From NCBI RefSeq assembly GCF_003722315.1, contig NZ_CP033580.1, positions 805,001-869,000 on the forward strand: DNA of 64,000 bases, in the 5' to 3' direction. Source of the DNA: Thermoanaerobacter ethanolicus JW 200 (GTDB lineage: Bacteria; Bacillota; Thermoanaerobacteria; Thermoanaerobacterales; Thermoanaerobacteraceae). A model generated the notes under the pieces. The model did not search any database. It was not told where the DNA came from and worked only from the letters and a program-made list of their open reading frames with translations. Both the position numbers and the translations under genes were made by a program. Below are positions 1 to 64,000 of the stretch, in pieces (the stretch's first letter is position 1; each line of letters begins with the position of its first letter).

Positions 1-792
1 ATAGGTGGGGTTGGCGTAACGGGAAGTGGCAGACAGCTTCTTGGATACGTTCTTGGTGCAGATGTAATAAAAAATGAGATTACGGCCCATGCTACTGCTA
101 CATTACACTTTCATCCAGATGCTAGTACTATTTTTGAAATTGGCGGACAGGACTCAAAACTTATTATTATAAATGATGGTACGATAGCTGACTTTGCTAT
201 GAATACGGTTTGTGCTGCTGGTACAGGATCATTTCTTGACCATCAGGCACAAAGGCTGGGTATAAAGATTGAAGAATTTGGTGAAATTGCATTGACTGCA
301 AAGCGAGATGTGAGAATTGCAGGTAGATGCACAGTCTTTGCCGAATCTGATATGATATCGAAACAACAATATGGCTTTAGCAAAGCTGAAATATTAAAAG
401 GTCTTTCTAAGGCCTTAGTGAGAAATTATATGAACAATCTTGTAAGAGGAAGAAAATTGAAGCCAATTTTTGTATTCCAAGGCGGTGTGGCGGCAAATAT
501 TGCGATAAAAAAAGCGTTTGAAGAAGAGGTGGGACACGAAGTAATTGTGCCAAAGTATTATGACATCATGGGAGCAATAGGAATAGCGATGTTGGCAAAA
601 GATGAAATGGAACGGACAGGCAATTCTACTAAGTTTAAAGGGTTTGAGGTTTCAGAGGAGAAGTTTGAAACGACGAGCTTTATTTGCAAAGCTTGTCCTA
701 ACGAATGTGAAATAATACAAATTAAAGCAAACGGCAAAGTAATAGCGATGACAGGTGATAGATGTGGAAGGTATTCAAATTCTATTATATAA
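1..792 (+). CDS. CoA-substrate-specific enzyme activase (BadF/BcrA/HgdC ATPase family), 3' part
   Basis: The reading frame is open from base 1, so the gene begins upstream of the window and 263 codons are visible. Proteins of this ASKHA-fold family use ATP to pass an electron from a [4Fe-4S] cluster to 2-hydroxyacyl-CoA dehydratases or benzoyl-CoA reductase. The visible part has the glycine-rich IGGVGVTGSGR stretch, EIGGQDSK, and two cysteines in NTVCAAGTGS and GRCTVFAESD, which match the positions that bridge the cluster in HgdC-type activators. The C-terminus adds a small cysteine-rich tail (FICKACPNECE, then GDRCGRY), found in some stand-alone activases. The partner dehydratase is not in the window, so the substrate is unknown. 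The N-terminal nucleotide-binding loop lies outside. Confidence 0.85.
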   Translation: MGGVGVTGSGRQLLGYVLGADVIKNEITAHATATLHFHPDASTIFEIGGQDSKLIIINDGTIADFAMNTVCAAGTGSFLDHQAQRLGIKIEEFGEIALTAKRDVRIAGRCTVFAESDMISKQQYGFSKAEILKGLSKALVRNYMNNLVRGRKLKPIFVFQGGVAANIAIKKAFEEEVGHEVIVPKYYDIMGAIGIAMLAKDEMERTGNSTKFKGFEVSEEKFETTSFICKACPNECEIIQIKANGKVIAMTGDRCGRYSNSII

Positions 793-810
793 GCATAAGG
801 AGGCTTAGAT

Positions 811-1713
811 ATGGCCCATCATCATGATCATGGTGAGATAAGCAAAAATAACTTAGTTATTGCGATGATACTAAATTTTGTGATAACAATAGTTGAAATA
901 ATAGGAGGTATATTGTCAGGCAGTTTATCTCTTATATCAGATGCACTTCACAATTTTAATGATGGAATCTCAATAATTGTAAGTTACGTTGCAATAAAAA
1001 TATCCAAAAAAGAGAACAATGAAAAAATGACATTTGGCTATAAACGGGCAGAGATACTTGCAGCGCTATTTAATTCGGTGGTTTTGGTAGTTATATCTTT
1101 ATATCTTTTTAAAGAAGCATATATAAAATTTTTTAAACCAGAACCGATTAATGGTTCCTTAATGATAGTAGTTGCTGTTATAGGACTTGCGGCAAATACG
1201 TTATCAGTGTTTTTACTGAAGGAAAACGCTCAAAAGAATTTAAATATAAAATCAACATATATACATCTGCTTTCTGATGCTTTGTCATCGCTTGGTGTAG
1301 TTATTGGAGGTATATTTATCTATGCATACAATATTTACTGGATTGATCCGCTGCTAACAGTTTTAATAGGAGCTTATATAATAAAAGAAAGCTTTGAAAT
1401 AATAGATGAAACGATAGGAATATTGATGCAAAAAACACCCGAGAATATAAATCTTGACATCATAAAAAAGGAAATTGAGAAACTTCCAGACGTAAAAAAT
1501 ATACACCATGTACACGTGTGGCAAACTAATGATAAAGATATACATTTTGAGTGCCATGTCAACACAAGAGATGACATTAAATTAAGTCAAGCAAAATTAT
1601 TAATGGATCAGATTGAAACTATTCTCGATGAAACTTTTGGCATACATCATGTTACTTTGCAGATGGAATATGAATGTTGTGAGAATGTTGGGCTGATAAA
1701 TAGAAGGGGTTAG
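811..1713 (+). CDS. Cation diffusion facilitator (CDF) family metal exporter
   Basis: This 300-residue protein is a CzcD/ZitB-type divalent-metal/proton antiporter that expels Zn2+ or similar ions through the cytoplasmic membrane. The N-terminus is histidine-rich (MAHHHDHGE). Six membrane segments follow; the second contains SLISDALHNFNDG and the fifth HLLSDALSSLG, the paired HxxxD/DxxxD-type metal sites of the family. From about residue 210 there is the soluble C-terminal domain (IHHVHVWQTND, FECHVN). An AAGGAGGC ribosome binding site lies 8 bases before the ATG. It follows the activase gene by 18 bases and ends at a bidirectional terminator, so it may be cotranscribed with the upstream gene. 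The exact metal cannot be read from the sequence. Confidence 0.9.
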   Translation: MAHHHDHGEISKNNLVIAMILNFVITIVEIIGGILSGSLSLISDALHNFNDGISIIVSYVAIKISKKENNEKMTFGYKRAEILAALFNSVVLVVISLYLFKEAYIKFFKPEPINGSLMIVVAVIGLAANTLSVFLLKENAQKNLNIKSTYIHLLSDALSSLGVVIGGIFIYAYNIYWIDPLLTVLIGAYIIKESFEIIDETIGILMQKTPENINLDIIKKEIEKLPDVKNIHHVHVWQTNDKDIHFECHVNTRDDIKLSQAKLLMDQIETILDETFGIHHVTLQMEYECCENVGLINRRG

Positions 1714-1741
1714 TAATATAAAAAAGTCTTTAGCTAAGTTT

Positions 1742-1780
1742 AAAAACAAGGAGAGAAGAAAACCGTCTCCCCTTGTTTTT
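1742..1780. terminator. Bidirectional rho-independent terminator
   Basis: An AAAAACAAGG arm pairs with CCTTGTTTTT around an internal loop containing GAGA/TCTC. It has A-rich and T-rich flanks, so it can serve the CDF gene on the plus strand and the S-component gene on the minus strand. Confidence 0.8.
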
Positions 1781-1781
1781 A

Positions 1782-2270
1782 TTATTGCTCTTTCACATTT
1801 TTGAAGTAGTTTTCGAGCAATGCAATTACTATAATTCCCAGTATACCTCCTATTATAGCTGTTATAAGCTGAGGTGTTGTAAAAGCCTGTACAATTTTTA
1901 GGGGAACTTTTACATTAAAAAGCTGCATTATATATTTTACTGATAAAGCAAGCCATATAAACTTAACTACAGCACCCACTATCATTCCTATTACTTTGTT
2001 TTTTTGTGTAGAAAAAAGTATCACGTATAATCCGTTACCTATCATTATAAAAGGAATCATTAAAGGAAATCCCATTATGCCTACTAAAAATGCAATTACC
2101 GGTGTTAAAAGTCCTATTGTCACTCCTGACCACATTCCAACAGTTCCAGCTGCGATTAAAAGCATTGCATTAACGATAGAACCTGTTATAAGTTGGGGCA
2201 TTTTTAAAAACTGAAATATTAGAGTGATGGCGAGTAAAATAGCAGTTCTTGTGATGAATTTTGTATCCAT
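1782..2270 (-). CDS. ECF transporter S component family membrane protein
   Basis: The 162-residue protein is almost entirely hydrophobic, with about five to six membrane segments. It begins [20 protein letters not shown], the usual start of substrate-binding S components of energy-coupling factor vitamin transporters. Such a protein captures its ligand and needs the shared EcfA/A'/T module, which is not encoded nearby, so this would be a group II orphan S component. A clear AAAGGAGG site precedes the ATG. The gene is divergent from the fetA-like gene. The ligand cannot be assigned; no riboswitch is apparent in the roughly 170-base divergent region. A generic small membrane protein remains possible. 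Confidence 0.7.
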
Positions 2271-2368
2271 AGAATCGCCTCCTTTCCTCTTATTGTCAAT
2301 TATATTTTATTACTTTAGCAAAAGAATGTCAAATAAATATCAAAGCTGGAAAGAAATTTTTAGTTTTG

Positions 2369-2424
2369 TTGACTTTCGCACAAAGAAAGGATACAATTTA
2401 AATATAAATGTAACAGTTGTTACA
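2369..2424 (+). promoter_or_regulatory. SigA-type promoter plus operator-like palindrome before fetA
   Basis: A TTGACT box (2369-2374) is separated by 17 bases from TACAAT (2392-2397). Just after the expected start of transcription lies TGTAACAGTTGTTACA (2409-2424), with 7-base arms that are perfect inverted copies. The position suggests repressor control of the exporter pair. Which regulator binds is unknown. Confidence 0.65.
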
Positions 2425-2439
2425 ATAGAGGTGATTTAT

Positions 2440-3165
2440 GTGAATGAAATAGAATTTAAAGAGGTAAGTTACAGTAGTTTTGGAAAAGAGATATTAAAAA
2501 ACATTTCTGTAAAGTTTGAAGGTGGAGCAATACATACTATTGTTGGCCCTTCTGGAGCTGGAAAATCGACTTTGATTAAACTGATAAACCGATTGATAGA
2601 TCCAACCCATGGCAGTATTTTAATAGACGGCGTGGATGTTAAAACAATAGATGTGATAGATTTAAGAAGGAGAATTGGAATGGTTTTTCAGCAGCCTCAT
2701 CTTTTTGAAGGAACAGTAAAAGAGAATATTGAGTATGGTCCAATGCTTAAAGGCGAAAAAAATATCAATGTGGAATATTATTTGAGCATTGCAGGATTGA
2801 ATAGTGAGTATGCTACAAGGGATGTGAAAAGTTTATCAGGAGGGGAACAGCAAAGAGTTTCTATAGCTAGAACTCTTGCAAATAATCCTGAAACTCTTTT
2901 ACTTGATGAACCTACTTCAGCCCTTGACCCTACTTCTACAGAAATAGTAGAGAAATTAATATTTAACCTAAAAGAAAAAATGAATTTGACGATTATTTGG
3001 ATAACTCACAACATGGAACAGGCTAAGCGCATTGGAGATTATACAGTACTGCTTAACAAAGGGCAATTAATAGAATATGCTAAAACTTATGATTTTTTTA
3101 CAAATCCCCAAAATGAAATTACAAAATTGTTTATACAAGGCAAGTTAAAGGAGGAAGTTAAATGA
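2440..3165 (+). CDS. fetA: ABC exporter ATP-binding protein, FetA (YbbL) family
   Basis: A 241-residue ABC ATPase with Walker [10 protein letters not shown], signature LSGGEQQR, Walker [13 protein letters not shown] and switch histidine ITHN. Paired with the UPF0014 membrane protein downstream it forms a FetAB-type exporter; in E. coli this pair lowers cellular iron. The open frame reaches back to 2224 over the divergent gene, but an AGAGGTGA site at 2427-2434 points to the GTG at 2440 (product begins [11 protein letters not shown]). The next gene overlaps by four bases, so the two are translationally coupled. Iron as substrate is inferred from the family only. Confidence 0.82.
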
Positions 3166-3917
3166 GTGTATTGTCTTTGACATTGGCGTCAAGTCTTGTG
3201 CTAATATCAATTTTTGTTTCTTATTACCAAAAGCTGGGGATTGAAAAGGAAATAGTCATAGGTACTATAAGAGCGGTTGTGCAGCTTACAATAGTGGGAT
3301 ACATTTTACACTATATATTTGCTGCAAACAGTGCTTTATTTACCTTGGCTATGGTGACTTTAATGATAGTAGTTGCTGGAAATAATGCTTCAAAGAGAGG
3401 GAAGGGAATACCAAATGTTTTTTATTTTATCACTTTTTCAATTGCCTTAAGTGCCGCGATTACAATTTCTCTGCTCATTTTGTTTGGAAATATACATTTT
3501 AGACCCCAGGAAGTTATACCTGTATCAGGAATGATAGTAGGAAATTCAATGGTAGCCTCAGGACTTGCTGTTTCAAGGCTAAAAGACGAAATAAAAAATA
3601 AGTCAGAGGAAATAGAGGCGTATTTGTCACTTGGTGCAACTTCAAGGCAAGCAGCTCAAAAAGTGATAAAGACAGCGATAAAGACAGGGATGATTCCAAC
3701 AGTTGACAGCATGAAAACTCTAGGCATCGTTCAACTTCCAGGAATGATGACAGGGCTAATATTGGGTGGAGTAGACCCTATTGATGCAGTTAAATACCAG
3801 ATAATGGTTGCTTTTATGCTGGCATCAACTGTTGCTATATCCTGTTTTAGTGTAACTTTCTTAACATATAGAGAATTTTTTACAAGTAATCATCAGTTAA
3901 AAGAGGTAGGGAATTAA
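3162..3917 (+). CDS. fetB: ABC exporter permease, FetB (YbbM/UPF0014) family
   Basis: This 251-residue protein has about seven hydrophobic segments and the family's conserved signature from about residue 115 onward, including [11 protein letters not shown], then [11 protein letters not shown] and the [11 protein letters not shown] loop. The usual length of UPF0014 proteins is about 250-260 residues, so it looks complete. It starts inside the last codons of the ATPase gene, preceded by AAGGAGG. The pair ends at a strong terminator. Together they probably export iron or another transition metal. Confidence 0.85.
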
Positions 3918-3934
3918 GTGGCGAGATGGGAAAG

Positions 3935-3960
3935 AAAAGGCAGGATTACCCTGCCTTTTT
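3935..3960 (+). terminator. Rho-independent terminator after fetAB
   Basis: A ten-base-pair stem (AAAAGGCAGG / CCTGCCTTTT) with a 5-base loop is followed by T residues. It overlaps the 3' end of the convergent minus-strand gene, so it probably serves both. Confidence 0.88.
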
Positions 3961-5962
3961 ATGGAATAGATATTTGTGATTTAACTGGGTTGTATTCATA
4001 CATTAATGATATTCCATAAGTGGAGATTTTGAACATTAGCTTATCTTGATTCCAGAAGTTTGCCTCTATTTCATCAATTTTTGTATCTTTAAATAATGTT
4101 TCTAAATCAGTTTTTTCTCCTGTTTTTAGATTGTACAGGTACACTTTTTGCTTTCCATCATCGGAGAAAAAGTTCGCTGCCAAAAAGTTCCCGTTTCCAT
4201 CAAGCTTAAGTTCAGCAAAAGCTCCATTGTCAATGCTGTTAACAAGTTTAAAAGTTTTTGTGTCTAAGTTATAGCTTAAAAGTTTTGACTGGCGGTTATC
4301 CAGTCCCAAAACTGTAAAGTATAGCGTGTTTGTCTTGGCGTCAAAAGCAGAAGCTGTAAATCTAAAATTTCCTTCAGGAAGGTATTCTTTTGGAATGTCA
4401 GTTTCTCTAAAAAGAGACTTTCCTTTTTCTCCATTAATGCGTTCATAAAAGGTATTATTTTTATCATAAAACTCTAATGTTTCCAAGCCTTTTATGCTGT
4501 CAATTATATAACCATTTTCACTGGGTGTAAGGTAATATCTTTGTTTTTCTATGGAATAATAGGTATCTCCCCAATATCCCATGTATAGCTCTGCATCCAC
4601 ATATGTCTTTTCACCTTCTTTGCCAGTCCCTAATATATTATATCCTACAGGGTGAGGATTTGATATTGTCAGGAAAGAAGGAGGATTTTTCATAAGCATT
4701 TTTGCAAAATCGTCATCCCTTGCTATTAAAGCCTGTAAAAATCTTCTTACAGTGTAGTCAGCTGATAATTTTTCTTTTGAAAGGTCTATTTTCATAAGAG
4801 TCATCATATTTCCTCTTACATCTTCATTTAAATTTTTCAAAACATATATACTGTTAGAATCATTGCTCCAGGAAGGCAGATAATAATCATACTCTCCTCC
4901 TGTAACTAAGTCGGATTTTATTGGCGAATTTTTATTTTTTTCTTTCACACTTTCTACAAGACTTTTCAAATTTGGCTTTGAAAAGTTCTCTGTAACCTGT
5001 TTTTTAGTGGCAAAGCCTACGGCATCAGTGACCCACACATTGCTTATATCCTCTTTTACCTCTACTCCGTCAATGGTAGAGTTTTTTATCTCTGATTTTA
5101 CATATGCTATATAGTTTCCATCAGGAGATACAGAAGGAAATCTGCCTTCATCTACTGTTTTTTCTTCTCCTGTCTTTAGGTCTTTGTAAATGATCTTATT
5201 GTCTTTTTCAAAAACAATGGCATTTTGATTTTTTACATAGCTTCCATAAGAGCCTTCGGCTATTTCTGTAAGCTGTGAAGTTTTGAGGTCATACTCCCAT
5301 AAAGTTGCTTTTTTTTCAAAACCATGACCTCCTTCTCTTGGAGTGTATACATTTTTAGTAAAAATTATCTTATTTCCATCAGGAGAAAAAGAAGGGCTTT
5401 CATAGAAAATGTCTAAACCATTGCCTGTTACACGAATTTTTTCTGTTTTATCTGTTGAAAGGTCTTTTATATAGTATTGGTAGTTTAAAGAATATAAAAG
5501 TTTTTTTCCATCTGGAGATACAGCTACGTCTCCTACTCCAATGGGCACGTTTTTGCTTTTTTCACCCACTATCTGTCTAAAGCCGTTTTTATTATATTCA
5601 AAAAGCCCTTTTTCGGGGATGGCTATATAAAGGGTGCCATTGTATTCAGCAATTCTTCCCGTGTTACCCTTGCCAATGTCAAAAAAGGAGATTTGATTGG
5701 CAATTTTTAAATCTGCAGCGTTTGCTTTTGAGATGAAAGGACTGGGGCTTGTTATATAATTTGGACTGTAATTGTTGTGGGATAAAAAGCTTGCAAGGGC
5801 AAATCCTACGATTAAAAGTAAAGAAGCGGCAATGGCTATAAACTTGTAACTTTTTTTAGTATTTTTCTTAAACTCTTTTTTTAATTTTTCTTTTAATTGA
5901 TAATTTACAGGGATGTGTTCTTTTAGTTTTTCTAGATTTTTTTCTATATCTTTCTCTTTCAT
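3959..5962 (-). CDS. Membrane-anchored PD40/TolB-like beta-propeller protein, probable anti-sigma partner
   Basis: The 667-residue protein has a charged cytoplasmic N-terminus of about 38 residues, one membrane span at about residues 39-60 (KFIAIAASLLLIVGFALASF) and a large extracytoplasmic part. That part carries several PD40-type repeats, visible as VSPDGKKLLYS, FSPDGNKIIFT and VSPDGNYIAYV, and further propeller-like repeats near the C-terminus. It starts 3 bases after the ECF sigma gene and shares its promoters. Sigma/anti-sigma pairs of this layout commonly sense the cell envelope. I see no canonical ZAS-type anti-sigma motif, so the anti-sigma role rests on gene order and topology. What the propeller binds is unknown. 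Confidence 0.7.
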   Translation of the reverse strand: MKEKDIEKNLEKLKEHIPVNYQLKEKLKKEFKKNTKKSYKFIAIAASLLLIVGFALASFLSHNNYSPNYITSPSPFISKANAADLKIANQISFFDIGKGNTGRIAEYNGTLYIAIPEKGLFEYNKNGFRQIVGEKSKNVPIGVGDVAVSPDGKKLLYSLNYQYYIKDLSTDKTEKIRVTGNGLDIFYESPSFSPDGNKIIFTKNVYTPREGGHGFEKKATLWEYDLKTSQLTEIAEGSYGSYVKNQNAIVFEKDNKIIYKDLKTGEEKTVDEGRFPSVSPDGNYIAYVKSEIKNSTIDGVEVKEDISNVWVTDAVGFATKKQVTENFSKPNLKSLVESVKEKNKNSPIKSDLVTGGEYDYYLPSWSNDSNSIYVLKNLNEDVRGNMMTLMKIDLSKEKLSADYTVRRFLQALIARDDDFAKMLMKNPPSFLTISNPHPVGYNILGTGKEGEKTYVDAELYMGYWGDTYYSIEKQRYYLTPSENGYIIDSIKGLETLEFYDKNNTFYERINGEKGKSLFRETDIPKEYLPEGNFRFTASAFDAKTNTLYFTVLGLDNRQSKLLSYNLDTKTFKLVNSIDNGAFAELKLDGNGNFLAANFFSDDGKQKVYLYNLKTGEKTDLETLFKDTKIDEIEANFWNQDKLMFKISTYGISLMYEYNPVKSQISIP

Positions 5963-5965
5963 TAT

Positions 5966-6454
5966 TCATCCCTCCAAACATTTAATAACAAGATTTTTTA
6001 ATTTTTGAATAATCCTATGGGCTTTCATTTTTACTGCATCTTCAGTTTTTTCAATTAACTGTGATATTTCTTTATGGGTCATTCCCGAAAAATACTTTAA
6101 GTTTATTATTTCAATTTCATTTTTTGGAAGGCTGTAAATTGATTTTTTTAAGCAATTAAGTTCTACTTCTTTGTTAAATTTGTCCTCCCAAATATCCGGA
6201 TAATAGTATTTTTCAAGTTCATCATTTGTTACAATTTCTTTCTTCTTTCTATAAAAGTCTGTGACAGTATTTCTTGCAATCGAGAAAAGCCAAGACTTTG
6301 GATTGGTTCTTATTGTACTATAATTTTCATAGGCTTTTTTAAAAATTTCACTTACGATGTCATCGGCATCCCAGCTATTACCTACTTTAAAATACACGTA
6401 CCGGTACACATCGTCAAAAAAAGTTTCATAAAAGCTTAAAAAACCATCTTTCAC
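5966..6454 (-). CDS. ECF (group 4) RNA polymerase sigma factor
   Basis: A 162-residue sigma-70 family protein. Region 2 spans about residues 5-75 (VYRYVYFKVGNSWDADDIVSEIF), and region 4, with its helix-turn-helix, lies at about 105-155 (LPKNEIEIINLKYFSGMTHKEIS). The frame is open from 6472, but the AAAGGAGG site fits the GTG at 6454 better, giving MKDGFLSFYETFF. Two upstream promoters share (A/T)GTTAC, 16 bases and CGTCTA, the type of sequence an ECF factor uses, so autoregulation is likely. The gene is followed directly by its membrane partner. Confidence 0.88.
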   Translation of the reverse strand: MKDGFLSFYETFFDDVYRYVYFKVGNSWDADDIVSEIFKKAYENYSTIRTNPKSWLFSIARNTVTDFYRKKKEIVTNDELEKYYYPDIWEDKFNKEVELNCLKKSIYSLPKNEIEIINLKYFSGMTHKEISQLIEKTEDAVKMKAHRIIQKLKNLVIKCLEG

Positions 6455-6477
6455 CCATGGGCCTCCTTTCACTTATA

Positions 6478-6505
6478 TAGACGCATCAAAATTTTATAAG
6501 TAACT
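6478..6505 (-). promoter_or_regulatory. Proximal ECF-type promoter of the sigma operon
   Basis: On the minus strand AGTTAC (6505-6500) is separated by 16 bases from CGTCTA (6483-6478). Transcription would begin near 6471, just ahead of the ribosome binding site. The same element with identical spacing occurs 63 bases further upstream. Confidence 0.7.
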
Positions 6506-6540
6506 TTTTGGAACTTGGCTGTTTTTAATTTCCACAATCA

Positions 6541-6568
6541 TAGACGAATTATAAGGCGCAAAGTAACA
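6541..6568 (-). promoter_or_regulatory. Distal ECF-type promoter of the sigma operon
   Basis: On the minus strand TGTTAC (6568-6563), a 16-base spacer and CGTCTA (6546-6541). The spacing matches the proximal copy exactly and the spacers are unrelated, which argues that both boxes are functional. Confidence 0.68.
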
Positions 6569-6606
6569 GTTTTAATTACTTTAATTATAAAGATTTTCAA
6601 AAGATA

Positions 6607-6635
6607 TTGCATTTATTTTTCTTTTGTAATAAAAT
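6607..6635 (+). promoter_or_regulatory. SigA-type promoter of the leuS leader
   Basis: TTGCAT (6607-6612), 17 bases, TAAAAT (6630-6635). Transcription would start near 6642, just before the T-box leader. Confidence 0.65.
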
Positions 6636-6654
6636 AATGTACAAATCTATTTGT

Positions 6655-6878
6655 AAATGCGATGAAGTGGAGTAGTAGGCATTGTAAGCTTTAAGAGAGC
6701 CGTTGGTGGGTGCAAAACGGTAGCCTAAGATGCCGAAACTCGCCATGGAGCAGGCATACTGAAGTGTAGTAGGTATGCACGGTTACTGCCGTTACAGGTT
6801 TAAGTGGGCATTATGCCAAAAAGAGTGGTACCACGGAAGTGTAAGTCTTTCGTCTCTTACGGATGAAAGACTTTTTTT
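6655..6878 (+). promoter_or_regulatory. Leucine T-box leader (tRNA-sensing attenuator) of leuS
   Basis: The leader carries the conserved T-box sequence AGAGTGGTACCACGG at 6822-6836, which pairs with the free 3' end of uncharged tRNA. It ends in an intrinsic terminator (arms AAGTCTTTCGTC near 6843 and GATGAAAGACTT near 6862-6873, followed by a T-run). In Stem I a CTC triplet at 6739-6741, in the context GAAACTCGCC, is a plausible specifier codon for leucine. Uncharged tRNA-Leu should favour the antiterminator and raise LeuRS synthesis. The specifier call is by eye. Confidence 0.88.
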
Positions 6879-6924
6879 AATAAAATCGAGTTTGCTAAAA
6901 AATCATAGATAGGAGTGGAGGTTT

Positions 6925-9375
6925 ATGGCTTACTCAGTGGATGTTGATAGAAAATGGCAAAAAAGATGGGAAGAGACAAAACTTTACAAGTTTAATCCTG
7001 AAAATGTAGATAAAAAGCTTTATTGCCTTGAGATGTTTTCTTATCCTTCGGGTGCAAAGCTTCACGTAGGACATTGGTACAATTACGGACCTACTGATTC
7101 CTGGGCACGGATGAAAAAAATGCAAGGCTATGAGGTTTTCCACCCAATGGGATTTGATGCATTTGGACTTCCTGCAGAAAATTACGCGATAAAAACGGGA
7201 ATACATCCTTATGATTCCACCATGGAAAACATAAGAACGATGGAAAAGCAGCTACGGGAAATGGGGGCAACTTTTGATTGGGACTATGAAGTAATAACTT
7301 GCTTGCCGGAGTACTACAAATGGACACAGTGGATTTTCCTTAAGCTTTTTGAGGCAGGCCTTGCCTATAGAAAGAAAGCTCCAGTGAATTGGTGCCCAAG
7401 CTGTCAAACTGTTCTTGCAAACGAGCAAGTTATAGACGGAAAATGTGAAAGGTGCGGCACTGAAGTTACAAAGAAAGATTTGACTCAGTGGTTTTTTAAG
7501 ATAACTGCTTATGCAGAAGAACTCCTTGAAAAACTGGATGAACTTGATTGGCCTGAGAAAACAAAAATAATGCAAAGAAATTGGATTGGAAAATCGGATG
7601 GAGCAGAGATAGAATTTAAAGTAGACGGAAAAGACCTGACATTTAAGGTATTTACTACAAGAGCTGACACGTTGTACGGAGCGACGTATGTAGTCATCGC
7701 GCCAGAACACGAAATTGTAGATTTAATTACTACAGAAGAATATAAACAAGCTGTTGAAGAGTATAAAGAATACGCGAGAAAACAAAGTGAAATTGAAAGG
7801 TTGTCTACTGAAAAAGAAAAGACAGGGGTATTTACAGGGGCCTATGCTATACACCCTCTGACGGGAGAAAAACTTCCTATTTGGATAGCAGATTACGTCC
7901 TTGCAACATATGGAACAGGATGTGTCATGGCTGTTCCTGCCCATGATGAAAGAGATTATGAATTTGCAACAAAATACAACCTTCCTATAAAAAGAGTGAT
8001 AAAAGGAATTGGAGATATAGACGACAGTCTACCCTTTGTTGAGTATGGAGTGCTTATAGACAGTGGAGAATTTACAGGCATGAAATCAGAAGAAGCGAGG
8101 ATAAAAATTGTAGAAAAATTAAAGCAAGAAGGTAGAGCAGAGTTTAAAGTAAATTACAGATTGAGGGATTGGCTTGTTTCAAGGCAGAGATACTGGGGTG
8201 CTCCAATACCTGTCATTCACTGTGAACGCTGTGGCATAGTCCCTGTCCCAGAAGAAGATTTGCCAGTGTTACTTCCTTATGATGTGGAATTTGCTCCAAC
8301 AGGTGAGTCTCCACTTAAAAAGCATGAGGGCTTTATGAATGTAACTTGTCCTAAATGTGGTGGTAAGGCCTTAAGAGACCCCGATACCTTGGACACTTTT
8401 GTGGATTCTTCCTGGTACTTTTTAAGATATCCCGACAACAAAAACGACAAAGAGCCTTTCAATAAAGAATGGATAAATAAGATGTTGCCTGTTGACAAGT
8501 ACGTAGGTGGAGCAGAGCATGCGACAATGCATCTTTTGTACGCAAGGTTTGTCACAAAAGCCTTAAGAGACTTGGGATATCTTGATTTTGATGAACCTTT
8601 TAAATCATTAGTCCACCAAGGCACAATATTGGGACCTGATGGAAGCAGAATGAGTAAATCTAAAGGAAATGTCATTTCGCCTGACGAATACATTAAAGAA
8701 TACGGTTCTGATGTATTCAGGCTTTACCTTATGTTTGGATTTGCTTATTCTGAAGGTGGGCCATGGAATGATGATGGTATTAAGGCAATTTCCAGATTTG
8801 TCAATAGAGTGGAGAGGTTTATAGATAAATTTATTGAGACAAGAAACAATCCTGGCAAGACCAAAGACGAAATGGGAAAAGATGAAAATGAATTAAACTA
8901 TGTGAGACATTATGCTATAAAAGGTGTGACAGAAGATGCAGAGAGATTTCAGTTTAATACTGCAATAGCGAGGATAATGGAACTGGTAAATGCCCTTTAT
9001 AAATACGAGGCAGATGTGGAAGTTAAAAATATCAAATTTTATGAAGAAGTGGTGGCAGATTTAATAAAACTTTTGGCGCCATTTGCCCCTCATTTTTCTG
9101 AAGAAATGTGGGAAAAACTTGGATATGAATATTCTGTTTTCAATCAAAAATGGCCAAAGTGGGATGAAAAAGCTCTACAAAGAGATGTTGTAGAGATAGC
9201 TGTCCAGGTAAACGGCAAGGTAAGAGGAAGGCTTGAAGTTCCTTCAAATGCTACTGACGAAGAAATAGAAAAGCTCGCCCTTTCTGATAAAAATGTAAAA
9301 GCATATGTGGATGGAAAAGAGATAAAGAAGGTCATAGTCGTCAAAAACAGGCTTGTAAATATTGTTGTGAAATAA
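6925..9375 (+). CDS. leuS: Leucyl-tRNA synthetase
   Basis: An 816-residue class I synthetase that charges tRNA-Leu. The HIGH-type motif is [11 protein letters not shown] near residue 50, and the KMSKS motif SRMSKSKGN lies near residue 575. The CP1 editing domain occupies about residues 220-415 ([33 protein letters not shown]). A zinc-type insertion is visible in [23 protein letters not shown]. Length and order match bacterial LeuRS. The ATG is preceded by GGAGTGGAGG. Expression is controlled by the T-box leader, and a terminator follows directly, so it is a single-gene unit. Confidence 0.98.
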
Positions 9376-9378
9376 ACG

Positions 9379-9404
9379 AAAGCAGGAGGCATGCTCCTGC
9401 TTTT
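9379..9404 (+). terminator. Rho-independent terminator after leuS
   Basis: Arms AAAGCAGGAG and CTCCTGCTTT with a 5-base loop and a short T tail, four bases after the stop codon. Confidence 0.88.
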
Positions 9405-9440
9405 AAATAAATATTTTTAGTGATGGTGAGGGAGTAAATT

Positions 9441-10142
9441 ATGATAGTAGATAGTGATGTTAAAAAGAGTATAAATGGAGTTAAAAGTGCACTACCTATT
9501 GTGTTAGGATATTTGCCAATAGGTTTTGCTTATGGACTAGTTGGCGTGAAAAGCGGTTTTACTGTTTCACAAGTGATGGCATTGTCTCTTTTTGTATATG
9601 CGGGTTCAGCACAATTTATTGCTATAAGTTTGCTTAGTGCAGGGACAAGTATCGTTACACTGGTATCTACAATATTTATAGTGAATTTGAGGCACTTTTT
9701 ATATAGCACATCGCTATCGCAGTATATGAAACACATATCGAGGAAACATATACCAATATTATCTTTTTTTATTACTGATGAGACATATGCTGTTGCGATT
9801 ACAGATTTGCAAAGTAACTCTGAATATACTGAAGGTTATTTCTACCAACTATTTTTAACCTCGTATACTGCCTGGGTATTTTCTTCATTTTTAGGTGCTG
9901 TATCAGGAAGTTTGATAGGAGGCTCTATAAACGTAGGGCTTGATTTTGCACTTCCCGCAATGTATATTGCTTTGCTGTTAATGCAAATATCAGGGTATAA
10001 AAAAGTTTTTATAAGTATATTTTCGGGTTTGCTGTCTATAACTTTGACGTTTATATTACCAGGAAATACAAATGTCATTGTAGCCGCATTAATAGGTGCA
10101 GGAATGGGGGTATTGCTTGACAAATGGGTACGAAATTTATAA
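9441..10142 (+). CDS. azlC: Branched-chain amino acid exporter large subunit, AzlC family
   Basis: This 233-residue membrane protein has about six hydrophobic segments and the AzlC signature LPIGFAYGLVGVKSGF near residue 25, then SAQFIAISLL and NLRHFLYSTSL. With AzlD it forms a two-component exporter of branched-chain amino acids or analogues (azaleucine resistance in Bacillus subtilis). Its last codons overlap the azlD start by 19 bases. Its position after leuS may be a functional link to leucine balance, but the terminator between them shows separate transcription. Confidence 0.9.
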   Translation: MIVDSDVKKSINGVKSALPIVLGYLPIGFAYGLVGVKSGFTVSQVMALSLFVYAGSAQFIAISLLSAGTSIVTLVSTIFIVNLRHFLYSTSLSQYMKHISRKHIPILSFFITDETYAVAITDLQSNSEYTEGYFYQLFLTSYTAWVFSSFLGAVSGSLIGGSINVGLDFALPAMYIALLLMQISGYKKVFISIFSGLLSITLTFILPGNTNVIVAALIGAGMGVLLDKWVRNL

Positions 10143-10447
10143 TAAGTGTTATTGGAATGTTTTTAGTTACATATATTCCACGATTTATGCCTGTTTATGG
10201 CTTAACTAAAATAGAACTTCCTCAGGCTGTAAAGTCATTTCTTGAGTATGTACCTGTGGCAGTTCTTTCAGCTCTTTTATTTCCGGTAATTTTTATTAAA
10301 GATGGAAAATTATTTTTAGATTTATCAAATGTATATTTATTTTCAGCAATACCGACATTTATAGCTGCATATTTTACGAGGAAGCTATTTACACCTGTTG
10401 TTGTTGGTATTGTTAGCTATGTGATTTTATCATATATTATTAAGTAG
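10124..10447 (+). CDS. azlD: Branched-chain amino acid exporter small subunit, AzlD family
   Basis: A 107-residue protein with about four membrane segments. The conserved AzlD region TYIPRFMPVYGL near residue 20 corresponds to the family's (T)xxxRxLP motif, and FLEYVPVAVLSALLFP follows. It overlaps azlC by 19 bases, so expression is coupled. The length is normal for AzlD (about 100-110 residues). It is followed by a terminator. Confidence 0.88.
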   Translation: MGTKFIISVIGMFLVTYIPRFMPVYGLTKIELPQAVKSFLEYVPVAVLSALLFPVIFIKDGKLFLDLSNVYLFSAIPTFIAAYFTRKLFTPVVVGIVSYVILSYIIK

Positions 10448-10478
10448 ATTGGTATGCTTTCTGGATAATAATGTTTTT

Positions 10479-10507
10479 ACTGCTTTTTAAAATAAGCAGT
10501 TTTTTTA
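10479..10507 (+). terminator. Rho-independent terminator after azlCD
   Basis: Arms ACTGCTT (10479-10485) and AAGCAGT (10494-10500) followed by seven Ts with one A further on. Confidence 0.8.
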
Positions 10508-10577
10508 TTTGCGTTTTTGTGATATAATATACTTGCAAATGTTTGATAAACAAATAATTGTTTGGGAGTGTATTGAT

Positions 10578-11681
10578 GTGGCATTGACACAGAGGGAAAA
10601 AGAGATATTGAGATTTATAAAGAAAAATCCAATGATTTCTCAAGAAGAATTAGCACAGCTTATGGGTATTAGTAGATCTGCTGTTGCAGGGCACATAGCA
10701 AACCTCATGAAAAAGGGCTTTATATTAGGAAGAGGCTATGTGGTGAGGGACTTTAAAGGTATTACTGTAATTGGAGGAGCAAATATAGATATAAAAGGTA
10801 AACCCTATTCAGAGCTTAAGCAGCATACTTCAAATCCGGGACACATAAACATAGCACCTGGTGGTGTAGGAAGAAATATTGCTCACAACCTTGCACAGCT
10901 TAGCTTACCTGTTACGCTTTTGAGCGTTGTGGGTAATGATGATGAAGGAAGAAGGCTTCTTGAGGAGACAAGGCAAGCAGGGGTAAATGTTGAACAGATT
11001 GTAATTTCAAATACAAGGCGTACAGGTATATATCTTGCCATTCTTAATGCAATTGGTGATATGGATGTGGCTCTTTCGGGAATGGACATTTTAGAAGAGT
11101 TAAATATACAATATCTTGAGTCCAAGATGGAAGTTATAAAAAATAGTGAGATTGTAGTTTTTGATACAAATATTCCCAAAGACAGCATCAAATATATTGT
11201 GGAGCTTTGCTACAATAATAATATTCCTGTAGTGGCAGAGCCCGTTTCCATCGACAAAGCAAAAAAATTAATAGGTGTACTTGACAAAATCGATTATGTA
11301 ACTCCAAATAAAGAAGAACTTGAATCGATATCTGGAGTTAAAATAGCAAATGATGAGGATATGAAAAAAGCAGTTAAATATTTAAGACAAAAAGGTGTCA
11401 AAAATGTCATAGTAACTTTAGGAGAAAGAGGGGTATATATTTCTTCAGAAGAAGTTGAAAAATTTATAGAACCATATCAAGCCGAAATTGTTGATGCTAC
11501 AGGTGCAGGAGATGCTTTGACGGCTGGCTTGGTCTATGGTATTTTTAATGGCTATACTCTGGATGTATCGGCAAAACTTGGTCTTGCTGCGGCATCTCTT
11601 ACAATATCCTCACCTTATACAGTAAATCCATTTTTAAATGAAAATCAATTAAAAAATATAGTAAAGGAGATTGTAAAATGA
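10578..11681 (+). CDS. psuK: Pseudouridine kinase (PfkB family) with N-terminal helix-turn-helix
   Basis: The 367-residue product joins an N-terminal winged helix-turn-helix of about 60 residues (QREKEILRFIKKNPMISQEELAQLMGISRSAV) to a PfkB sugar kinase. The kinase shows GGANIDIKG, the glycine-rich GGVGRNIAHNLAQL and the catalytic DATGAGDALTAG near the C-terminus. Because the next gene is psuG, the substrate is most likely pseudouridine, phosphorylated at the 5' position. The frame opens at 10509, but GGGAGTG at 10564-10570 supports the GTG at 10578. The HTH fusion is common in this family and may let the kinase regulate its own operon. Confidence 0.87.
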   Translation: MALTQREKEILRFIKKNPMISQEELAQLMGISRSAVAGHIANLMKKGFILGRGYVVRDFKGITVIGGANIDIKGKPYSELKQHTSNPGHINIAPGGVGRNIAHNLAQLSLPVTLLSVVGNDDEGRRLLEETRQAGVNVEQIVISNTRRTGIYLAILNAIGDMDVALSGMDILEELNIQYLESKMEVIKNSEIVVFDTNIPKDSIKYIVELCYNNNIPVVAEPVSIDKAKKLIGVLDKIDYVTPNKEELESISGVKIANDEDMKKAVKYLRQKGVKNVIVTLGERGVYISSEEVEKFIEPYQAEIVDATGAGDALTAGLVYGIFNGYTLDVSAKLGLAAASLTISSPYTVNPFLNENQLKNIVKEIVK

Positions 11682-12601
11682 ATAAGTTTATTGATTTGTC
11701 AAAAGAAGTTAAAGAAGCAATGGAAGAAAGGAAGCCTGTTGTTGCACTTGAGTCCACTATAATATCTCACGGAATGCCTTATCCGGAAAATATTGAGACG
11801 GCTAAAACTTTGGAGAATATTGTAAGAGAACATGGAGCTATACCTGCTACAATTGCCATTATAAATGGAAGAATAAAAATTGGTTTAAGCGAAGAAGAAC
11901 TCGAATTTATGGGAACTTCAAAAGAAATATTAAAAGCTAGCAGAAGGGATTTACCCGTAGTTTTAGCAAAAGGACTTAGTGCAGCGACTACAGTTTCCGC
12001 AACAATGATTTGTGCAAATCTTGCAGGCATAAAAGTGTTTGTTACAGGAGGTATAGGAGGTGTCCACAGAGGAGCAGAACAAACATTTGATATATCAGCT
12101 GATTTACAAGAACTTGCAAATACAGACGTAGCAGTTGTATGCGCAGGTGCAAAGGCAATACTTGACCTTCCTCGCACTCTTGAATACCTTGAAACCTTTG
12201 GGGTTCCTGTGGTAGGGTTTAAAACTTCAGAGTTTCCAGCTTTTTATACAAGAGAAAGCGGACTTAAAGTTGATTATAAAGTTGATGACGAAATAGAGGC
12301 TGCAAAAATTATAAAGACAAAATGGGATTTAGGCCTCAAAGGTGGAATTTTAATTGCAAATCCTATTCCAGAAGAATATGCCTTGGATAAAGCTTATATA
12401 GATAAAGCTATAGAAGATGCTCTTTATGAGGCAGAAAAGCGAAAAATAAAAGGTAAAGAAATAACACCTTTTTTGTTGGATAAAATAAAAGATTTGACAC
12501 AAGGTGAAAGTTTAAAAGCTAATATTGAACTTGTCAAAAATAATACCCATGTAGGTGCTAAAATTGCCATTGAATTAAATAAATTGTATAAAGAGGCGTA
12601 A
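11678..12601 (+). CDS. psuG: Pseudouridine-5'-phosphate glycosidase
   Basis: A 307-residue enzyme that cleaves the C-C glycosidic bond of pseudouridine 5'-phosphate to uracil and ribose 5-phosphate. Family landmarks are VALESTIISHGMPYPEN at about residue 21, the GGIGGVHRGAEQTFDISADL block near residue 125, and DLPRTLEYLET with the Lys/Asp residues around the Mn2+ site. The start overlaps the kinase stop (ATGA), giving a psuK-psuG operon for salvage of pseudouridine released from RNA turnover. Length is as expected. Confidence 0.95.
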   Translation: MNKFIDLSKEVKEAMEERKPVVALESTIISHGMPYPENIETAKTLENIVREHGAIPATIAIINGRIKIGLSEEELEFMGTSKEILKASRRDLPVVLAKGLSAATTVSATMICANLAGIKVFVTGGIGGVHRGAEQTFDISADLQELANTDVAVVCAGAKAILDLPRTLEYLETFGVPVVGFKTSEFPAFYTRESGLKVDYKVDDEIEAAKIIKTKWDLGLKGGILIANPIPEEYALDKAYIDKAIEDALYEAEKRKIKGKEITPFLLDKIKDLTQGESLKANIELVKNNTHVGAKIAIELNKLYKEA

Positions 12602-12612
12602 TCCGCCTCTTA
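12591..12612. terminator. Bidirectional terminator between psuG and tlp
   Basis: AAGAGGCG (12591-12598) pairs with CGCCTCTT (12604-12611). The psuG stop codon lies in the loop, and the two genes converge on this hairpin. Confidence 0.78.
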
Positions 12613-12615
12613 TAC

Positions 12616-12873
12616 CTACTTTCTGTCGTTGTCGTGTACTTCATCTATTATTTCTTCTCTCATGTTTTGTATACTTGTGAGCCTATTTTTGTTTTTCTGT
12701 TTAATCCTTTCTATTTCTTCAGGAGAAAGTTCTTCTGCGTGTAATTTTAAGTAATCTTCTGCTTCTCTATAATTTTCTATAGTATCGTGTATCATCTGTT
12801 GTAATTTCTCTACATTGTCTGAGCGGTCATCCGGCTTTGGAGGTTTTGTGTATTTATCATTTTCCTTTGCCAT
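12616..12873 (-). CDS. tlp: Small acid-soluble spore protein Tlp
   Basis: An 85-residue charged protein with PDDRSDNVEKLQQMIHDTIEN, which matches the N-terminal hallmark of Tlp, a minor spore-core protein named for weak thioredoxin similarity. The rest is predicted helical (EELSPEEIERIKQKNKNR). Its presence indicates an endospore former. A GGGGTGATG ribosome site region precedes the ATG. Forespore SigG control is expected for the family; I did not find a convincing SigG promoter by eye. Confidence 0.9.
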   Translation of the reverse strand: MAKENDKYTKPPKPDDRSDNVEKLQQMIHDTIENYREAEDYLKLHAEELSPEEIERIKQKNKNRLTSIQNMREEIIDEVHDNDRK

Positions 12874-12990
12874 AACATCACCCCAATTTTAAAATTTCTT
12901 ATATTTATTTTGTTCAGTAGCAACATTTATATGTATTGCAAAAAAGCATATTTTTAAGGTTAAGTGTTTTAAAGTGTATTATTTTTTTGT

Positions 12991-13017
12991 CTTTTATGAT
13001 AAAATGTATCATAAAAG
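12991..13017 (+). promoter_or_regulatory. Perfect 11-bp inverted repeat just before the LevR-type regulator
   Basis: CTTTTATGATA (12991-13001) and TATCATAAAAG (13007-13017) flank a 5-base loop and end at the start of the ribosome binding site of the regulator gene. It could be an operator over the -10 region or an RNA hairpin affecting translation. No T-run follows, so it is not a terminator. Confidence 0.6.
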
Positions 13018-13029
13018 GGGGCGAAGGAT

Positions 13030-15735
13030 GTGAAAAGAATTGATAAAGTTTATAATTGTCTAAAGGAATTGTGCAATAAGCAATTGGCTGAAAGAGGAGA
13101 AGTAGTGGGAGTTTCAGCTATGGAAATTGCACATGCCCTTAATATACAAAGAACAAATGCTTCCAGCGATTTAAATACCCTTTTTAGAGAAGGAAAAGTT
13201 ATAAAAGTTGAAGGTAAACCAGTTTTGTATAAGGTTAAAGAACTTGATATGGTTTCTGATGAAAGTGATATAGTAGTGAAAGATGTATTTGACAGCATAA
13301 TAGGAGCTAATTTAAGCCTTAAAAATGCCGTACAGCAAGCAAAGGCTGCTATAATTTACCCACCTAATGGTCTTCATACGCTTTTGCTTGGGGAGACGGG
13401 TACTGGCAAATCCATGTTTGCAGAAGTCATGTATAGTTTCGCAAAAGAAATTGGGAGAATAAAAAGAAACGCTCCTTTTGTGACTTTTAACTGTGCTGAC
13501 TATGCTAATAATCCGCAACTTTTAATGTCACAACTGTTTGGAGTGAAAAAAGGAGCGTATACAGGTGCCGATAAGGATAGAATGGGCCTTGTTGAAAAAG
13601 CAGATGGTGGCATACTTTTTCTTGATGAAGTCCATAGACTTCCTCCAGAAGGACAAGAAATGCTTTTTTACCTGATTGATAAAGGACTTTATAGGAGGCT
13701 TGGAGAATCTGAAACACAACATAAAGCAAATGTTTTAATAATATGCGCTACAACAGAGAACATTGAGTCTACTCTTCTTAGGACTTTTATAAGGCGGATA
13801 CCAATGGTGATTAAATTGCCGGCTTTAGCAGAAAGAACATATGAAGAAAGATTTGAACTTATTAAAAATTTCTTTAGAGAAGAAGCAGCTATTATTAACA
13901 CTGATATTATGATCACTTCAAATGCTCTAAAAGCTCTTTTGCTTTATGAGTGTCCTAATAATATAGGTCAACTGAAAAGTGATATAAAACTTTCAATTGC
14001 AAAAGCTTATCTTGGATACATGATGAAAAGAGATAAAGGAGTATGCGTGCATACTGAAGATTTACCTGAGTATGTTAGAAGAGGATTGTTTAGGTATAAA
14101 GAGTCAAAAGATGAGATTGATAAATTTATGACAGGAGATATAATAAAGTTTTCATCCGATAATGCTACTCCTGTTATCCAACAGAATAATCAGATATTCA
14201 ATTTTTATGAGGCGCTAGAAGAAAAAAGGAAAGCTTTGGAGCAAAAAGGACTTAACGAAAGTGATATAAAACTCATCATGAGTATTGATATAGAAACATA
14301 TTTGAAAAAGTATCTCTTAAATCTGGATAAAAATAATTTGGAGGAATTATATAAAGTAGTAGATAAAAAGATTGTCAATATAGTAAACGATTTTTTGAAT
14401 TACGCTAGTAAAAGACTCAATAGACAGTTCAGTGATAAAACCTTATACGGCCTTTCTATGCATGTAGCCAGTTCTGTTGAAAGAATACTAAGTGGCAAAG
14501 ATATTGTAAATCATCAGCTGGAAAATATAAAGAAGGTGTATGAGAAAGAATTTGAAGTGGCAAATGTTTTGAGAGAAAGGGTCCAAAAAGAGTTTAACAT
14601 AAAAGTACCTGATGATGAAGTGGGTTTTGTTACAATGTTTTTATGTCTTGAGGAGGAAACAAAAGAAAAAGACGAAAGAGTAGGCATTATTGTTGCAATG
14701 CATGGAGAAGCCGCTGCTACTTCCATTGCGGAGGTTTCCAACAGGCTTTTAGGTGATAATTATGTAATTGGTTATAATATGCCACTTGATCAAAAACCAG
14801 AAGTTGCGTTAAATAATTTAACTAATATTGTAAAGAGAGCTGACAAAGGAAGAGGCGTATTACTCCTTGTTGACATGGGTTCCCTAGTATTATTTGGTGA
14901 CATGATATACGAAAGAACAGGAATACCCGTCAAAACAATTGAAATGGTTTCTACTCCTATGGTTTTAGAGGCAGCAAGAAAGGCAATCCTTAACGCATCT
15001 TTAGAGGAAGTGTATGATGCAGTTGTCAATTTTAGTCCTTATGTGGGAAAAATCTATAAAGACAGCGTTAAATTTGAAGATTCTCTTAAAAAGAATGTTA
15101 TCATAACTGCTTGTATAACTGGTGAAGGGACAGCAGTTAAACTTAAATCAATACTTGAAAAAAACCTTGACTTAAAAGAGAAAGATATTCATATTATTCC
15201 AATTGAAATTGAAAATAAAAGAGAATTTAGAAGAAAACTACTCAACATCAAAGAAGAAAAAAATATTTTAGCTGTTGTAAGTGCTATAAATCCACAGGAT
15301 GATTCTATATTGTATATTTCTACATCAGATGTGTTTGATAATGATAAATTATCTGTATTGAAAAATAAAATTGAAGCTCTTTCGCAAATTGAGGTAATTG
15401 ATAACATGAAGGAGGTCATAAGAGAAAATATAAAGATAGATTCAGAAAAGTATATATCTTCTTTTAAAAGATTTTACGCAGCTTTAATAAGAGAAGGAAT
15501 AAATTTAAATGAAGAGATTACAATAGGATTAATACTTCATCTTGCTTGTGTAATTGAGCGTATATTACAAGGGAAACAATTAATACACATTAAGGATACA
15601 CAAGAATACATTAAGAATTATCCAAAAGAGTTTGATATTATAAAAAAAGTTATAAGGATTATCGAAGAAGGATGTAGTGTAAAAATTTCAGACGAAGAAT
15701 GTGTAAATATGATGAAAATAATCTATTCACTTTAA
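13030..15735 (+). CDS. LevR-type sigma-54-dependent PTS regulator (HTH, AAA+, PRD, EIIA-Man, EIIB-like, PRD)
   Basis: This 901-residue activator has an N-terminal winged helix (about 1-70) and a sigma-54 AAA+ domain (about 95-330) with Walker A GETGTGKS and the sigma-54 contact loop GAYTGA near residue 175. Behind it come PRD1 (His478 in LSMHVASSVERI), an EIIA-Man domain (His558 in VAMHGEAAAT), an EIIB-like segment (CITGEG) and PRD2 (His837 in LHLACVIERIL). Such proteins turn on -24/-12 promoters and are tuned by PTS phosphorylation. The PTS operon directly downstream has exactly such a promoter, so it is the expected target. Start is a GTG behind GGGGGCGAAGG. Confidence 0.93.
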   Translation: MKRIDKVYNCLKELCNKQLAERGEVVGVSAMEIAHALNIQRTNASSDLNTLFREGKVIKVEGKPVLYKVKELDMVSDESDIVVKDVFDSIIGANLSLKNAVQQAKAAIIYPPNGLHTLLLGETGTGKSMFAEVMYSFAKEIGRIKRNAPFVTFNCADYANNPQLLMSQLFGVKKGAYTGADKDRMGLVEKADGGILFLDEVHRLPPEGQEMLFYLIDKGLYRRLGESETQHKANVLIICATTENIESTLLRTFIRRIPMVIKLPALAERTYEERFELIKNFFREEAAIINTDIMITSNALKALLLYECPNNIGQLKSDIKLSIAKAYLGYMMKRDKGVCVHTEDLPEYVRRGLFRYKESKDEIDKFMTGDIIKFSSDNATPVIQQNNQIFNFYEALEEKRKALEQKGLNESDIKLIMSIDIETYLKKYLLNLDKNNLEELYKVVDKKIVNIVNDFLNYASKRLNRQFSDKTLYGLSMHVASSVERILSGKDIVNHQLENIKKVYEKEFEVANVLRERVQKEFNIKVPDDEVGFVTMFLCLEEETKEKDERVGIIVAMHGEAAATSIAEVSNRLLGDNYVIGYNMPLDQKPEVALNNLTNIVKRADKGRGVLLLVDMGSLVLFGDMIYERTGIPVKTIEMVSTPMVLEAARKAILNASLEEVYDAVVNFSPYVGKIYKDSVKFEDSLKKNVIITACITGEGTAVKLKSILEKNLDLKEKDIHIIPIEIENKREFRRKLLNIKEEKNILAVVSAINPQDDSILYISTSDVFDNDKLSVLKNKIEALSQIEVIDNMKEVIRENIKIDSEKYISSFKRFYAALIREGINLNEEITIGLILHLACVIERILQGKQLIHIKDTQEYIKNYPKEFDIIKKVIRIIEEGCSVKISDEECVNMMKIIYSL

Positions 15736-15776
15736 TACACATATGTGTATTGAATACGTTTTTAAACGATACACAT
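15734..15776 (+). promoter_or_regulatory. Putative upstream activating sequence for the LevR-type regulator
   Basis: The octamer ATACACAT occurs at 15735-15742, inverted at 15743-15750 (together AATACACATATGTGTATT, a perfect 18-bp palindrome at 15734-15751) and again direct at 15769-15776. It lies about 70-110 bases upstream of the -24 box, a normal enhancer distance for sigma-54 activators, and overlaps the regulator's stop codon. Confidence 0.7.
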
Positions 15777-15844
15777 TGAAACGGATTTGATATGATATCA
15801 TCATTCAAGGCGGAAAAGCAAGAGTCCGCGGGGCAAGTGCTATT

Positions 15845-15860
15845 TGGCATGACTTCTGCA
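15845..15860 (+). promoter_or_regulatory. Sigma-54 (-24/-12) promoter of the PTS operon
   Basis: TGGCATGACTTCTGCA matches the TGGCAC-N5-TTGCA consensus at all but two positions, with the invariant GG (15846-15847) and GC (15858-15859) separated by exactly ten bases. Transcription should start near 15871. This excludes the in-frame GTG at 15870 as translation start. Confidence 0.85.
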
Positions 15861-15899
15861 TAAAATATAGTGCAAAAATTTAAAAAAGGAGTTGGTCTA

Positions 15900-17189
15900 A
15901 TGGATACATTTATTAATTTTCTTGACAGATATTTTATGCCTGTAGCAGGTAGACTTGCTGAACAAAGACACTTAAAATCGATTCGTGACGGAATAGTTGC
16001 AACAATGCCATTACTTCTCATTGGGTCATTCTTCTTAATTATAGCTTTTCCGCCTATACCTGCTCTTGAAGCCCTTGTTAAACCTTATGTCAATGATTTG
16101 TTAAAAATAGTCAATGCAACATTTGGGATAATTGCTATGGTTGCATCTTTTACAATAGCTTATTCACTGGCAGGAACATATAAAATAGATCCTGTAGCTT
16201 CTGGAGTATTGAGTTTGTCGACTTTTATGTTGTCAGTACCTTTAACACAAGATGGTAACATTCCTCTGAGTTGGATGGGAAGCCAAGGGTTGTTTGTTGC
16301 AATGATCATAGCAATTTTTACAGTAGAAGTCCAAAGGAAATTTGTAGAGAAAAATTTGATTATTCGTATGCCTGAAGGAGTTCCACCCTCTGTCGGTAGG
16401 GCTTTTGCGGCATTAATTCCTGGTGCTGTAATTATTACCTCTATTTGGATAATACACATGATACTAATTAAAACAATCCATTTAACAATACCGGAAGCTA
16501 TTAATAAATTAATTGCTATACCTCTTATGAAGCTGGGTTCTACACTTCCTGCGGTAATACTTGCCATATTAGCAATTCAATTCTTGTGGAGCGTAGGTAT
16601 TCATGGAGCTGCATTAGTAGGAGGAATTTTGGGACCGATATGGCTTACTTTTACTCAACAAAATTCAGCTGCTAAAATTGCTGGAGAAAAAATCTTGCCT
16701 AATATTGTATGTCAACAATTTTTTGATATATTCGTTTATATAGGTGGTTCTGGAACAACTCTTGCGTTGGCTTTGCTCTTACTATTTGCAACAAAATCAG
16801 AACAATTAAAAGCAGTAGGTAAGGCTGCTATTGGACCTGGTATATTCAATATAAATGAACCTATAACATTTGGTATGCCAATAGTTATGAATCCAGTCAT
16901 GATTGTGCCGTTTATATTAGCTCCTATTTCTGCAGGACTTATCACATACATAGCGATGGCGTTGAATTTAGTGGCAAGACCTTATGCTTTAATTCCTTGG
17001 ACGACTCCTGTATTAATTAGTGGTTTCTTAACAACGGGAGATTGGAAAGCTATTATTTTACAGATTATAAATTTTGCTGTAGCTGGAGCAATTTATTATC
17101 CTTTCTTGAAACTATGGGACAATAAGAAATATGAAGAAGAGCAGCAATTGAAAAAAGAAGAAGAAAAATTAGCTGAGACGAAGGCATAA
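15900..17189 (+). CDS. PTS system EIIC, cellobiose/diacetylchitobiose (Lac) family
   Basis: A 429-residue membrane permease that brings in and helps phosphorylate a beta-linked disaccharide. It begins MDTFINFLDRYFMPVAGRLAEQRHLKSIRDG, typical of CelB/ChbC. Later landmarks are SVGIHGAALVGG near residue 230 and the NINEPITFGMP motif near residue 310, the conserved substrate-site sequence of the family. The start at ATG 15900 follows AAAGGAG; an in-frame GTG at 15870 lies at the expected transcription start. The chbG gene in the operon favours diacetylchitobiose, while the two glycosidases also fit cellobiose. Confidence 0.92.
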   Translation: MDTFINFLDRYFMPVAGRLAEQRHLKSIRDGIVATMPLLLIGSFFLIIAFPPIPALEALVKPYVNDLLKIVNATFGIIAMVASFTIAYSLAGTYKIDPVASGVLSLSTFMLSVPLTQDGNIPLSWMGSQGLFVAMIIAIFTVEVQRKFVEKNLIIRMPEGVPPSVGRAFAALIPGAVIITSIWIIHMILIKTIHLTIPEAINKLIAIPLMKLGSTLPAVILAILAIQFLWSVGIHGAALVGGILGPIWLTFTQQNSAAKIAGEKILPNIVCQQFFDIFVYIGGSGTTLALALLLLFATKSEQLKAVGKAAIGPGIFNINEPITFGMPIVMNPVMIVPFILAPISAGLITYIAMALNLVARPYALIPWTTPVLISGFLTTGDWKAIILQIINFAVAGAIYYPFLKLWDNKKYEEEQQLKKEEEKLAETKA

Positions 17190-17191
17190 TG

Positions 17192-17226
17192 ATATATCCT
17201 GAGAGGCGTTGCCTCTCAGGATATAT
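17192..17226 (+). other. Intra-operon 16-bp perfect hairpin
   Basis: The arm ATATATCCTGAGAGGC (17192-17207) and its exact complement (17211-17226) enclose a 3-base loop. No T-run follows, and the next gene has its ribosome site 10 bases on, so this looks like an mRNA 3'-end protector or processing hairpin that would set EIIC apart from the following genes, rather than a full terminator. Confidence 0.75.
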
Positions 17227-17250
17227 ATTCCATAAAAAGGAGTGGTACAG

Positions 17251-18000
17251 ATGAAATATCTAATTGTAAATGCTGATGATTTTGGGCTGACAAAAGGAGT
17301 TAATAAAGGAGTTGTTGAATGCTATAAAAACGGTATTTTAAGAAGTACTTCTATAATGTGTAATATGCCTTATGCTAATGAAGCTTTACAAATAAAAGAA
17401 TTATGTCCAGATTTGGGTTTTGGAATACACATAACTCTAGATGCTGGTAAACCGTTGAGTAGTGCTGGAAAAGTAAATACCTTGATAGATGAAAGAGGGT
17501 ATTTTAAAAGAGGCTTTCCACATTCTTTAGATGATGCTGATGTGGATCAAATCAGAACAGAAATAGAAGAGCAGATTAAAAAAGCTTTTTCTTTAGGGGT
17601 TTCTATCACTCATATGGATAGCCATCATCATGTGCAAAGTCATCCCAAGGTAATAGATGTATTTATAGAAATGGCTCACAAATATAACTTACCTGTACGA
17701 TCTACTCCATTGGATAGGGAAATAATTATTAAAGCTGGTTTAAAAACAGTTGATAATTTTATTTATAATTTCTATGATGAAGGTGTTAAAAAAGAAAATT
17801 TATTGTCTATATTAGGTAGTATAGAGGAAGGTATAACAGAAATAATGAGCCATCCAGCGTATGTAGACAACGAATTAATGAATATTTCGTCTTATAATAC
17901 AAAAAGAGAAATTGAAAGAACAATATTGACTGATAAAGATGTTTTACAATTTATTCTGAATAATAACATTTTATTAGTTAACTATTCGATATTAAAATAA
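17251..18000 (+). CDS. chbG: ChbG/YdjC-family chitooligosaccharide deacetylase
   Basis: This 249-residue protein begins [20 protein letters not shown], the NADDFG motif of the YdjC/ChbG fold, whose Asp binds the metal. The remaining ligands are in [14 protein letters not shown] near residue 125. ChbG removes one acetyl group from diacetylchitobiose-6-phosphate so that the GH4 enzyme can act. It sits between EIIC and EIIB, as part of the PTS operon. The ATG at 17251 follows AAAGGAG; the in-frame GTG at 17242 falls inside that site and is not used. Some YdjC proteins have other carbohydrate substrates. Confidence 0.87.
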
Positions 18001-18027
18001 GTTTAAACTAAAAGGAGGGTATATACA

Positions 18028-18339
18028 ATGAGGATTCTATTAATCTGTGGTGCAGGAATGTCTACAAGTTTGTTAGTTGAAAAGATGAAAAAAGAGGGAG
18101 AAAAAAGAGGGATGAAAGACTTATACATTTTTGCAGAAGCAGCAGATAATTTAGAAAAAGTAATAGATGATTACGATGTTATATTATTAGGTCCTCAAAT
18201 TAGGTATAAAGAAAAGTATGTTTCAGAACTTGCAAAAGAGAAAAACAAAGTATATAGAGTAATTCCACCAAACATATATGGGATGATAGATGGAGCCAAA
18301 ACATTGGATTTAGCAATTGAGGCGCTGAAAAACAAATAA
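18028..18339 (+). CDS. PTS system EIIB, cellobiose/chitobiose (Lac) family
   Basis: A 103-residue soluble phosphotransfer protein of CelA/ChbB type. The phosphocysteine is Cys7 in LLICGAGMSTSLLVEKM, followed by the family's DYDVILLGPQIRYKEKY. It accepts phosphate from the EIIA encoded next and passes it to the sugar bound in EIIC. AAAGGAGGG precedes the ATG. The length is normal for this family. Confidence 0.93.
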   Translation: MRILLICGAGMSTSLLVEKMKKEGEKRGMKDLYIFAEAADNLEKVIDDYDVILLGPQIRYKEKYVSELAKEKNKVYRVIPPNIYGMIDGAKTLDLAIEALKNK

Positions 18340-18357
18340 AGTTTAGGAGGCAGAAAA

Positions 18358-18690
18358 ATGGATCTTGAACAAATTGTTTTTACTATCATATCTCATGCAG
18401 GGAATGCACGAAGCAATTCTTTTGAAGCATTAAAGCATGCGCGTGAGGGTAATTTTGAGGAGGCCGAAAAGTGGTTAAATAAAGCAAGTGAAGAGCTTTT
18501 AGAAGCTCATCACGTTCAAACGGATATGATACACAAAGAAGCGGCGGGAGAAAAACAGGAAGTTACACTTCTTTTAGTACATGCAGAAGACCATCTTATG
18601 AATGCAATTCTTGCAAAGGAATTGATAACGGAAATGATTGACTTGTATAAAGTTATTTATCAAACAAAGGGGGCAACTTTTAATGTTTAA
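18358..18690 (+). CDS. PTS system EIIA, cellobiose/chitobiose (Lac) family
   Basis: A 110-residue helical protein that forms trimers in this family and carries phosphate from HPr to EIIB. The active histidine is His75 in LLLVHAEDHLMNA, aligned with His78 of lactose EIIA. The N-terminal half has the usual ISHAGNARSNSFEAL. It overlaps the GH4 gene start by 8 bases, so the two are coupled in translation. Confidence 0.93.
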   Translation: MDLEQIVFTIISHAGNARSNSFEALKHAREGNFEEAEKWLNKASEELLEAHHVQTDMIHKEAAGEKQEVTLLLVHAEDHLMNAILAKELITEMIDLYKVIYQTKGATFNV

Positions 18691-19993
18691 AAAGGATTTG
18701 AAAATTGCTGTAATTGGAGGGGGTTCTAGTTATACCCCCGAACTTATCGAGGGCTTTATCAAGAGGTATAATGAACTACCAGTTAAAGACTTATATTTAG
18801 TAGATATAGAAGAAGGGAAAGAAAAACTTGAAATTGTTGGTGGCCTTGCAAAAAGGATGGTAGAAAAAGCCGGCATAGGGATAAACATTCATCTGACTCT
18901 TGACAGGCGTGAAGCCATAAAAGGTGCAGATTTTGTCGTTACTCAGTTTAGAGTAGGAGGAATAGATGCCAGAATCCGAGATGAAAAAATTCCTCTAAAG
19001 TATGATGTTATAGGTCAGGAAACAACTGGACCCGGTGGTTTTGCAAAAGCCCAGAGGACAATACCCGTTATACTGGATATATGCAGAGATATAGAAGAAC
19101 TTGCGCCGAACGCATGGCTTATTAACTTTACGAATCCTTCAGGAGTTATAACAGAAACGGTTTTAAAACATACAAATGTAAAAGCTATTGGCTTATGCAA
19201 TGTACCGATAGGCATGGTATATGGTGTTGCGCAACTTTTGAATGTTGATCCAACGAGAATTTATATAAATTTTGCTGGTTTGAATCATTTAGTATGGGGT
19301 ACTCATGTATATTTAGATGGTATAGAAAAAACTGATAAACTAATTGATACTTATGCTACTGCAAAATCTTTAACAATGAAGAATATTCCTGAATTACCTT
19401 GGGATCCTGAATTTATAAAATCACTTGGTATGTATCCTTGTCCATATCACAGATATTATTATTTGACTGACCAAATGCTTGAGGAACAAAAAAGAGAAGT
19501 TGCCACAGTAGGTACAAGAGGAGAAGTTGTTAAAAAATTAGAGCAAGAATTATTTGAATTATATAAAGATCCAAATTTAAATATAAAACCGCCGCAATTA
19601 GAAAAAAGGGGAGGAGCTCATTATTCTGATGCTGCTTGCTCCCTGATAAGTTCAATATATAATGACAAAAAAGACATACATGTGGTCAATGTGAGAAACA
19701 ATGCTACAATCGCAGATTTGCCAGATAATGTGGTGATAGAAACAAATGCAATAATAGATAGAAATGGGGCTCATCCGATAAATATTGGACATGTGCCAGC
19801 GAAAATAAGGGGTTTAATGCAAGCAGTAAAAGCCTATGAAGAACTTACTATAGAAGCAGGGGTAAAAGGGGACTATTATACAGCTTTACAGGCGTTGACA
19901 ATTCATCCATTAGTACCTTCTGCGACTGTTGCTAAAAAAATTCTTGATGATATACTTGAGCAAAATAAAGAATATCTGCCACAGTATAAATAG
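18683..19993 (+). CDS. Glycoside hydrolase family 4, 6-phospho-beta-glucosidase (ChbF/CelF-like)
   Basis: A 436-residue NAD+- and Mn2+-dependent enzyme that opens phosphorylated disaccharides by a redox elimination route. It has the NAD loop IAVIGGGSSYTPEL at the N-terminus, QTTGPGG-like QETTGPGGFA, NFTNPSGV, the metal-binding cysteine in GLCNVPIGM, and NHLVWG. In chb operons this enzyme acts on monodeacetylated chitobiose-6-phosphate; homologues also split cellobiose-6-phosphate. The start at ATG 18683 lies behind AAAGGGGGC inside the EIIA gene end. Length is normal. Confidence 0.93.
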   Translation: MFKKDLKIAVIGGGSSYTPELIEGFIKRYNELPVKDLYLVDIEEGKEKLEIVGGLAKRMVEKAGIGINIHLTLDRREAIKGADFVVTQFRVGGIDARIRDEKIPLKYDVIGQETTGPGGFAKAQRTIPVILDICRDIEELAPNAWLINFTNPSGVITETVLKHTNVKAIGLCNVPIGMVYGVAQLLNVDPTRIYINFAGLNHLVWGTHVYLDGIEKTDKLIDTYATAKSLTMKNIPELPWDPEFIKSLGMYPCPYHRYYYLTDQMLEEQKREVATVGTRGEVVKKLEQELFELYKDPNLNIKPPQLEKRGGAHYSDAACSLISSIYNDKKDIHVVNVRNNATIADLPDNVVIETNAIIDRNGAHPINIGHVPAKIRGLMQAVKAYEELTIEAGVKGDYYTALQALTIHPLVPSATVAKKILDDILEQNKEYLPQYK

Positions 19994-20090
19994 AAATATT
20001 GCTGATTTTACAAAATAATTTTTTCCGTTAAATTACTTTTTCCTTTTTAAATAATATTTTGGATTATCTTGCGCAAGGAGGAAAATAATT

Positions 20091-21485
20091 ATGGCTAAAG
20101 AATATAAATTTCCTGAAGGATTCTGGTGGGGGTCTGCAACGTCAGCAGTACAAATAGAGGGAGCTGCATATGAAGATGGAAAGGGAATGAATGTATGGGA
20201 TTATTGGTATAAAAAAGAGCCAAATCGCTTTTTCGATAGAGTAGGTCCAGATTTGACATCTGATTTTTACCACAGATACAAAGACGATATAAAACTGATG
20301 AAAGAACTTGGACATAACTCTTTTAGATTTTCTATTTCATGGTCGCGATTGATACCTGGTGGTGTTGGTGAAGTCAATAAAAAAGCCGTAGAGTTTTATA
20401 ACAATGTCATTGATGAGCTTATAAAAAATGATATAGCACCGTTTGTTACGCTATTTCACTTTGACATGCCTATAGAAATGCAAAATATAGGAGGTTTTGA
20501 AAATAGACAAGTAGTAGAATATTTTGCTGAATATGCTAAAACATGTTTTGAGTTGTTTGGAGATAGAGTCAAAAGGTGGATTACATTTAATGAACCAATA
20601 GTTCCTGTATTAGGTGGGTATTTGTATAATTTCCATTATCCAGATATAGTAGACTTCAAAAGAGCGTTACAATTTGCATATGGCACAGTATTGGCAAGTG
20701 CGAGGGCAATAGAGGAATTTAAAAAGTTACAAATAGAAGGAGCTAAAATAGGTATTGTTTTAAACTTAAGCCCTGTATATCCTAGGAGCAGCCATCCAGC
20801 GGATTTAAAAGCCGCAGAGATTGCAGATTTATTCCATAATAGAAGTTTTTTAGATCCATCTGTCAAAGGAGAATATCCTAAAGAACTTATTGAACTTTTA
20901 AAATCATACAATCATCTGCCAGAGTATTTGGATAACGACTTAGAATTAATTAAAAATAACACTGTGGAATATTTAGGAGTAAATTATTATCAACCAATTA
21001 GAGTTAAAGCTAGGGAAAATATGCCAAATCCATATGGAGTATTTACACCTAATTGGTTTTATGATGAGTATATTATGCCAGGAAGAAGAATGAATCCTTA
21101 TAGAGGATGGGAGATATATGAAAGAGGAATATATGACATAATGATAAATTTAAGAGATAATTATAGCAATATAGAGTCTTTTATTTCGGAAAATGGAATG
21201 GGAGTTGAAGGAGAAGAGCGTTTTACAAAAGATGGAATTATCCAAGATGATTACAGGATAGAGTTTATAAAAGAACATCTAAAGTGGCTCCATAAAGCAA
21301 TTGAAGAAGGATGTAATGTTAAAGGATATCATTTATGGACTTTTATGGACAATTGGTCTTTCTTAAATGCTTATAAAAACCGTTACGGTCTTGTATCTGT
21401 CGATCTAAAAACACAAAAAAGAACTATAAAGAAAAGTGGATATTGGTATAAAGAATTGTCCGAAAACAATGGATTTGTTGATTAA
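20091..21485 (+). CDS. Glycoside hydrolase family 1, probable 6-phospho-beta-glucosidase
   Basis: A 464-residue retaining glycosidase with FPEGFWWGSATSAVQIEG at the start, the acid/base in TFNEP (about residue 167) and the nucleophile in ISENGMG (about residue 366). Where the second GH1 enzyme of this window (47654-48994) has Glu in MDNFEW, this one has Ser (MDNWSF, about residue 423), a change typical of 6-phospho-glycosidases. Its place at the end of the PTS operon agrees. The typical Lys of the phosphate loop is not obvious (YKNRYG), so the preference for a phosphorylated substrate is inferred. Confidence 0.88.
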   Translation: MAKEYKFPEGFWWGSATSAVQIEGAAYEDGKGMNVWDYWYKKEPNRFFDRVGPDLTSDFYHRYKDDIKLMKELGHNSFRFSISWSRLIPGGVGEVNKKAVEFYNNVIDELIKNDIAPFVTLFHFDMPIEMQNIGGFENRQVVEYFAEYAKTCFELFGDRVKRWITFNEPIVPVLGGYLYNFHYPDIVDFKRALQFAYGTVLASARAIEEFKKLQIEGAKIGIVLNLSPVYPRSSHPADLKAAEIADLFHNRSFLDPSVKGEYPKELIELLKSYNHLPEYLDNDLELIKNNTVEYLGVNYYQPIRVKARENMPNPYGVFTPNWFYDEYIMPGRRMNPYRGWEIYERGIYDIMINLRDNYSNIESFISENGMGVEGEERFTKDGIIQDDYRIEFIKEHLKWLHKAIEEGCNVKGYHLWTFMDNWSFLNAYKNRYGLVSVDLKTQKRTIKKSGYWYKELSENNGFVD

Positions 21486-21487
21486 TT

Positions 21488-21516
21488 ATAACCGGCTTTT
21501 CGCCGGTTATTTTTTT
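21488..21516 (+). terminator. Rho-independent terminator of the sigma-54-controlled PTS operon
   Basis: ATAACCGGC (21488-21496) and GCCGGTTAT (21502-21510) with a TTTTC loop, then six Ts. Confidence 0.92.
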
Positions 21517-21524
21517 ATCTTCAA

Positions 21525-21595
21525 TTTTGTCAAAGAAAACGAATGACAAAACTGATTTTCTTTGAATTGCATAAATGCATATAGGGGTTTACAAT
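21525..21595 (+). promoter_or_regulatory. mtl operon promoter and candidate MtlR site
   Basis: TTTTGTCA (21525-21532) and TGACAAAA (21544-21551) are perfect inverted 8-mers. They lie just upstream of a plausible SigA promoter, TTGCAT (21567-21572), 17 bases, TACAAT (21590-21595). The repeat sits at about -77 to -51, the place for an activator such as MtlR. Confidence 0.55.
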
Positions 21596-21633
21596 AATTA
21601 TAGAAGAATAAATGCAAGAAGGAGGTAAAATTT

Positions 21634-23070
21634 ATGCAAAACACTAATGCTTTCATAACTGGCGGCGGAAGTGTAAAAGCGAAGTTGCAAAGGCTTGGTG
21701 GCTTCTTGGCTGGCATGGTAATACCTAACATTGGTGCTTTCATAGCATGGGGACTTATTACTGCTTTCTTTATTCCAACAGGGTGGATTCCAAATGAACA
21801 TTTGGCTAAACTTGTTGGACCTATGATAACGTATCTTTTACCAATTTTAATTGGCTATACTGGTGGTAGGCTTGTATACGATATAAGAGGTGGAGTAGTT
21901 GGTGCTATTGCAACAGCAGGTATTATAATCGGTTCATCTATACCGATGTTTCTTGGTGCCATGCTGATGGGTCCTTTGGGAGGCTATGTCATTAAAAAAT
22001 TTGACGAGATTGTAGAGGGAAAAATCCCAGCAGGTTTTGAAATGCTTGTCAACAATTTCTCAGCAGGCATTTTAGGTGGTTTATTAGCAATTTTAGCATT
22101 TCTTTTCATTGAACCAGTGGTAAATGGAATTTCAGTAGGATTAGGTGCAGCAGCTCAATGGGTTACAAACAAAGGCTTATTACCTTTAATAGCAATTTTT
22201 ATAGAACCAGGGAAGATATTGTTTTTAAATAACGCTATTAACCATGGTATATTAGCTCCTCTTGGAGTAGCACAAGTTAAAGAACTTGGAAAGTCAATAT
22301 TCTTCTTGCTAGAGACAGATCCAGGTCCAGGTTTGGGGGTTTTACTGGCATATTGGTTCTTTGGAAAAGGCGATGCAAAACAATCAGCTCCAGGTGCTAT
22401 CATAATACACTTCTTTGGCGGAATACATGAAATATATTTCCCCTATGTTTTAATGAATCCATCACTACTCTTGGCAGTTATAGGCGGTGGAATGGCTGCA
22501 GATGCGACATTTGTTTTGACAAAAGCGGGCTTGGTAGCTACACCTTCACCTGGTAGTATATTTGCAGAAATAGCTATGGCACCAAAAGGCGGATTACTTC
22601 CTGTACTTGCAGGTATTACAGTTGGAGCAGTTGTATCTTTCCTTATAGCATCAGTGATTGTTAAGAGAGCTAGTGAAGAGAGTATGTCTGCCGAAAGTAT
22701 GACATTTGCACGTTCAGTAGTCAGTGGACTTAAAGCGCAAAGCAAAGGACAAAAAGTTGAAGAAATAAAGCCAAATGTACAAAAAATAGAAAGTATGCCT
22801 AAAATGATTGTTTTTGCTTGCGATGCTGGTATGGGTTCGTCAGCGATGGGAGAAACTATTTTAAAGAAAAAATTAAAAGAAGCAGGATTGGATATTGTAG
22901 TTAAGCATTCTGCTGTAAATCAAATACCAAAAGAGGCCGATGTTGTATTTACACAGGAAAACCTTGCAGAAAGAGCTTCTCAAGTTGTGCCAAATGCTAA
23001 AATTGTAACGGTCAAAAACTTTTTAGACAATACAGTCTATGATGAATTTGTAAAGAACCTTAAAAAATAA
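21634..23070 (+). CDS. mtlA: PTS system mannitol-specific EIICB component
   Basis: A 478-residue protein: the mannitol permease EIIC (about 1-350, many membrane segments, with the conserved [13 protein letters not shown] and [13 protein letters not shown]) joined to a cytoplasmic EIIB domain with the phosphocysteine near residue 396 in [13 protein letters not shown]. It takes up mannitol and delivers mannitol-1-phosphate. The EIIA is a separate protein (mtlF), as in most Firmicutes. GAAGGAGG precedes the ATG. It is first in mtlA-mtlR-mtlF-mtlD. Confidence 0.96.
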
Positions 23071-23081
23071 AATAAAAATTT

Positions 23082-25136
23082 ATGGTGAAGGGTATGGAAG
23101 ATCTAACTGTAAGACAAAAATTTATATTAAAAACTTTGATAGAGAAAGGTCCTTCTAATATAGAGGACCTTTCCAAGCTTATGGATGTAAGTGGAAGAAC
23201 TATTATGAGAGAAATAGCCTCTATAAACAATAATTTAAAAAAATATAAAGCTGTTATTATAGAGGACAATGGACAAATCATATTAAAAGGAGAGGAAGAA
23301 GCGTTAGATAAAATCCATGCTTCTTTAGGCGCCATTCCTCTCCAATGGCTTTTAACTCCAGAGCAAAGACAAATATTGATGACAATACAATTGTTACTTT
23401 CAGAGGAACCCATAAAAGCTGCTTATTTTAGTTATCAATTTAATGTTGTAGAAGGAACTATAAGTCTCTATCTAGACAAAATAGAGGAATGGCTGAAAAT
23501 GAGAAACTTATCTCTTATCAGAAGAAGAGGTTATGGGATTAAAGTAGAAGGAAGTGAATTAGATAAAAGAAATGCAATTGTGGAGCTGTTTTATAACTAT
23601 AAACCCATAGAAGAACTTTTAGCTTTTGTCTATAATGATGAAAAAGACAAATATGTATACACATTTTTTAGTACAATTTTTGACAATGAGTTAGTTCAAT
23701 TAGTGAAAAGAATTGCACAACAAATTAAGAATGTTATACATGATAACTTATCCGACTTAAATTACTTTGGGATGTTTGTACATTTACTTGTTTCTATTTA
23801 CAGAACAAAAATAGACAAGCCAATACAGCTTAACGATGAATTTGTAAAAGACATTTTACTTTCTAATGAATTTATTTTCATGAAAGATGTAGAGAAAATA
23901 TTGAAAGAAAATGAAGTATATTTGCCAGATACTGAATTGGCATATTTGGCTCTTCATTTAAGTCCCAAAAAATACGTCTATAAACAAAATAGATTTGAAG
24001 AACTTGGTATTTCCTTACAAGATTTATCAAAAGAGGTTGTGGAAGAAGTTTCTCGGCTTTTAAATATAAAGATAAATTATGACGAACAACTTATTGTAGG
24101 GCTGTCACAGCACTTTGAACCTGCTCTTTATAGATTGACAATGGGACTTCAGACTACCAATCCATTAGTAGAAGAAATTAAAAATTATTATGGTGATTTG
24201 TTTAAAGCAGTAAATAAAGCTTGCAAGTTAATTTTTTCTAAATATAATCTCATGATACCGGCAGAAGAGATTGGATATATCACAATGCATATTGGAGCTG
24301 CAATTGAAAGACAGCAAGCTTTATCAAAAAAATTAAGAGTTTTTATTATATGTCCAAATGGGATTGGCACGGCGAGAATATTATCAGCTAAATTAAAAAC
24401 TCTTTTTAGAGAAGTTGATGCTATTGACATTGGGGCAATATGGGAGTATAAGAAAAAAGGTGATAACTATGATCTAATAATTTCTACAGTAAAGCTTGAA
24501 GAATTAAAAGATAATGTAATTGTGGTATCGCCTTTTTTGCCAGAAGAAGATATTAAAAAGGTAGAAGAGTTTATAGAGAAATATGTAGTCAAGAAAGAAA
24601 GAGAATTGACAGGGAATTTGCCGACGGTGGAGAGAAGACGAAATTTTGAAATAGCAGATGAAATACTTCGAAATTTGCAATTAAAATACGTGGAAACAAA
24701 AACTATTGCAGATTTAATAAAATTCATAGCAAAGGATTTATATGATTTAATGCTTACTGAAGATGCAAAAGAAATAGAAGAGCTAATCTTTAAAAGGGAA
24801 GCCATGGGCAATGTTGTCATACCAACCACCCACATTGCTTTAATTCATACAAGAAGTGACAAAATGGTAATGCCTTTTGTCGGTGTGTATAAACTAAAAA
24901 CTCCATTAAAGATGAAAAGTGCTGGTTTTTCTTATGAAGAAGTAGATACTTTTCTTGTGATGTTAGCAAGGAAAACAGAAAGCAGTGAAATATTAGAGAT
25001 GTTAGGTAAAATAAGTATTTCGCTTATAGAGGATAAAGCCTTTAATGAAATATTGAGGCTTGGCGATATCAAAGATATTAGAAATAGCTTAGTTACAATA
25101 CTAAATGATACACAGGAGGCTTTGGAGGATGAATAA
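23082..25136 (+). CDS. mtlR: Mannitol operon transcriptional activator MtlR
   Basis: A 684-residue PRD regulator: N-terminal HTH (about 5-60, DLSKLMDVSGRTIMREI), two PRD domains (about 180-400), an EIIB-Gat-like domain (about 415-500, ICPNGIGTARIL) and a C-terminal EIIA-Mtl-like domain (PTTHIALIHTRSD). Phosphorylation at these sites couples mannitol operon expression to PTS state. Two starts are possible, ATG 23082 and ATG 23094; neither has a good ribosome site, and the first is given. It overlaps mtlF. Unlike the LevR-type regulator it has no AAA+ domain, so it works with SigA promoters. Confidence 0.94.
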   Translation: MVKGMEDLTVRQKFILKTLIEKGPSNIEDLSKLMDVSGRTIMREIASINNNLKKYKAVIIEDNGQIILKGEEEALDKIHASLGAIPLQWLLTPEQRQILMTIQLLLSEEPIKAAYFSYQFNVVEGTISLYLDKIEEWLKMRNLSLIRRRGYGIKVEGSELDKRNAIVELFYNYKPIEELLAFVYNDEKDKYVYTFFSTIFDNELVQLVKRIAQQIKNVIHDNLSDLNYFGMFVHLLVSIYRTKIDKPIQLNDEFVKDILLSNEFIFMKDVEKILKENEVYLPDTELAYLALHLSPKKYVYKQNRFEELGISLQDLSKEVVEEVSRLLNIKINYDEQLIVGLSQHFEPALYRLTMGLQTTNPLVEEIKNYYGDLFKAVNKACKLIFSKYNLMIPAEEIGYITMHIGAAIERQQALSKKLRVFIICPNGIGTARILSAKLKTLFREVDAIDIGAIWEYKKKGDNYDLIISTVKLEELKDNVIVVSPFLPEEDIKKVEEFIEKYVVKKERELTGNLPTVERRRNFEIADEILRNLQLKYVETKTIADLIKFIAKDLYDLMLTEDAKEIEELIFKREAMGNVVIPTTHIALIHTRSDKMVMPFVGVYKLKTPLKMKSAGFSYEEVDTFLVMLARKTESSEILEMLGKISISLIEDKAFNEILRLGDIKDIRNSLVTILNDTQEALEDE

Positions 25137-25569
25137 AGAAATACTAAACGAAAATAATATTGTATTAGATGTGCCATCAGAGTCTAAAATACAAGCTATT
25201 GAAAGAGTAGGGAATTTGCTTTTTAAAAATGGCTATGTTGAAAAAGAATATATAGAAGGTATGAAGAAAAGAGAAGAAGATGTAACGACTTATATAGGTA
25301 ATGGTATTGCTATTCCTCACGGAGTTTCTGAGTATGTAAAATATATAAAAAAATCTGGAATAGTTATAGCGCAATATCCTAAAGGAGTAGATTTTGGAGA
25401 TGGAAATATTGCCTATATTGTCATAGGAATTGCAGGTAAGGGAGATGAACATTTAGAGATATTATCAAAAATAGCGCTTACCTGCCAGTATGAAGAAAAT
25501 GTCGAGAAATTGAAGAAGGCAAGGGCAAAACAGGAAATAATAGAAATACTTCAAAAAGGTGATGAATAA
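25129..25569 (+). CDS. mtlF: PTS system mannitol-specific EIIA component
   Basis: A 146-residue soluble phosphocarrier with the active His64 in [13 protein letters not shown]. It moves phosphate from HPr to the EIIB part of MtlA. The ATG at 25129 lies within the last codons of mtlR behind GGAGGCTTTGGAGG, so translation is coupled. Length agrees with stand-alone EIIA-Mtl proteins. Confidence 0.95.
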
Positions 25570-25570
25570 C

Positions 25571-26737
25571 ATGTTAAAAGCGGTTCATTTTGGAGCAGGG
25601 AATATAGGCAGAGGATTTATAGGATATTTGTTGTATAAGTCTGGATATGAAATAACTTTTGTTGATATATCAAAAGAATTAGTAGAAAGCATAAATAATT
25701 ATAAAAGATATAATGTGATTATTTTAAAAGATAATGTGGAAAAGGAAGAAGTAAAAAACATAAAAGCTATTCATATCGAAGATGAAGAAAATCTATCCAA
25801 GGCTATTGTAGATGCAGATATAATTACGACTTCAGTAGGAGCTAATAATCTTAAGAGCATAGGGGAAAAATTAAGAAATTATTTAAAGATAAGAAAAGCT
25901 AACATTGATAAACCTTTGAATATAATGGCATGCGAAAATGCACTGTTTGCAACAAATATACTAAAAAATAGTATATTGGAAAAAGAGGATAAAGATTTTA
26001 TTGAGTACGTAAATCAAAAAATTGGTTTTCCTAATACGGCTGTGGACAGGATAGTACCGAATGTAGATATAAAGAAAGAACTGCCAATAGATGTAGCAGT
26101 TGAAGATTTTTATGAATGGGATATTGACAAAAAAGCAATTATTGGGGATTTAAATATCAAAGGGGTGGAACTTGTCGCTGACCTTGAACCTTATATAGAG
26201 AGAAAATTATTTTTATTAAATGGAGCCCATGCTACCACTGCATATTTAGGATATTTAAAAGGGTATAAATATATACATGAAGCGATTGAAGATGGTTTTA
26301 TAAGAAATATAGTCTATAAAATGCAAGAGGAAGCTTCTAGCGCGCTTTCTAAGAAACATAATATAAAAATTGATAATTTAAGAGAATATTCAAATAAAGT
26401 AATAAAAAGGTTCAAAAACTCCTATTTAAAAGACGAAGTTGTAAGAGTGGGAAGAGAGCCTACAAGGAAATTGTCTGGAAATGACCGGTTAATGATGCCT
26501 GCCAAACTTTGTTATGAAATTGGAATTACGCCTGAATTTATACTATATGGTATAGCTGCAGGGTTTTTGTTTGATTATAAGGAAGACCCTCAAGCTTGTA
26601 AAATTCAAGATGACATTAAAAATTTTGGCTTAGAAAAAACAATAAGCAAAATTACAGGTTTAGAAGAAAATAGTGATTTATTACATGAAATTGTAAAGAA
26701 GTATAAAGAATTAAAAGAAACTTTTAGGAAAAGATGA
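25571..26737 (+). CDS. mtlD: Mannitol-1-phosphate 5-dehydrogenase
   Basis: This 388-residue polyol dehydrogenase oxidises mannitol-1-phosphate to fructose-6-phosphate with NAD+. It begins [19 protein letters not shown], the family's Rossmann signature. Catalytic-region residues include the [12 protein letters not shown] block near residue 215. The frame extends to a GTG at 25559 and an ATG at 25562, but AGGTGAT ahead of ATG 25571 and the family's usual start favour the latter. It closes the mannitol operon, and its stop lies in the first arm of the terminator. Confidence 0.95.
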
Positions 26738-26766
26738 TATAGATTGGATTCTATATCGTCTTTTTC
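26729..26766 (+). terminator. Rho-independent terminator of the mtl operon
   Basis: A long arm around AAAAGATGATATAGA pairs with TCTATATCGTCTTTTT, with one G-U pair and a T-run included. It overlaps the mtlD stop. Confidence 0.85.
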
Positions 26767-26777
26767 ACTTTTTTCTT

Positions 26778-26787
26778 TTGTAATGAA
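26778..26787 (+). repeat. Left target-site duplication of the IS4 element
   Basis: TTGTAATGAA, identical to 28434-28443 on the other side of the element. Confidence 0.9.
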
Positions 26788-28433
26788 TAGACTTGTGCAA
26801 AATTCAGAAGCCTTAATTTAAGCCATTCTACAGACATACTTTTTTCCTATCACTCTTGAATTTTTTATCTTTTATGTAGGATTTCCCCTCCCATTTGTCG
26901 AATTATTATATATACACTATAAAAAATTTTTTAAGAAGGAGGAAATCCTACATGTACCAGCTTCAATTGCTTTTAAATATACCTGAACTCTTTACCTCTC
27001 AGTCTAAAATTGATTTCTATTCTTCTATGTTTGAAAATCTTGACCTGTCTTCAATACCTGAATTCCCTTCCTCTAGTCCTGGCCGTAAGGGTTATTCTCA
27101 CCATGCACTTTTTAGAGCTTTTATTGTCATGAAAGCTGAAAGATTCGGCACAATTTCTGACCTTTTAGATTATCTCCGCAATAATCTTATCATTGCTCAT
27201 CTTTGTGGCTTCGACATTTCTAAACCTCTTCCTTCTTATTGGACTTTTCGCCGTTTTATTAATGACTTCTCTCATGATTATTTGACCTCTATTTTTCAAA
27301 ATCAGGTCAATATCCTCAAAAATATGGGTATTATCTCCGGTGAGTTTATTTCCATGGATTCTACCCCTATTAAAGCTAACACTAAGTTAAATAACCCTAA
27401 GTCTTTTTCTAAAAATAAATTCTCTAAAGATAATCAGCCTAAGTCAGATAAGGATTGTAAATTAGGCGTTTATTCTGCTTCTAACGATTCTTCTAATAAA
27501 CGCTATAAGTTTTATTGGGGCTATAAAAATCACATTATTGTTGATGCTATCTCTGGTTTACCCATCGCTGAAACTACTACCCCCGCTGATGCCCCTGATT
27601 TTGAAGCCGCTTTATCTTTGCTTGAGAAGACTAATAAGTGGTTTAACCTTAAGTATGTTAATTTTATTGCTGATAAAGGCTATGATGTTAAGAAACTTTA
27701 TAATTATGTTAGAAATATTCTCCACGGTCATTGCTTTATTCCTCTTAACAAGCGTAATTCTAAAAATCCCCCTCTGACTGATGATGGTTATATGGTCTGT
27801 GAAGCGGGTATTAAAATGCTTAAAGATGGCAAGCAATATTTTGATGGTTTTATTAAGCAAAAATTTGTTTGCAAGTTCTGTAATTCTAAGGATGATTCTG
27901 CCTGCCCTATAAATCATCCTAAATATTTTAATGGCAAAAAGCATAGAGGCTGTACTAAGTATGCTATTATATCTTCTGATTATAGGTCCTCTATTAATAG
28001 AGACTCCCTATATTTTAAGGCCGTCTACAAATTGAGAATTGAATCAGAAAGATATAATTCCCGCTTTAAAGCTCTGGATTTTGAAAAGGCTTATGTTAGA
28101 AATATTAATTCTGTGAGCAACCTTAATACTTTTGGCCATATTACTTTGCTTACTGTCGCTATTGTAGCTATTAAATTGGGCAAATATGATGAGTTTAGAT
28201 CTCTTGTTGCTTTGATGCAATCGGCCTAATTTTTATTGAATCTATTTCATGCCATTTTTTAACATTTGACTTCTACAGGATATTTATGCCCTTTTTTAGC
28301 TCCTCTTTTTGTCTTTTCTTTTCCCTTACCACTTCCTTTATGTTTGATTGTCAGTGTTGATTACTATATATTGTATGTAATACATATTTTGGTTTTTGAT
28401 TATGATTATTTTAATTAATTTTGCACATCCCTA
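26788..28433 (+). mobile_element. Complete IS4-family insertion sequence, 1646 bp
   Basis: The ends are imperfect inverted repeats: TAGACTTGTGCAAAATT at 26788-26804 and, read inward from the right end, TAGGGATGTGCAAAATT at 28433-28417, identical over the inner 11 bases. The direct repeat TTGTAATGAA flanks both ends (26778-26787 and 28434-28443), a 10-bp target duplication, which fits IS4-type elements. A single intact transposase gene fills the element. It lies between the mtl terminator and the Pho-box promoter, so it breaks no gene. Confidence 0.93.
26952..28229 (+). CDS. IS4-family DDE transposase
   Basis: A 425-residue transposase. The DDE residues are visible in ISMDSTPIKAN (near 140), FIADKGYD (near 238) and ESERYNSRF. 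The IS4 signature Y-(2)-R-(3)-E-(6)-K is present exactly in YKLRIESERYNSRFK near residue 373. The start is the ATG at 26952 behind AAGGAGGA; the frame opens earlier at a TTG without a ribosome site. No frameshift or stop is seen, so the enzyme is probably active. Codon use (many TCT, CCT, CTT) is visibly different from the neighbouring genes, as expected for a mobile gene. Confidence 0.92.
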   Translation: MYQLQLLLNIPELFTSQSKIDFYSSMFENLDLSSIPEFPSSSPGRKGYSHHALFRAFIVMKAERFGTISDLLDYLRNNLIIAHLCGFDISKPLPSYWTFRRFINDFSHDYLTSIFQNQVNILKNMGIISGEFISMDSTPIKANTKLNNPKSFSKNKFSKDNQPKSDKDCKLGVYSASNDSSNKRYKFYWGYKNHIIVDAISGLPIAETTTPADAPDFEAALSLLEKTNKWFNLKYVNFIADKGYDVKKLYNYVRNILHGHCFIPLNKRNSKNPPLTDDGYMVCEAGIKMLKDGKQYFDGFIKQKFVCKFCNSKDDSACPINHPKYFNGKKHRGCTKYAIISSDYRSSINRDSLYFKAVYKLRIESERYNSRFKALDFEKAYVRNINSVSNLNTFGHITLLTVAIVAIKLGKYDEFRSLVALMQSA

Positions 28434-28443
28434 TTGTAATGAA
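28434..28443 (+). repeat. Right target-site duplication of the IS4 element
   Basis: TTGTAATGAA, identical to 26778-26787. Confidence 0.9.
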
Positions 28444-28566
28444 AGCTATCGTTATAAATTTAAAAATGTTTACAATACTAAGTAAACGTATAAAATAAAG
28501 AGCAAATGGGAGTAAAATTGGGAATAAACATGTGATATTGCCCTAAATCGCTGTTGAAGGTCAAAA

Positions 28567-28595
28567 AAGTCTTTTATATAATTATATTAAGACTT
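28567..28595 (+). other. Hairpin of unknown role upstream of the Pho box
   Basis: AAGTCTT (28567-28573) and AAGACTT (28589-28595) enclose an AT-rich, partly pairing middle. The 28444-28620 stretch holds nothing else I can assign. Confidence 0.4.
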
Positions 28596-28620
28596 GTCTG
28601 ACATCTGATGTATGATGTAC

Positions 28621-28674
28621 TTTACACAAAATTAATAATAGTTTAACTTATATTTAACACTCCGCTGGTATACT
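28621..28674 (+). promoter_or_regulatory. Pho box (four PhoP half-sites) and promoter of the nucleotidase gene
   Basis: Four TT(T/A)A(C/T)(A/T)-type hexamers, TTTACA (28621), TTAATA (28632), TTAACT (28643) and TTAACA (28654), follow each other every 11 bases with 5-base gaps. This is the arrangement of Bacillus-type PhoP binding sites. A TATACT -10 box lies at 28669-28674. Phosphate starvation should therefore induce the downstream secreted nucleotidase. Confidence 0.82.
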
Positions 28675-28772
28675 TAAAAAGTCTAAAATTTTTCCTGTAA
28701 TTTTTATGGAGGTGGTTGTTGAAAATCTATTTGTTTTCTAAGAACAAAAATACTAGTAAAAGGAGGATGTAA

Positions 28773-31700
28773 ATGTTTAGGTCAAGGCCAAGGATACTTG
28801 CAATATTTGTTGCAGCAATAATGGTATTTAGCATGTTTTTCTCTGCGGTACCGCAGATAGCCTTTGCTGCAACGTCAAAAACATTTGACTTTATAGAAGT
28901 CACCGATTTTCACGGTTATTTACAAAATGACGGTAAATTAAGTGATGGAACAATTTATAAGCAGCAAATAGCAGGTGTTTTGGCAAAACAAATTAAAGAC
29001 ATAAAAGCTCAAAATCCTGACAGAACTGTAATTTTATCTGGCGGAGATATGTTCCAGGGAACGCCGCTTTCCAACGTCTTAAAAGGACAACCAGTCATTG
29101 AAATGATGAAAAATATTGGTTTTGATGCAATGACTCTTGGAAACCATGAATATGATTGGGGAATTGATTCGGTAATTGATACGCAAAATGCTACATTGAA
29201 AAATTCTACAATTCCTGTTCTTGCAGCAAATGTGTATGATAAAACAACGGGGCAATTGGTGAATTATGTAAAACCCTATGTAATGATTGAAAAAGATGGA
29301 GTAAAAATCGGCATAATTGGCATCGTAGACAATAAAGAATTTCCAAATATAATAATGCCTGCATATATACAAAATGTTGATTTTAAAGATCCTGTTCCAA
29401 TTGTAAATGACTTAGCACAGCAGTTAAGACAACAAGGTGCGCAAATAGTTGTTGTACTGGCACATATGGGCGCATATCAAGATAAGTCAGGTAATGTAAC
29501 AGGCAATCTTATAGACTTTGCAAAGCAAGTTCAAGGTGTAGATGCGATATTTGGTGGACATACACATTCAATTGTCACTACAAGAGTAAATGGAATTCCT
29601 GTAGGGGTTGCTTACTATTATGGCAGAGGATTCATCGATTTAAAGATAACATTAAATGATGATGGCACAGTTACAACAGGCGATATGCAATACATTGATA
29701 TTACAGGTTTGTATTCTACACAAAATCCTGTAGTGGATCCTGAAGTACAAGCCATTGTTGATAAAGCTGTTCAAGATGTAGGACCAATATTTAACGAAGT
29801 GATAGGTCAAGCTGCAATTGACTTGACAAGGACTCAAAGTGCGCAACCTTATGGAGACTCTCTCTTAGGCAATTGGGCAGCACAAGTGACAAAGGATGCA
29901 GTTGGAGCAGATTTTGGATTTGCCAATAATGGTGGGCTTAGGATAGATATTCCAAAAGGCGATATAACTGTTGGAATGATGTATCAGCTGATGCCTTTTG
30001 ACAACACAATAGTTACAATGAAAATGACAGGGGCGCAAGTAAAAACTATCCTTGAACAGGCTGTTCAAGATGGAGGAAAAGGCATACAAGTTGCAGGACT
30101 TTCCTTTAAATATGATCCAAGTAAACCCACCATGAATAGAGTATTTGACATGAGAAAGTCCGACGGAACGCCAATACTCATGGATAAAACTTATCTTGTT
30201 GCGACAAACAACTTTATGGGCACTGGCGGAGATGGCTTTACAGGATTTACAGACCCTGATATTGTAAAAACTTATGTTGACACATATAAGCTTGTAAGAG
30301 ATGCATTCATAGATGCAGTTAAAGCCCAAAAGACAGTTACTTCAAAAATAGATAATAGAATTGCACCGGCTAAAATGAGTGATGCGACAATAGCAGTACT
30401 TGCTACGTCAGATATACATGGCAATATATTCCCATGGGACTACAATACTGCAAAACCAGCAAATCAAGGTCTTGCAAAGGTATCTACTTATGTAAAACAG
30501 GTAAGAGCGCAATATCCTTATGTGGTATTAGTAGACAATGGAGACACAATACAAGGAACACCACTTTCTTACTATTATGACAAGATAGATACCACTACAG
30601 AGTATCCATTAGCAAAAGTAATGGGAGCAATGAAATACGATACCTGGACATTGGGCAACCATGAATACAATTATGGGCTTGACGTTTTGAATAGGGTTAT
30701 AAATGATATGAGAAATGAAGGCATACATGTGCTTTCAGCAAATACTTACAAAGATGACGGAACAAACTTTGTTGACCCTTACTATATTAAGACATTTGAT
30801 ACGCCACAAGGACCTGTAAAAGTGGGTATATTAGGCCTTACGACTAAAACTATACCATCATGGGAAGATAAAGACCACTATGCAGGATTACACTTCAATG
30901 ACCTTGTAGAGGAAGCAAATAAGTGGGTACCCAAGTTAAGAGAAGCAGGAGCAGATATAATAGTTGCTACAATTCATTCTGGTGAAGAGTCACCAACAGA
31001 TATAATACCAGAAAATCAAGTTATTGCTGTAGCAACGCAAGTAAATGGCATTGATGCAATAGTTGCAGGACATACACATGCTATTATATCACAGCATACG
31101 TATAAAAACCCAGCAGGCGAAACAGTGATAGTGACAGAACCTGGTAGATGGGGACAATATGTATCACAGATAAACTTTAATATAAGCAAAAATGCTGATG
31201 GAAAATGGGAAATAGATAGCAAATGGAGTGCAACTATAAAAATGGATGATTCTGTACAAGCAGATTCAGATATTTTAAACCTTGCACAACCATATCAAGA
31301 TGCAACACTTAAATATATAGGAACAAAAATCGGTGTTGCAACAGGTGACTTCTTAGGTACTGAACAGACAGTAAAAGAGACAGCTATAATGGACCTTATC
31401 AATAAAGTTCAAAAATATTATGCAAAAACTGATCTGTCAATTGCTGCACCACTTAGCAGCTCAGCGAAGATATTGAAAGGCGATATAACAATTCAAGACA
31501 TCATGGGTGTATATGTATATGAAAACTATTTGTATGGAATAAAGATGACTGGGAAACAGTTAAAGGACTGGATGGAATGGTCAGCAAGATATTACAAACA
31601 AGTTTCCTCGCCAAATGATCCTATAACAAAAGATCCTACTTTGAATATACCTGATTACAATCTTGACCAATTGTACGGTGCAAGCTATGTAATAGATTTA

Positions 31701-32537
31701 ACACAACCAGCAGGACATAGAATTAAGAATCTCAAAGTCAATGGCAAACTTGTAAAAGATGACGATGTATTCACAGTAGCAATAAACAACTATAGATTCA
31801 ATGGTGGTGGCGGATTCATGCAAGCTGCTGGAATAACAAATCCAGAAATTGTATTTGATTCTGCAAAAGCTTATGGCGATGACGGACAGGTAAGGAATTT
31901 GATGATTAGATATATTCAAGAGCATGGTACAATTACACCAACTGTTGAAAATTACTGGTATGTATCAACAACTCCTGTGGCAGAAGAAACACCATCACCA
32001 GTAACACAGCCAACACCTGCTCCAACTCCGCAACCACAACCTGCACCACAACCAACGCCTGCTCCAACTCCACAACCGACACCAGCACCACAACCAACGC
32101 CTGCTCCAACTCCGCAACCACAACCTGCACCACAACCTGTATACAACTATGGCATTGTAACTGCATCAGCGCTTAATGTGAGGGCAGGCGCAAGTACTTC
32201 AAGCAAAATTATAGGAGTACTTCCTGCCGGAAAAGTTGTGACATTGCTTGAAGAAGTCAACGGCTGGTACAAGATTGACTACAATGGCAAAACAGGATAC
32301 ATTTACGGCAAATACGTTGCTGCAACGCCAAATCCGTCAAAGGTAACTGTTTTGAAAGCTGTAAAAGTCACTGCTAAGAGCGGATTAAATGTAAGAGTAG
32401 GGAATTCTATAAATGCAAAGAAGATAGGAGCAGTACCATATGGTACAGAACTAAAAGTAGTTGGAGAATATAATGGATGGTATCAGATACAGTATAATGG
32501 CGGATTTGGATATGTATACGCAAAATATACAAAATAG
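28773..32537 (+). CDS. Secreted double 5'-nucleotidase / 2',3'-cyclic phosphodiesterase with two SH3b domains (YfkN-like)
   Basis: The 1254-residue protein has a signal peptide (about 1-34, ending AFA). Two tandem enzyme units follow. Unit 1 has DFHGYLQND, GGDMFQG, LGNHEYDWG and GGHTHS (about 38-265) plus a 5'-nucleotidase C-domain (to about 525). Unit 2 repeats this with TSDIHGN, DNGDTIQG, LGNHEYNYG and AGHTHA (about 540-780) and a second C-domain (to about 1050). A Pro/Gln/Thr-rich linker (about 1067-1122) leads to two SH3b cell-wall-binding domains, each with LNVR near its start. The double layout recalls B. subtilis YfkN. With the Pho box upstream, the role is release of phosphate from extracellular nucleotides. 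AAAGGAGG precedes the ATG. Confidence 0.94.
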   Translation: MFRSRPRILAIFVAAIMVFSMFFSAVPQIAFAATSKTFDFIEVTDFHGYLQNDGKLSDGTIYKQQIAGVLAKQIKDIKAQNPDRTVILSGGDMFQGTPLSNVLKGQPVIEMMKNIGFDAMTLGNHEYDWGIDSVIDTQNATLKNSTIPVLAANVYDKTTGQLVNYVKPYVMIEKDGVKIGIIGIVDNKEFPNIIMPAYIQNVDFKDPVPIVNDLAQQLRQQGAQIVVVLAHMGAYQDKSGNVTGNLIDFAKQVQGVDAIFGGHTHSIVTTRVNGIPVGVAYYYGRGFIDLKITLNDDGTVTTGDMQYIDITGLYSTQNPVVDPEVQAIVDKAVQDVGPIFNEVIGQAAIDLTRTQSAQPYGDSLLGNWAAQVTKDAVGADFGFANNGGLRIDIPKGDITVGMMYQLMPFDNTIVTMKMTGAQVKTILEQAVQDGGKGIQVAGLSFKYDPSKPTMNRVFDMRKSDGTPILMDKTYLVATNNFMGTGGDGFTGFTDPDIVKTYVDTYKLVRDAFIDAVKAQKTVTSKIDNRIAPAKMSDATIAVLATSDIHGNIFPWDYNTAKPANQGLAKVSTYVKQVRAQYPYVVLVDNGDTIQGTPLSYYYDKIDTTTEYPLAKVMGAMKYDTWTLGNHEYNYGLDVLNRVINDMRNEGIHVLSANTYKDDGTNFVDPYYIKTFDTPQGPVKVGILGLTTKTIPSWEDKDHYAGLHFNDLVEEANKWVPKLREAGADIIVATIHSGEESPTDIIPENQVIAVATQVNGIDAIVAGHTHAIISQHTYKNPAGETVIVTEPGRWGQYVSQINFNISKNADGKWEIDSKWSATIKMDDSVQADSDILNLAQPYQDATLKYIGTKIGVATGDFLGTEQTVKETAIMDLINKVQKYYAKTDLSIAAPLSSSAKILKGDITIQDIMGVYVYENYLYGIKMTGKQLKDWMEWSARYYKQVSSPNDPITKDPTLNIPDYNLDQLYGASYVIDLTQPAGHRIKNLKVNGKLVKDDDVFTVAINNYRFNGGGGFMQAAGITNPEIVFDSAKAYGDDGQVRNLMIRYIQEHGTITPTVENYWYVSTTPVAEETPSPVTQPTPAPTPQPQPAPQPTPAPTPQPTPAPQPTPAPTPQPQPAPQPVYNYGIVTASALNVRAGASTSSKIIGVLPAGKVVTLLEEVNGWYKIDYNGKTGYIYGKYVAATPNPSKVTVLKAVKVTAKSGLNVRVGNSINAKKIGAVPYGTELKVVGEYNGWYQIQYNGGFGYVYAKYTK
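32010..32136 (+). repeat. Three 42-bp tandem repeats coding for the Pro-rich linker
   Basis: The sequence CAAC(A/G)CCTGCTCCAACTCC starts at 32011, 32053 and 32095. The 42-base period encodes the 14-residue unit PTPAPTPQPQPAPQ with small variations. It is a coding linker repeat, open to slippage in length. Confidence 0.85.
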
Positions 32538-32553
32538 GAGCTAAAGAAGAGAA

Positions 32554-32575
32554 AAGCTGTGGGAAACCGCAGCTT
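32554..32575 (+). repeat. Left 22-bp target duplication of the IS1182-like element (copy of a terminator hairpin)
   Basis: The 22 bases AAGCTGTGG-GAAA-CCGCAGCTT form a hairpin with a GAAA loop and are identical, in the same orientation, to 34142-34163. The non-palindromic loop shows that it is a direct repeat and not part of the element's inverted ends. Confidence 0.88.
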
Positions 32576-34141
32576 CAGACTGTTGACAAAATATCGGGAA
32601 CCCGTTATGATGAGAAGGGTTCCTTGTTATTTTAGTGGTATAAAGCAAAAGAGGAGAGGAGAAGGAAGATGTTAACAAAGAAACAGGATGCAAGACATCA
32701 AATAGAATTTGTAAGCATAGATCAATTAGTACCAAAAGACCACCTTTTAAGAAAGATAGAAAAAGTCATAGACTTTAGCTTCATATACGATTTAGTAAAG
32801 GACAAATATTCCGAAGATCACGGCAGACCAAGTATAGATCCAGTAGTATTGATAAAAATACTGTTCATTCAATATCTTTTTGGTATACCGTCGATAAGAA
32901 GAACAATAGCAGAAATAAAAACAAACGTTGCATATAGATGGTTTTTAGGGTATGGACTAACAGAAGAAATACCTCATTTTTCAACATTTAGCCAGAACTA
33001 CATAAGAAGATTCAAAGGGACAGACATATTTGAGAAAATATTTACGAAGATTTTAGAAGAAGCAATAAGGCATGGGTTAGTAAATGCAGAGGAAGTATTC
33101 ATAGATTCCACTCACGTAAAAGCAAGTGCCAATAAGAAAAAATATACAAAAGAAATAATAGAACAAGAAGCCAAGACTTACCAAGAAAAACTAGAAGAAG
33201 AAATAAACAAAGATAGAGAAGCTCATGGAAAAAAGCCATTAAAGAAAATCAAGACGATAAAGACGAAAGAAGTAAAAGTAAGCAAAACAGACCCAGATAG
33301 TGGAATGTTAAACAAAAATGAAAAAGAAAAATGTTTTGCATATTCCTTTCACACAGCCTGCGATAAAAACGGATTTGTATTAGGAGTAAAAGTTGAAGCA
33401 GCGAATGTACACGACAGCGTAATGTTTGAAGAAGTACTAAAAGAAGTTGAAAATAGGGTAGGAAAACCGAAAGCAATAGCAGTAGATGCAGGATACAAAA
33501 ATCCGTACATATTAAAGACAATATTTGATAGAGAAATAATACCAGCAGTGCCATACACAAGACCAAAAACAAAAGACGGTTTTATGAAGAAACATGAGTT
33601 TGTGTATGATGAATATTATGACTGTTACATATGCCCGCAGAATGAAATACTAACATATGTTACAACCAATAGAGAAGGATATAGAGAATACAAATCAAAC
33701 CCAGAAAAATGTAAAAACTGTCCTTTAAGAGAAAAGTGTACCCAAAGTAAAGACTACACAAAGAGGATATTCAGGCACATATGGGAAGGATATGTAGAAG
33801 AAGCAGAACACCTAAGGCATACACCTTACTGTAAAGAAGTATATGAGAGAAGGAAAGAGACAATAGAGAGAGTGTTTGCAGATTTAAAGGAGAAGCATGG
33901 TTTGCGATGGACAACATTAAGAGGGAAAGAAAAATTGTCCATGCAAGCGATGCTTGTTTTTGCTGCCATGAATTTAAAGAAAATGGCCTTATGGTTATGG
34001 AGGAAGGGCAAAGGGCCCTTTGACATTTCAAAACTTTATCCATTATTTGGAGTTTTAAAGAAAATTTTATCCAGATATATACAGCCCCTGTTTTCGGTAC
34101 TAAGAAAACAGGGGCTAAAATTTTACTTTGTCAACAAACTG
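32576..34141 (+). mobile_element. Complete IS1182-family insertion sequence, 1566 bp, inserted in a terminator
   Basis: The left end CAGACTGTTGACAAA (32576-32590) and the right end, read inward as CAGTTTGTTGACAAA (34141-34127), match at 13 of 15 bases. A 22-bp hairpin is duplicated outside both ends. Removing the element and one copy restores a perfect 16-bp terminator stem (AAGAGAAAAGCTGTGG and its partner, one G-U) plus T-rich tail for the nucleotidase gene. The element carries one intact transposase gene, a hairpin inside its left end (GGAACCC 32597-32603 with GGGTTCC 32617-32623) and a 13-bp hairpin near its right end (34083-34116). Confidence 0.92.
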
Positions 34142-34204
34142 AAGCTGTGGGAAACCGCAGCTTTTCTCTTTTGCAAAAACTGTTGGAGAGAAGAAAATAT
34201 GTGA
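32669..34204 (+). CDS. IS1182-family transposase, reading out of the element into host DNA
   Basis: The 511-residue DDE transposase begins MLTKKQDARHQIEFVSIDQLVPKDHLLRKIEKV, the usual IS1182/IS5-like start. It has VFIDSTHVKASANKK (first Asp), KAIAVDAGYKNPYI (second Asp), a cysteine cluster (CYICPQNE, CKNCPLREKC), and the Glu region ERRKETIERVFADLKEKHGLRWTTLRG. AGGAGAAGGAAG precedes the ATG. The element has no in-frame stop before its right end at 34141, so the last 20 codons (from the second Lys-Leu of VNKLKLW) are supplied by the duplicated host hairpin and beyond. The core is complete, so the enzyme may be active. Confidence 0.92.
   Translation: MLTKKQDARHQIEFVSIDQLVPKDHLLRKIEKVIDFSFIYDLVKDKYSEDHGRPSIDPVVLIKILFIQYLFGIPSIRRTIAEIKTNVAYRWFLGYGLTEEIPHFSTFSQNYIRRFKGTDIFEKIFTKILEEAIRHGLVNAEEVFIDSTHVKASANKKKYTKEIIEQEAKTYQEKLEEEINKDREAHGKKPLKKIKTIKTKEVKVSKTDPDSGMLNKNEKEKCFAYSFHTACDKNGFVLGVKVEAANVHDSVMFEEVLKEVENRVGKPKAIAVDAGYKNPYILKTIFDREIIPAVPYTRPKTKDGFMKKHEFVYDEYYDCYICPQNEILTYVTTNREGYREYKSNPEKCKNCPLREKCTQSKDYTKRIFRHIWEGYVEEAEHLRHTPYCKEVYERRKETIERVFADLKEKHGLRWTTLRGKEKLSMQAMLVFAAMNLKKMALWLWRKGKGPFDISKLYPLFGVLKKILSRYIQPLFSVLRKQGLKFYFVNKLKLWETAAFLFCKNCWREENM
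34083..34116 (+). other. 13-bp perfect hairpin near the right end of the IS1182-like element
   Basis: AGCCCCTGTTTTC (34083-34095) and GAAAACAGGGGCT (34104-34116) with an 8-base loop, inside the transposase coding sequence. It may weaken readthrough transcription or aid transposase recognition. Confidence 0.7.
34142..34170 (+). terminator. Right copy of the duplicated terminator hairpin
   Basis: 34142-34163 repeats 32554-32575 and is followed by TTCTCTTTT, the original T-rich tail. It originally terminated the nucleotidase gene and now lies behind the transposase gene. Confidence 0.8.
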
Positions 34205-34210
34205 TAAAAT
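34183..34210 (+). promoter_or_regulatory. Possible SigA promoter of dusB
   Basis: TTGGAG (34183-34188), 16 bases, TAAAAT (34205-34210). Transcription would start near 34217, which supports a translation start downstream at 34266 rather than the GTG at 34221. Confidence 0.45.
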
Positions 34211-34265
34211 ATATAGGTAAGTGGATTATATACAGGAGATTTACAGCGAAAGGGATGAAATAAGT

Positions 34266-35231
34266 TTGAAAATAGGCGATGTAGTTTTAAAAAATAACGT
34301 ATTTTTATCTCCTATGGCAGGGGTTACAGATAAGCCTTTTAGAGTGATTTGCCAAGAAATGGGTTGTGGCCTTGCATACACAGAAATGGTTAGTGCCAAA
34401 GGCCTTTATTATGGCAGTGAAAATACAAAAGTGTTGACAGATATTGATGAGGAAGAGAAGGTGGCTCTTCAAATATTTGGTTCTGATCCAGATATTATGG
34501 GGGAGATAGCAAGAAGGCTAAATGATAGCAAAGCTTTAATTCTCGATATAAACATGGGATGTCCTACCCCTAAAATAGTTAAAAATGGTGATGGAGCGGC
34601 ACTTATGCTGAAACCAGAATTAGCAGAAAAAGTAATGGAATCTGTTGTGAAAGCATCAAATAAACCTGTGACAGTTAAAATAAGAAAAGGGTGGGATGAT
34701 AATCATGTAAATGCAGTAGAGATAGCACAAATTGCTGAAAAGGTTGGCGTTAAAGCAGTAGCAGTACATGGAAGGACGAGAGAACAATTTTATTCTGGAA
34801 AAGCTGACTGGAGTATAATAAAAAAAGTCAAAGAAAGTGTAAAAATACCTGTTATAGGTAATGGCGATATATTTACACCAGAAGATGCAAAAAGAATGTT
34901 GGAGGAAACGGGATGCGATGCAATTTTAATAGGACGAGGGGCGCAGGGTAATCCCTGGATATTTAAAAGAACTGTACATTTTTTAAATACCGGAGAATTA
35001 CTTCCCGAGCCGACAATACAAGAAAAAATAGAAGTGATTATCAGGCATTTGGAAATGATGATAGAATACAAAGGTGAACGTACAGGTATTCTTGAAATGA
35101 GAAAACATATTGCTTGGTATTTAAAGGGATTATATGGCAGCGCTAAACTCAGGGAAGCAGTATTTAAAATGGAAAAATATGAGCAAATAAAAGAGTTTTT
35201 ATTAAATATAGCAAAGACCTATGCAGATTGA
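34266..35231 (+). CDS. dusB: tRNA-dihydrouridine synthase, DusB family
   Basis: The 321-residue FMN enzyme reduces uridines in the tRNA D-loop. It has the N-terminal FMN-site block FLSPMAGVTDKPFRVI, the NMGCPTPKIVKNGDGAALM block with the catalytic Cys (near residue 100), and VTVKIRKGWDD, AVHGRTREQFYSG, VIGNGDIFTPEDA and GRGAQGNPWIF. The frame opens at GTG 34221, but the TTG at 34266, behind AAAGGGATGA, gives the usual family start (M)KIGDVVLKNNVFLSPMAG and fits the promoter position better. Length then agrees with DusB (about 320). Confidence 0.92.
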   Translation: MKIGDVVLKNNVFLSPMAGVTDKPFRVICQEMGCGLAYTEMVSAKGLYYGSENTKVLTDIDEEEKVALQIFGSDPDIMGEIARRLNDSKALILDINMGCPTPKIVKNGDGAALMLKPELAEKVMESVVKASNKPVTVKIRKGWDDNHVNAVEIAQIAEKVGVKAVAVHGRTREQFYSGKADWSIIKKVKESVKIPVIGNGDIFTPEDAKRMLEETGCDAILIGRGAQGNPWIFKRTVHFLNTGELLPEPTIQEKIEVIIRHLEMMIEYKGERTGILEMRKHIAWYLKGLYGSAKLREAVFKMEKYEQIKEFLLNIAKTYAD

Positions 35232-35273
35232 AGACTAACTTTTTATTGTATTAAAAGTCTCCTGCTTATATCC

Positions 35274-35357
35274 TTAAGTGCATTTTAAGTATCTAAGTAT
35301 GCCTAAGGCTTGCTTTGAGCAGAGGGGACACACTAAGATACTTCGAAATGCACTTTG
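35274..35357 (+). other. Long imperfect palindrome, possible structured RNA or small mobile relic
   Basis: The arm AAGTGCATTTTAAGTATCT near 35276 pairs with AGATACTTCGAAATGCACTT ending near 35356, with one bulge and few mismatches over about 24 bp. The middle holds two small hairpins (GCCTAAGGC and GCTTTGAGC). No T-run follows directly. No known RNA family is recognised. Confidence 0.5.
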
Positions 35358-35400
35358 CGCAAAAAAGAGGAAGCTTATTAAAAAACTTGTCTACAGCCTG

Positions 35401-35430
35401 AGTCCTGCAGCGATTTTAGCAGGACTTTTA
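35401..35430 (+). terminator. Terminator-like hairpin abutting an IS1182-like end
   Basis: AGTCCTGC (35401-35408) and GCAGGACT (35419-35426) plus TTTT. The sequence directly before it, ACTTGTCTACAGCCTG (35385-35400), resembles the right end of the IS1182-like element of this window. The hairpin presumably terminated dusB or a nearby transcript. Confidence 0.7.
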
Positions 35431-35505
35431 AAAGATAAGTGACAAAATGTAAAAGAGATGCTATTATAAATTGAGGAGTATTTTATTTACCTTGAGGTGG
35501 TAACG

Positions 35506-36267
35506 TTGTCAATTGAATATATTGTAGCACTTTGCGGTATAGGATTTGCAGCTGCTTTTATTGATTCTATAGCGGGTGGAGGCGGTATAATAAGCCTTCC
35601 AGGGCTTTTAGTACTTGGAGTACCTCCAGCTTTTGCGCTTGGAACTAACAAATTTGCTGCTTCTTGTGCTTCTTTTACTAGTTCTTTAACTTTTATAAAG
35701 TATAGAGTGTATGATGGAGATTTGTTAAAATACTTGGTATTTGGGACTTTATTAGGTGCAATTCTTGGAGTCAAAACTGTACTTTTGTTAGATAGCTCGC
35801 AATTAAGGATAATTATAATTATTCTAATGATGTTTGTTGCAATATATACCTTGTTTGTTAAAAATATAGGCAATGAAAACAAATTTGAAGGCGTTAATAA
35901 AAAGACTATTGCAATAGGCCTTATAATTTCTATAATTCTTGGCTTTTATGATGGCTTTTTTGGACCGGGAACAGGTTCATTTTACATTTTTTTATTCTTA
36001 ACACTTTTGAATTATGATTTTAAAATAAGTGCAGGAAATGGGAAAATACTGAATTTTGTAAGCAATATAACTTCACTAATTATGTTTGCGTTACATGGTA
36101 AGATATTGTATTCTATTGCAATTCCCATGGCGTTAGCAATGATACTGGGGGCAAGATTGGGGACAAAGCTGGCTATAAAAAATGGAGCTCGGCTTATAAG
36201 GCCTATATTGATTTCTGTCACTTTGTTGTATGCAGTGAAAATGATTTTTGATATAACAAATCATTAA
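35506..36267 (+). CDS. TSUP (TauE/SafE) family membrane transporter
   Basis: A 253-residue protein with about seven to eight hydrophobic segments. The first TSUP repeat has FAAAFIDSIAGGGGIISLPGLL, and the second half has GFYDGFFGPGTGSFY, the two glycine-rich signatures of the sulfite/sulfonate exporter family. The substrate is unknown; sulfite, sulfoacetate and organic anions are known in the family. The start is uncertain: GAGGTGG at 35494-35500 favours the TTG at 35506 over the GTG at 35497. It is not next to the asr genes, so a tie to sulfite reduction is speculative. Confidence 0.85.
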   Translation: MSIEYIVALCGIGFAAAFIDSIAGGGGIISLPGLLVLGVPPAFALGTNKFAASCASFTSSLTFIKYRVYDGDLLKYLVFGTLLGAILGVKTVLLLDSSQLRIIIIILMMFVAIYTLFVKNIGNENKFEGVNKKTIAIGLIISIILGFYDGFFGPGTGSFYIFLFLTLLNYDFKISAGNGKILNFVSNITSLIMFALHGKILYSIAIPMALAMILGARLGTKLAIKNGARLIRPILISVTLLYAVKMIFDITNH

Positions 36268-36297
36268 AGTAAGACATGCACAAATAAAAGGGATTAA

Positions 36298-36335
36298 CCA
36301 CATATATGTATCATGGAGATGATGCATATATGTGG
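36298..36335 (+). other. Near-perfect palindrome over the start of the papain-fold gene
   Basis: CCACATATATG (36298-36308) and CATATATGTGG (36325-36335) are exact inverted copies. The middle also pairs (ATCAT with ATGAT, one mismatched pair between), leaving a GGAG loop. The hairpin includes both candidate start codons, ATG 36306 and ATG 36330. Confidence 0.65.
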
Positions 36336-37076
36336 GAGGAAAATAGAACAAAAAAATATAAAGGAATTGACATTATAGAATTCTATCAAAAAGAGGCAAT
36401 TAAAAGGAAAAACACAATACCCAAAAAAACTTTTTATAATAGATTTTTGAAAATTGGAGACCACATAATGATATCAAAACCCTATGAGGAAAAGTTTGAA
36501 GAGAAAAGATATAAAATCAGCCTTTATGAACTGTTAAAAAACGTATATTATGAAGAAGTATTTGGGATAAACATTTCTTCCAAAAGAAAAAAAGAAGTCT
36601 ATCGCAACAATATCTCTTTTGAAAATTTTACTATAGGCGATATTGTTTTAGCCACAAGCCCGGGATTTCACATACAAGGTGCTATTAGACATGCTGCTAT
36701 ATTCGATAGCAGAAGATATCATGGGAGCGTTGATGATGAATGCTTACTCACTGCAGAACCAAATAAAGGAGTAATATACGAGTCTATTCGATTTTATCAT
36801 GAAAACTTTGGAGAAGCATGGGGACTTTATGTGCCCAATACCACTTTACAACAAAGAATTGCAGTTGTCGATGAAATAGCAAAACATATAGGAGAGAGAT
36901 ATTATTGGAGTGCTCATAAAAGCAACTCAAAAGTTTGGTATTGTTCATTGGCTCCTTGGAGAGGATATTATAAAATTACAGGTATTGATATTGACTATAA
37001 TGACGGATATTGGGTTTTACCTATTGACATTTTTATGAGTGAATATACTGAAGTTTTTGAGTATTCAAGGGGATAG
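36306..37076 (+). CDS. Permuted papain-fold (YiiX/C92-like) cysteine peptidase-like protein
   Basis: A 256-residue soluble protein without a signal peptide. The likely catalytic pair is a His in GAIRHAAIFDS (near residue 128) and, later, a Cys in KVWYCSLAPWRGY (near residue 217). This His-before-Cys order is that of circularly permuted NlpC/P60 (YiiX/DUF830-type) proteins, where GDIVLAT precedes the His as it does here (FTIGDIVLATSPG). The N-terminal 100 residues are not recognised. Two starts are possible, ATG 36306 and ATG 36330, both inside a hairpin and without a clear ribosome site. The substrate could be a peptide, an amide or a lipid ester; activity is inferred. Confidence 0.72.
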   Translation: MYHGDDAYMWEENRTKKYKGIDIIEFYQKEAIKRKNTIPKKTFYNRFLKIGDHIMISKPYEEKFEEKRYKISLYELLKNVYYEEVFGINISSKRKKEVYRNNISFENFTIGDIVLATSPGFHIQGAIRHAAIFDSRRYHGSVDDECLLTAEPNKGVIYESIRFYHENFGEAWGLYVPNTTLQQRIAVVDEIAKHIGERYYWSAHKSNSKVWYCSLAPWRGYYKITGIDIDYNDGYWVLPIDIFMSEYTEVFEYSRG

Positions 37077-37107
37077 TATGTACTATCCCTCAGTTTGTTG
37101 ACAAAGT
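37068..37107 (+). other. Terminator hairpin abutting an IS1182-like left end (relic)
   Basis: GGGATAGT and ACTATCCC form a hairpin across 37071-37089 that includes the stop of the preceding gene. Instead of a T-run it is followed at once by CAGTTTGTTGACAAAGT (37091-37107), identical over these 17 bases to the right end (read inward) of the intact IS1182-like element. The rest of the element is missing. Further on, 37108-37237 shows only a second weak end-like sequence, CAGGCTGTTG at about 37183. Confidence 0.72.
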
Positions 37108-37237
37108 TAAAAAATTTTCAAAGGAGATATTTTGCATCGTCGCTCCGATGTTCCAAAGCGACAAAACTAAAGCTCGACCTTCAGGCTGTTGTAAGATGTC
37201 TGATAATTTGAAAACAAAAAGAAAATCAAAAGTCATA

Positions 37238-37288
37238 TTGACTTTTGTAAATGTTATATTATATAATAATTCCGTAAACACGTGTTTA
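37238..37288 (+). promoter_or_regulatory. Promoter with perfect LacI-type operator
   Basis: TTGACT (37238-37243), 18 bases, TATAAT (37262-37267), followed at the expected transcription start by the perfect palindrome TAAACACGTGTTTA (37275-37288). It reads toward the LacI-family gene with a 265-base leader in which no ORF is evident. Confidence 0.72.
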
Positions 37289-37478
37289 TAAGATTGTGTT
37301 ATAAAGATTCTTAATAACATATTGCTTTTAAAAATAATAGCATAATATAGTGTTAAAAAATATGGCACTTCTTTGCATGGTAAGATTTAAAAAAAGTACA
37401 GGCGTAATACCGAGATATGACTTGAAAAATAGAGAACAGAATAAAATAATTTTTTGTAGCAGGTGAGGGCTTCTTTTG

Positions 37479-37525
37479 TTGAAATATAAGGAAATTTGTA
37501 TTATAATTAGAGAAACACGAATTTA
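37479..37525 (+). promoter_or_regulatory. Proximal promoter of the LacI-family gene with half-conserved operator
   Basis: TTGAAA (37479-37484), 17 bases, TATAAT (37502-37507), a near-ideal SigA promoter. GAAACACGAATTTA (37512-37525) matches TAAACACGTGTTTA at 11 of 14 bases, suggesting autoregulation. Confidence 0.7.
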
Positions 37526-37554
37526 TAATTATCTCTTAATAAGGAGTAAGGTGC

Positions 37555-38640
37555 ATGAATAGCAAGGATATTGCAAGGATTGCAGGTGTTTCACGTAGTA
37601 CAGTTTCAAGAGTAATAAATAATTATCCGAATGTTCCGCCTGAGACTAAAGAAAAGGTCTTAAAAGTTATCAGGGAATATAATTATGTTCCTCACGCTTC
37701 AGCAAGGATGCTTAGAGGAAAAAGTTCAAAAACTATTGGATTGGTGATAGTTGATTTAAAGAAAAATAGTGATATTCATAAGGTGTATGATAATGTTTAC
37801 TTTGGGCCTTTTACGACGGCGGTTATTGATTTTGCGAATCAATTAGGCTATAACGTGCTTGTGATAACTGTTTACAAAACAAGAGATTATAAGAAAATAA
37901 GAGAAGTCTTTTATAACAAGACTATAAATGGGGCAATCTTTATTGGAGTAAAAAATGATGATCCAGATATAAAAAATTTAATTGAGGCTGGATTGAAGAC
38001 TGCTGTAATCGACCAGGAAATTAGGGAAGATGAAGATGACGCTTTTAACAAAAGCATTATAGTGAACATGGATAATGTAAATGGTGCGTATGAAGCGACA
38101 AAATATCTAATCAATTTAGGGCATACGGAAATTGCTCATATAACAGGTGATATGGAAAAACTTTCTGGATTTGCAAGATTAGAAGGATATAAAAAAGCAT
38201 TGAAAGAAGCGGGTATTCCCTTTAAAAATAATTTAATTGTAAAAGGAGATTTTGTTGAAGAAAGCGGTTATAAAGCTGCATATAAATTATTTAAAAAAGC
38301 AAAACCGACTGCAATTTTTGCATCAAACGATCAAATGGCTATAGGAGCTATGCAGGCTTTAGAAGAGATGGGATATAAAGTGCCTGAAGATGTTTCTATA
38401 ATCGGATTTGATGATATTACAATATCTCGTTATTTAAAACCTGCTTTGACGACCATGAGTGCATCTTTATTGCAAATGGCGGAATTGGCGGTAGAAAATT
38501 TGATTAAGTCTATTGAAGAAGAAATAGCTATTACAGCTAAATTTGTTGTTCCTGTAAAACTTGTAGAAAGAGAATCCTGTAAAAGAATTGAAATGCAAAG
38601 AGAAAAAATAAATGATAAATATGCACTAACTATGAAATAA
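37555..38640 (+). CDS. LacI-family transcriptional regulator
   Basis: A 361-residue repressor with a classical N-terminal HTH and hinge (MNSKDIARIAGVSRSTVSRVINNYPNVPPETKEKV; then ASARMLRGKSSKTIGLV) and a periplasmic-binding-like sugar sensor (IFASNDQMAIGAMQALEEMG, VSIIGFDDITISRYLKPALTT). It lies upstream of a beta-glucoside/beta-mannoside import locus, and palindromes of the type TAAACACGTGTTTA lie before itself, after itself and before the importer, so it probably represses that locus until an oligosaccharide binds. AAGGAGTAAGG precedes the ATG. Confidence 0.92.
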   Translation: MNSKDIARIAGVSRSTVSRVINNYPNVPPETKEKVLKVIREYNYVPHASARMLRGKSSKTIGLVIVDLKKNSDIHKVYDNVYFGPFTTAVIDFANQLGYNVLVITVYKTRDYKKIREVFYNKTINGAIFIGVKNDDPDIKNLIEAGLKTAVIDQEIREDEDDAFNKSIIVNMDNVNGAYEATKYLINLGHTEIAHITGDMEKLSGFARLEGYKKALKEAGIPFKNNLIVKGDFVEESGYKAAYKLFKKAKPTAIFASNDQMAIGAMQALEEMGYKVPEDVSIIGFDDITISRYLKPALTTMSASLLQMAELAVENLIKSIEEEIAITAKFVVPVKLVERESCKRIEMQREKINDKYALTMK

Positions 38641-38659
38641 AGGCGTTACGCCTTTATTT
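38635..38659 (+). terminator. Terminator hairpin after the LacI-family gene
   Basis: AAATAAAGGCG (38635-38645) and CGCCTTTATTT (38649-38659), an 11-bp perfect stem with a 3-base loop, overlapping the stop codon. Confidence 0.8.
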
Positions 38660-39262
38660 ATGAATATTTGTAAACACGTGTTAAGTAACAATAAGAAAAA
38701 TGACTATATCAATTCGGCGAATGAAAAAGGGATTTATGATGCAATAAATTACTTAATTCAAAATGGGCATAAAAAAATAGGATTTATTGGTAATAACGAA
38801 TGGTCATATAGTTTTAAAAAACGTTATCAAGCGTATATTATGTATATGGAAGAATTTAAGATACAAATCGACGACAAATTTGTGTGGCTTGATATAAATT
38901 TAAAAGGGCCAAATTTTTTAGAAGACATGGATTATTTTAAAAAGAAAATAAATGTAAATGATACTGATTTTCCAACCGCTTGGATATGTGCCAATGATAA
39001 AATTGCATTGGCATTTATGAGGTCTTTGTCTGAATTAAATATAAAAGTTCCTGAAGACGTTTCTGTGATTGGCTTTGATAATATTGAGATGGGAGCGATT
39101 TCTTATCCTCCTTTAACTACTATAAATGTTCCTAAACAACAATTAGGCGTAAAAGCTATTCAACAACTTGTATATCGAATAAATAATCCAGAGAAAATAT
39201 ATGAGGATATTAGGTTAAACACGAATCTAATTGTTCGTGGTTCGGTAAAAAAAATTACGTAA
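38660..39262 (+). CDS. Truncated LacI-type sensor domain, probable gene relic
   Basis: The 200-residue frame matches only the C-terminal part of a LacI-family sensor: its INSANEKGIYDAINYLIQNGHKKIGFIG corresponds to about residue 165 onward of the intact regulator next door, and it ends with ICANDKIALAFMRSL and VSVIGFDNIEMGAISYPPLTT. The DNA-binding domain and first half of the sensor are absent. The ATG follows a terminator arm directly, without a ribosome binding site, and an in-frame stop lies 24 bases upstream. It is most likely a remnant of a duplicated regulator, although a freestanding effector-binding domain cannot be excluded. Confidence 0.65.
   Translation: MNICKHVLSNNKKNDYINSANEKGIYDAINYLIQNGHKKIGFIGNNEWSYSFKKRYQAYIMYMEEFKIQIDDKFVWLDINLKGPNFLEDMDYFKKKINVNDTDFPTAWICANDKIALAFMRSLSELNIKVPEDVSVIGFDNIEMGAISYPPLTTINVPKQQLGVKAIQQLVYRINNPEKIYEDIRLNTNLIVRGSVKKIT
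38671..38684 (+). promoter_or_regulatory. LacI-type operator-like palindrome
   Basis: TAAACACGTGTTAA differs at one base from the perfect palindrome at 37275-37288. It lies just after the terminator of the regulator gene, inside the relic frame. Confidence 0.6.
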
Positions 39263-39399
39263 AAAATTTTTAAAGTGAATAATAACGTGTTCATTAAAAA
39301 CTTTATTTCTTTTGAAAATATTAGAATATAGTTTTTGTAGTGTTAAATAGTGATATGCGTGATATTAGAATGTAGAATATTAAAGAATCCATCAAATAA

Positions 39400-39413
39400 T
39401 AAACACGTTTTTA
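39400..39413 (+). promoter_or_regulatory. LacI-type operator before the sugar ABC transporter
   Basis: TAAACACGTTTTTA matches 13 of 14 bases of TAAACACGTGTTTA. A weaker related sequence, ATAACGTGTTCATT, occurs at 39282-39295. No clean -35/-10 pair was found by eye in 39263-39567. Confidence 0.6.
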
Positions 39414-39447
39414 TAAATTTAATACAAAACCAATTTTACGATAGCCT

Positions 39448-39477
39448 AAAACAAGAGGCTGAGAGGCCTTTTGTTTT
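39448..39477 (+). promoter_or_regulatory. Leader hairpin upstream of the solute-binding protein gene
   Basis: AAAACAAGAGGC (39448-39459) and GCCTTTTGTTTT (39466-39477) form a 12-bp stem with one G-U pair and a 6-base loop. It is terminator-like in composition but is followed by A-rich sequence. Attenuation or mRNA stabilisation of the operon is possible. Confidence 0.5.
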
Positions 39478-39567
39478 AAAAAATTCAATGAAAGGGGGAA
39501 TATGAGGAGTAAAATAAAATTTTTTAAAATAAAAGGAAACAACAAACCAAAAAGGGGGATTTTTAGG

Positions 39568-41325
39568 ATGAGAAGGCTGTTAAGTCTATTATTAGTGTTA
39601 ATGCTAATAATGGGCGCATTAGCAGGCTGTGGACAAAAGAGTCAAGAAACAAGCGATAAATCGAACCAGCAAAATGCAAATACACAGCAAGTTGCACAGG
39701 AGACAACATATCAAAGAAACGAAACAGTATACTTTGGAGGTGGATTATGGAGCCCGCCCAGCAACTGGAATCCGCTAACACCATGGAATGCTGTAACAGG
39801 TACAGTTGGATTAATTTATGAAACACTATTCAACTATGACCCGCTTAAAAACGAATTCATACCATGGTTAGCAGAGAAAGGTGAATGGACCTCTGATAAT
39901 ACTTATCAAATCACTTTAAGAGACGGGCTCACATGGCAAGATGGAAAACCTTTAACATCAGAGGACGTAAAATTCACCTTTGAAATAGCAAAACAATATT
40001 CTGAGATTTATTATAGCCCAATGTGGCAATGGTTGCAATCTATAGAGACACCGGACAACAAAACAGTAATATTTAAGTTCTCAACTGTAAACTATCATGA
40101 ATGGGCATATAACTTATATCAAATACCTATTATTCCAAAGCATATATGGGCAGATAAGTCAAAAGATGATATGTTAAATGGTGCAAATGAAAAGGCTATA
40201 GGTTCAGGACCCTATTTATTTGACACTTATAGCAATGATCGTATGGTTTACAAGAGGAATGACAACTGGTGGGGCATAAAAGCAATGAATATGACCCCAG
40301 CACCAAAGAGAATAGTTTATTTAATTGTGCCTAGTAACAACGTTGCATTGGGAATGCTAATGAAAGGTGAATTAGATTTAAGTAACTTTTTCCTTCCAGG
40401 TATAAAGACTTTGAAAGCTAACTACGGTATAACGACTTTTTATGATAATCCGCCATATATGATTCCAGATAATACTGTGTTTATGTTTATCAATACCACT
40501 AAATCTCCATTAAACAATGTTGAATTAAGGAAAGCAATGGCATATGCGATCAATCCTAAGGTAATAGCAGAAAAAGTATATGAAAATCAAGTAGAACCAG
40601 CAAATCCATTAGGATTTGTGCCGGCTAAGGCTTGGGAAGAATATTATGATAAAAATGTAGTTAATAAATATGGCTATACCTATGATCCAGAAAAAGCGAA
40701 ATCAATTTTGGATGCAGCAGGATTTAAATTAGGAAGTGATGGAGTAAGGACAGCACCCGATGGAAAAAGATTTAAGTTAGAGATTAGTGTGCCATATGGT
40801 TGGACAGATTGGATGGAAGCAGCTAAAATTGTTGCAGATCAATTAAAGGTAGTAGGAATCGATGCAGAAGCTAAATTTCCAGATTATAGTAAATATTATG
40901 AGGATTTAACGAAAGGAACATTTGATTTATCATTTAATAACTTTGGCAGCCAAGTCACGTCAACTCCATGGACTTTGTATAATTGGCTATTTAACAAAGT
41001 TCAAGAAAACGGTCCTCAGAATAATGGAAACTTTGGGCGCTTTGATGTGCCAGGATTACAAGACTTAATAGCAAAATTTAACCAAACAAAGCTAGGAAGT
41101 CCAGAAGCCAAGCAAGCAGCTGCACAACTTGAAGAGATTTTCTTAAAGAATATGCCAGCTATACCACTTTGGTACAATGGTCTCTGGTTCCAAGCATCAA
41201 ATGCAGCATGGGAGAATTGGCCAACAGAACATGACCCATATGCTTATCCAGTTACTTGGGGTGGCAGATGGCAAACAGGTGGGACAATGATGTTGATGAA
41301 GATAAAACCGAAAGCTTCGCAATAA
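39568..41325 (+). CDS. Extracellular solute-binding lipoprotein, family 5 (oligosaccharide/oligopeptide type)
   Basis: A 585-residue lipoprotein: MRRLLSLLLVLMLIMGALAGC has a lipobox with Cys21, followed by a Ser/Gln/Asn-rich linker and a family 5 (SBP_bac_5) domain (LTPWNAVTGTVGLIYETLFNYD, GLTWQDGKPLTSEDVKFTFEIA). Family 5 is best known for peptides, but in thermophiles such as Thermotoga, Opp-type systems carry cello- and manno-oligosaccharides. The genes at the end of this operon (GH2, GH1) support a sugar ligand. The frame opens at ATG 39502; ATG 39568 is preferred because it gives a proper signal peptide and follows AAAGGGGGA. Confidence 0.9.
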   Translation: MRRLLSLLLVLMLIMGALAGCGQKSQETSDKSNQQNANTQQVAQETTYQRNETVYFGGGLWSPPSNWNPLTPWNAVTGTVGLIYETLFNYDPLKNEFIPWLAEKGEWTSDNTYQITLRDGLTWQDGKPLTSEDVKFTFEIAKQYSEIYYSPMWQWLQSIETPDNKTVIFKFSTVNYHEWAYNLYQIPIIPKHIWADKSKDDMLNGANEKAIGSGPYLFDTYSNDRMVYKRNDNWWGIKAMNMTPAPKRIVYLIVPSNNVALGMLMKGELDLSNFFLPGIKTLKANYGITTFYDNPPYMIPDNTVFMFINTTKSPLNNVELRKAMAYAINPKVIAEKVYENQVEPANPLGFVPAKAWEEYYDKNVVNKYGYTYDPEKAKSILDAAGFKLGSDGVRTAPDGKRFKLEISVPYGWTDWMEAAKIVADQLKVVGIDAEAKFPDYSKYYEDLTKGTFDLSFNNFGSQVTSTPWTLYNWLFNKVQENGPQNNGNFGRFDVPGLQDLIAKFNQTKLGSPEAKQAAAQLEEIFLKNMPAIPLWYNGLWFQASNAAWENWPTEHDPYAYPVTWGGRWQTGGTMMLMKIKPKASQ

Positions 41326-41342
41326 TAAATGGGGGTATATAA

Positions 41343-42335
41343 ATGTTACGGTATTTAATAAAGAAGTTGTACATTTACATTTTGACTTTCTTTTTTGCAG
41401 TAACTATTGACTGGCTAATCCCCAGGTTTATGCCTGGGGACCCCATTCTTGTATTAGTTTCAAGATTTTCGGGGCTACCAGAGTCAGCAAAAGTAATGTA
41501 TGGGTATCTAATCAAAGCTTTTGGCTTAGATCTACCTTTATGGAAACAATACCTTAACTTTTGGATAGCATTGTTTAAAGGTGATTTAGGAATTAGCATT
41601 TATATGTATCCTAAACCGGTTCTAGATGTTATAGCACAAGCTATACCTTACACATTAGTAGTGTTATTGCCATCAATTTTACTAAGTTGGATAGTAGGGA
41701 ACTATATAGGAGCAGTAGCAGCGAGACATAGAAGCTTAGATTCCAGAATGTTACCAATTTTTTATATAATTACATCTATACCATACATGTGGTTAGGAAT
41801 ACTATTAGCATGGGCATTAGGAGTTGTTTTTGGGATTTTCCCTATTGCAGGAGCTTATAGTTTTAGTATGAGACCGAATTGGTCATGGCAATTTGTAGTG
41901 GACTTTTTAAGACATTGGATATTGCCTTTTTTGTCTCTCTTTATAGTGCAAATTGGTGGTTGGGCGATAGGTATGAGGAATTTGATAATATATGAACTTG
42001 AAGCCAATTATTCAAGATATTTAGAAGCGTTAGGAGCATCAGAAGGGCTTATTAGGCGATATGCCTTTAAAAATGCTATACTTCCACAGATTACAGGTTT
42101 AGCCTTACAATTAGGTACAATCGTAGCAGGGTCCATAGCAACAGAAGTAGTATTTTCTTATCCAGGAATGGGATATATGTTATTGCAAGGTATATTAAAT
42201 CAGGATTATTTTTTGGTACAAGGAGTCTTCTTGTTTATAATCATAGGGGTATTACTTGCGAATTTCTTAGTTGATATACTATACATGATTGTTGATCCAA
42301 GAATTAGACTAGGACTTGGAGGAGAAAATGTATGA
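41343..42335 (+). CDS. ABC transporter permease, Opp/DppB type
   Basis: A 330-residue inner-membrane permease with about six spans. It has the N-terminal DWLIPRFMPGDP typical of DppB/OppB and the EAA-type loop YSRYLEALGASEGLIRRYAFKNAILPQ, which contacts the ATPases. It overlaps the second permease gene by four bases. Together with it, it forms the channel of the oligosaccharide importer. Confidence 0.92.
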   Translation: MLRYLIKKLYIYILTFFFAVTIDWLIPRFMPGDPILVLVSRFSGLPESAKVMYGYLIKAFGLDLPLWKQYLNFWIALFKGDLGISIYMYPKPVLDVIAQAIPYTLVVLLPSILLSWIVGNYIGAVAARHRSLDSRMLPIFYIITSIPYMWLGILLAWALGVVFGIFPIAGAYSFSMRPNWSWQFVVDFLRHWILPFLSLFIVQIGGWAIGMRNLIIYELEANYSRYLEALGASEGLIRRYAFKNAILPQITGLALQLGTIVAGSIATEVVFSYPGMGYMLLQGILNQDYFLVQGVFLFIIIGVLLANFLVDILYMIVDPRIRLGLGGENV

Positions 42336-43174
42336 AAGAGTTTATATATTTTGCGTTTAAAAACACGAAATTTAAGATAGGCTTGACAATATTACTATTT
42401 TTTCTGATATTGGCTATAATTGGACCTTATATTTCTCACTATAAAGATCCATTGGAGTATGTCAGTATGAGCAATCTTCCTCCAAGCAGAGAAAACTGGT
42501 TAGGGACAACAACCTTTGGGCAAGATGTCTTTACCCAGTTTGTATACGGACTCAGGTCGACATTTTTTATTGGGTTATTTGGAGGAGGACTTGCCACAAT
42601 AATAGGGCTTTTAATTGGTTTTATAGCAGGATACAAAGGCGGATTATTAGACGACCTTTTAATGATGTTGACGAACATATTAATAGTAATACCTACCTTA
42701 GCTTTACTCATAATCATAGCAGCCTATTTACCCTATAGAGGAATAGGGATACAAAGCGTGATAATAGGTTTGACAGCATGGCCATGGACAGCAAGGGCTG
42801 TACGTGCCCAAACACTTTCTTTAAGGTCAAGAGAGTTTGTGAATTTAGCTAAAATAACAGCATTGAGACCATTAAAAATAGTTTTAGAAGAAATAGCGCC
42901 AAACATGATGTCTTATGTAGTAATGGTATTCATATTGCAGTTTGCAGGAGCAATATTAGCAGCAGTAGGATTGGATTTTATAGGATTGGGACCAACAAGG
43001 GGAATTTCATTAGGCTTAATGATGCAGTACTCAGTATTATGGAACGCAATCCAACTAGGAATGTGGTGGTGGTTTGTTCCTCCAGGGTTGGCAATCACAA
43101 TGATAGTCAGTTCCTTATATTTTCTCAATATAGGTCTTGACGAAATATTTAATCCAAGGCTGAGGGAGGAGTGA
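42332..43174 (+). CDS. ABC transporter permease, Opp/DppC type
   Basis: A 280-residue permease: after a short N-terminal span it shows NWLGTTTFGQDVFTQFVYGLRST, the standard DppC/OppC landmark, and the EAA-type loop FVNLAKITALRPLKIVLEEIAPN. It begins within the stop region of the first permease and is followed by the ATPase genes with overlapping stops. Confidence 0.92.
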   Translation: MKEFIYFAFKNTKFKIGLTILLFFLILAIIGPYISHYKDPLEYVSMSNLPPSRENWLGTTTFGQDVFTQFVYGLRSTFFIGLFGGGLATIIGLLIGFIAGYKGGLLDDLLMMLTNILIVIPTLALLIIIAAYLPYRGIGIQSVIIGLTAWPWTARAVRAQTLSLRSREFVNLAKITALRPLKIVLEEIAPNMMSYVVMVFILQFAGAILAAVGLDFIGLGPTRGISLGLMMQYSVLWNAIQLGMWWWFVPPGLAITMIVSSLYFLNIGLDEIFNPRLREE

Positions 43175-43179
43175 CCGAA

Positions 43180-44133
43180 TTGATACAAATAGAAGGATTA
43201 CGAATTTATTACAAAACATTGCATGGTGACGCCAAAGCATTAGATGATGTAACTTTTACAATAAATGACAAAGAAATATTAGGTATAGCAGGGGAATCAG
43301 GCTGTGGTAAGTCAACCCTGGGTAATTCATTGATACTTTTAAAGCCGCCAATGAAATATGTATCAGGAGAGGTAAAGATTAACGGAGAAAAATTGCCAAT
43401 AGACAATAATACTGAAATGAGGAGGTATCGTTATAAGAAAATTTCTCTTATTCCTCAATATGCTATGGATGCTTTAAATCCCACCCGCAAAATAGGGAGG
43501 ATAATAAGGGACTTAGTAGGGCAACACAAAATAAAATATGAGGGAATAGAAAAAAGGCTACATGAACGTTTAAATATGGTAAAACTTTCAAAAGATGTTC
43601 TTAATATGTATCCTTTTGAACTCTCAGGTGGGATGAAGCAGAGGCTAGTATTGGTAATATCGACTTTATTAAATCCCGACCTCTTAATAGCAGACGAAGT
43701 CACATCAGCCCTTGATGTATCTTCTCAGAAAGCAGTTTCGCTGATGTTTAAGGAGTTTAGAGATAGGGAGATAGTAAACTCAATAATATTTATTACCCAT
43801 GATATAGCAGTTTTATACCAAATAGCGGATAGGATAGTTATAATGTATGCAGGGAAAGTAGCGGAAATTGGTCCGACAGAAGAAATAATAGCGAATCCTT
43901 TGCATCCCTATACAAAAGCTCTGATTAAATCATTGCCTAATGCAGGAATACGTCATACAAAAGAAAAATTAGAGGGTATCCCTGGTCATCCTCCCAATCT
44001 CATAAATCCTCCAGCAGGATGTAGATTTAGAGATAGATGTCCATTTGCAGATGAAAACTGTTTAGAAGAGCCACCACTTAAAGAAATCAATAAAGGCCGC
44101 CTTGTGGCTTGTTGGAAGGTGAAGGATTTATGA
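43180..44133 (+). CDS. ABC transporter ATP-binding protein, Opp/DppD type
   Basis: A 317-residue ATPase with Walker A GESGCGKST, signature ELSGGMKQRLV, Walker B LLIADEVTSALDV, and the C-terminal oligopeptide-type extension with Cys residues (GCRFRDRCPFADENCLEEPP) that can hold an Fe-S cluster in some homologues. A GTG at 43171 overlaps the stop of the permease gene, but GGGAGGA at 43164-43170 directly abuts it, so the TTG at 43180 is the more likely start. Both give the same product apart from three residues. Confidence 0.92.
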   Translation: MIQIEGLRIYYKTLHGDAKALDDVTFTINDKEILGIAGESGCGKSTLGNSLILLKPPMKYVSGEVKINGEKLPIDNNTEMRRYRYKKISLIPQYAMDALNPTRKIGRIIRDLVGQHKIKYEGIEKRLHERLNMVKLSKDVLNMYPFELSGGMKQRLVLVISTLLNPDLLIADEVTSALDVSSQKAVSLMFKEFRDREIVNSIIFITHDIAVLYQIADRIVIMYAGKVAEIGPTEEIIANPLHPYTKALIKSLPNAGIRHTKEKLEGIPGHPPNLINPPAGCRFRDRCPFADENCLEEPPLKEINKGRLVACWKVKDL

Positions 44134-45068
44134 TCAAAGCAAAGAATCTTACAAAGGTTTTTAATTCAGGGTTTTTGTTTAGTAAAAACACAATAACAGC
44201 AGTAGATGAAGTAAATTTTGAAATAGGCAAAGGAGAGATTTTAGCTTTAGTAGGTGAAAGTGGCAGTGGAAAGTCTACAATAGGTAAAATGATGTTAAAA
44301 TTGCTAAAACCAAGTGGTGGCCAAATTTTACTTGAGGACAAGGATATCTTTAGCATATCAAATAACAAAGAGTTTTACTCAAAAGTTCAAGGAATTTTTC
44401 AAGACCCATATTCCTCTTTTAATCCTATATTTAAAGTAAATAGAATATTTAAATTAGTAAGACAATCCTTTAAAAAAGAAGTGCCTGCATCAGAATGGAA
44501 TGATAGAGTAGAAAATGTATTAAAGAAAGTGGGACTGAATGCTGGAGATGTGTTAAACAAGTATATACACCAATTGAGTGGAGGACAGCTTCAAAGATTA
44601 TTAATAGCAAGGGCGCTACTGATGGATGTAGAGGTATTAGTAGCAGATGAAATTACTAGTATGTTAGATGCTTCAACTCGTGTAGATGTTTTAGAAGCAT
44701 TGCTTAGCTTAAAAGAAATAGGAGCTGCTATAATGTTTATTACCCATGACCTTTCGCAGGCGTATTATATAAGCGATAAGATAGTGGTTTTGTATAGAGG
44801 GTCAGTTGTAGAGATGGGCTCAATAGAAAAAGTCTTTTCTAATCCGAGACATCCTTATACACAGATGCTATTAGACTCAATACCACAATTAGACAGAAAA
44901 TGGGAAACTGACAGAATTGATATTGAAGATTCGGACAAAAAGCAGGCTATATGGAAAGAGGGACTATGTAAGTATATAGATAGATGCCCTATAGCAGATA
45001 CAAGTTGCTTTAAACCTACACTTAAATTAGTAGAGGAAGACCATTATGTTGCTTGTGTAAAACTTTGA
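44130..45068 (+). CDS. ABC transporter ATP-binding protein, Opp/DppF type
   Basis: A 312-residue ATPase with Walker A GESGSGKST, signature QLSGGQLQRLL, Walker B VLVADEITSMLDA and the short Cys-containing C-terminus (KYIDRCPIADTSC). ATG 44130 overlaps the OppD-like stop (ATGA). It is the second nucleotide-binding subunit of the five-gene importer. Confidence 0.92.
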   Translation: MIKAKNLTKVFNSGFLFSKNTITAVDEVNFEIGKGEILALVGESGSGKSTIGKMMLKLLKPSGGQILLEDKDIFSISNNKEFYSKVQGIFQDPYSSFNPIFKVNRIFKLVRQSFKKEVPASEWNDRVENVLKKVGLNAGDVLNKYIHQLSGGQLQRLLIARALLMDVEVLVADEITSMLDASTRVDVLEALLSLKEIGAAIMFITHDLSQAYYISDKIVVLYRGSVVEMGSIEKVFSNPRHPYTQMLLDSIPQLDRKWETDRIDIEDSDKKQAIWKEGLCKYIDRCPIADTSCFKPTLKLVEEDHYVACVKL

Positions 45069-45135
45069 TTAAAAATAGAAATTAAATTACAGTAAAAATG
45101 GTAAGGCAAGAAAATTTAAAAAAGGTGATTTAATT

Positions 45136-47607
45136 ATGGAAAAGCGAATTTCTTTAAATGGAACATGGCATTTTAGAGAGGCAAATGCTAGTGAATGGTA
45201 TGAAGGAGAAGTTCCAGGATGTGTTCAGCTAGATTTAATAAGACTAGGGAAAATAGAAGATCCTTATTATCGCATGAATGAAATAAAGTTTCATAAATTA
45301 GAAGAAAAAGAATGGGTTTATAGGAAAGAATTTGACTTTGATGTAAAAAACAAGGATGAATTTGACGCAATAAAGTTAATTTTTGAGGGAATAGATACTT
45401 TTGCTGATATTTATTTAAATGACATACACTTAGGAAGAACACAAAATATGTTTATACCACATGAATTCAACGTTAAGGATGCTATAAGATATGGGGAAAA
45501 TATATTAGAGGTACATTTTGATTCACCTATAAAGACGATAAAAGCTGTGGAACAAACAAGTTCTGTAAAACTTGAATGGTCAGGAGAAAGTGGCAGGCCT
45601 TATGTGAGAAAAGCACAATATTCATTCGGATGGGATTGGGGTCCAAGGATAGTCCAGGTAGGCCTTTGGAGAGGCGTGTATTTGTCTTTAGTAAAATATG
45701 CAGAGATAAAAAATCCATATTTCCATACAGAAAAAATTGAGCAAAACAAAGCTTACGTGGCAATAAATGCAGAAGTTGAAAGTTATACGCAAAAAGATCT
45801 TGAAGCTAAAATAGAAATAATGCATAAAGACATTTCATATGGGAAGAAGCGAGTAAAAATTCAGAAGGGCAAGATAAAAGCCTCAATGATTATAGACAAT
45901 CCTAAATTGTGGTACCCAAATGGATTTGGAGAACAGCCTCTTTATGAAGTGAAAATAACACTTTTAGCGGATGAAGAAATAATAGATGAAAAAAGTTTTA
46001 AAAGCGGAATAAGGACAGTTAGATTAATAAGAGAAAAAGATGAAGAAGGAGAAAGTTTTATTTTTGAAATAAACGGTGTAAAAGTTTTTGCAAAAGGAGC
46101 CAATTGGATACCAGCTGACAACTTATTACCTAGATTGACCAAAGAAGATTATTACGAATATATAAGACTTGCAAAAGAAGCGAATATGAACATGCTACGA
46201 GTATGGGGAGGAGGGATATATGAAGATCCAGCATTTTATAATGCCTGTGATGAGATGGGCATAATGGTATGGCAGGATTTTATGTATGCCTGTGCCCAAT
46301 ACCCTGACCAACTTGAATGGTTTCAAAAATTAGCAAAAGAAGAATCCGAGAAAGTCATATTAAGTCTTAGAAATCATCCTTCAATTGTATTGTGGTGTGG
46401 GAATAATGAAAACAATTGGGGATTTCACTCCTGGTGGGATAATGGAGATCCAAAATATTTGGGCAATTACATTTATAAGGAAATATTACCTAAAGTGTGT
46501 GCAAAATTAGATCCGTCAAGGCCTTATTGGGTATCAAGTCCTTATGGAGGAGAAGATCCAAATAGAGAAACTGAAGGCGATAGGCATCAATGGAATGTGT
46601 GGAGTGGATGGGTAGACTATGAAGAGTACACAAAAGATAAGGGCAGATTTCTTAGTGAATTTGGATTCCAATCAATGCCAGATTGGAAAACAGTACTTTC
46701 TTACACATCTCCTGAAGATAGGACAATACTGAGTCCAGTTATGATTTCTCACAACAAAATGGTTGAAGGAATGGAAAGATTAGTAAGGTTTATGGTAGGA
46801 CACTTAGGATTTCCTAAAGACCTTAAAAGCTTTGTTTACTTAAGTCAATTTAACCAAGCAGAGGCTATAAAAACAGGTGTAGAACATTGGAGGTCAAGAA
46901 AATTTAAGACAGCAGGGACATTGTACTGGCAGTTTAATGACTGCTGGCCTGTAGCTAGCTGGTCTTGTATTGATTATTACAAGAGGAAAAAAGCATTGTA
47001 TCACTATTCAAAGAAATTTTATGCAGAAATTTTACCATACATAAAAGAGGAAGATGGGGGTATCACAATCTATGGCATAAGTGATTTGGTGCATGATAAA
47101 GAAGTAGAGGTAACTATAAAAGTTTTCAAACTAAATGGTGAAAAAATTGCAGAGAAACAGTTAAAAACGAGATTAATAGCAAATGACGTTACAAAAATAG
47201 CTCACTATAAAATTGAGGAATTAAATATTGGGTACAGTGTAAAGGAAATGCCTATAGCAATACCGGGGTGTACATTGCCAGTAGAGAAAAATGGAGAACT
47301 ACTAGATAGTGTTATATATGTAGAAATAATTGCTGATGGCAAGACTTATGAGAATTATAAAGTGTTTGATAAATTTAGAAATTTAAGTTTAATAGAACCC
47401 AAAATTAATTATCAAATAAAAAATGATTTAATAGTCTTAACAACAGATGTTCCAGCATTTGGAGTGTTTATAGAGCCCGAAAATGATATAGATTTATCTG
47501 ACAGTTGTTTAAATATGATGCCAGGTAAACAATATGAAGTAAAATTTTCACAAAAACCCGAGAGTGTTGAAGTTTTTGACATTACTCAATTAGTAGCAAA
47601 TATATAA
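45136..47607 (+). CDS. Glycoside hydrolase family 2 beta-mannosidase
   Basis: An 823-residue cytoplasmic enzyme (no signal peptide) that releases mannose from the non-reducing ends of beta-manno-oligosaccharides. It begins with the GH2 sugar-binding domain (ISLNGTWHFREANASEWYEGEVPGCV), then the FAKGANWIPADNLLPR block, the acid/base Glu in WCGNNENNW (near residue 430) and the nucleophile in LSEFGFQSMP (near residue 515). These features favour beta-mannosidase over beta-galactosidase. It follows the importer by 67 bases with AAAGGTGATT before the ATG, so it is probably cotranscribed. Confidence 0.92.
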   Translation: MEKRISLNGTWHFREANASEWYEGEVPGCVQLDLIRLGKIEDPYYRMNEIKFHKLEEKEWVYRKEFDFDVKNKDEFDAIKLIFEGIDTFADIYLNDIHLGRTQNMFIPHEFNVKDAIRYGENILEVHFDSPIKTIKAVEQTSSVKLEWSGESGRPYVRKAQYSFGWDWGPRIVQVGLWRGVYLSLVKYAEIKNPYFHTEKIEQNKAYVAINAEVESYTQKDLEAKIEIMHKDISYGKKRVKIQKGKIKASMIIDNPKLWYPNGFGEQPLYEVKITLLADEEIIDEKSFKSGIRTVRLIREKDEEGESFIFEINGVKVFAKGANWIPADNLLPRLTKEDYYEYIRLAKEANMNMLRVWGGGIYEDPAFYNACDEMGIMVWQDFMYACAQYPDQLEWFQKLAKEESEKVILSLRNHPSIVLWCGNNENNWGFHSWWDNGDPKYLGNYIYKEILPKVCAKLDPSRPYWVSSPYGGEDPNRETEGDRHQWNVWSGWVDYEEYTKDKGRFLSEFGFQSMPDWKTVLSYTSPEDRTILSPVMISHNKMVEGMERLVRFMVGHLGFPKDLKSFVYLSQFNQAEAIKTGVEHWRSRKFKTAGTLYWQFNDCWPVASWSCIDYYKRKKALYHYSKKFYAEILPYIKEEDGGITIYGISDLVHDKEVEVTIKVFKLNGEKIAEKQLKTRLIANDVTKIAHYKIEELNIGYSVKEMPIAIPGCTLPVEKNGELLDSVIYVEIIADGKTYENYKVFDKFRNLSLIEPKINYQIKNDLIVLTTDVPAFGVFIEPENDIDLSDSCLNMMPGKQYEVKFSQKPESVEVFDITQLVANI

Positions 47608-47653
47608 AGTAAAAAAGTTTCAACAATTACCATTAAAGATAGGAGTGATAATA

Positions 47654-48994
47654 TTGATAAAATTTCCAAAAGATTTTCTTTGGGGAACTGCTACATCATC
47701 ATACCAAATTGAAGGAGCTGTAAATGAAGATGGGAGGACTCCTTCCATATGGGATACATTTTCAAAGACAGAAGGGAAAACCTATAATGGCCACACAGGA
47801 GATGTAGCCTGTGACCATTACCACCGCTATAAGGAAGATGTAGAAATATTAAAAGAAATAGGAGTAAAAGCTTACAGATTTTCAATTGCATGGCCAAGGA
47901 TTTTCCCTGAAGAAGGGAAATACAATTCAAAAGGGATGGACTTTTACAAAAGATTAGTAGATGAGTTATTGAAGAAGGACATAATGCCAACCGCGACAAT
48001 TTATCATTGGGATTTACCACAATGGGCGTATGACAAAGGAGGGGGGTGGCTAAATAGGGACAGTGTAAAATGGTATGTAGAATATGCCACGAAACTATTT
48101 GAAGAATTAGGGGATGTAATACCCTTATGGATAACCCATAACGAACCATGGTGTGCATCAATATTAAGCTATGGGATAGGAGAACATGCGCCAGGGCACA
48201 AAAACTACAGAGAAGCACTAATAGCAGCTCATCATATACTACTTTCCCATGGAGAAGCAGTAAAAGCCTTCAGAGAAATGAATATAAAAGGGAGTAAAAT
48301 TGGTATAACACTAAACTTAACCCCTGCATATCCTGCCAGTGAAAAAGAAGAAGACAAATTAGCAGCCCAATATGCTGACGGATTTGCTAACAGATGGTTT
48401 TTAGATCCAATATTCAAAGGCAATTATCCAGAGGATATGATGGAATTATATAGTAAAATAATTGGAGAATTTGACTTTATAAAAGAAGGAGATTTAAAGA
48501 CTATAAGTGTTCCGATAGATTTTCTTGGAGTCAATTATTATACAAGAAGTATTGTAAAATACAACGAAGATTCCATGCTAAAGGCAGAGAATGTACCGGG
48601 TCCAGGTAAGAGGACGGAGATGGGATGGGAGATAAGCCCAGAGTCTTTGTATGACCTTTTAAAAAGGCTAGATAGAGAATATACAAAACTGCCTATGTAT
48701 ATCACAGAGAATGGAGCAGCATTTAAAGATGAAGTGACAGAGGATGGACGAGTACACGACGATGAAAGAATAGAATACATTAAAGAGCACTTAAAAGCAG
48801 CAGCAAAATTTATAGGAGAAAGAGGTAACTTAAAAGGATATTTCGTATGGTCGCTGATGGACAATTTTGAATGGGCCCATGGATATTCAAAAAGATTTGG
48901 GATAGTTTATGTGGATTATGAGACGCAAAAGAGAATATTAAAAGACAGTGCATTGTGGTATAAAGAGGTAATACAGAAAAATTCTATTGAGTAG
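47654..48994 (+). CDS. Glycoside hydrolase family 1 beta-glucosidase (CglT-like)
   Basis: A 446-residue retaining beta-glucosidase. It has FPKDFLWGTATSSYQIEGA at the start, the acid/base in THNEPW (near residue 163) and the nucleophile in YITENGAAF (near residue 352), and it keeps Glu in MDNFEW, which marks non-phosphorylated substrates. From memory the sequence is very close to CglT of Thermoanaerobacter brockii; this was not searched. Start: TAGGAGTG lies 8 bases before the TTG at 47654, while the in-frame GTG at 47645 is inside that site. It splits cellobiose and similar sugars brought in by the importer. Confidence 0.95.
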   Translation: MIKFPKDFLWGTATSSYQIEGAVNEDGRTPSIWDTFSKTEGKTYNGHTGDVACDHYHRYKEDVEILKEIGVKAYRFSIAWPRIFPEEGKYNSKGMDFYKRLVDELLKKDIMPTATIYHWDLPQWAYDKGGGWLNRDSVKWYVEYATKLFEELGDVIPLWITHNEPWCASILSYGIGEHAPGHKNYREALIAAHHILLSHGEAVKAFREMNIKGSKIGITLNLTPAYPASEKEEDKLAAQYADGFANRWFLDPIFKGNYPEDMMELYSKIIGEFDFIKEGDLKTISVPIDFLGVNYYTRSIVKYNEDSMLKAENVPGPGKRTEMGWEISPESLYDLLKRLDREYTKLPMYITENGAAFKDEVTEDGRVHDDERIEYIKEHLKAAAKFIGERGNLKGYFVWSLMDNFEWAHGYSKRFGIVYVDYETQKRILKDSALWYKEVIQKNSIE

Positions 48995-49010
48995 TAAATG
49001 ATAAAAAGCA

Positions 49011-49056
49011 AGAAGAGGCTGTTAAAAATTTGATTGTCAAACAGCCTCTTCTTCTT
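49011..49056. terminator. Bidirectional terminator between the sugar operon and znuB
   Basis: AGAAGAGGCTGTT (49011-49023) pairs with AACAGCCTCTTCT (49040-49052), followed by T-rich sequence. The loop is partly complementary. Both convergent operons end here. Confidence 0.88.
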
Positions 49057-49060
49057 TTAT

Positions 49061-49855
49061 TTACCTCTTCTTTAATGAAACGAGTCCCATTATTAAAAGC
49101 GAGACGAGAACTATACTTCCACCGGGGGATAAGTTTAAGTAAAAGGATAGAAATATTCCTGAAAAAACTGATATAAAGGAAAAGAGTATTGCATAAAATA
49201 TTGTCTGTTTAAAGCTTTTGGCGATTCTTAAACTTGCGGCAGCCGGTATTACCATTAGGGCTGAGACTAAAAGCGCACCTACAATTCTCATGGCGAGGGC
49301 AACAGTTAAAGCTACTAGTATTGTAAAGAAGAAATTGATATAGCTTACGGGTATCCCTGAAATTTTTGCGGCTTCTTCATCGAAAGTGATGTACAATAAC
49401 TCTTTGTACAGCAACATAATTGACGCCACTACAACGATACCGAGAGTTGAAATCAAAAGGACGTCAGTGTTTGTTACAGACACAATACTTCCAAACAGAT
49501 AATTCATTATGTTGGCTGCGCCGCCACGAGATAAGCTCAAAAGAATTATGGCAATTGCCATTCCTGCAGACATTACTATGGCTATTGATATTTCTGAATA
49601 CCTGAAATATGTCTTCCTCAGTCTTTCTATTCCAAAAGAAGCTAAAAGTACTACAATTATGGAACCTAATGTAGGATTTATTCCAAGTAAAATACCTGCT
49701 GCCACTCCTGCTAAAGCAACGTGAGAAAGGGTGTCTCCTATTTGTGAAAGCCGTCTTAGGACAAGAAAGCTACCTGTTAAAGGTGCAATTATTGAAATAA
49801 TGCTTCCGGCTATAAATGCTCTTCTCATAAATTCATAGGAAAAAATATCAATCAT
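49061..49855 (-). CDS. znuB: Zinc/manganese ABC transporter permease, ZnuB family
   Basis: A 264-residue membrane protein with about eight hydrophobic segments. It has PLTGSFLVLRRLSQIGDTLSHVALAGVA, the ABC-3 family landmark near residue 25, and LLVSALMVIPAAASLRIA near residue 200. It forms the channel for metal delivered by the ZnuA-like lipoprotein. The frame opens at 49870, but GGGAGTG ahead of ATG 49855 decides the start. It overlaps znuC by 8 bases. Confidence 0.9.
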   Translation of the reverse strand: MIDIFSYEFMRRAFIAGSIISIIAPLTGSFLVLRRLSQIGDTLSHVALAGVAAGILLGINPTLGSIIVVLLASFGIERLRKTYFRYSEISIAIVMSAGMAIAIILLSLSRGGAANIMNYLFGSIVSVTNTDVLLISTLGIVVVASIMLLYKELLYITFDEEAAKISGIPVSYINFFFTILVALTVALAMRIVGALLVSALMVIPAAASLRIAKSFKQTIFYAILFSFISVFSGIFLSFYLNLSPGGSIVLVSLLIMGLVSLKKR

Positions 49856-50612
49856 TGTTAACACTCCCATTGTGATGATGTTTTGCTATTTTTACTGGAT
49901 ATCCATATACTTCAGCTAATTCTCCTGCTGTAAGGTCGACGGCTTCACATTTTTCATTTATTTTACCTTCACTCATGCATATTATCCTTGATACTTTATC
50001 AGTAATTGCCCAAACGTCATGGGTTACCATTACTATAGTTATACCTTTTTCTTTATTTAATTTTTCAAGGATAGTGTATAAAGCCTTTTCAGACTTTGCA
50101 TCAATTCCCGTTGTAGGCTCATCCAAAAAAAGTATTTCTGGTTTTACAACTAAAGAGCGAGCTATGAAAACCCTTTGTAGTTGTCCCCCCGATAGTCTTC
50201 CTATTAAACTGTGCTTATAATCGAGCATGTCTACAATTCTTAAAGCTTCATATACTTCTTCCCAATCTTTTTTAGAAAGTCTTTTAAATATTCCTTTCTT
50301 TGCGTATAATCCCATTGATACTACTTCTTCTACACTGGCAGGAAAAGAGGCATTAAAGGAATAAGACTTTTGGGGTACATAACTTATAAAAGACCTATTT
50401 TTTATATTTTGCAGCTTTACTCCATCGTACAAAACTTCACCAGAAGTGGGAATGAGATTTCCTACCATAATGTTGACTAAAGTGCTTTTTCCGGACCCAT
50501 TAGGTCCGATGATTGCAACAAATTCTCCTTTATTTATTTTTAAAGAGATATTATTTAATATTTTTTTAGTGTCATAAGCAAAGCTGACATTCTTAAGTTC
50601 AACCAAGTTCAT
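49848..50612 (-). CDS. znuC: Zinc/manganese ABC transporter ATP-binding protein, ZnuC family
   Basis: A 254-residue ATPase with Walker A GPNGSGKST, signature RLSGGQLQRVF, Walker B ILFLDEPTTGID and VTHD. The C-terminus is histidine-containing (AKHHHNG), as seen in several metal-uptake ATPases. It starts 6 bases after the znuA-like stop, with the ATG at 50612 behind GGAGTAGGTG. It powers the metal importer. Confidence 0.9.
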   Translation of the reverse strand: MNLVELKNVSFAYDTKKILNNISLKINKGEFVAIIGPNGSGKSTLVNIMVGNLIPTSGEVLYDGVKLQNIKNRSFISYVPQKSYSFNASFPASVEEVVSMGLYAKKGIFKRLSKKDWEEVYEALRIVDMLDYKHSLIGRLSGGQLQRVFIARSLVVKPEILFLDEPTTGIDAKSEKALYTILEKLNKEKGITIVMVTHDVWAITDKVSRIICMSEGKINEKCEAVDLTAGELAEVYGYPVKIAKHHHNGSVNND

Positions 50613-50618
50613 TTTCAC

Positions 50619-51500
50619 CTACTCCAATCCTTTTTTTAAGTTTTCAAGGTTTTGTTTCATTAAAGAGATGTAATCTCCTTTTTTCTTTATATCTTCTTTA
50701 GTAAGCCCTTCGATTGTGCTAAGAGGCAAAACTTGTACTCCTGTCTCTTTTGCTATAGTCTGTATAGGCTTTGGAGAGGTCAAGGGCTCTGTGAAAATGT
50801 ATTTTATATTTTTACTTTTTATAAGATTTATAATTTCTGTCATTCTAGCAGGGCTTACCTCTGCTTCTTCATCTGAACCTACTAATGCTTCTTGCTTTAA
50901 GCCATAGTCTCTTGCTAAATAATCAAAAGCGCGGTGGTATACAATAAAGGTTTTGTGCTTTGTTTGTGAAAGAGTCTCAGTGTACTCTTTATCAAGAGTT
51001 TCTAATGTAGTTTTTAAATTTTGATAATTTTTTTCAAAATAATCTTTATCATTAGGGAAACTTTTTTGCAAAGCTTCATTTATGTTTTTAGCCATTGTCA
51101 AGGCTTCTTTTGGTGAAAGCCATATATGAGGATTTGTTCGATTGCCTTCAACAATTGGAGTTATGCCTTTTGATACTTCATAAAATGTTACATTTGGAGC
51201 ATTGGTTTTTATTTTGTCAATCCAAGAGTCCATTCCCAAACCTAAGTAAAGGATAGTTTTTGCCTTTGTCATTTCAGCCACGTCTTTTGTGGTAGGTTCC
51301 CAATCGTGGGGTTCGACTCCTGGCGGTATTATAGTTCTTACTGTTATTTTGTCACCACCAATTTTTGATGCAAGGTCATAAATTGGGTAAAAAGATGCAT
51401 ATACTACAGGTTTTGAAGATTCTACTGTTTTTGTGCCACAAGAGGTTATACCTAAAATTAAAGCCATGATAAGCAGTATAGCGATTAAAGTTTTTTTCAT
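50619..51500 (-). CDS. znuA: Zinc/manganese-binding lipoprotein, ZnuA family
   Basis: A 293-residue lipoprotein (signal peptide ending ITSC, Cys21). Metal ligands expected for the A-1 cluster are visible: His in GVEPHDWEP, His in TNPHIWLSP, His in FIVYHRAFDYLARDYGL, and an acidic residue late in PLSTIEGL. The His-rich loop of many Zn-specific ZnuA proteins is absent, so Mn cannot be excluded; the Zur-like regulator next to it favours zinc. AGGAGGTAAT precedes the ATG. It is cotranscribed with znuC, znuB and the regulator. Confidence 0.88.
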   Translation of the reverse strand: MKKTLIAILLIMALILGITSCGTKTVESSKPVVYASFYPIYDLASKIGGDKITVRTIIPPGVEPHDWEPTTKDVAEMTKAKTILYLGLGMDSWIDKIKTNAPNVTFYEVSKGITPIVEGNRTNPHIWLSPKEALTMAKNINEALQKSFPNDKDYFEKNYQNLKTTLETLDKEYTETLSQTKHKTFIVYHRAFDYLARDYGLKQEALVGSDEEAEVSPARMTEIINLIKSKNIKYIFTEPLTSPKPIQTIAKETGVQVLPLSTIEGLTKEDIKKKGDYISLMKQNLENLKKGLE

Positions 51501-51518
51501 AAATATTACCTCCTATAG

Positions 51519-51935
51519 TTAGTTTTTGTTGCTCCTGCAATCTTTGCAATAACCAACGATTTCTATTTTGTGGTCTACAATTTCAAAGTCTTTTATCTGG
51601 TTTATCCAAAGTTCGAGAGGGCATATGTCTAGTTCAAAGATTTTGCCGCATTTTAAACATCTCATGGTATGACTGTGTATTTCTTTTCGCATTACATACA
51701 TAATATTATTGCCAATTGTCGTTTCATTTAAAATATTTATATCTTTCAAAAGGCTTAAATTGCGATAAACTGTGTCAATACTTACTTGAGGAAAGACTTC
51801 TTTTACTTTTTCATAGATTTGTCTCACAGAAAGATACCCCTGCTGATTTAACATGATATCCAGTATTAATTCCCTTTGAGGAGTTAATTTGTAATTGTGC
51901 TCTTTTAATTTTTTTATTGCCTCTTGCTTATGCAT
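51519..51935 (-). CDS. zur: Fur-family metal-dependent repressor, probably Zur
   Basis: A 138-residue Fur-family protein with winged-helix residues LTPQRELILDIML and VSIDTVYRNLSLL. A dimer-domain His cluster (HSHTM) and four structural Zn cysteines follow (Cys93, Cys96, Cys130, Cys133). It is first in an operon with znuABC, which points to zinc-dependent control (Zur) and not Fur or PerR. ATG 51935 lies behind AAAGGG; the GTG at 51944 is too near that site. A palindrome at its own promoter suggests it represses its operon. Confidence 0.85.
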   Translation of the reverse strand: MHKQEAIKKLKEHNYKLTPQRELILDIMLNQQGYLSVRQIYEKVKEVFPQVSIDTVYRNLSLLKDINILNETTIGNNIMYVMRKEIHSHTMRCLKCGKIFELDICPLELWINQIKDFEIVDHKIEIVGYCKDCRSNKN

Positions 51936-51958
51936 TTTAATCACAACCCTTTATTAAA

Positions 51959-52009
51959 TAAGAAATATTTCTTAATTAATATGATATTACAATTTAGCAA
52001 AAAAGTCAA
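51959..52009 (-). promoter_or_regulatory. Promoter and Fur/Zur-like operator of the zur-znuABC operon
   Basis: On the minus strand TTGACT (52009-52004), 17 bases, TATCAT (51986-51981). Right behind the -10 box, over the expected start of transcription, lies the perfect palindrome TAAGAAATATTTCTTA (51959-51974). Occupancy there would block the promoter. Confidence 0.75.
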
Positions 52010-52058
52010 TAGGAAATTTGCATAAATTTAAATTAAATGTTAACTTTTACATATACTA

Positions 52059-52087
52059 TTGAAATTTCAGAAAATGTTTTCTATAAT
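52059..52087 (+). promoter_or_regulatory. SigA-type promoter of the moxR cluster
   Basis: TTGAAA (52059-52064), 17 bases, TATAAT (52082-52087), a near-consensus promoter about 40 bases before the moxR start. Confidence 0.78.
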
Positions 52088-52127
52088 AAAAAAATAAGGT
52101 AAAATTTATTTGGAAAAAGGTGATAGG

Positions 52128-53066
52128 ATGGAATATGCAAAAATATTAGAAGACGTAAGGAATAACATTGAAAAAGTGATAGTAGGGAAAAGAGAAGTAA
52201 TTGATTTAATGCTTACAGCTTTAATATCTTCAGGACATATTCTTTTAGAGGATGTGCCAGGAGTTGGTAAAACTACTATTGCCAAAGCATTAGCTAAATC
52301 TATTAGTTGTGAGTTTAAGAGGGTGCAATTTACTCCCGATTTACTTCCTAGCGATTTGACAGGGATAAATGTTTACAATCAAAAACTCAATGAATTTGAG
52401 TTTAAAAAAGGCCCTTTGTTTACCAATATATTGTTAGCTGATGAGATAAATAGAGCGACACCCAGGACTCAGTCTAGCCTTCTTGAATGTATGGAAGAAA
52501 GGCAGGTAACTGTAGACGGTATCACTTATCCTTTAGACAAACCCTTTTTTGTTATTGCTACGCAAAATCCTATAGAAAGTTACGGCACTTTTCCTCTTCC
52601 CGAGGCTCAAATAGATAGGTTTTTGATGAAAATAAAAATGGGATATCCCAAAAGAGAGGAAGAGCAGAGAATAATAGACCTTTTTGATAAAGGTAGTCCC
52701 TTAGAGAATATTCAGCCAGTTTGCAGCAAAGAGGATATAATAAAAATGCAAAAAGAGTATACCAATGTGTATGTGGAAAAAGATGTTGCCAATTATATTT
52801 TAGATATAATTGAAAGGACAAGAGAAGATAGGGAGATAGAATTGGGAGCAAGCCCAAGGGCTACATTGGCTTTTTATAAATCTTCTCAAGCTTATGCTTA
52901 TATAAAAGGAAGAGACTTTGTGACACCAGACGATGTAAGGTATATTGCACCATTTGTGCTTTCTCACAGAATTATTTTAAAAGGGGTAGGTAAACTTAAA
53001 AATTTAAAGGCGGAAGATGTAGTGAAAAGAATCTTAGAAGAAGTTCCAATCCCTCTTGAAAAATAG
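52128..53066 (+). CDS. MoxR-family AAA+ ATPase
   Basis: A 312-residue AAA+ chaperone-like ATPase with Walker A EDVPGVGKTT, Walker B LLADEINRATP, sensor VIATQNPIESYGTFPLPEAQ and the C-terminal lid (ASPRATLAFYKSSQAYA, GRDFVTPDDV). MoxR proteins help mature or load metal centres or partner proteins and are nearly always next to DUF58 proteins, as here. ATG 52128 follows AAAGGTGATAGG; the frame opens at a TTG at 52110 inside the leader. Confidence 0.93.
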   Translation: MEYAKILEDVRNNIEKVIVGKREVIDLMLTALISSGHILLEDVPGVGKTTIAKALAKSISCEFKRVQFTPDLLPSDLTGINVYNQKLNEFEFKKGPLFTNILLADEINRATPRTQSSLLECMEERQVTVDGITYPLDKPFFVIATQNPIESYGTFPLPEAQIDRFLMKIKMGYPKREEEQRIIDLFDKGSPLENIQPVCSKEDIIKMQKEYTNVYVEKDVANYILDIIERTREDREIELGASPRATLAFYKSSQAYAYIKGRDFVTPDDVRYIAPFVLSHRIILKGVGKLKNLKAEDVVKRILEEVPIPLEK

Positions 53067-53085
53067 AAATTAGGTGGTTTTGAAA

Positions 53086-54228
53086 ATGAATGCTTTGTGG
53101 TTTATTCTTGTTGTGGCTTTTGTATTAGCCATGCAAGCTAATCTTTATAAAAAATACATTTTTAAGGATTTGAAAATAGAACGGAAATTTGAAAATCCAG
53201 CTATTTTTCCTGGAGAAAAGACAACGCTTAAGGTTACACTTGTAAATAAAAAAATTTTCCCTATTACTTATTTGAAGTTACAGCAAAAGATTCCTGTGGA
53301 ACTTCAAATGGTAAAATCATCTATGGTGGAAAATAATGATAAAGTTAAGTATTTTCACACTACAGTGCTTTCTATGATGCCTTTTCAGAGGATTACAAGG
53401 AAATTTGAAATTGTAGGTATAAAAAGGGGAGTATACAATCTTTTTGACCCTGTTAAAGTTTTTTCTACCGATTTATTTGGCAGTGAGGAATATGAAAGTG
53501 AAATATTGGCTTATGCGAGACTGGTGGTTTATCCTAATCTAATAGATTTGAATAGTTCTTTTGTTGTGGCTGATTCTCTTCAAGGAGACGTGTTTGTAAG
53601 AAGATGGATAATAGAAGACCCTATTATGATAAGTGGAATCAGAGATTATACTCCTTCTGACAATTATAAAGACATAAATTGGAAAGCCACTGCCAAAAAT
53701 CAGACATTAAAAGTGAATAAATATGATTATACAGCAGATAAAAAAATAATGATATTGTTTAACATTGATTTTCACAGGTATCTGTTTAAGACTATTGACC
53801 TACAAGAGTTTGAAAAGGCAGTGGAAGTAGCAGCTTCTTTATCAGTGGATTTATTAAAAAAAGGCATTCCTGTTGGATTTTCTACAAATGCTATCTGCCT
53901 TTTTGAGGGGGATTACAGTATTATAGAGCCTTCTGCAGGAGAATCTCAGATTTCAAAGCTTCTTGAGGTTTTTGCAGGTTTGTCTTTTTTTAAGAGATAT
54001 GACCTTGAAGAAATTTTAAGGGTTATGACAAATCATTTGTCATGGGGCACAGATTTAGTGGTTGTAACGCCTTTTGTAGATGATAAAGTTGTAAATGCTC
54101 TTTCTGACATAGGAAATACAAAAATTTCAATTGTTTCAATAAAGCCTAATGAAATTGGTCATTTGCCAACAAATATTAAGTTATTCTTTTATAATGAAGA
54201 GGGGAAGCAACTTGAAACTGTGGGATAG
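53086..54228 (+). CDS. DUF58 domain protein
   Basis: A 380-residue protein: one N-terminal hydrophobic segment, a beta-rich region (ENPAIFPGEKTTLKVTLVNKK), then the DUF58 motif GIRDYTPSDNYKDINWKATAKN near residue 185 and a von Willebrand A-like C-terminal half. It is the usual partner of MoxR ATPases. AGGTGG lies before the ATG at 53086. Its role here is unknown; MoxR/DUF58 modules are linked to assembly or protection of envelope or enzyme complexes. Confidence 0.88.
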   Translation: MNALWFILVVAFVLAMQANLYKKYIFKDLKIERKFENPAIFPGEKTTLKVTLVNKKIFPITYLKLQQKIPVELQMVKSSMVENNDKVKYFHTTVLSMMPFQRITRKFEIVGIKRGVYNLFDPVKVFSTDLFGSEEYESEILAYARLVVYPNLIDLNSSFVVADSLQGDVFVRRWIIEDPIMISGIRDYTPSDNYKDINWKATAKNQTLKVNKYDYTADKKIMILFNIDFHRYLFKTIDLQEFEKAVEVAASLSVDLLKKGIPVGFSTNAICLFEGDYSIIEPSAGESQISKLLEVFAGLSFFKRYDLEEILRVMTNHLSWGTDLVVVTPFVDDKVVNALSDIGNTKISIVSIKPNEIGHLPTNIKLFFYNEEGKQLETVG

Positions 54229-55537
54229 AGAAAAGTTTGTGAGGACGTTTTTGACAGTTTTAGACGGCATGATGGTATTTTTAATTTACACCCTATTAAA
54301 TGGGCTTTTTATTAGAGAAAAAGGTATTTCCTTTGGAATAATCCTTCTAGTTTCTTTAATAAGCGGGGTTTTTAACAATGCAGAAATTGAGATGAAAGAG
54401 AAAACTTATAAACAATTGAATTTAACTATAGGTGTTGTAATTAGCATTTTGTTGAGCGCAATAATTAGTGAAAATTATTATCAACTGGTGGCCATATTCA
54501 TTGTGTTTTTGTATATTTGGTCAAGAGGAGTAAAAAACAGAGGAATATTCGTTAATGATATGTTAAATGTAGAACAATTTTATAAGCAGTTAATAGGTCT
54601 ATTTGTCATAAATATTGCGAACTATTTTATGCCTCTTGAGGGGATATTGATAATTCCTAAATATAGCATTATTTATATTCTGTTGAGCATTTTTTTGCTT
54701 TTAGAAGTTAAAAATCTCAGATTCTCCGATAATAGGTCAAATAAAAGAGTTTCAACTTTTGAGTGGGCAGCAGTAAGCCTTATAATTTTAACTATGATTT
54801 TACTTTCTTCTCCTGCTGTGAGAGGATTTGTCTATCATTATTTGTATGAAGGCATTGTAAAAATTTTTGTTTATGGCGCTTCTTATTTAGCTTATGGTTT
54901 GTTTTTAATGTTGTCAAGGCTTTTTAGCCTGCTGCATATAGACGAAGAGTATTTTAAAAAGGCGATGGAGGAAGCCTTAAAACAAGATAATAGTAAGGAA
55001 AATATGTTTGAGGAGCAGATTCCTCAGGATTATGCTTGGCTTGTCCACATGATAAATGGAATAGCTACTTTATTAGCTGTTGTCATAATAATTGCTTTGA
55101 TAGTATATATTGTAAAAGCAATAACAAAGCTACAAAAAGAAAAGCATGAAAGGGATTTTACAGAAGAAAAAGAGATTGATATAAAAATTGGGGATTTGCA
55201 AACATATAAAAAATTAAAAGGCATAAGCCAGAAAATAGCTGAAAATGTTCGAGAGCGAGTAAAAATTTATAGGGATTCGAGGGAAAGGGTAAGGTATTAT
55301 TATAAAAGATTTTTAAAACACTTATACGAAAACAAAATTCTTGTAAAAGGCAACCATTCTAGTGAAGATGTTTATAAAAAAGTGGTGGAAGTTTTTCCTC
55401 TTGTGCATTCTGCAATGGAGGAAATTACAGCTCTTTACGAAAAAGTAAGATATGGAAATTATTATCCTCAATATGAGGAAGTAAAGGAATTTGAAATAAA
55501 GTTAAGAGAAATTATAAAAAATTTGAAACAAATTTAG
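54212..55537 (+). CDS. Membrane protein with DUF4129-type C-terminus
   Basis: The 441-residue protein has about seven to eight membrane spans in the first 200 residues, then one further span (TLLAVVIIIALIVYIVKAI) and a soluble C-terminal part of about 110 residues (YYKRFLKHLYENKILVKGNHSSEDVYKKVVEV) similar to DUF4129 domains. Those usually end transglutaminase-like proteins in MoxR/DUF58 clusters; the transglutaminase core is not seen here. Two starts are possible: TTG 54212 behind GAGGGGA, chosen, and ATG 54194 without a ribosome site. It overlaps the DUF58 gene. Confidence 0.72.
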   Translation: MKLWDREKFVRTFLTVLDGMMVFLIYTLLNGLFIREKGISFGIILLVSLISGVFNNAEIEMKEKTYKQLNLTIGVVISILLSAIISENYYQLVAIFIVFLYIWSRGVKNRGIFVNDMLNVEQFYKQLIGLFVINIANYFMPLEGILIIPKYSIIYILLSIFLLLEVKNLRFSDNRSNKRVSTFEWAAVSLIILTMILLSSPAVRGFVYHYLYEGIVKIFVYGASYLAYGLFLMLSRLFSLLHIDEEYFKKAMEEALKQDNSKENMFEEQIPQDYAWLVHMINGIATLLAVVIIIALIVYIVKAITKLQKEKHERDFTEEKEIDIKIGDLQTYKKLKGISQKIAENVRERVKIYRDSRERVRYYYKRFLKHLYENKILVKGNHSSEDVYKKVVEVFPLVHSAMEEITALYEKVRYGNYYPQYEEVKEFEIKLREIIKNLKQI

Positions 55538-55538
55538 A

Positions 55539-55568
55539 TTTACTTTGTTGGAATAAATCGTATATAAT
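55539..55568 (+). promoter_or_regulatory. Possible promoter of lemA
   Basis: TTTACT (55539-55544), 18 bases, TATAAT (55563-55568), which would give lemA its own promoter about 40 bases upstream. Confidence 0.5.
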
Positions 55569-55612
55569 AGTACTATAGAAAGTATTTAGAAAATAGTGAG
55601 AGGGGAATGGCA

Positions 55613-56185
55613 GTGAAAAATCCGCTAATTATTACATTGATTGTTTTGGCTGTAATAGCTGTATTAGTATTTGGGACAATTTATGGAACTTATAACCAAT
55701 TAGTGGCGTTAGATGAAAATGTAAATAGTAAATGGAGTCAGATTGATAATCAGCTTCAAAGAAGGGCTAATTTAATTCCTAATTTAGTAGAGACTGTTAA
55801 AGGATATGCAGCACATGAAAAAGAGATTTTTGATAGTGTAAATAAAGCGAGAGAAAAACTTTTAAGTGCCAACACTGTTGCTGAAAAAGCAGCTTCAAAT
55901 GATGAATTAAATACAGCATTGGGGAGGCTTCTTGCTATTGCAGAAAATTATCCTAATTTAAAAGCTGATGCAAATTTCAGGCAGTTAAGCGACGAACTAG
56001 CAGGAACTGAAAACAGAATAGCTGTAGCGAGAATGGATTATAACAATGCTGTTCAAGCTTATAACACCAAGATAAGGTCTTTTCCAACCTCTATCATCGC
56101 CAATATGTTTGGGTTTAAGGAAAGAGAATATTTTAAAGCAGATGAAGCAGCAAAAACTGTGCTTAAAGTAGATTTTTCCAAATAA
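55613..56185 (+). CDS. lemA: LemA family protein
   Basis: A 190-residue protein with one N-terminal membrane span (LIITLIVLAVIAVLVFGTIYG) and a helical extracytoplasmic LemA domain (NSKWSQIDNQLQRRANLIPNLVETVKGYAAHEKE; DELAGTENRIAVARMDYNNAVQAYN). Function is unknown; in many bacteria it neighbours a TPM-domain protein. The exported protein beginning at 63901 resembles such a partner, 7.7 kb away. GTG 55613 follows GAGGGGA; ATG 55607 is too near that site. Confidence 0.92.
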   Translation: MKNPLIITLIVLAVIAVLVFGTIYGTYNQLVALDENVNSKWSQIDNQLQRRANLIPNLVETVKGYAAHEKEIFDSVNKAREKLLSANTVAEKAASNDELNTALGRLLAIAENYPNLKADANFRQLSDELAGTENRIAVARMDYNNAVQAYNTKIRSFPTSIIANMFGFKEREYFKADEAAKTVLKVDFSK

Positions 56186-56230
56186 GCATTCCTGCAATAA
56201 ATTAAAATAGCCTTTGCAAAAATGGTTAAT

Positions 56231-56245
56231 ATTTTACTTTGTCAA
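56231..56245 (+). repeat. Fragment identical to the right end of the IS1182-like element
   Basis: ATTTTACTTTGTCAA equals 34120-34134, just inside the right end of the intact element, and TTGAAGCTG follows a few bases on. It marks the border between lemA and the asr block. A chance match in AT-rich DNA is possible but unlikely at this length. Confidence 0.5.
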
Positions 56246-56304
56246 AATGTTGAAGCTGATGGGTGCATTTTAATCGGTGTGGCTGCAGGCTGTGCTTCGC
56301 GGCG

Positions 56305-57189
56305 CTACCTTATGCTGTAATTATAAAGGTGTCTTATAAACTCTTCGAACAGATTCGACTTGAACTTATCTTTATGATAAATAATGCTAAACTTCCTTTC
56401 AAACCTTATATTTTCAATGTCAACTTTTACGAGCCTACCGCCTCTTATCTCCTTTTTCACTGCCAGCCTGGATATGACCGAAACACCTATATTAGCTTCG
56501 ACGGCCTTTTTTATGGCCTCCGTATTGTTAAGAACGTATTTTATTCTGTACCTCACGTTATTTCTCGCCATGGTCTCCTCAAAGATCTCCCTCGTCCCAC
56601 TTCCCTTTTCTCGCATGATTATATCCTCATTTTCAATCTCTGCGGGGCTGATGCTTTTTTTCTCTGCCCACCTGTGGCTTTTTGAGCATACAAGATATAA
56701 CTCATCATCTATATAGGGTGTTACAACAATGTCCCTTGAATGGACCGGACCTTCGACAATGCCAAGGTCTATAGAATTGTTAAATATCAGCTTTTCTATC
56801 TCTGCCGTGTTGCCAATCGTAAAGTAGACGTCGATACTGAACTTTTTCCTGAACTCGCCGATTATCTCCGGTAGCAGGTAAATTCCCACCGTTGTACTGG
56901 TTCCCACTCTCAGCCTTCCCATCCTCATGTTCTTCACATCATCAAGAGTACTCTCTGCTTCCTTGACAAGATTGAGTATCCGCTTTCCGTAACTATACAG
57001 GATTTCTCCAGCATACGTGAGACTGAGATTCCTACCTATCCTGTCAAAGAGTCTAACTTGGAGTTCTCCCTCCATCTGCGATATGGCCTGGCTGATAGCA
57101 GGTTGGGACATATAAAGTTTTTTTGCGGCAGCAGACATGCTCTTTAACTCGCAAACGGTTACGAAAATCTCTATATCCCTGAGGGTCAC
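56305..57189 (-). CDS. LysR-family transcriptional regulator
   Basis: A 294-residue regulator with an N-terminal winged HTH (MSAAAKKLYMSQPAISQAISQMEGELQVRLFDRIGRN) and a two-lobed sensor domain (GTSTTVGIYLLPEIIGEF, LGIVEGP, VSVISRLAVKKE). It is divergent from asrABC with a 395-base gap, the normal arrangement for a LysR activator and its target, so it probably controls sulfite reductase genes in response to a sulfur compound. GTG 57189 lies behind GAGGTGA; the frame extends 33 codons upstream without a ribosome site. Base composition is visibly richer in C and G than the flanking genes. Confidence 0.88.
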   Translation of the reverse strand: MTLRDIEIFVTVCELKSMSAAAKKLYMSQPAISQAISQMEGELQVRLFDRIGRNLSLTYAGEILYSYGKRILNLVKEAESTLDDVKNMRMGRLRVGTSTTVGIYLLPEIIGEFRKKFSIDVYFTIGNTAEIEKLIFNNSIDLGIVEGPVHSRDIVVTPYIDDELYLVCSKSHRWAEKKSISPAEIENEDIIMREKGSGTREIFEETMARNNVRYRIKYVLNNTEAIKKAVEANIGVSVISRLAVKKEIRGGRLVKVDIENIRFERKFSIIYHKDKFKSNLFEEFIRHLYNYSIR

Positions 57190-57386
57190 AACGATCACCT
57201 CATATAACCATAAAATTATCATTTTCATAATATCATAATACTTTACTAATGAAAAGATAAAAAACTCGGCATTCTTAAACTTTCTCAAGTCTTGTGTGTT
57301 GTTGGCCTTGTATAAATTATTATTATCATTGATATAACTATTTATTATTAGACTAAAATTTTTATGGGTGTTATACTTATATCAAA

Positions 57387-57414
57387 GTTAATTATTTAAC
57401 GTTAATTATTTAAC
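57387..57414 (+). repeat. Tandem 14-bp repeat in the lysR-asr divergent region
   Basis: GTTAATTATTTAAC occurs twice without a gap (57387-57400, 57401-57414). Each unit is itself nearly palindromic. It is a candidate binding site for the divergently encoded LysR protein. Confidence 0.6.
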
Positions 57415-57506
57415 ATAAAAATTTAAAAAGAAAATTCTGAACATTCTGTTTGGACTTGAGGTACTGTTCCAGTTATTCAATCTGCCTTTTTTATTTGTCG
57501 AGTTCT

Positions 57507-57535
57507 AAGATTGATGGTTTTTGTCAATCTTTTTG
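57507..57535 (+). promoter_or_regulatory. Terminator-like hairpin in the asr leader
   Basis: AAGATTGA (57507-57514) and TCAATCTT (57524-57531) followed by TTTTG, 50 bases before the asrA start. No other gene ends here on this strand, so it may be an attenuator. The rest of 57190-57584 shows no further assignable feature. Confidence 0.55.
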
Positions 57536-57584
57536 TATCTGGATTATAAAGAATATCAAATGATGTATATTGAGGAGGAAGAAG

Positions 57585-58418
57585 ATGAGTTATTGTGTAA
57601 ACATTAAAAGGATGAATGAAATCTTAAAAGAATTGCAAAAAGAGTATAAGGTATATGCTCCTGTGCGCTTTGAAAAGCGTGGTCGTTATTCAGACACTGA
57701 TTTGATTCGATATGCAGAAATTAACTCAATTGAGGATGTAGTCTACGATGAGAAATCAGATTTTTCACCAAAAGAAGTGATTTATCCGATTACCCAGGCG
57801 CTATTCTACTTTACCGAATATGAATATATGGAAAGCAAGGTAGATGACAAAAAGATTCTGATATTTGCACGCCCCTGTGATATAAATGGCTTTAGACGAC
57901 TTGATACTATCTTTCTCAAAAACGGAGGAACAGAAGATATTTACTACAAGCGTTTACGGGAAAAAGTAAAGTTTATTTTAATGGAATGCAAAGAAGGAGG
58001 TTGGGATAGTTGTTTCTGCGTCTCAATGGGCTCCAATAAAACCGACGACTACAGTTTAGCAGTTAGATTTGGCGATGATAAGATATTGGTAGAAATAAAA
58101 GACGATGAATTTACCAATTTATTTGCCGATGAAAGAGAAGTAGAATTTACCCCTGAATTCGTTACCTCTAACCCGACAAAAGTTAACATCCCTGAAATTG
58201 ATAGCCATGAATTATTAGAAAAAATTTACGATCTCGATATGTGGAAAAGTTATAATTCAAGATGTATAAGCTGTGGAGCCTGTACCGCTGTGTGCATAAC
58301 CTGCAGCTGTTTTAACACATTAGACGTAATATACACAGAAAACGGAAAAGTTGGTGAGAGGAGAAGGGTTCAGGCTAGCTTATGCACGAAGATTTCACGA
58401 CAATGGCAGGTGGACTGA
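57585..58418 (+). CDS. asrA: Anaerobic sulfite reductase subunit A, N-terminal part (frameshifted)
   Basis: AsrA is the ferredoxin-like electron-transfer subunit of the cytoplasmic sulfite reductase that forms sulfide. This frame gives 277 residues with the first cluster motif CISCGACTAVCITCSC (near residue 230), then leaves the true protein at about base 58380 and ends in unrelated residues (LCTKISRQWQVD). The remaining AsrA sequence continues in another frame from 58382. One base appears to be missing between AGC (58377-58379) and ATG (58382). The ATG at 57585 is preceded by GAGGAGGAAG. If the shift is real, the sulfite reductase lacks an intact subunit A. Confidence 0.85.
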   Translation: MSYCVNIKRMNEILKELQKEYKVYAPVRFEKRGRYSDTDLIRYAEINSIEDVVYDEKSDFSPKEVIYPITQALFYFTEYEYMESKVDDKKILIFARPCDINGFRRLDTIFLKNGGTEDIYYKRLREKVKFILMECKEGGWDSCFCVSMGSNKTDDYSLAVRFGDDKILVEIKDDEFTNLFADEREVEFTPEFVTSNPTKVNIPEIDSHELLEKIYDLDMWKSYNSRCISCGACTAVCITCSCFNTLDVIYTENGKVGERRRVQASLCTKISRQWQVD

Positions 58419-58636
58419 GTTTCAGGAAAACCGCGGGAGAGCGGATGAGGTTCAGAACTCTGCATAAAATTTATGACTATAAACTTCGTTTCAAAGACGA
58501 GCACATGTGTGTAGGATGCGGGCGATGTGATGAAAGATGTCCTGAACTAATATCTTTTCCGGCTACCATTAATCGCCTGTATGATGAAGTGGAAAAACTC
58601 AAAAAAGCGGAGACAACAAATAAAGATATAAGGTAA
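58382..58636 (+). CDS. asrA: Anaerobic sulfite reductase subunit A, C-terminal part (frameshifted)
   Basis: The 84 codons from 58382 encode HEDFTTMAGGLSFRKTAGERMRF and the second [4Fe-4S] motif CVGCGRCDERCPE, which normally end AsrA. The frame is shifted against 57585-58418, with an overlap of 37 bases. No ribosome site precedes the ATG. I see no slippery heptamer at the junction, so a real deletion or a sequencing error is more likely than programmed frameshifting. Confidence 0.82.
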   Translation: MHEDFTTMAGGLSFRKTAGERMRFRTLHKIYDYKLRFKDEHMCVGCGRCDERCPELISFPATINRLYDEVEKLKKAETTNKDIR

Positions 58637-58663
58637 ACAGCATCAATTGAGGAGGTAAAGTAA

Positions 58664-59455
58664 ATGAGTGAAAATATAATGCTTCCAGTTCCCCATAAAA
58701 TAATCGATATTATACACGAAACAGAAAATGAATATACTTTCAGAATAGAAACCAATGCAAAGGTAAAACATGGACAATTCTTTCAGGTGTCTTTACCTAA
58801 AATCGGAGAAGGCCCTATATCGGTAAGTTCGATGGGAGATAATTGGGTAGAACTCACCATACGGAAGGTAGGAAAACTTACCAATGAAATATTTAATTTA
58901 AAACCCGGTGATAAGATATTTATGCGAGGCCCTTATGGTAATTCATTCCCTGTAGATGATTTTAAGGGTAAGGATCTAGTTGTCATCGCCGGTGGAACTG
59001 GGGTTTCTCCTGTTAGAAGCCTTTTAAAGTATTTTTATGAACATCCAGATGAAATACACTCTCTGTATTTCATTGCGGGATTTAAGGACGAAAAGAGTAT
59101 ACTGTTCAAAGAGGATTTAAATAATTTTAGAAGCAGGTTTAACACAATTTATACTCTTGATAAAGATAAGATAGAAGGCTTTGAGGTCGGCCTTGTTACA
59201 GAACACATTAAGAAAATACCATTTGACAGCTTTGAAAATTACAATGTAGTAATTGTAGGTCCTCCTGTTATGATGCACTTTGCCGCTTTAGAATGTTTAA
59301 AGAACGGTGTAGCCGAAGATAAAATTTGGTTATCTTTTGAAAGGAAAATGTCTTGTGGCGTCGGCAAGTGTGGCCATTGCAAGATAAATGAGACATATGT
59401 TTGTCTGGAAGGGCCTGTCTTTAATTATACTAAAGCAAAAAATCTGTTGGATTAA
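58664..59455 (+). CDS. asrB: Anaerobic sulfite reductase subunit B
   Basis: A 263-residue FAD/NAD(P)H-binding reductase of the ferredoxin-NADP reductase fold: FAD-binding RVET-type segment PISVSSMGDN, NAD-binding VVIAGGTGVSPVRSLL (near residue 108), and a C-terminal [2Fe-2S] motif CGVGKCGHCKI...C. It feeds electrons from NADH to AsrA and AsrC. GGAGGTAAAG precedes the ATG. It lies 27 bases after the asrA end. Confidence 0.95.
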   Translation: MSENIMLPVPHKIIDIIHETENEYTFRIETNAKVKHGQFFQVSLPKIGEGPISVSSMGDNWVELTIRKVGKLTNEIFNLKPGDKIFMRGPYGNSFPVDDFKGKDLVVIAGGTGVSPVRSLLKYFYEHPDEIHSLYFIAGFKDEKSILFKEDLNNFRSRFNTIYTLDKDKIEGFEVGLVTEHIKKIPFDSFENYNVVIVGPPVMMHFAALECLKNGVAEDKIWLSFERKMSCGVGKCGHCKINETYVCLEGPVFNYTKAKNLLD

Positions 59456-59471
59456 TCGGAGGGATAATTAT

Positions 59472-60479
59472 ATGAGTTACGATATAGATGTAAAAAAGGT
59501 TCGAAGAAATTGTTATCGTCAGTCAAAAGTGCGGGGGGAGTTCATGCTCCAGATACGCGTTCCCGGCGGTGTTATAGATGCCAAATATCTGTCATTTTTT
59601 CAGCATATTGCGGAAACTTGGGGAAACGGAGAATTTCACCTGGGAGTCAGACAGACAATTTCAATACCAGGGATCAAATATGAATATATAGATGAGGTTA
59701 ACAAATATATAAGACCATATATCGAAGAAATTGAAGTAAATTTATGCGGCGTTGATATGGCAGTTGATGACAACGGGTATCCGACCATAGGAGCTCGTAA
59801 TATAATGGCTTGCATAGGTAATCGTCATTGCATATATGCTAACATTGATACAACCGACCTGGCCAGAAAAATAGAAAAGATTATATTCCCCAGCGATTAT
59901 CATATAAAATTAAATATATCAGGATGTCCTAACGACTGTGCTAAAGCTCACGTTAGTGATATCGGTATAATTGGTATTACAAAGCCGGAATACGATTATG
60001 AGCGCTGTATAGGGTGTAAAAAGTGTGTAGAAGCGTGTGCTCATCATGCAACGCGTGTTTTATCTGTAGAAAAAGGAAAAATCGTGAAAGATACCTGCTG
60101 CTGCGTCGGCTGTGGCGAATGCGTCCTAGTGTGTCCAACTGGTGCTTGGACCAGGAACCCTAAAAAATTCTACAGAGTATTGATCGGCGGCAGAACAGGA
60201 AAACAAACACCTCGTATGGGAAAAATCTTTTTAAACTGGGTTACAGAAGATGTGGTTTTAGGTGTACTTAAAAACTGGGAGACATTTTCTGCTTATGTTA
60301 TGAATAACAAACCTGAATACATTCATGGTGGACACCTTATTGACAGAGTGGGATATAACAAATTTAAAGAAATGATATTAAAAGATGTCAAACTTAACCC
60401 AGAAGCTATGGTGGCTGAAAGGGTATTATGGACAGAAACCGAATACAGGTCTAATTTTAATGTAAAACCTGTAACCTAA
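59472..60479 (+). CDS. asrC: Anaerobic sulfite reductase subunit C (siroheme)
   Basis: A 335-residue catalytic subunit that reduces sulfite to sulfide on a coupled siroheme-[4Fe-4S] centre. The coupling cysteines are in ACIGNRHC and SGCPNDCAKAH (near residues 115 and 155). Two ferredoxin-type clusters follow in CIGCKKCVEACAH and CVGCGECVLVCPTGAW. ATG 59472 follows GGAGGGATAA; the frame opens earlier inside asrB. Length is normal for AsrC. Confidence 0.95.
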   Translation: MSYDIDVKKVRRNCYRQSKVRGEFMLQIRVPGGVIDAKYLSFFQHIAETWGNGEFHLGVRQTISIPGIKYEYIDEVNKYIRPYIEEIEVNLCGVDMAVDDNGYPTIGARNIMACIGNRHCIYANIDTTDLARKIEKIIFPSDYHIKLNISGCPNDCAKAHVSDIGIIGITKPEYDYERCIGCKKCVEACAHHATRVLSVEKGKIVKDTCCCVGCGECVLVCPTGAWTRNPKKFYRVLIGGRTGKQTPRMGKIFLNWVTEDVVLGVLKNWETFSAYVMNNKPEYIHGGHLIDRVGYNKFKEMILKDVKLNPEAMVAERVLWTETEYRSNFNVKPVT

Positions 60480-60637
60480 CGTTAAATTGGCATGGAATAG
60501 TGAAGGAATCAAGACGTGTATAGGTGCACGTTATTGCAAAAATGGTGTTGGTGATGTCCATGTTATGGCCGAGCAGCCAAGCATATAGTATCCTTAGGCA
60601 ATTTACAAGGAAATATAAAGGCAGGTGAATAAGATTG

Positions 60638-61399
60638 ATGAAAGAAATTGTAGATTCTCATGTACATGTTTCATTACTTCCCTTCGAAGGATGGGAGAGC
60701 ATGGCACTAGCCGGAGTAAAGAAAATTATTGGCTGCTCCCTATTTTTTGGGGCAAAACATGCAGAAACACTCTTTGATCATTTCCATCAGATGTTAACTC
60801 TTTCTGTAAGCAATGCTGTTAAAAAAGATATTAAACTTTATGTAACCATTGGCATTCACCCTATGGGAATACCGGATGACTGGCCCAGAGTGATCGACGC
60901 TCTTCCATCCTACCTTAAAATGAGTGGTGTCATTGGGCTTGGTGAGATCGGCCTACATGAGGGAAACAAGCGGGAAGAGGAGGTTTTCCGTGAGCAATTG
61001 AAGATTGCCAAGGAATACAGGGTTCCAGTAATTATTCATACTCCGCCACAGAATAGAGTGGAAATTACCGAAAAAATAATTGAAATTGCTGCTACTGTGG
61101 GGATGGAACCAGGAAAAATGATTATAGACCATGCTAATTTAGATATTATTGACTTAATCGAAGACTTTGGGGCTGTTCCCGGTCTTACTATTCGCCAGGA
61201 GGGGCTCACTTCTCAACTATTGCTGAATAATCTGGAACGCTTTCAGCGAGGTGTACTAAATAGCGATTACAGCAATCTAAAACCCAATGATCTGCTGAGC
61301 GTACCCAAGACCGTGTGGTACTTAGAATTGAACGGAGCTTCTCCTGAAGTCATTGCTCGAATTGCGAGATACAATGCTGAAGAAGTTTTTGGTATTTAA
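60638..61399 (+). CDS. TatD-family metal-dependent hydrolase
   Basis: A 253-residue TIM-barrel hydrolase with the TatD ligands in order: DSHVHV at the N-terminus, GIHPMG, GEIGLHEG, VIIHTPP, IDHAN and a late Asp in NSDYSN. Classical TatD proteins are DNases, but this sequence is divergent and lies with the asr genes, so its substrate is open. AGGTGAATAAG precedes ATG 60638. The 158 bases between asrC and this gene show no terminator that I can identify, so cotranscription with asr is possible. Confidence 0.82.
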   Translation: MKEIVDSHVHVSLLPFEGWESMALAGVKKIIGCSLFFGAKHAETLFDHFHQMLTLSVSNAVKKDIKLYVTIGIHPMGIPDDWPRVIDALPSYLKMSGVIGLGEIGLHEGNKREEEVFREQLKIAKEYRVPVIIHTPPQNRVEITEKIIEIAATVGMEPGKMIIDHANLDIIDLIEDFGAVPGLTIRQEGLTSQLLLNNLERFQRGVLNSDYSNLKPNDLLSVPKTVWYLELNGASPEVIARIARYNAEEVFGI

Positions 61400-61487
61400 A
61401 CTGTTCAGTAATATGATTTATTGCTAAGTCATAGTATTTAAAAACCAACCTACTTAGTGGTAAATCCATAATAAAGGAGAGAAGAGT

Positions 61488-61814
61488 ATGCCACTCAACA
61501 ATGACCAAGATGAATTTCTTGATTTAACAATCCTCACCTACCTCAAAAAGCTTGGGCCGGAATATGCGAAACTTTTGGCGAGGCGCCTAGGTTTATCATT
61601 AGAAGAAAGCAGAAAGCGACTTCAAAGTTTGGAGGAGAGAGGACTAATCAAGCGAGTGGAAAGAAGAATAGTTAAATATTACCATCGACGACGAAAAAGT
61701 GTTAAGCATCGCAATCACACATATTATGAGCTCACTAGGGAAGGGGAACTTTTTCTAAGACAGGCGAGGAAGGAAATTGATATTAATTTTGACATCGAAT
61801 ACCCTAACAGATAA
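61488..61814 (+). CDS. Small winged-helix protein, DUF2250-like
   Basis: A 108-residue basic protein with a predicted winged helix (DLTILTYLKKLGPEYAKLLARRLGLSLEESRKRLQSLEERGLIKRV) and a basic wing (YYHRRRKSVKHRNHTYYELTREGE). It resembles DUF2250-type proteins, mainly known from archaea and some thermophilic bacteria. AAAGGAGAGAAG precedes the ATG. It may regulate the TatD-like gene or the asr block; no target can be named. Confidence 0.75.
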   Translation: MPLNNDQDEFLDLTILTYLKKLGPEYAKLLARRLGLSLEESRKRLQSLEERGLIKRVERRIVKYYHRRRKSVKHRNHTYYELTREGELFLRQARKEIDINFDIEYPNR

Positions 61815-61897
61815 AATGACTTATTTGTGTTTGTTAAAGCTTGTTGGCCCTCAAGCGAAGTGGACTAAAATGCACAATATGATAAAATTTCTCTATG

Positions 61898-61945
61898 TTA
61901 TTGTGAAACCTCAAAAGGCTCTAAAAATAATTTGTTTCACAATAA
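61898..61945 (+). promoter_or_regulatory. Perfect 12-bp inverted repeat before sufS
   Basis: TTATTGTGAAAC (61898-61909) and GTTTCACAATAA (61934-61945) flank 24 bases. No T-run follows. It may be an operator for the suf genes or the end of the preceding transcript, and it also marks the border of the asr block. Confidence 0.6.
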
Positions 61946-61984
61946 ATTAACCTAAAAGGGTCATATATGGAGGAGGATTTTAAA

Positions 61985-63214
61985 GTGAAATATGTTGATG
62001 TAGAAAAGATTAAAAAAGACTTTCCTATATTGAATGTTAAACCTCATGGTAAAAAGCTTATTTACCTTGACAATGCTGCCACAACTCAAAAGCCAATTGA
62101 AGTCATAAAAGCTATGGATAAATATTATGAAGAATTAAACGCCAATGTATACAGAAGCCCACACTATTTAAGCGCTCTTTCCACACAGGCTTATGAAGAG
62201 GCAAGAGAAAGAGTAAAAAAATTTATTAACGCAAAAAGAGAAGAATCCATAATATTTACGAGAAATACTACAGAATCAATAAACTTTATAGCATATACGT
62301 GGGGAATGAAATATATAAACGAAGGGGACGAAATAATACTGACAATAGCCGAGCACCACAGCAATATGCTTCCATGGCAAATGGTAGCGGAAGCTAAAAA
62401 GGCGAGACTCAAATATGTCCACCTTGATGAGAATTTTAGGCTTTCTATGAAAGACTTTAAAGAAAAAATGTCTGACAAAGTAAAATTAGTTGCTGTGCAG
62501 CATATGTCAAATGTTTTGGGCATAATAAATCCTGTGGAGGAGATTACACATATTGCCCACAAATACGGCGCAAAAGTGTTAATAGATGGAGCACAAAGTG
62601 TACCTCATATGCCGATTGATGTACAAAGAATAGGCTGTGACTTTTTTGCTTTTTCTGGTCACAAGATGCTCGGACCTATGGGAATCGGTGTACTTTATAT
62701 AAAAGAGGACTTGCTTTCTGATGTGCCTCCTTTTTTAAGAGGTGGAGAGATGATAGACGAAGTCTTTGAAGACCGTGCAACTTTTCCTCCCCCACCTCTT
62801 AAATTTGAAGCAGGTACTCCCAACGTAAAAGGGGCTTGTGTGCTTGTTTCTGCAATAGATTATATAGAAAAAATTGGGCTTTCCAATATTCATAATCACG
62901 AAGGCGAGCTTTTGGAGTATGGCCTTCAGAAAATGAAAGAATTAGACTTTGTAAAATTGTATGGCCCCAACGATGCGAAGGAAAGGGGAGGCTTAATTTC
63001 CTTCAATGTAGAAGGTGTCCATCCTCACGACGTTGCTACAATACTAGACGAAGAAGGAATTGCTGTAAGAAGTGGGCACCACTGTTGTCTGCCTTTAATG
63101 AGGTACTTAGGTGTTCCTGCCACTGTAAGAGCAAGCTTTTACCTCTACAACGACTTTGACGATATTGACGCACTTGTTGAAGGACTTAAAAAAGTTAGGA
63201 AGTGGTTTAAATGA
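61985..63214 (+). CDS. sufS: Cysteine desulfurase SufS
   Basis: A 409-residue PLP enzyme that takes sulfur from cysteine for Fe-S cluster assembly. Landmarks: YLDNAATTQKP at the start, the PLP lysine near residue 227 in SGHKMLGPMG, and the persulfide-forming cysteine near residue 367 in RSGHHCCLP, the group II pattern. GTG 61985 follows GGAGGAGG; the frame also has ATG 61967, but that codon is part of the ribosome site region. It overlaps sufU (ATGA). Confidence 0.95.
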   Translation: MKYVDVEKIKKDFPILNVKPHGKKLIYLDNAATTQKPIEVIKAMDKYYEELNANVYRSPHYLSALSTQAYEEARERVKKFINAKREESIIFTRNTTESINFIAYTWGMKYINEGDEIILTIAEHHSNMLPWQMVAEAKKARLKYVHLDENFRLSMKDFKEKMSDKVKLVAVQHMSNVLGIINPVEEITHIAHKYGAKVLIDGAQSVPHMPIDVQRIGCDFFAFSGHKMLGPMGIGVLYIKEDLLSDVPPFLRGGEMIDEVFEDRATFPPPPLKFEAGTPNVKGACVLVSAIDYIEKIGLSNIHNHEGELLEYGLQKMKELDFVKLYGPNDAKERGGLISFNVEGVHPHDVATILDEEGIAVRSGHHCCLPLMRYLGVPATVRASFYLYNDFDDIDALVEGLKKVRKWFK

Positions 63215-63624
63215 GCGATTTGAATCAGCTTTATTCTGAGGTTATAATGGAACATTACGAAAACTCTCCCCATGAAAAAGAACTTAAAGATGCTACCCAC
63301 AAAGAAAGAGGTTACAATCCTCTTTGCGGCGACAATATTACTCTTTATTTAAAAATGAATGGTGACATTATAGAAGATGCTTCTTTCACGGGCCATGGGT
63401 GTGCCATAAGCCAAGCCTCAACCTCTATGATGATAGACCTTATAAAAGGGAAAGACAAAAAAGAAGCTTTAAGGCTTGTGCAACAATTTATAGACATGAT
63501 GCACAAAAAAGATGTAAATCTTGATGAATTAGGTGATGCTCAAGTACTGCAGGGAGTATCTGACTTTCCTGCCCGCGTAAAATGTGCTTTACTTGCGTGG
63601 AAAACGCTTCAGGAAATTTTGTAA
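63211..63624 (+). CDS. sufU: SufU sulfur-transfer / Fe-S scaffold protein
   Basis: A 137-residue IscU-like protein of the SufU type, which accepts persulfide sulfur from SufS in Firmicutes. Zn-binding residues are Cys39 and Asp41 (NPLCGDN), Cys64 (GHGCAISQAS) and Cys125 (VKCALLAW). The extra residues between the second and third cysteine mark SufU against IscU. It is translationally coupled to sufS. The SufBCD genes are not in the window. Confidence 0.95.
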   Translation: MSDLNQLYSEVIMEHYENSPHEKELKDATHKERGYNPLCGDNITLYLKMNGDIIEDASFTGHGCAISQASTSMMIDLIKGKDKKEALRLVQQFIDMMHKKDVNLDELGDAQVLQGVSDFPARVKCALLAWKTLQEIL

Positions 63625-63766
63625 AAAAGAGATAAAAGTTTGATAATGTTCTTTTGACATGAATGCGAATATTTTTAAAATATGCCTCTTCCTATTTGAA
63701 GTCTAACGATTCTCAGGATAATAGTATAACTTTTTTTAAAAAGCCAGCATATTTTAAAAATTTGTG

Positions 63767-63795
63767 TTGATACTTATTATTATCTATGCTAATAT
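63767..63795 (+). promoter_or_regulatory. SigA-type promoter of the last gene
   Basis: TTGATA (63767-63772), 17 bases, TAATAT (63790-63795). The leader to the ATG at 63901 would be about 100 bases. Confidence 0.6.
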
Positions 63796-63900
63796 ACTAG
63801 ACATGAACAGTAATACATTAAAATAGTTTAAATTTAGCGAAAGAATGATATTTTTAAAGCATTAAGTTAATTACAAAATATTAAGATAGGGAGAGGCAAA

Positions 63901-64000
63901 ATGAAAAAGGGAATTTTTTTAATTGCAATTGCCTTTTTATTATTATTTAATTCCATAGCTTTTTCTGCACCTGATGTTCCATCTAAACCTATTCAGTTTA
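63901..64000 (+). CDS. Exported protein, N-terminal fragment (possible TPM-domain protein)
   Basis: The first 33 codons encode MKKGIFLIAIAFLLLFNSIAFS, a typical signal peptide, followed by APDVPSKPIQF, and the gene runs out of the window. An AGGGAGAGG site precedes the ATG. The mature start (Pro-rich, then presumably a short hydrophobic motif) resembles TPM-domain (YgcG-type) proteins, which commonly accompany LemA, but too little is visible to be sure. Confidence 0.6.
   Translation, partial: MKKGIFLIAIAFLLLFNSIAFSAPDVPSKPIQF

Follow-up and report, generated by a model that had tools for sequence, protein, structure and literature searches.

How does an insertion sequence come to lie between two copies of the same hairpin, and does that hairpin belong to the element or to the site that it entered? 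The question is raised by an IS1182-family element in the window (the whole 64,000-nucleotide stretch of DNA analysed), where AAGCTGTGGGAAACCGCAGCTT at positions 32554-32575 is repeated in direct orientation at 34142-34163. A first-pass annotation had noticed this 22-bp hairpin on both sides of the element, which the sequence confirms, and had proposed that removal of the element together with one copy restores a rho-independent terminator. This proposal also holds. The flanks joined through a single copy read AAGAGAAAAGCTGTGG-GAAA-CCGCAGCTTTTCTCTT, with a 16-pair stem (including one G-U pair), a GAAA loop and a T-rich tail, and the rejoined hairpin has a predicted fold of -26 kcal/mol (z -7.1), to which none of 200 shuffles was equal. 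The features of the locus are as follows.

28773..32537, + strand: upstream gene, a 5'-nucleotidase with SH3 domains, owner of the targeted terminator
32547..32553, + strand: outer left stem arm (AAGAGAA) of the original terminator, unduplicated (sequence; empty-site orthologues)
32554..32575, + strand: left copy of the 22-bp target duplication, a hairpin without T-tract (direct repeat D1; fold)
32576..34141, + strand: IS1182-family insertion sequence of 1,566 bp, present six times in identical form genome-wide (genome search; boundaries from six copies with different flanks)
32576..32590, + strand: left terminal inverted repeat CAGACTGTTGACAAA, containing the -35 box TTGACA (32583) of the transposase promoter, whose -10 box TATGAT ends at 32611
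32597..32623, + strand: hairpin GGAACCC/GGGTTCC with a T-rich run after it, immediately inside the left end (read from the sequence)
32669..34204, + strand: transposase gene, 511 amino acids (Pfam, NCBIfam, invariant columns, frame analysis)
34127..34141, - strand: right terminal inverted repeat CAGTTTGTTGACAAA
34142..34163, + strand: right copy of the 22-bp target duplication, with the T-rich tail retained (direct repeat; fold; terminator scan)
34164..34173, + strand: outer right stem arm (TTCTCTT) of the original terminator, with its T-rich tail (sequence; empty sites)

The original hairpin spans 36 nucleotides, and its inner 22 nucleotides (nine pairs and the loop) form the duplicated part. 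The outer seven stem pairs were divided by the element, with AAGAGAA now in the left flank (32547-32553) and TTCTCTT in the right flank (34164-34170). Thus, the earlier suggestion of a whole-hairpin duplication is correct in that a hairpin was copied to both flanks, but at this site only the inner portion was copied, and the 22-bp duplication is shorter than the hairpin to which its length had been equated. The same site was located in six other members of the genus, as the first-pass annotation had recommended for related Thermoanaerobacter genomes, and in each of these the element is absent and one copy of the same hairpin is present.

The stop codon of the 5'-nucleotidase gene ends 9 bp ahead of the stem, and the downstream neighbour of the insertion site is a dihydrouridine synthase gene (34221-35231). 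The T-tract was kept by the right hairpin copy only, and a terminator scan calls this copy alone terminator-like, so that a hairpin does stand on each flank as had been expected, but not a terminator on each. Because the upstream copy has a 9-pair stem without T-tract, the 5'-nucleotidase gene has probably lost its full terminator through the insertion. The hairpin and T-rich run at 32597-32623, where the scan called no terminator, is possibly a terminator that blocks transcription entering from outside, and it may partly substitute for the one lost upstream.

Elements of the IS1182 family are about 1.3-1.95 kb long and carry terminal inverted repeats, and the window element agrees with this description in its length (1,566 bp) and its ends (CAGACTGTTGACAAA and CAGTTTGTTGACAAA). 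The transposase carries the Pfam domains DUF772 and DDE_Tnp_1 / DDE_Tnp_1_6 and scores 489.6 bits against the NCBIfam model for IS1182 (NF033551, curated cut-off 270), which places it in this family; the best NCBIfam model for IS5 gives 119.6 bits, below its cut-off of 140. The catalytic residues D146, D273 and E400 are invariant among eight members that are 26-63% identical to the window transposase, as are cysteines 322, 348, 351 and 357. The stop codon of the gene (34202-34204) lies outside the element, past the right hairpin copy. In some relatives (L078, L080, L096, L121, L153) the first duplicated base completes the stop codon (CTG|A gives TGA), in keeping with the preference for A described below for the cut. 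A non-stop transposase mRNA, in which transcription would meet the terminator ahead of any stop codon, was considered as a general regulatory device and rejected: several copies in this genome have the arrangement, and elsewhere the stop lies in the hairpin, at the first duplicated base, or inside the element.

Sequence searches of the 2.91-Mb genome found six identical copies of the element, two full copies at 92% identity, and fragments. All eight full copies are flanked by a perfect direct duplication, each of a different palindrome, with lengths of 27, 27, 32, 22, 20, 22, 20 and 20 bp; the expectation that other copies would also sit in hairpins was therefore realized, and the arrangement at the window site is no coincidence. 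For six of the eight sites an element-free hairpin is found in genus-mates (clear for five, approximate for L007). That hairpins flank every full copy in the genome might suggest that they are the element's own long inverted ends. We consider this explanation refuted, since each of the six identical copies has a different hairpin and the empty sites already carry theirs. The presence of element-free hairpins in genus-mates, and of a different palindrome at each copy, therefore identifies the hairpin as the target rather than a part of the element.

A further search of this genome with the end sequence CAGNNTGTTGACAAA recovered 44 ends, and its reversed control recovered none. A hairpin adjoins nearly every distinct end that was read, whereas only about 2% of random positions have a hairpin of that score. 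The ends that do not belong to full copies come mainly from elements of 263-333 bp without a transposase gene. Seventeen of these short relatives are complete at both ends, with a hairpin duplication of 17-40 bp. Their other end is CAGACTGTAGACAAAC, slightly different from those of the window element, so that a sister transposase may mobilise them.

For a broader survey of the family, searches with the transposase covered the class as well as 399 sampled genomes of the phylum, and matching regions were retrieved. This yielded 69 boundary-resolved copies, 64 of which carry duplications of 14 bp or more. The copies are a non-random sample of the family, and those from the same genome were counted as separate insertions because their flanks differ. 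The 64 insertions come from many genera, mostly of Bacillota, and from several elements with different end sequences. Their duplications are 16-35 bp long (median 23), and when the short relatives are included the range is 16-40 bp, so that the length is not fixed at 22 bp. In 58 of the 64 cases the centre of the duplication coincides with the centre of the hairpin (axis offset 0), and symmetric pairing of at least 70% is found in 58 of the 64 duplications versus 0.2% of 200,000 random intervals. The stem within the duplication averages 10.3 pairs (sd 2.2); it runs 1-7 pairs past the duplication at 40 of the 64 sites, with the cuts opposite one another in the stem. Further clear cases beyond these 64 occur in Acetoanaerobium noterae (24 bp) and Paenibacillus (about 18 bp) and, outside Bacillota, on a plasmid of Providencia rettgeri (28 bp). 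The duplicating mode is scattered over the whole of the well-aligned transposase tree, in which the outer groups are distant, with long branches and a root that is not firm.

Judged from these sequence comparisons, the target is a pre-existing hairpin. The duplication takes in all of this hairpin or just its inner part, has its centre on the dyad axis, and differs in length between sites. Most insertions lie beside T-tracts at gene ends, as would be seen if elements inserted at random and survived only in harmless terminators. Such selection cannot align the edges of the duplication with the hairpin and centre them on its axis in 58 of 64 cases, and we regard it as refuted.

What the transposase recognizes is a separate matter. 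We think it likely that this IS1182-family DDE transposase selects DNA palindromes, mostly rho-independent terminators, and duplicates the hairpin on both sides of the element by way of an extruded cruciform. The spacing at which a DDE transpososome attaches its two ends to opposite strands is fixed, and the length of the target duplication is therefore normally a constant signature of the enzyme. In the IS1182 elements studied here, the length is governed by the hairpin and not by the enzyme, so that the element probably recognizes folded, cross-shaped DNA. In the proposed pathway, supercoiling would extrude the palindrome as a cruciform, strand transfer would occur at the 5' feet of the extruded structure, and gap repair would then copy both hairpins. 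The two attacked phosphates would be close together at the junction whatever the length of the arms, which would explain how a transpososome of fixed geometry produces duplications of 16-40 bp. Branch migration of the junction would likewise explain cuts within the stem, including those at the window site. The targeting and the duplication themselves come from the comparison, and the cruciform is the form of the target that we infer.

A T run follows or precedes most of the hairpins, and terminators thus account for most sites, as the first-pass annotation had supposed. None is present at 10 of the 64 sites (about one in six), and the DNA palindrome is the better description of the target. The orientation of the element relative to the T-tract is even, with 19 in the same and 15 in the opposite direction. 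Both results are expected of a symmetric DNA target. They count against a hairpin on one single strand, such as the lagging-strand template or a transcription bubble at a terminator, even though such hairpins form readily and terminators are the most common sites. That pathway also predicts loss of the hairpin, as reported for IS1272 (PMC4923244, PMC5678879), rather than a duplication cut on both strands, and we judge it improbable.

Some sequence preference is also evident. At 109 of 128 transfer sites the duplication begins with A, and both transfer sites show an A/G-rich preference. The preference for A counts against purely structural targeting and indicates that sequence matters too, although A-tracts flank terminators anyway. 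The narrow distribution of stem lengths within the duplication could likewise reflect an enzyme that measures distance on linear DNA. These observations, together with the symmetry of the cuts, are what would be expected if a transposase dimer bound palindrome half-sites of linear duplex DNA and made cuts staggered by 16-40 bp through flexible spacing, with no cruciform. However, no clear common sequence unites the half-sites past the A-tract edge, and the range of spacings exceeds two helical turns, which is hard to reconcile with a synaptic complex of fixed geometry on linear DNA. This arrangement therefore seems unlikely, if somewhat less so than the single-strand target, and we favour the cruciform.

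A few copies depart from the common pattern. L036 (in G002), whose duplication is 6 bp long, non-palindromic and close to the 3' end of a coding frame, is an insertion of just the kind that had been named beforehand as evidence against hairpin targeting, and palindromic structure is therefore not strictly required. In five copies (L124, L126, L182, L208, L209) the left and right hairpins differ, likely as a result of recombination between copies, and in L120 a hairpin is present at one side only. Short duplications are also found in a Variovorax element and in two other members of the family at 28-37% identity, ISCfr1 and the more distant G409 group. Those of G409 measure 4 bp, and those of ISCfr1 either 4 or 6 bp according to the placement of its end, in contrast to the whole-hairpin duplications described above. 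The G409 copies nevertheless lie at palindrome centres, with flanks that are palindromic around the 4-bp duplication, and thus resemble the loop-attack pathway drawn as (c) in PMC5678879.

Palindrome targeting in the IS1182 family was known in outline before. IS1272 and TnSha1 of staphylococci, which share with the window element a transposase of the same DDE family and the use of stem-loop targets, insert at stem-loops that are often terminators and have no sequence consensus (PMC4923244, PMC5678879). In contrast to the window element, which has a hairpin in direct orientation on both flanks, IS1272 replaces or deletes the stem-loop without target duplication, a loss found by Furi et al. in 2016 (PMC4923244); the window insertion is thus not a replacement of the IS1272 type. 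It was proposed in 2017 that IS1272 joins at the 3' feet and thereby loses the hairpin, whereas duplication of a whole stem-loop by attack at the 5' feet was drawn only as a possibility (PMC5678879, Fig. 13, pathway b). The statement that IS1182 elements target palindromes is credited to Siguier et al. (2015) in PMC4923244 and PMC5678879, and the citing text describes it as lacking detailed data. The insertions analysed here also lie in palindromes and so agree with those members in family and target; the variable, axis-centred duplication is quantified here. By annotation, the closest named element in a plasmid search was ISEfa7 of Enterococcus faecium, whose transposase is about 54% identical; no matching duplication was found between the two ends of the one copy examined. 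We found no report of whole-hairpin duplication in the open literature searched. The ISfinder database lists long, variable direct repeats for the IS1182 family, and part of the variable-duplication finding may already be on record there.

A broader generalization has, in our view, an even chance of being right: that the main IS1182 clade consists of structure-directed DDE transposases acting at cruciform four-way junctions, that duplication length is a property of the target, and that the only difference in IS1272 is attack at the opposite (3') feet, much like the two resolutions of a Holliday junction. With a duplication length set by the target, IS1182 elements would serve as natural probes of cruciform DNA in vivo, and would offer a simple test of how one transpososome geometry gives very different duplications. 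Duplicated hairpins also provide a practical route to exact element ends. Hairpin targeting explains how such elements accumulate with little damage to genes, as in a 2.3-Mb genome of the same phylum (G073) that has 36 IS1182 transposase matches, nearly all of those examined being at duplicated hairpins. The finding also bears on the megatransposon TnCO-1 of Thermoanaerobacter kivui, from the same genus, in which an element of the same family is reported as mobilised; hairpin duplication does not figure in the part of that description drawn on here, whose authors noted in 2025 how scarce information on IS1182 elements is (PMC12056078).

Other observations concern sequences associated with these hairpins. 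In a Caldanaerobacter locus (L090, 2644-2929), a hairpin, a short element of about 250 bp, the same hairpin and a full element occur in a chain, apparently because a later insertion entered the hairpin copy created by an earlier one. Group IIC introns, which are retroelements, also use terminator hairpins; they insert next to the hairpin and cause no duplication. In T. wiegelii Rt8.B1 (NC_015958.1; L069), each of the four full copies carries an insertion that resembles a group II intron and was measured in one copy at about 0.65 kb. It lies inside one inverted repeat, a few bases past the duplicated hairpin, at the left end in two copies and at the right end in two. In that strain, the element seems to provide places where a hairpin-dependent intron can land. 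In the right flank of L001, a multi-copy group II intron-like sequence begins just past the duplicated hairpin, and its start recurs many times in the genome and its relatives.

The window itself contains additional traces. A truncated short relative occupies 37070-37196, with the hairpin GGGATAGTATGTACTATCCC at 37070-37089 followed by the end CAGTTTGTTGACAAAG at 37091; its other end was not found. At 35320-35430 lies what is probably the right end of another IS1182-like remnant, distinct from the window element (CAGGCTGTAGACAAG, minus strand, 35386-35400), after which come the hairpin AGTCCTGC...GCAGGACT and a T-tract. Apart from these, a T-box leader is present at 6653-6860 (145.6 bits).
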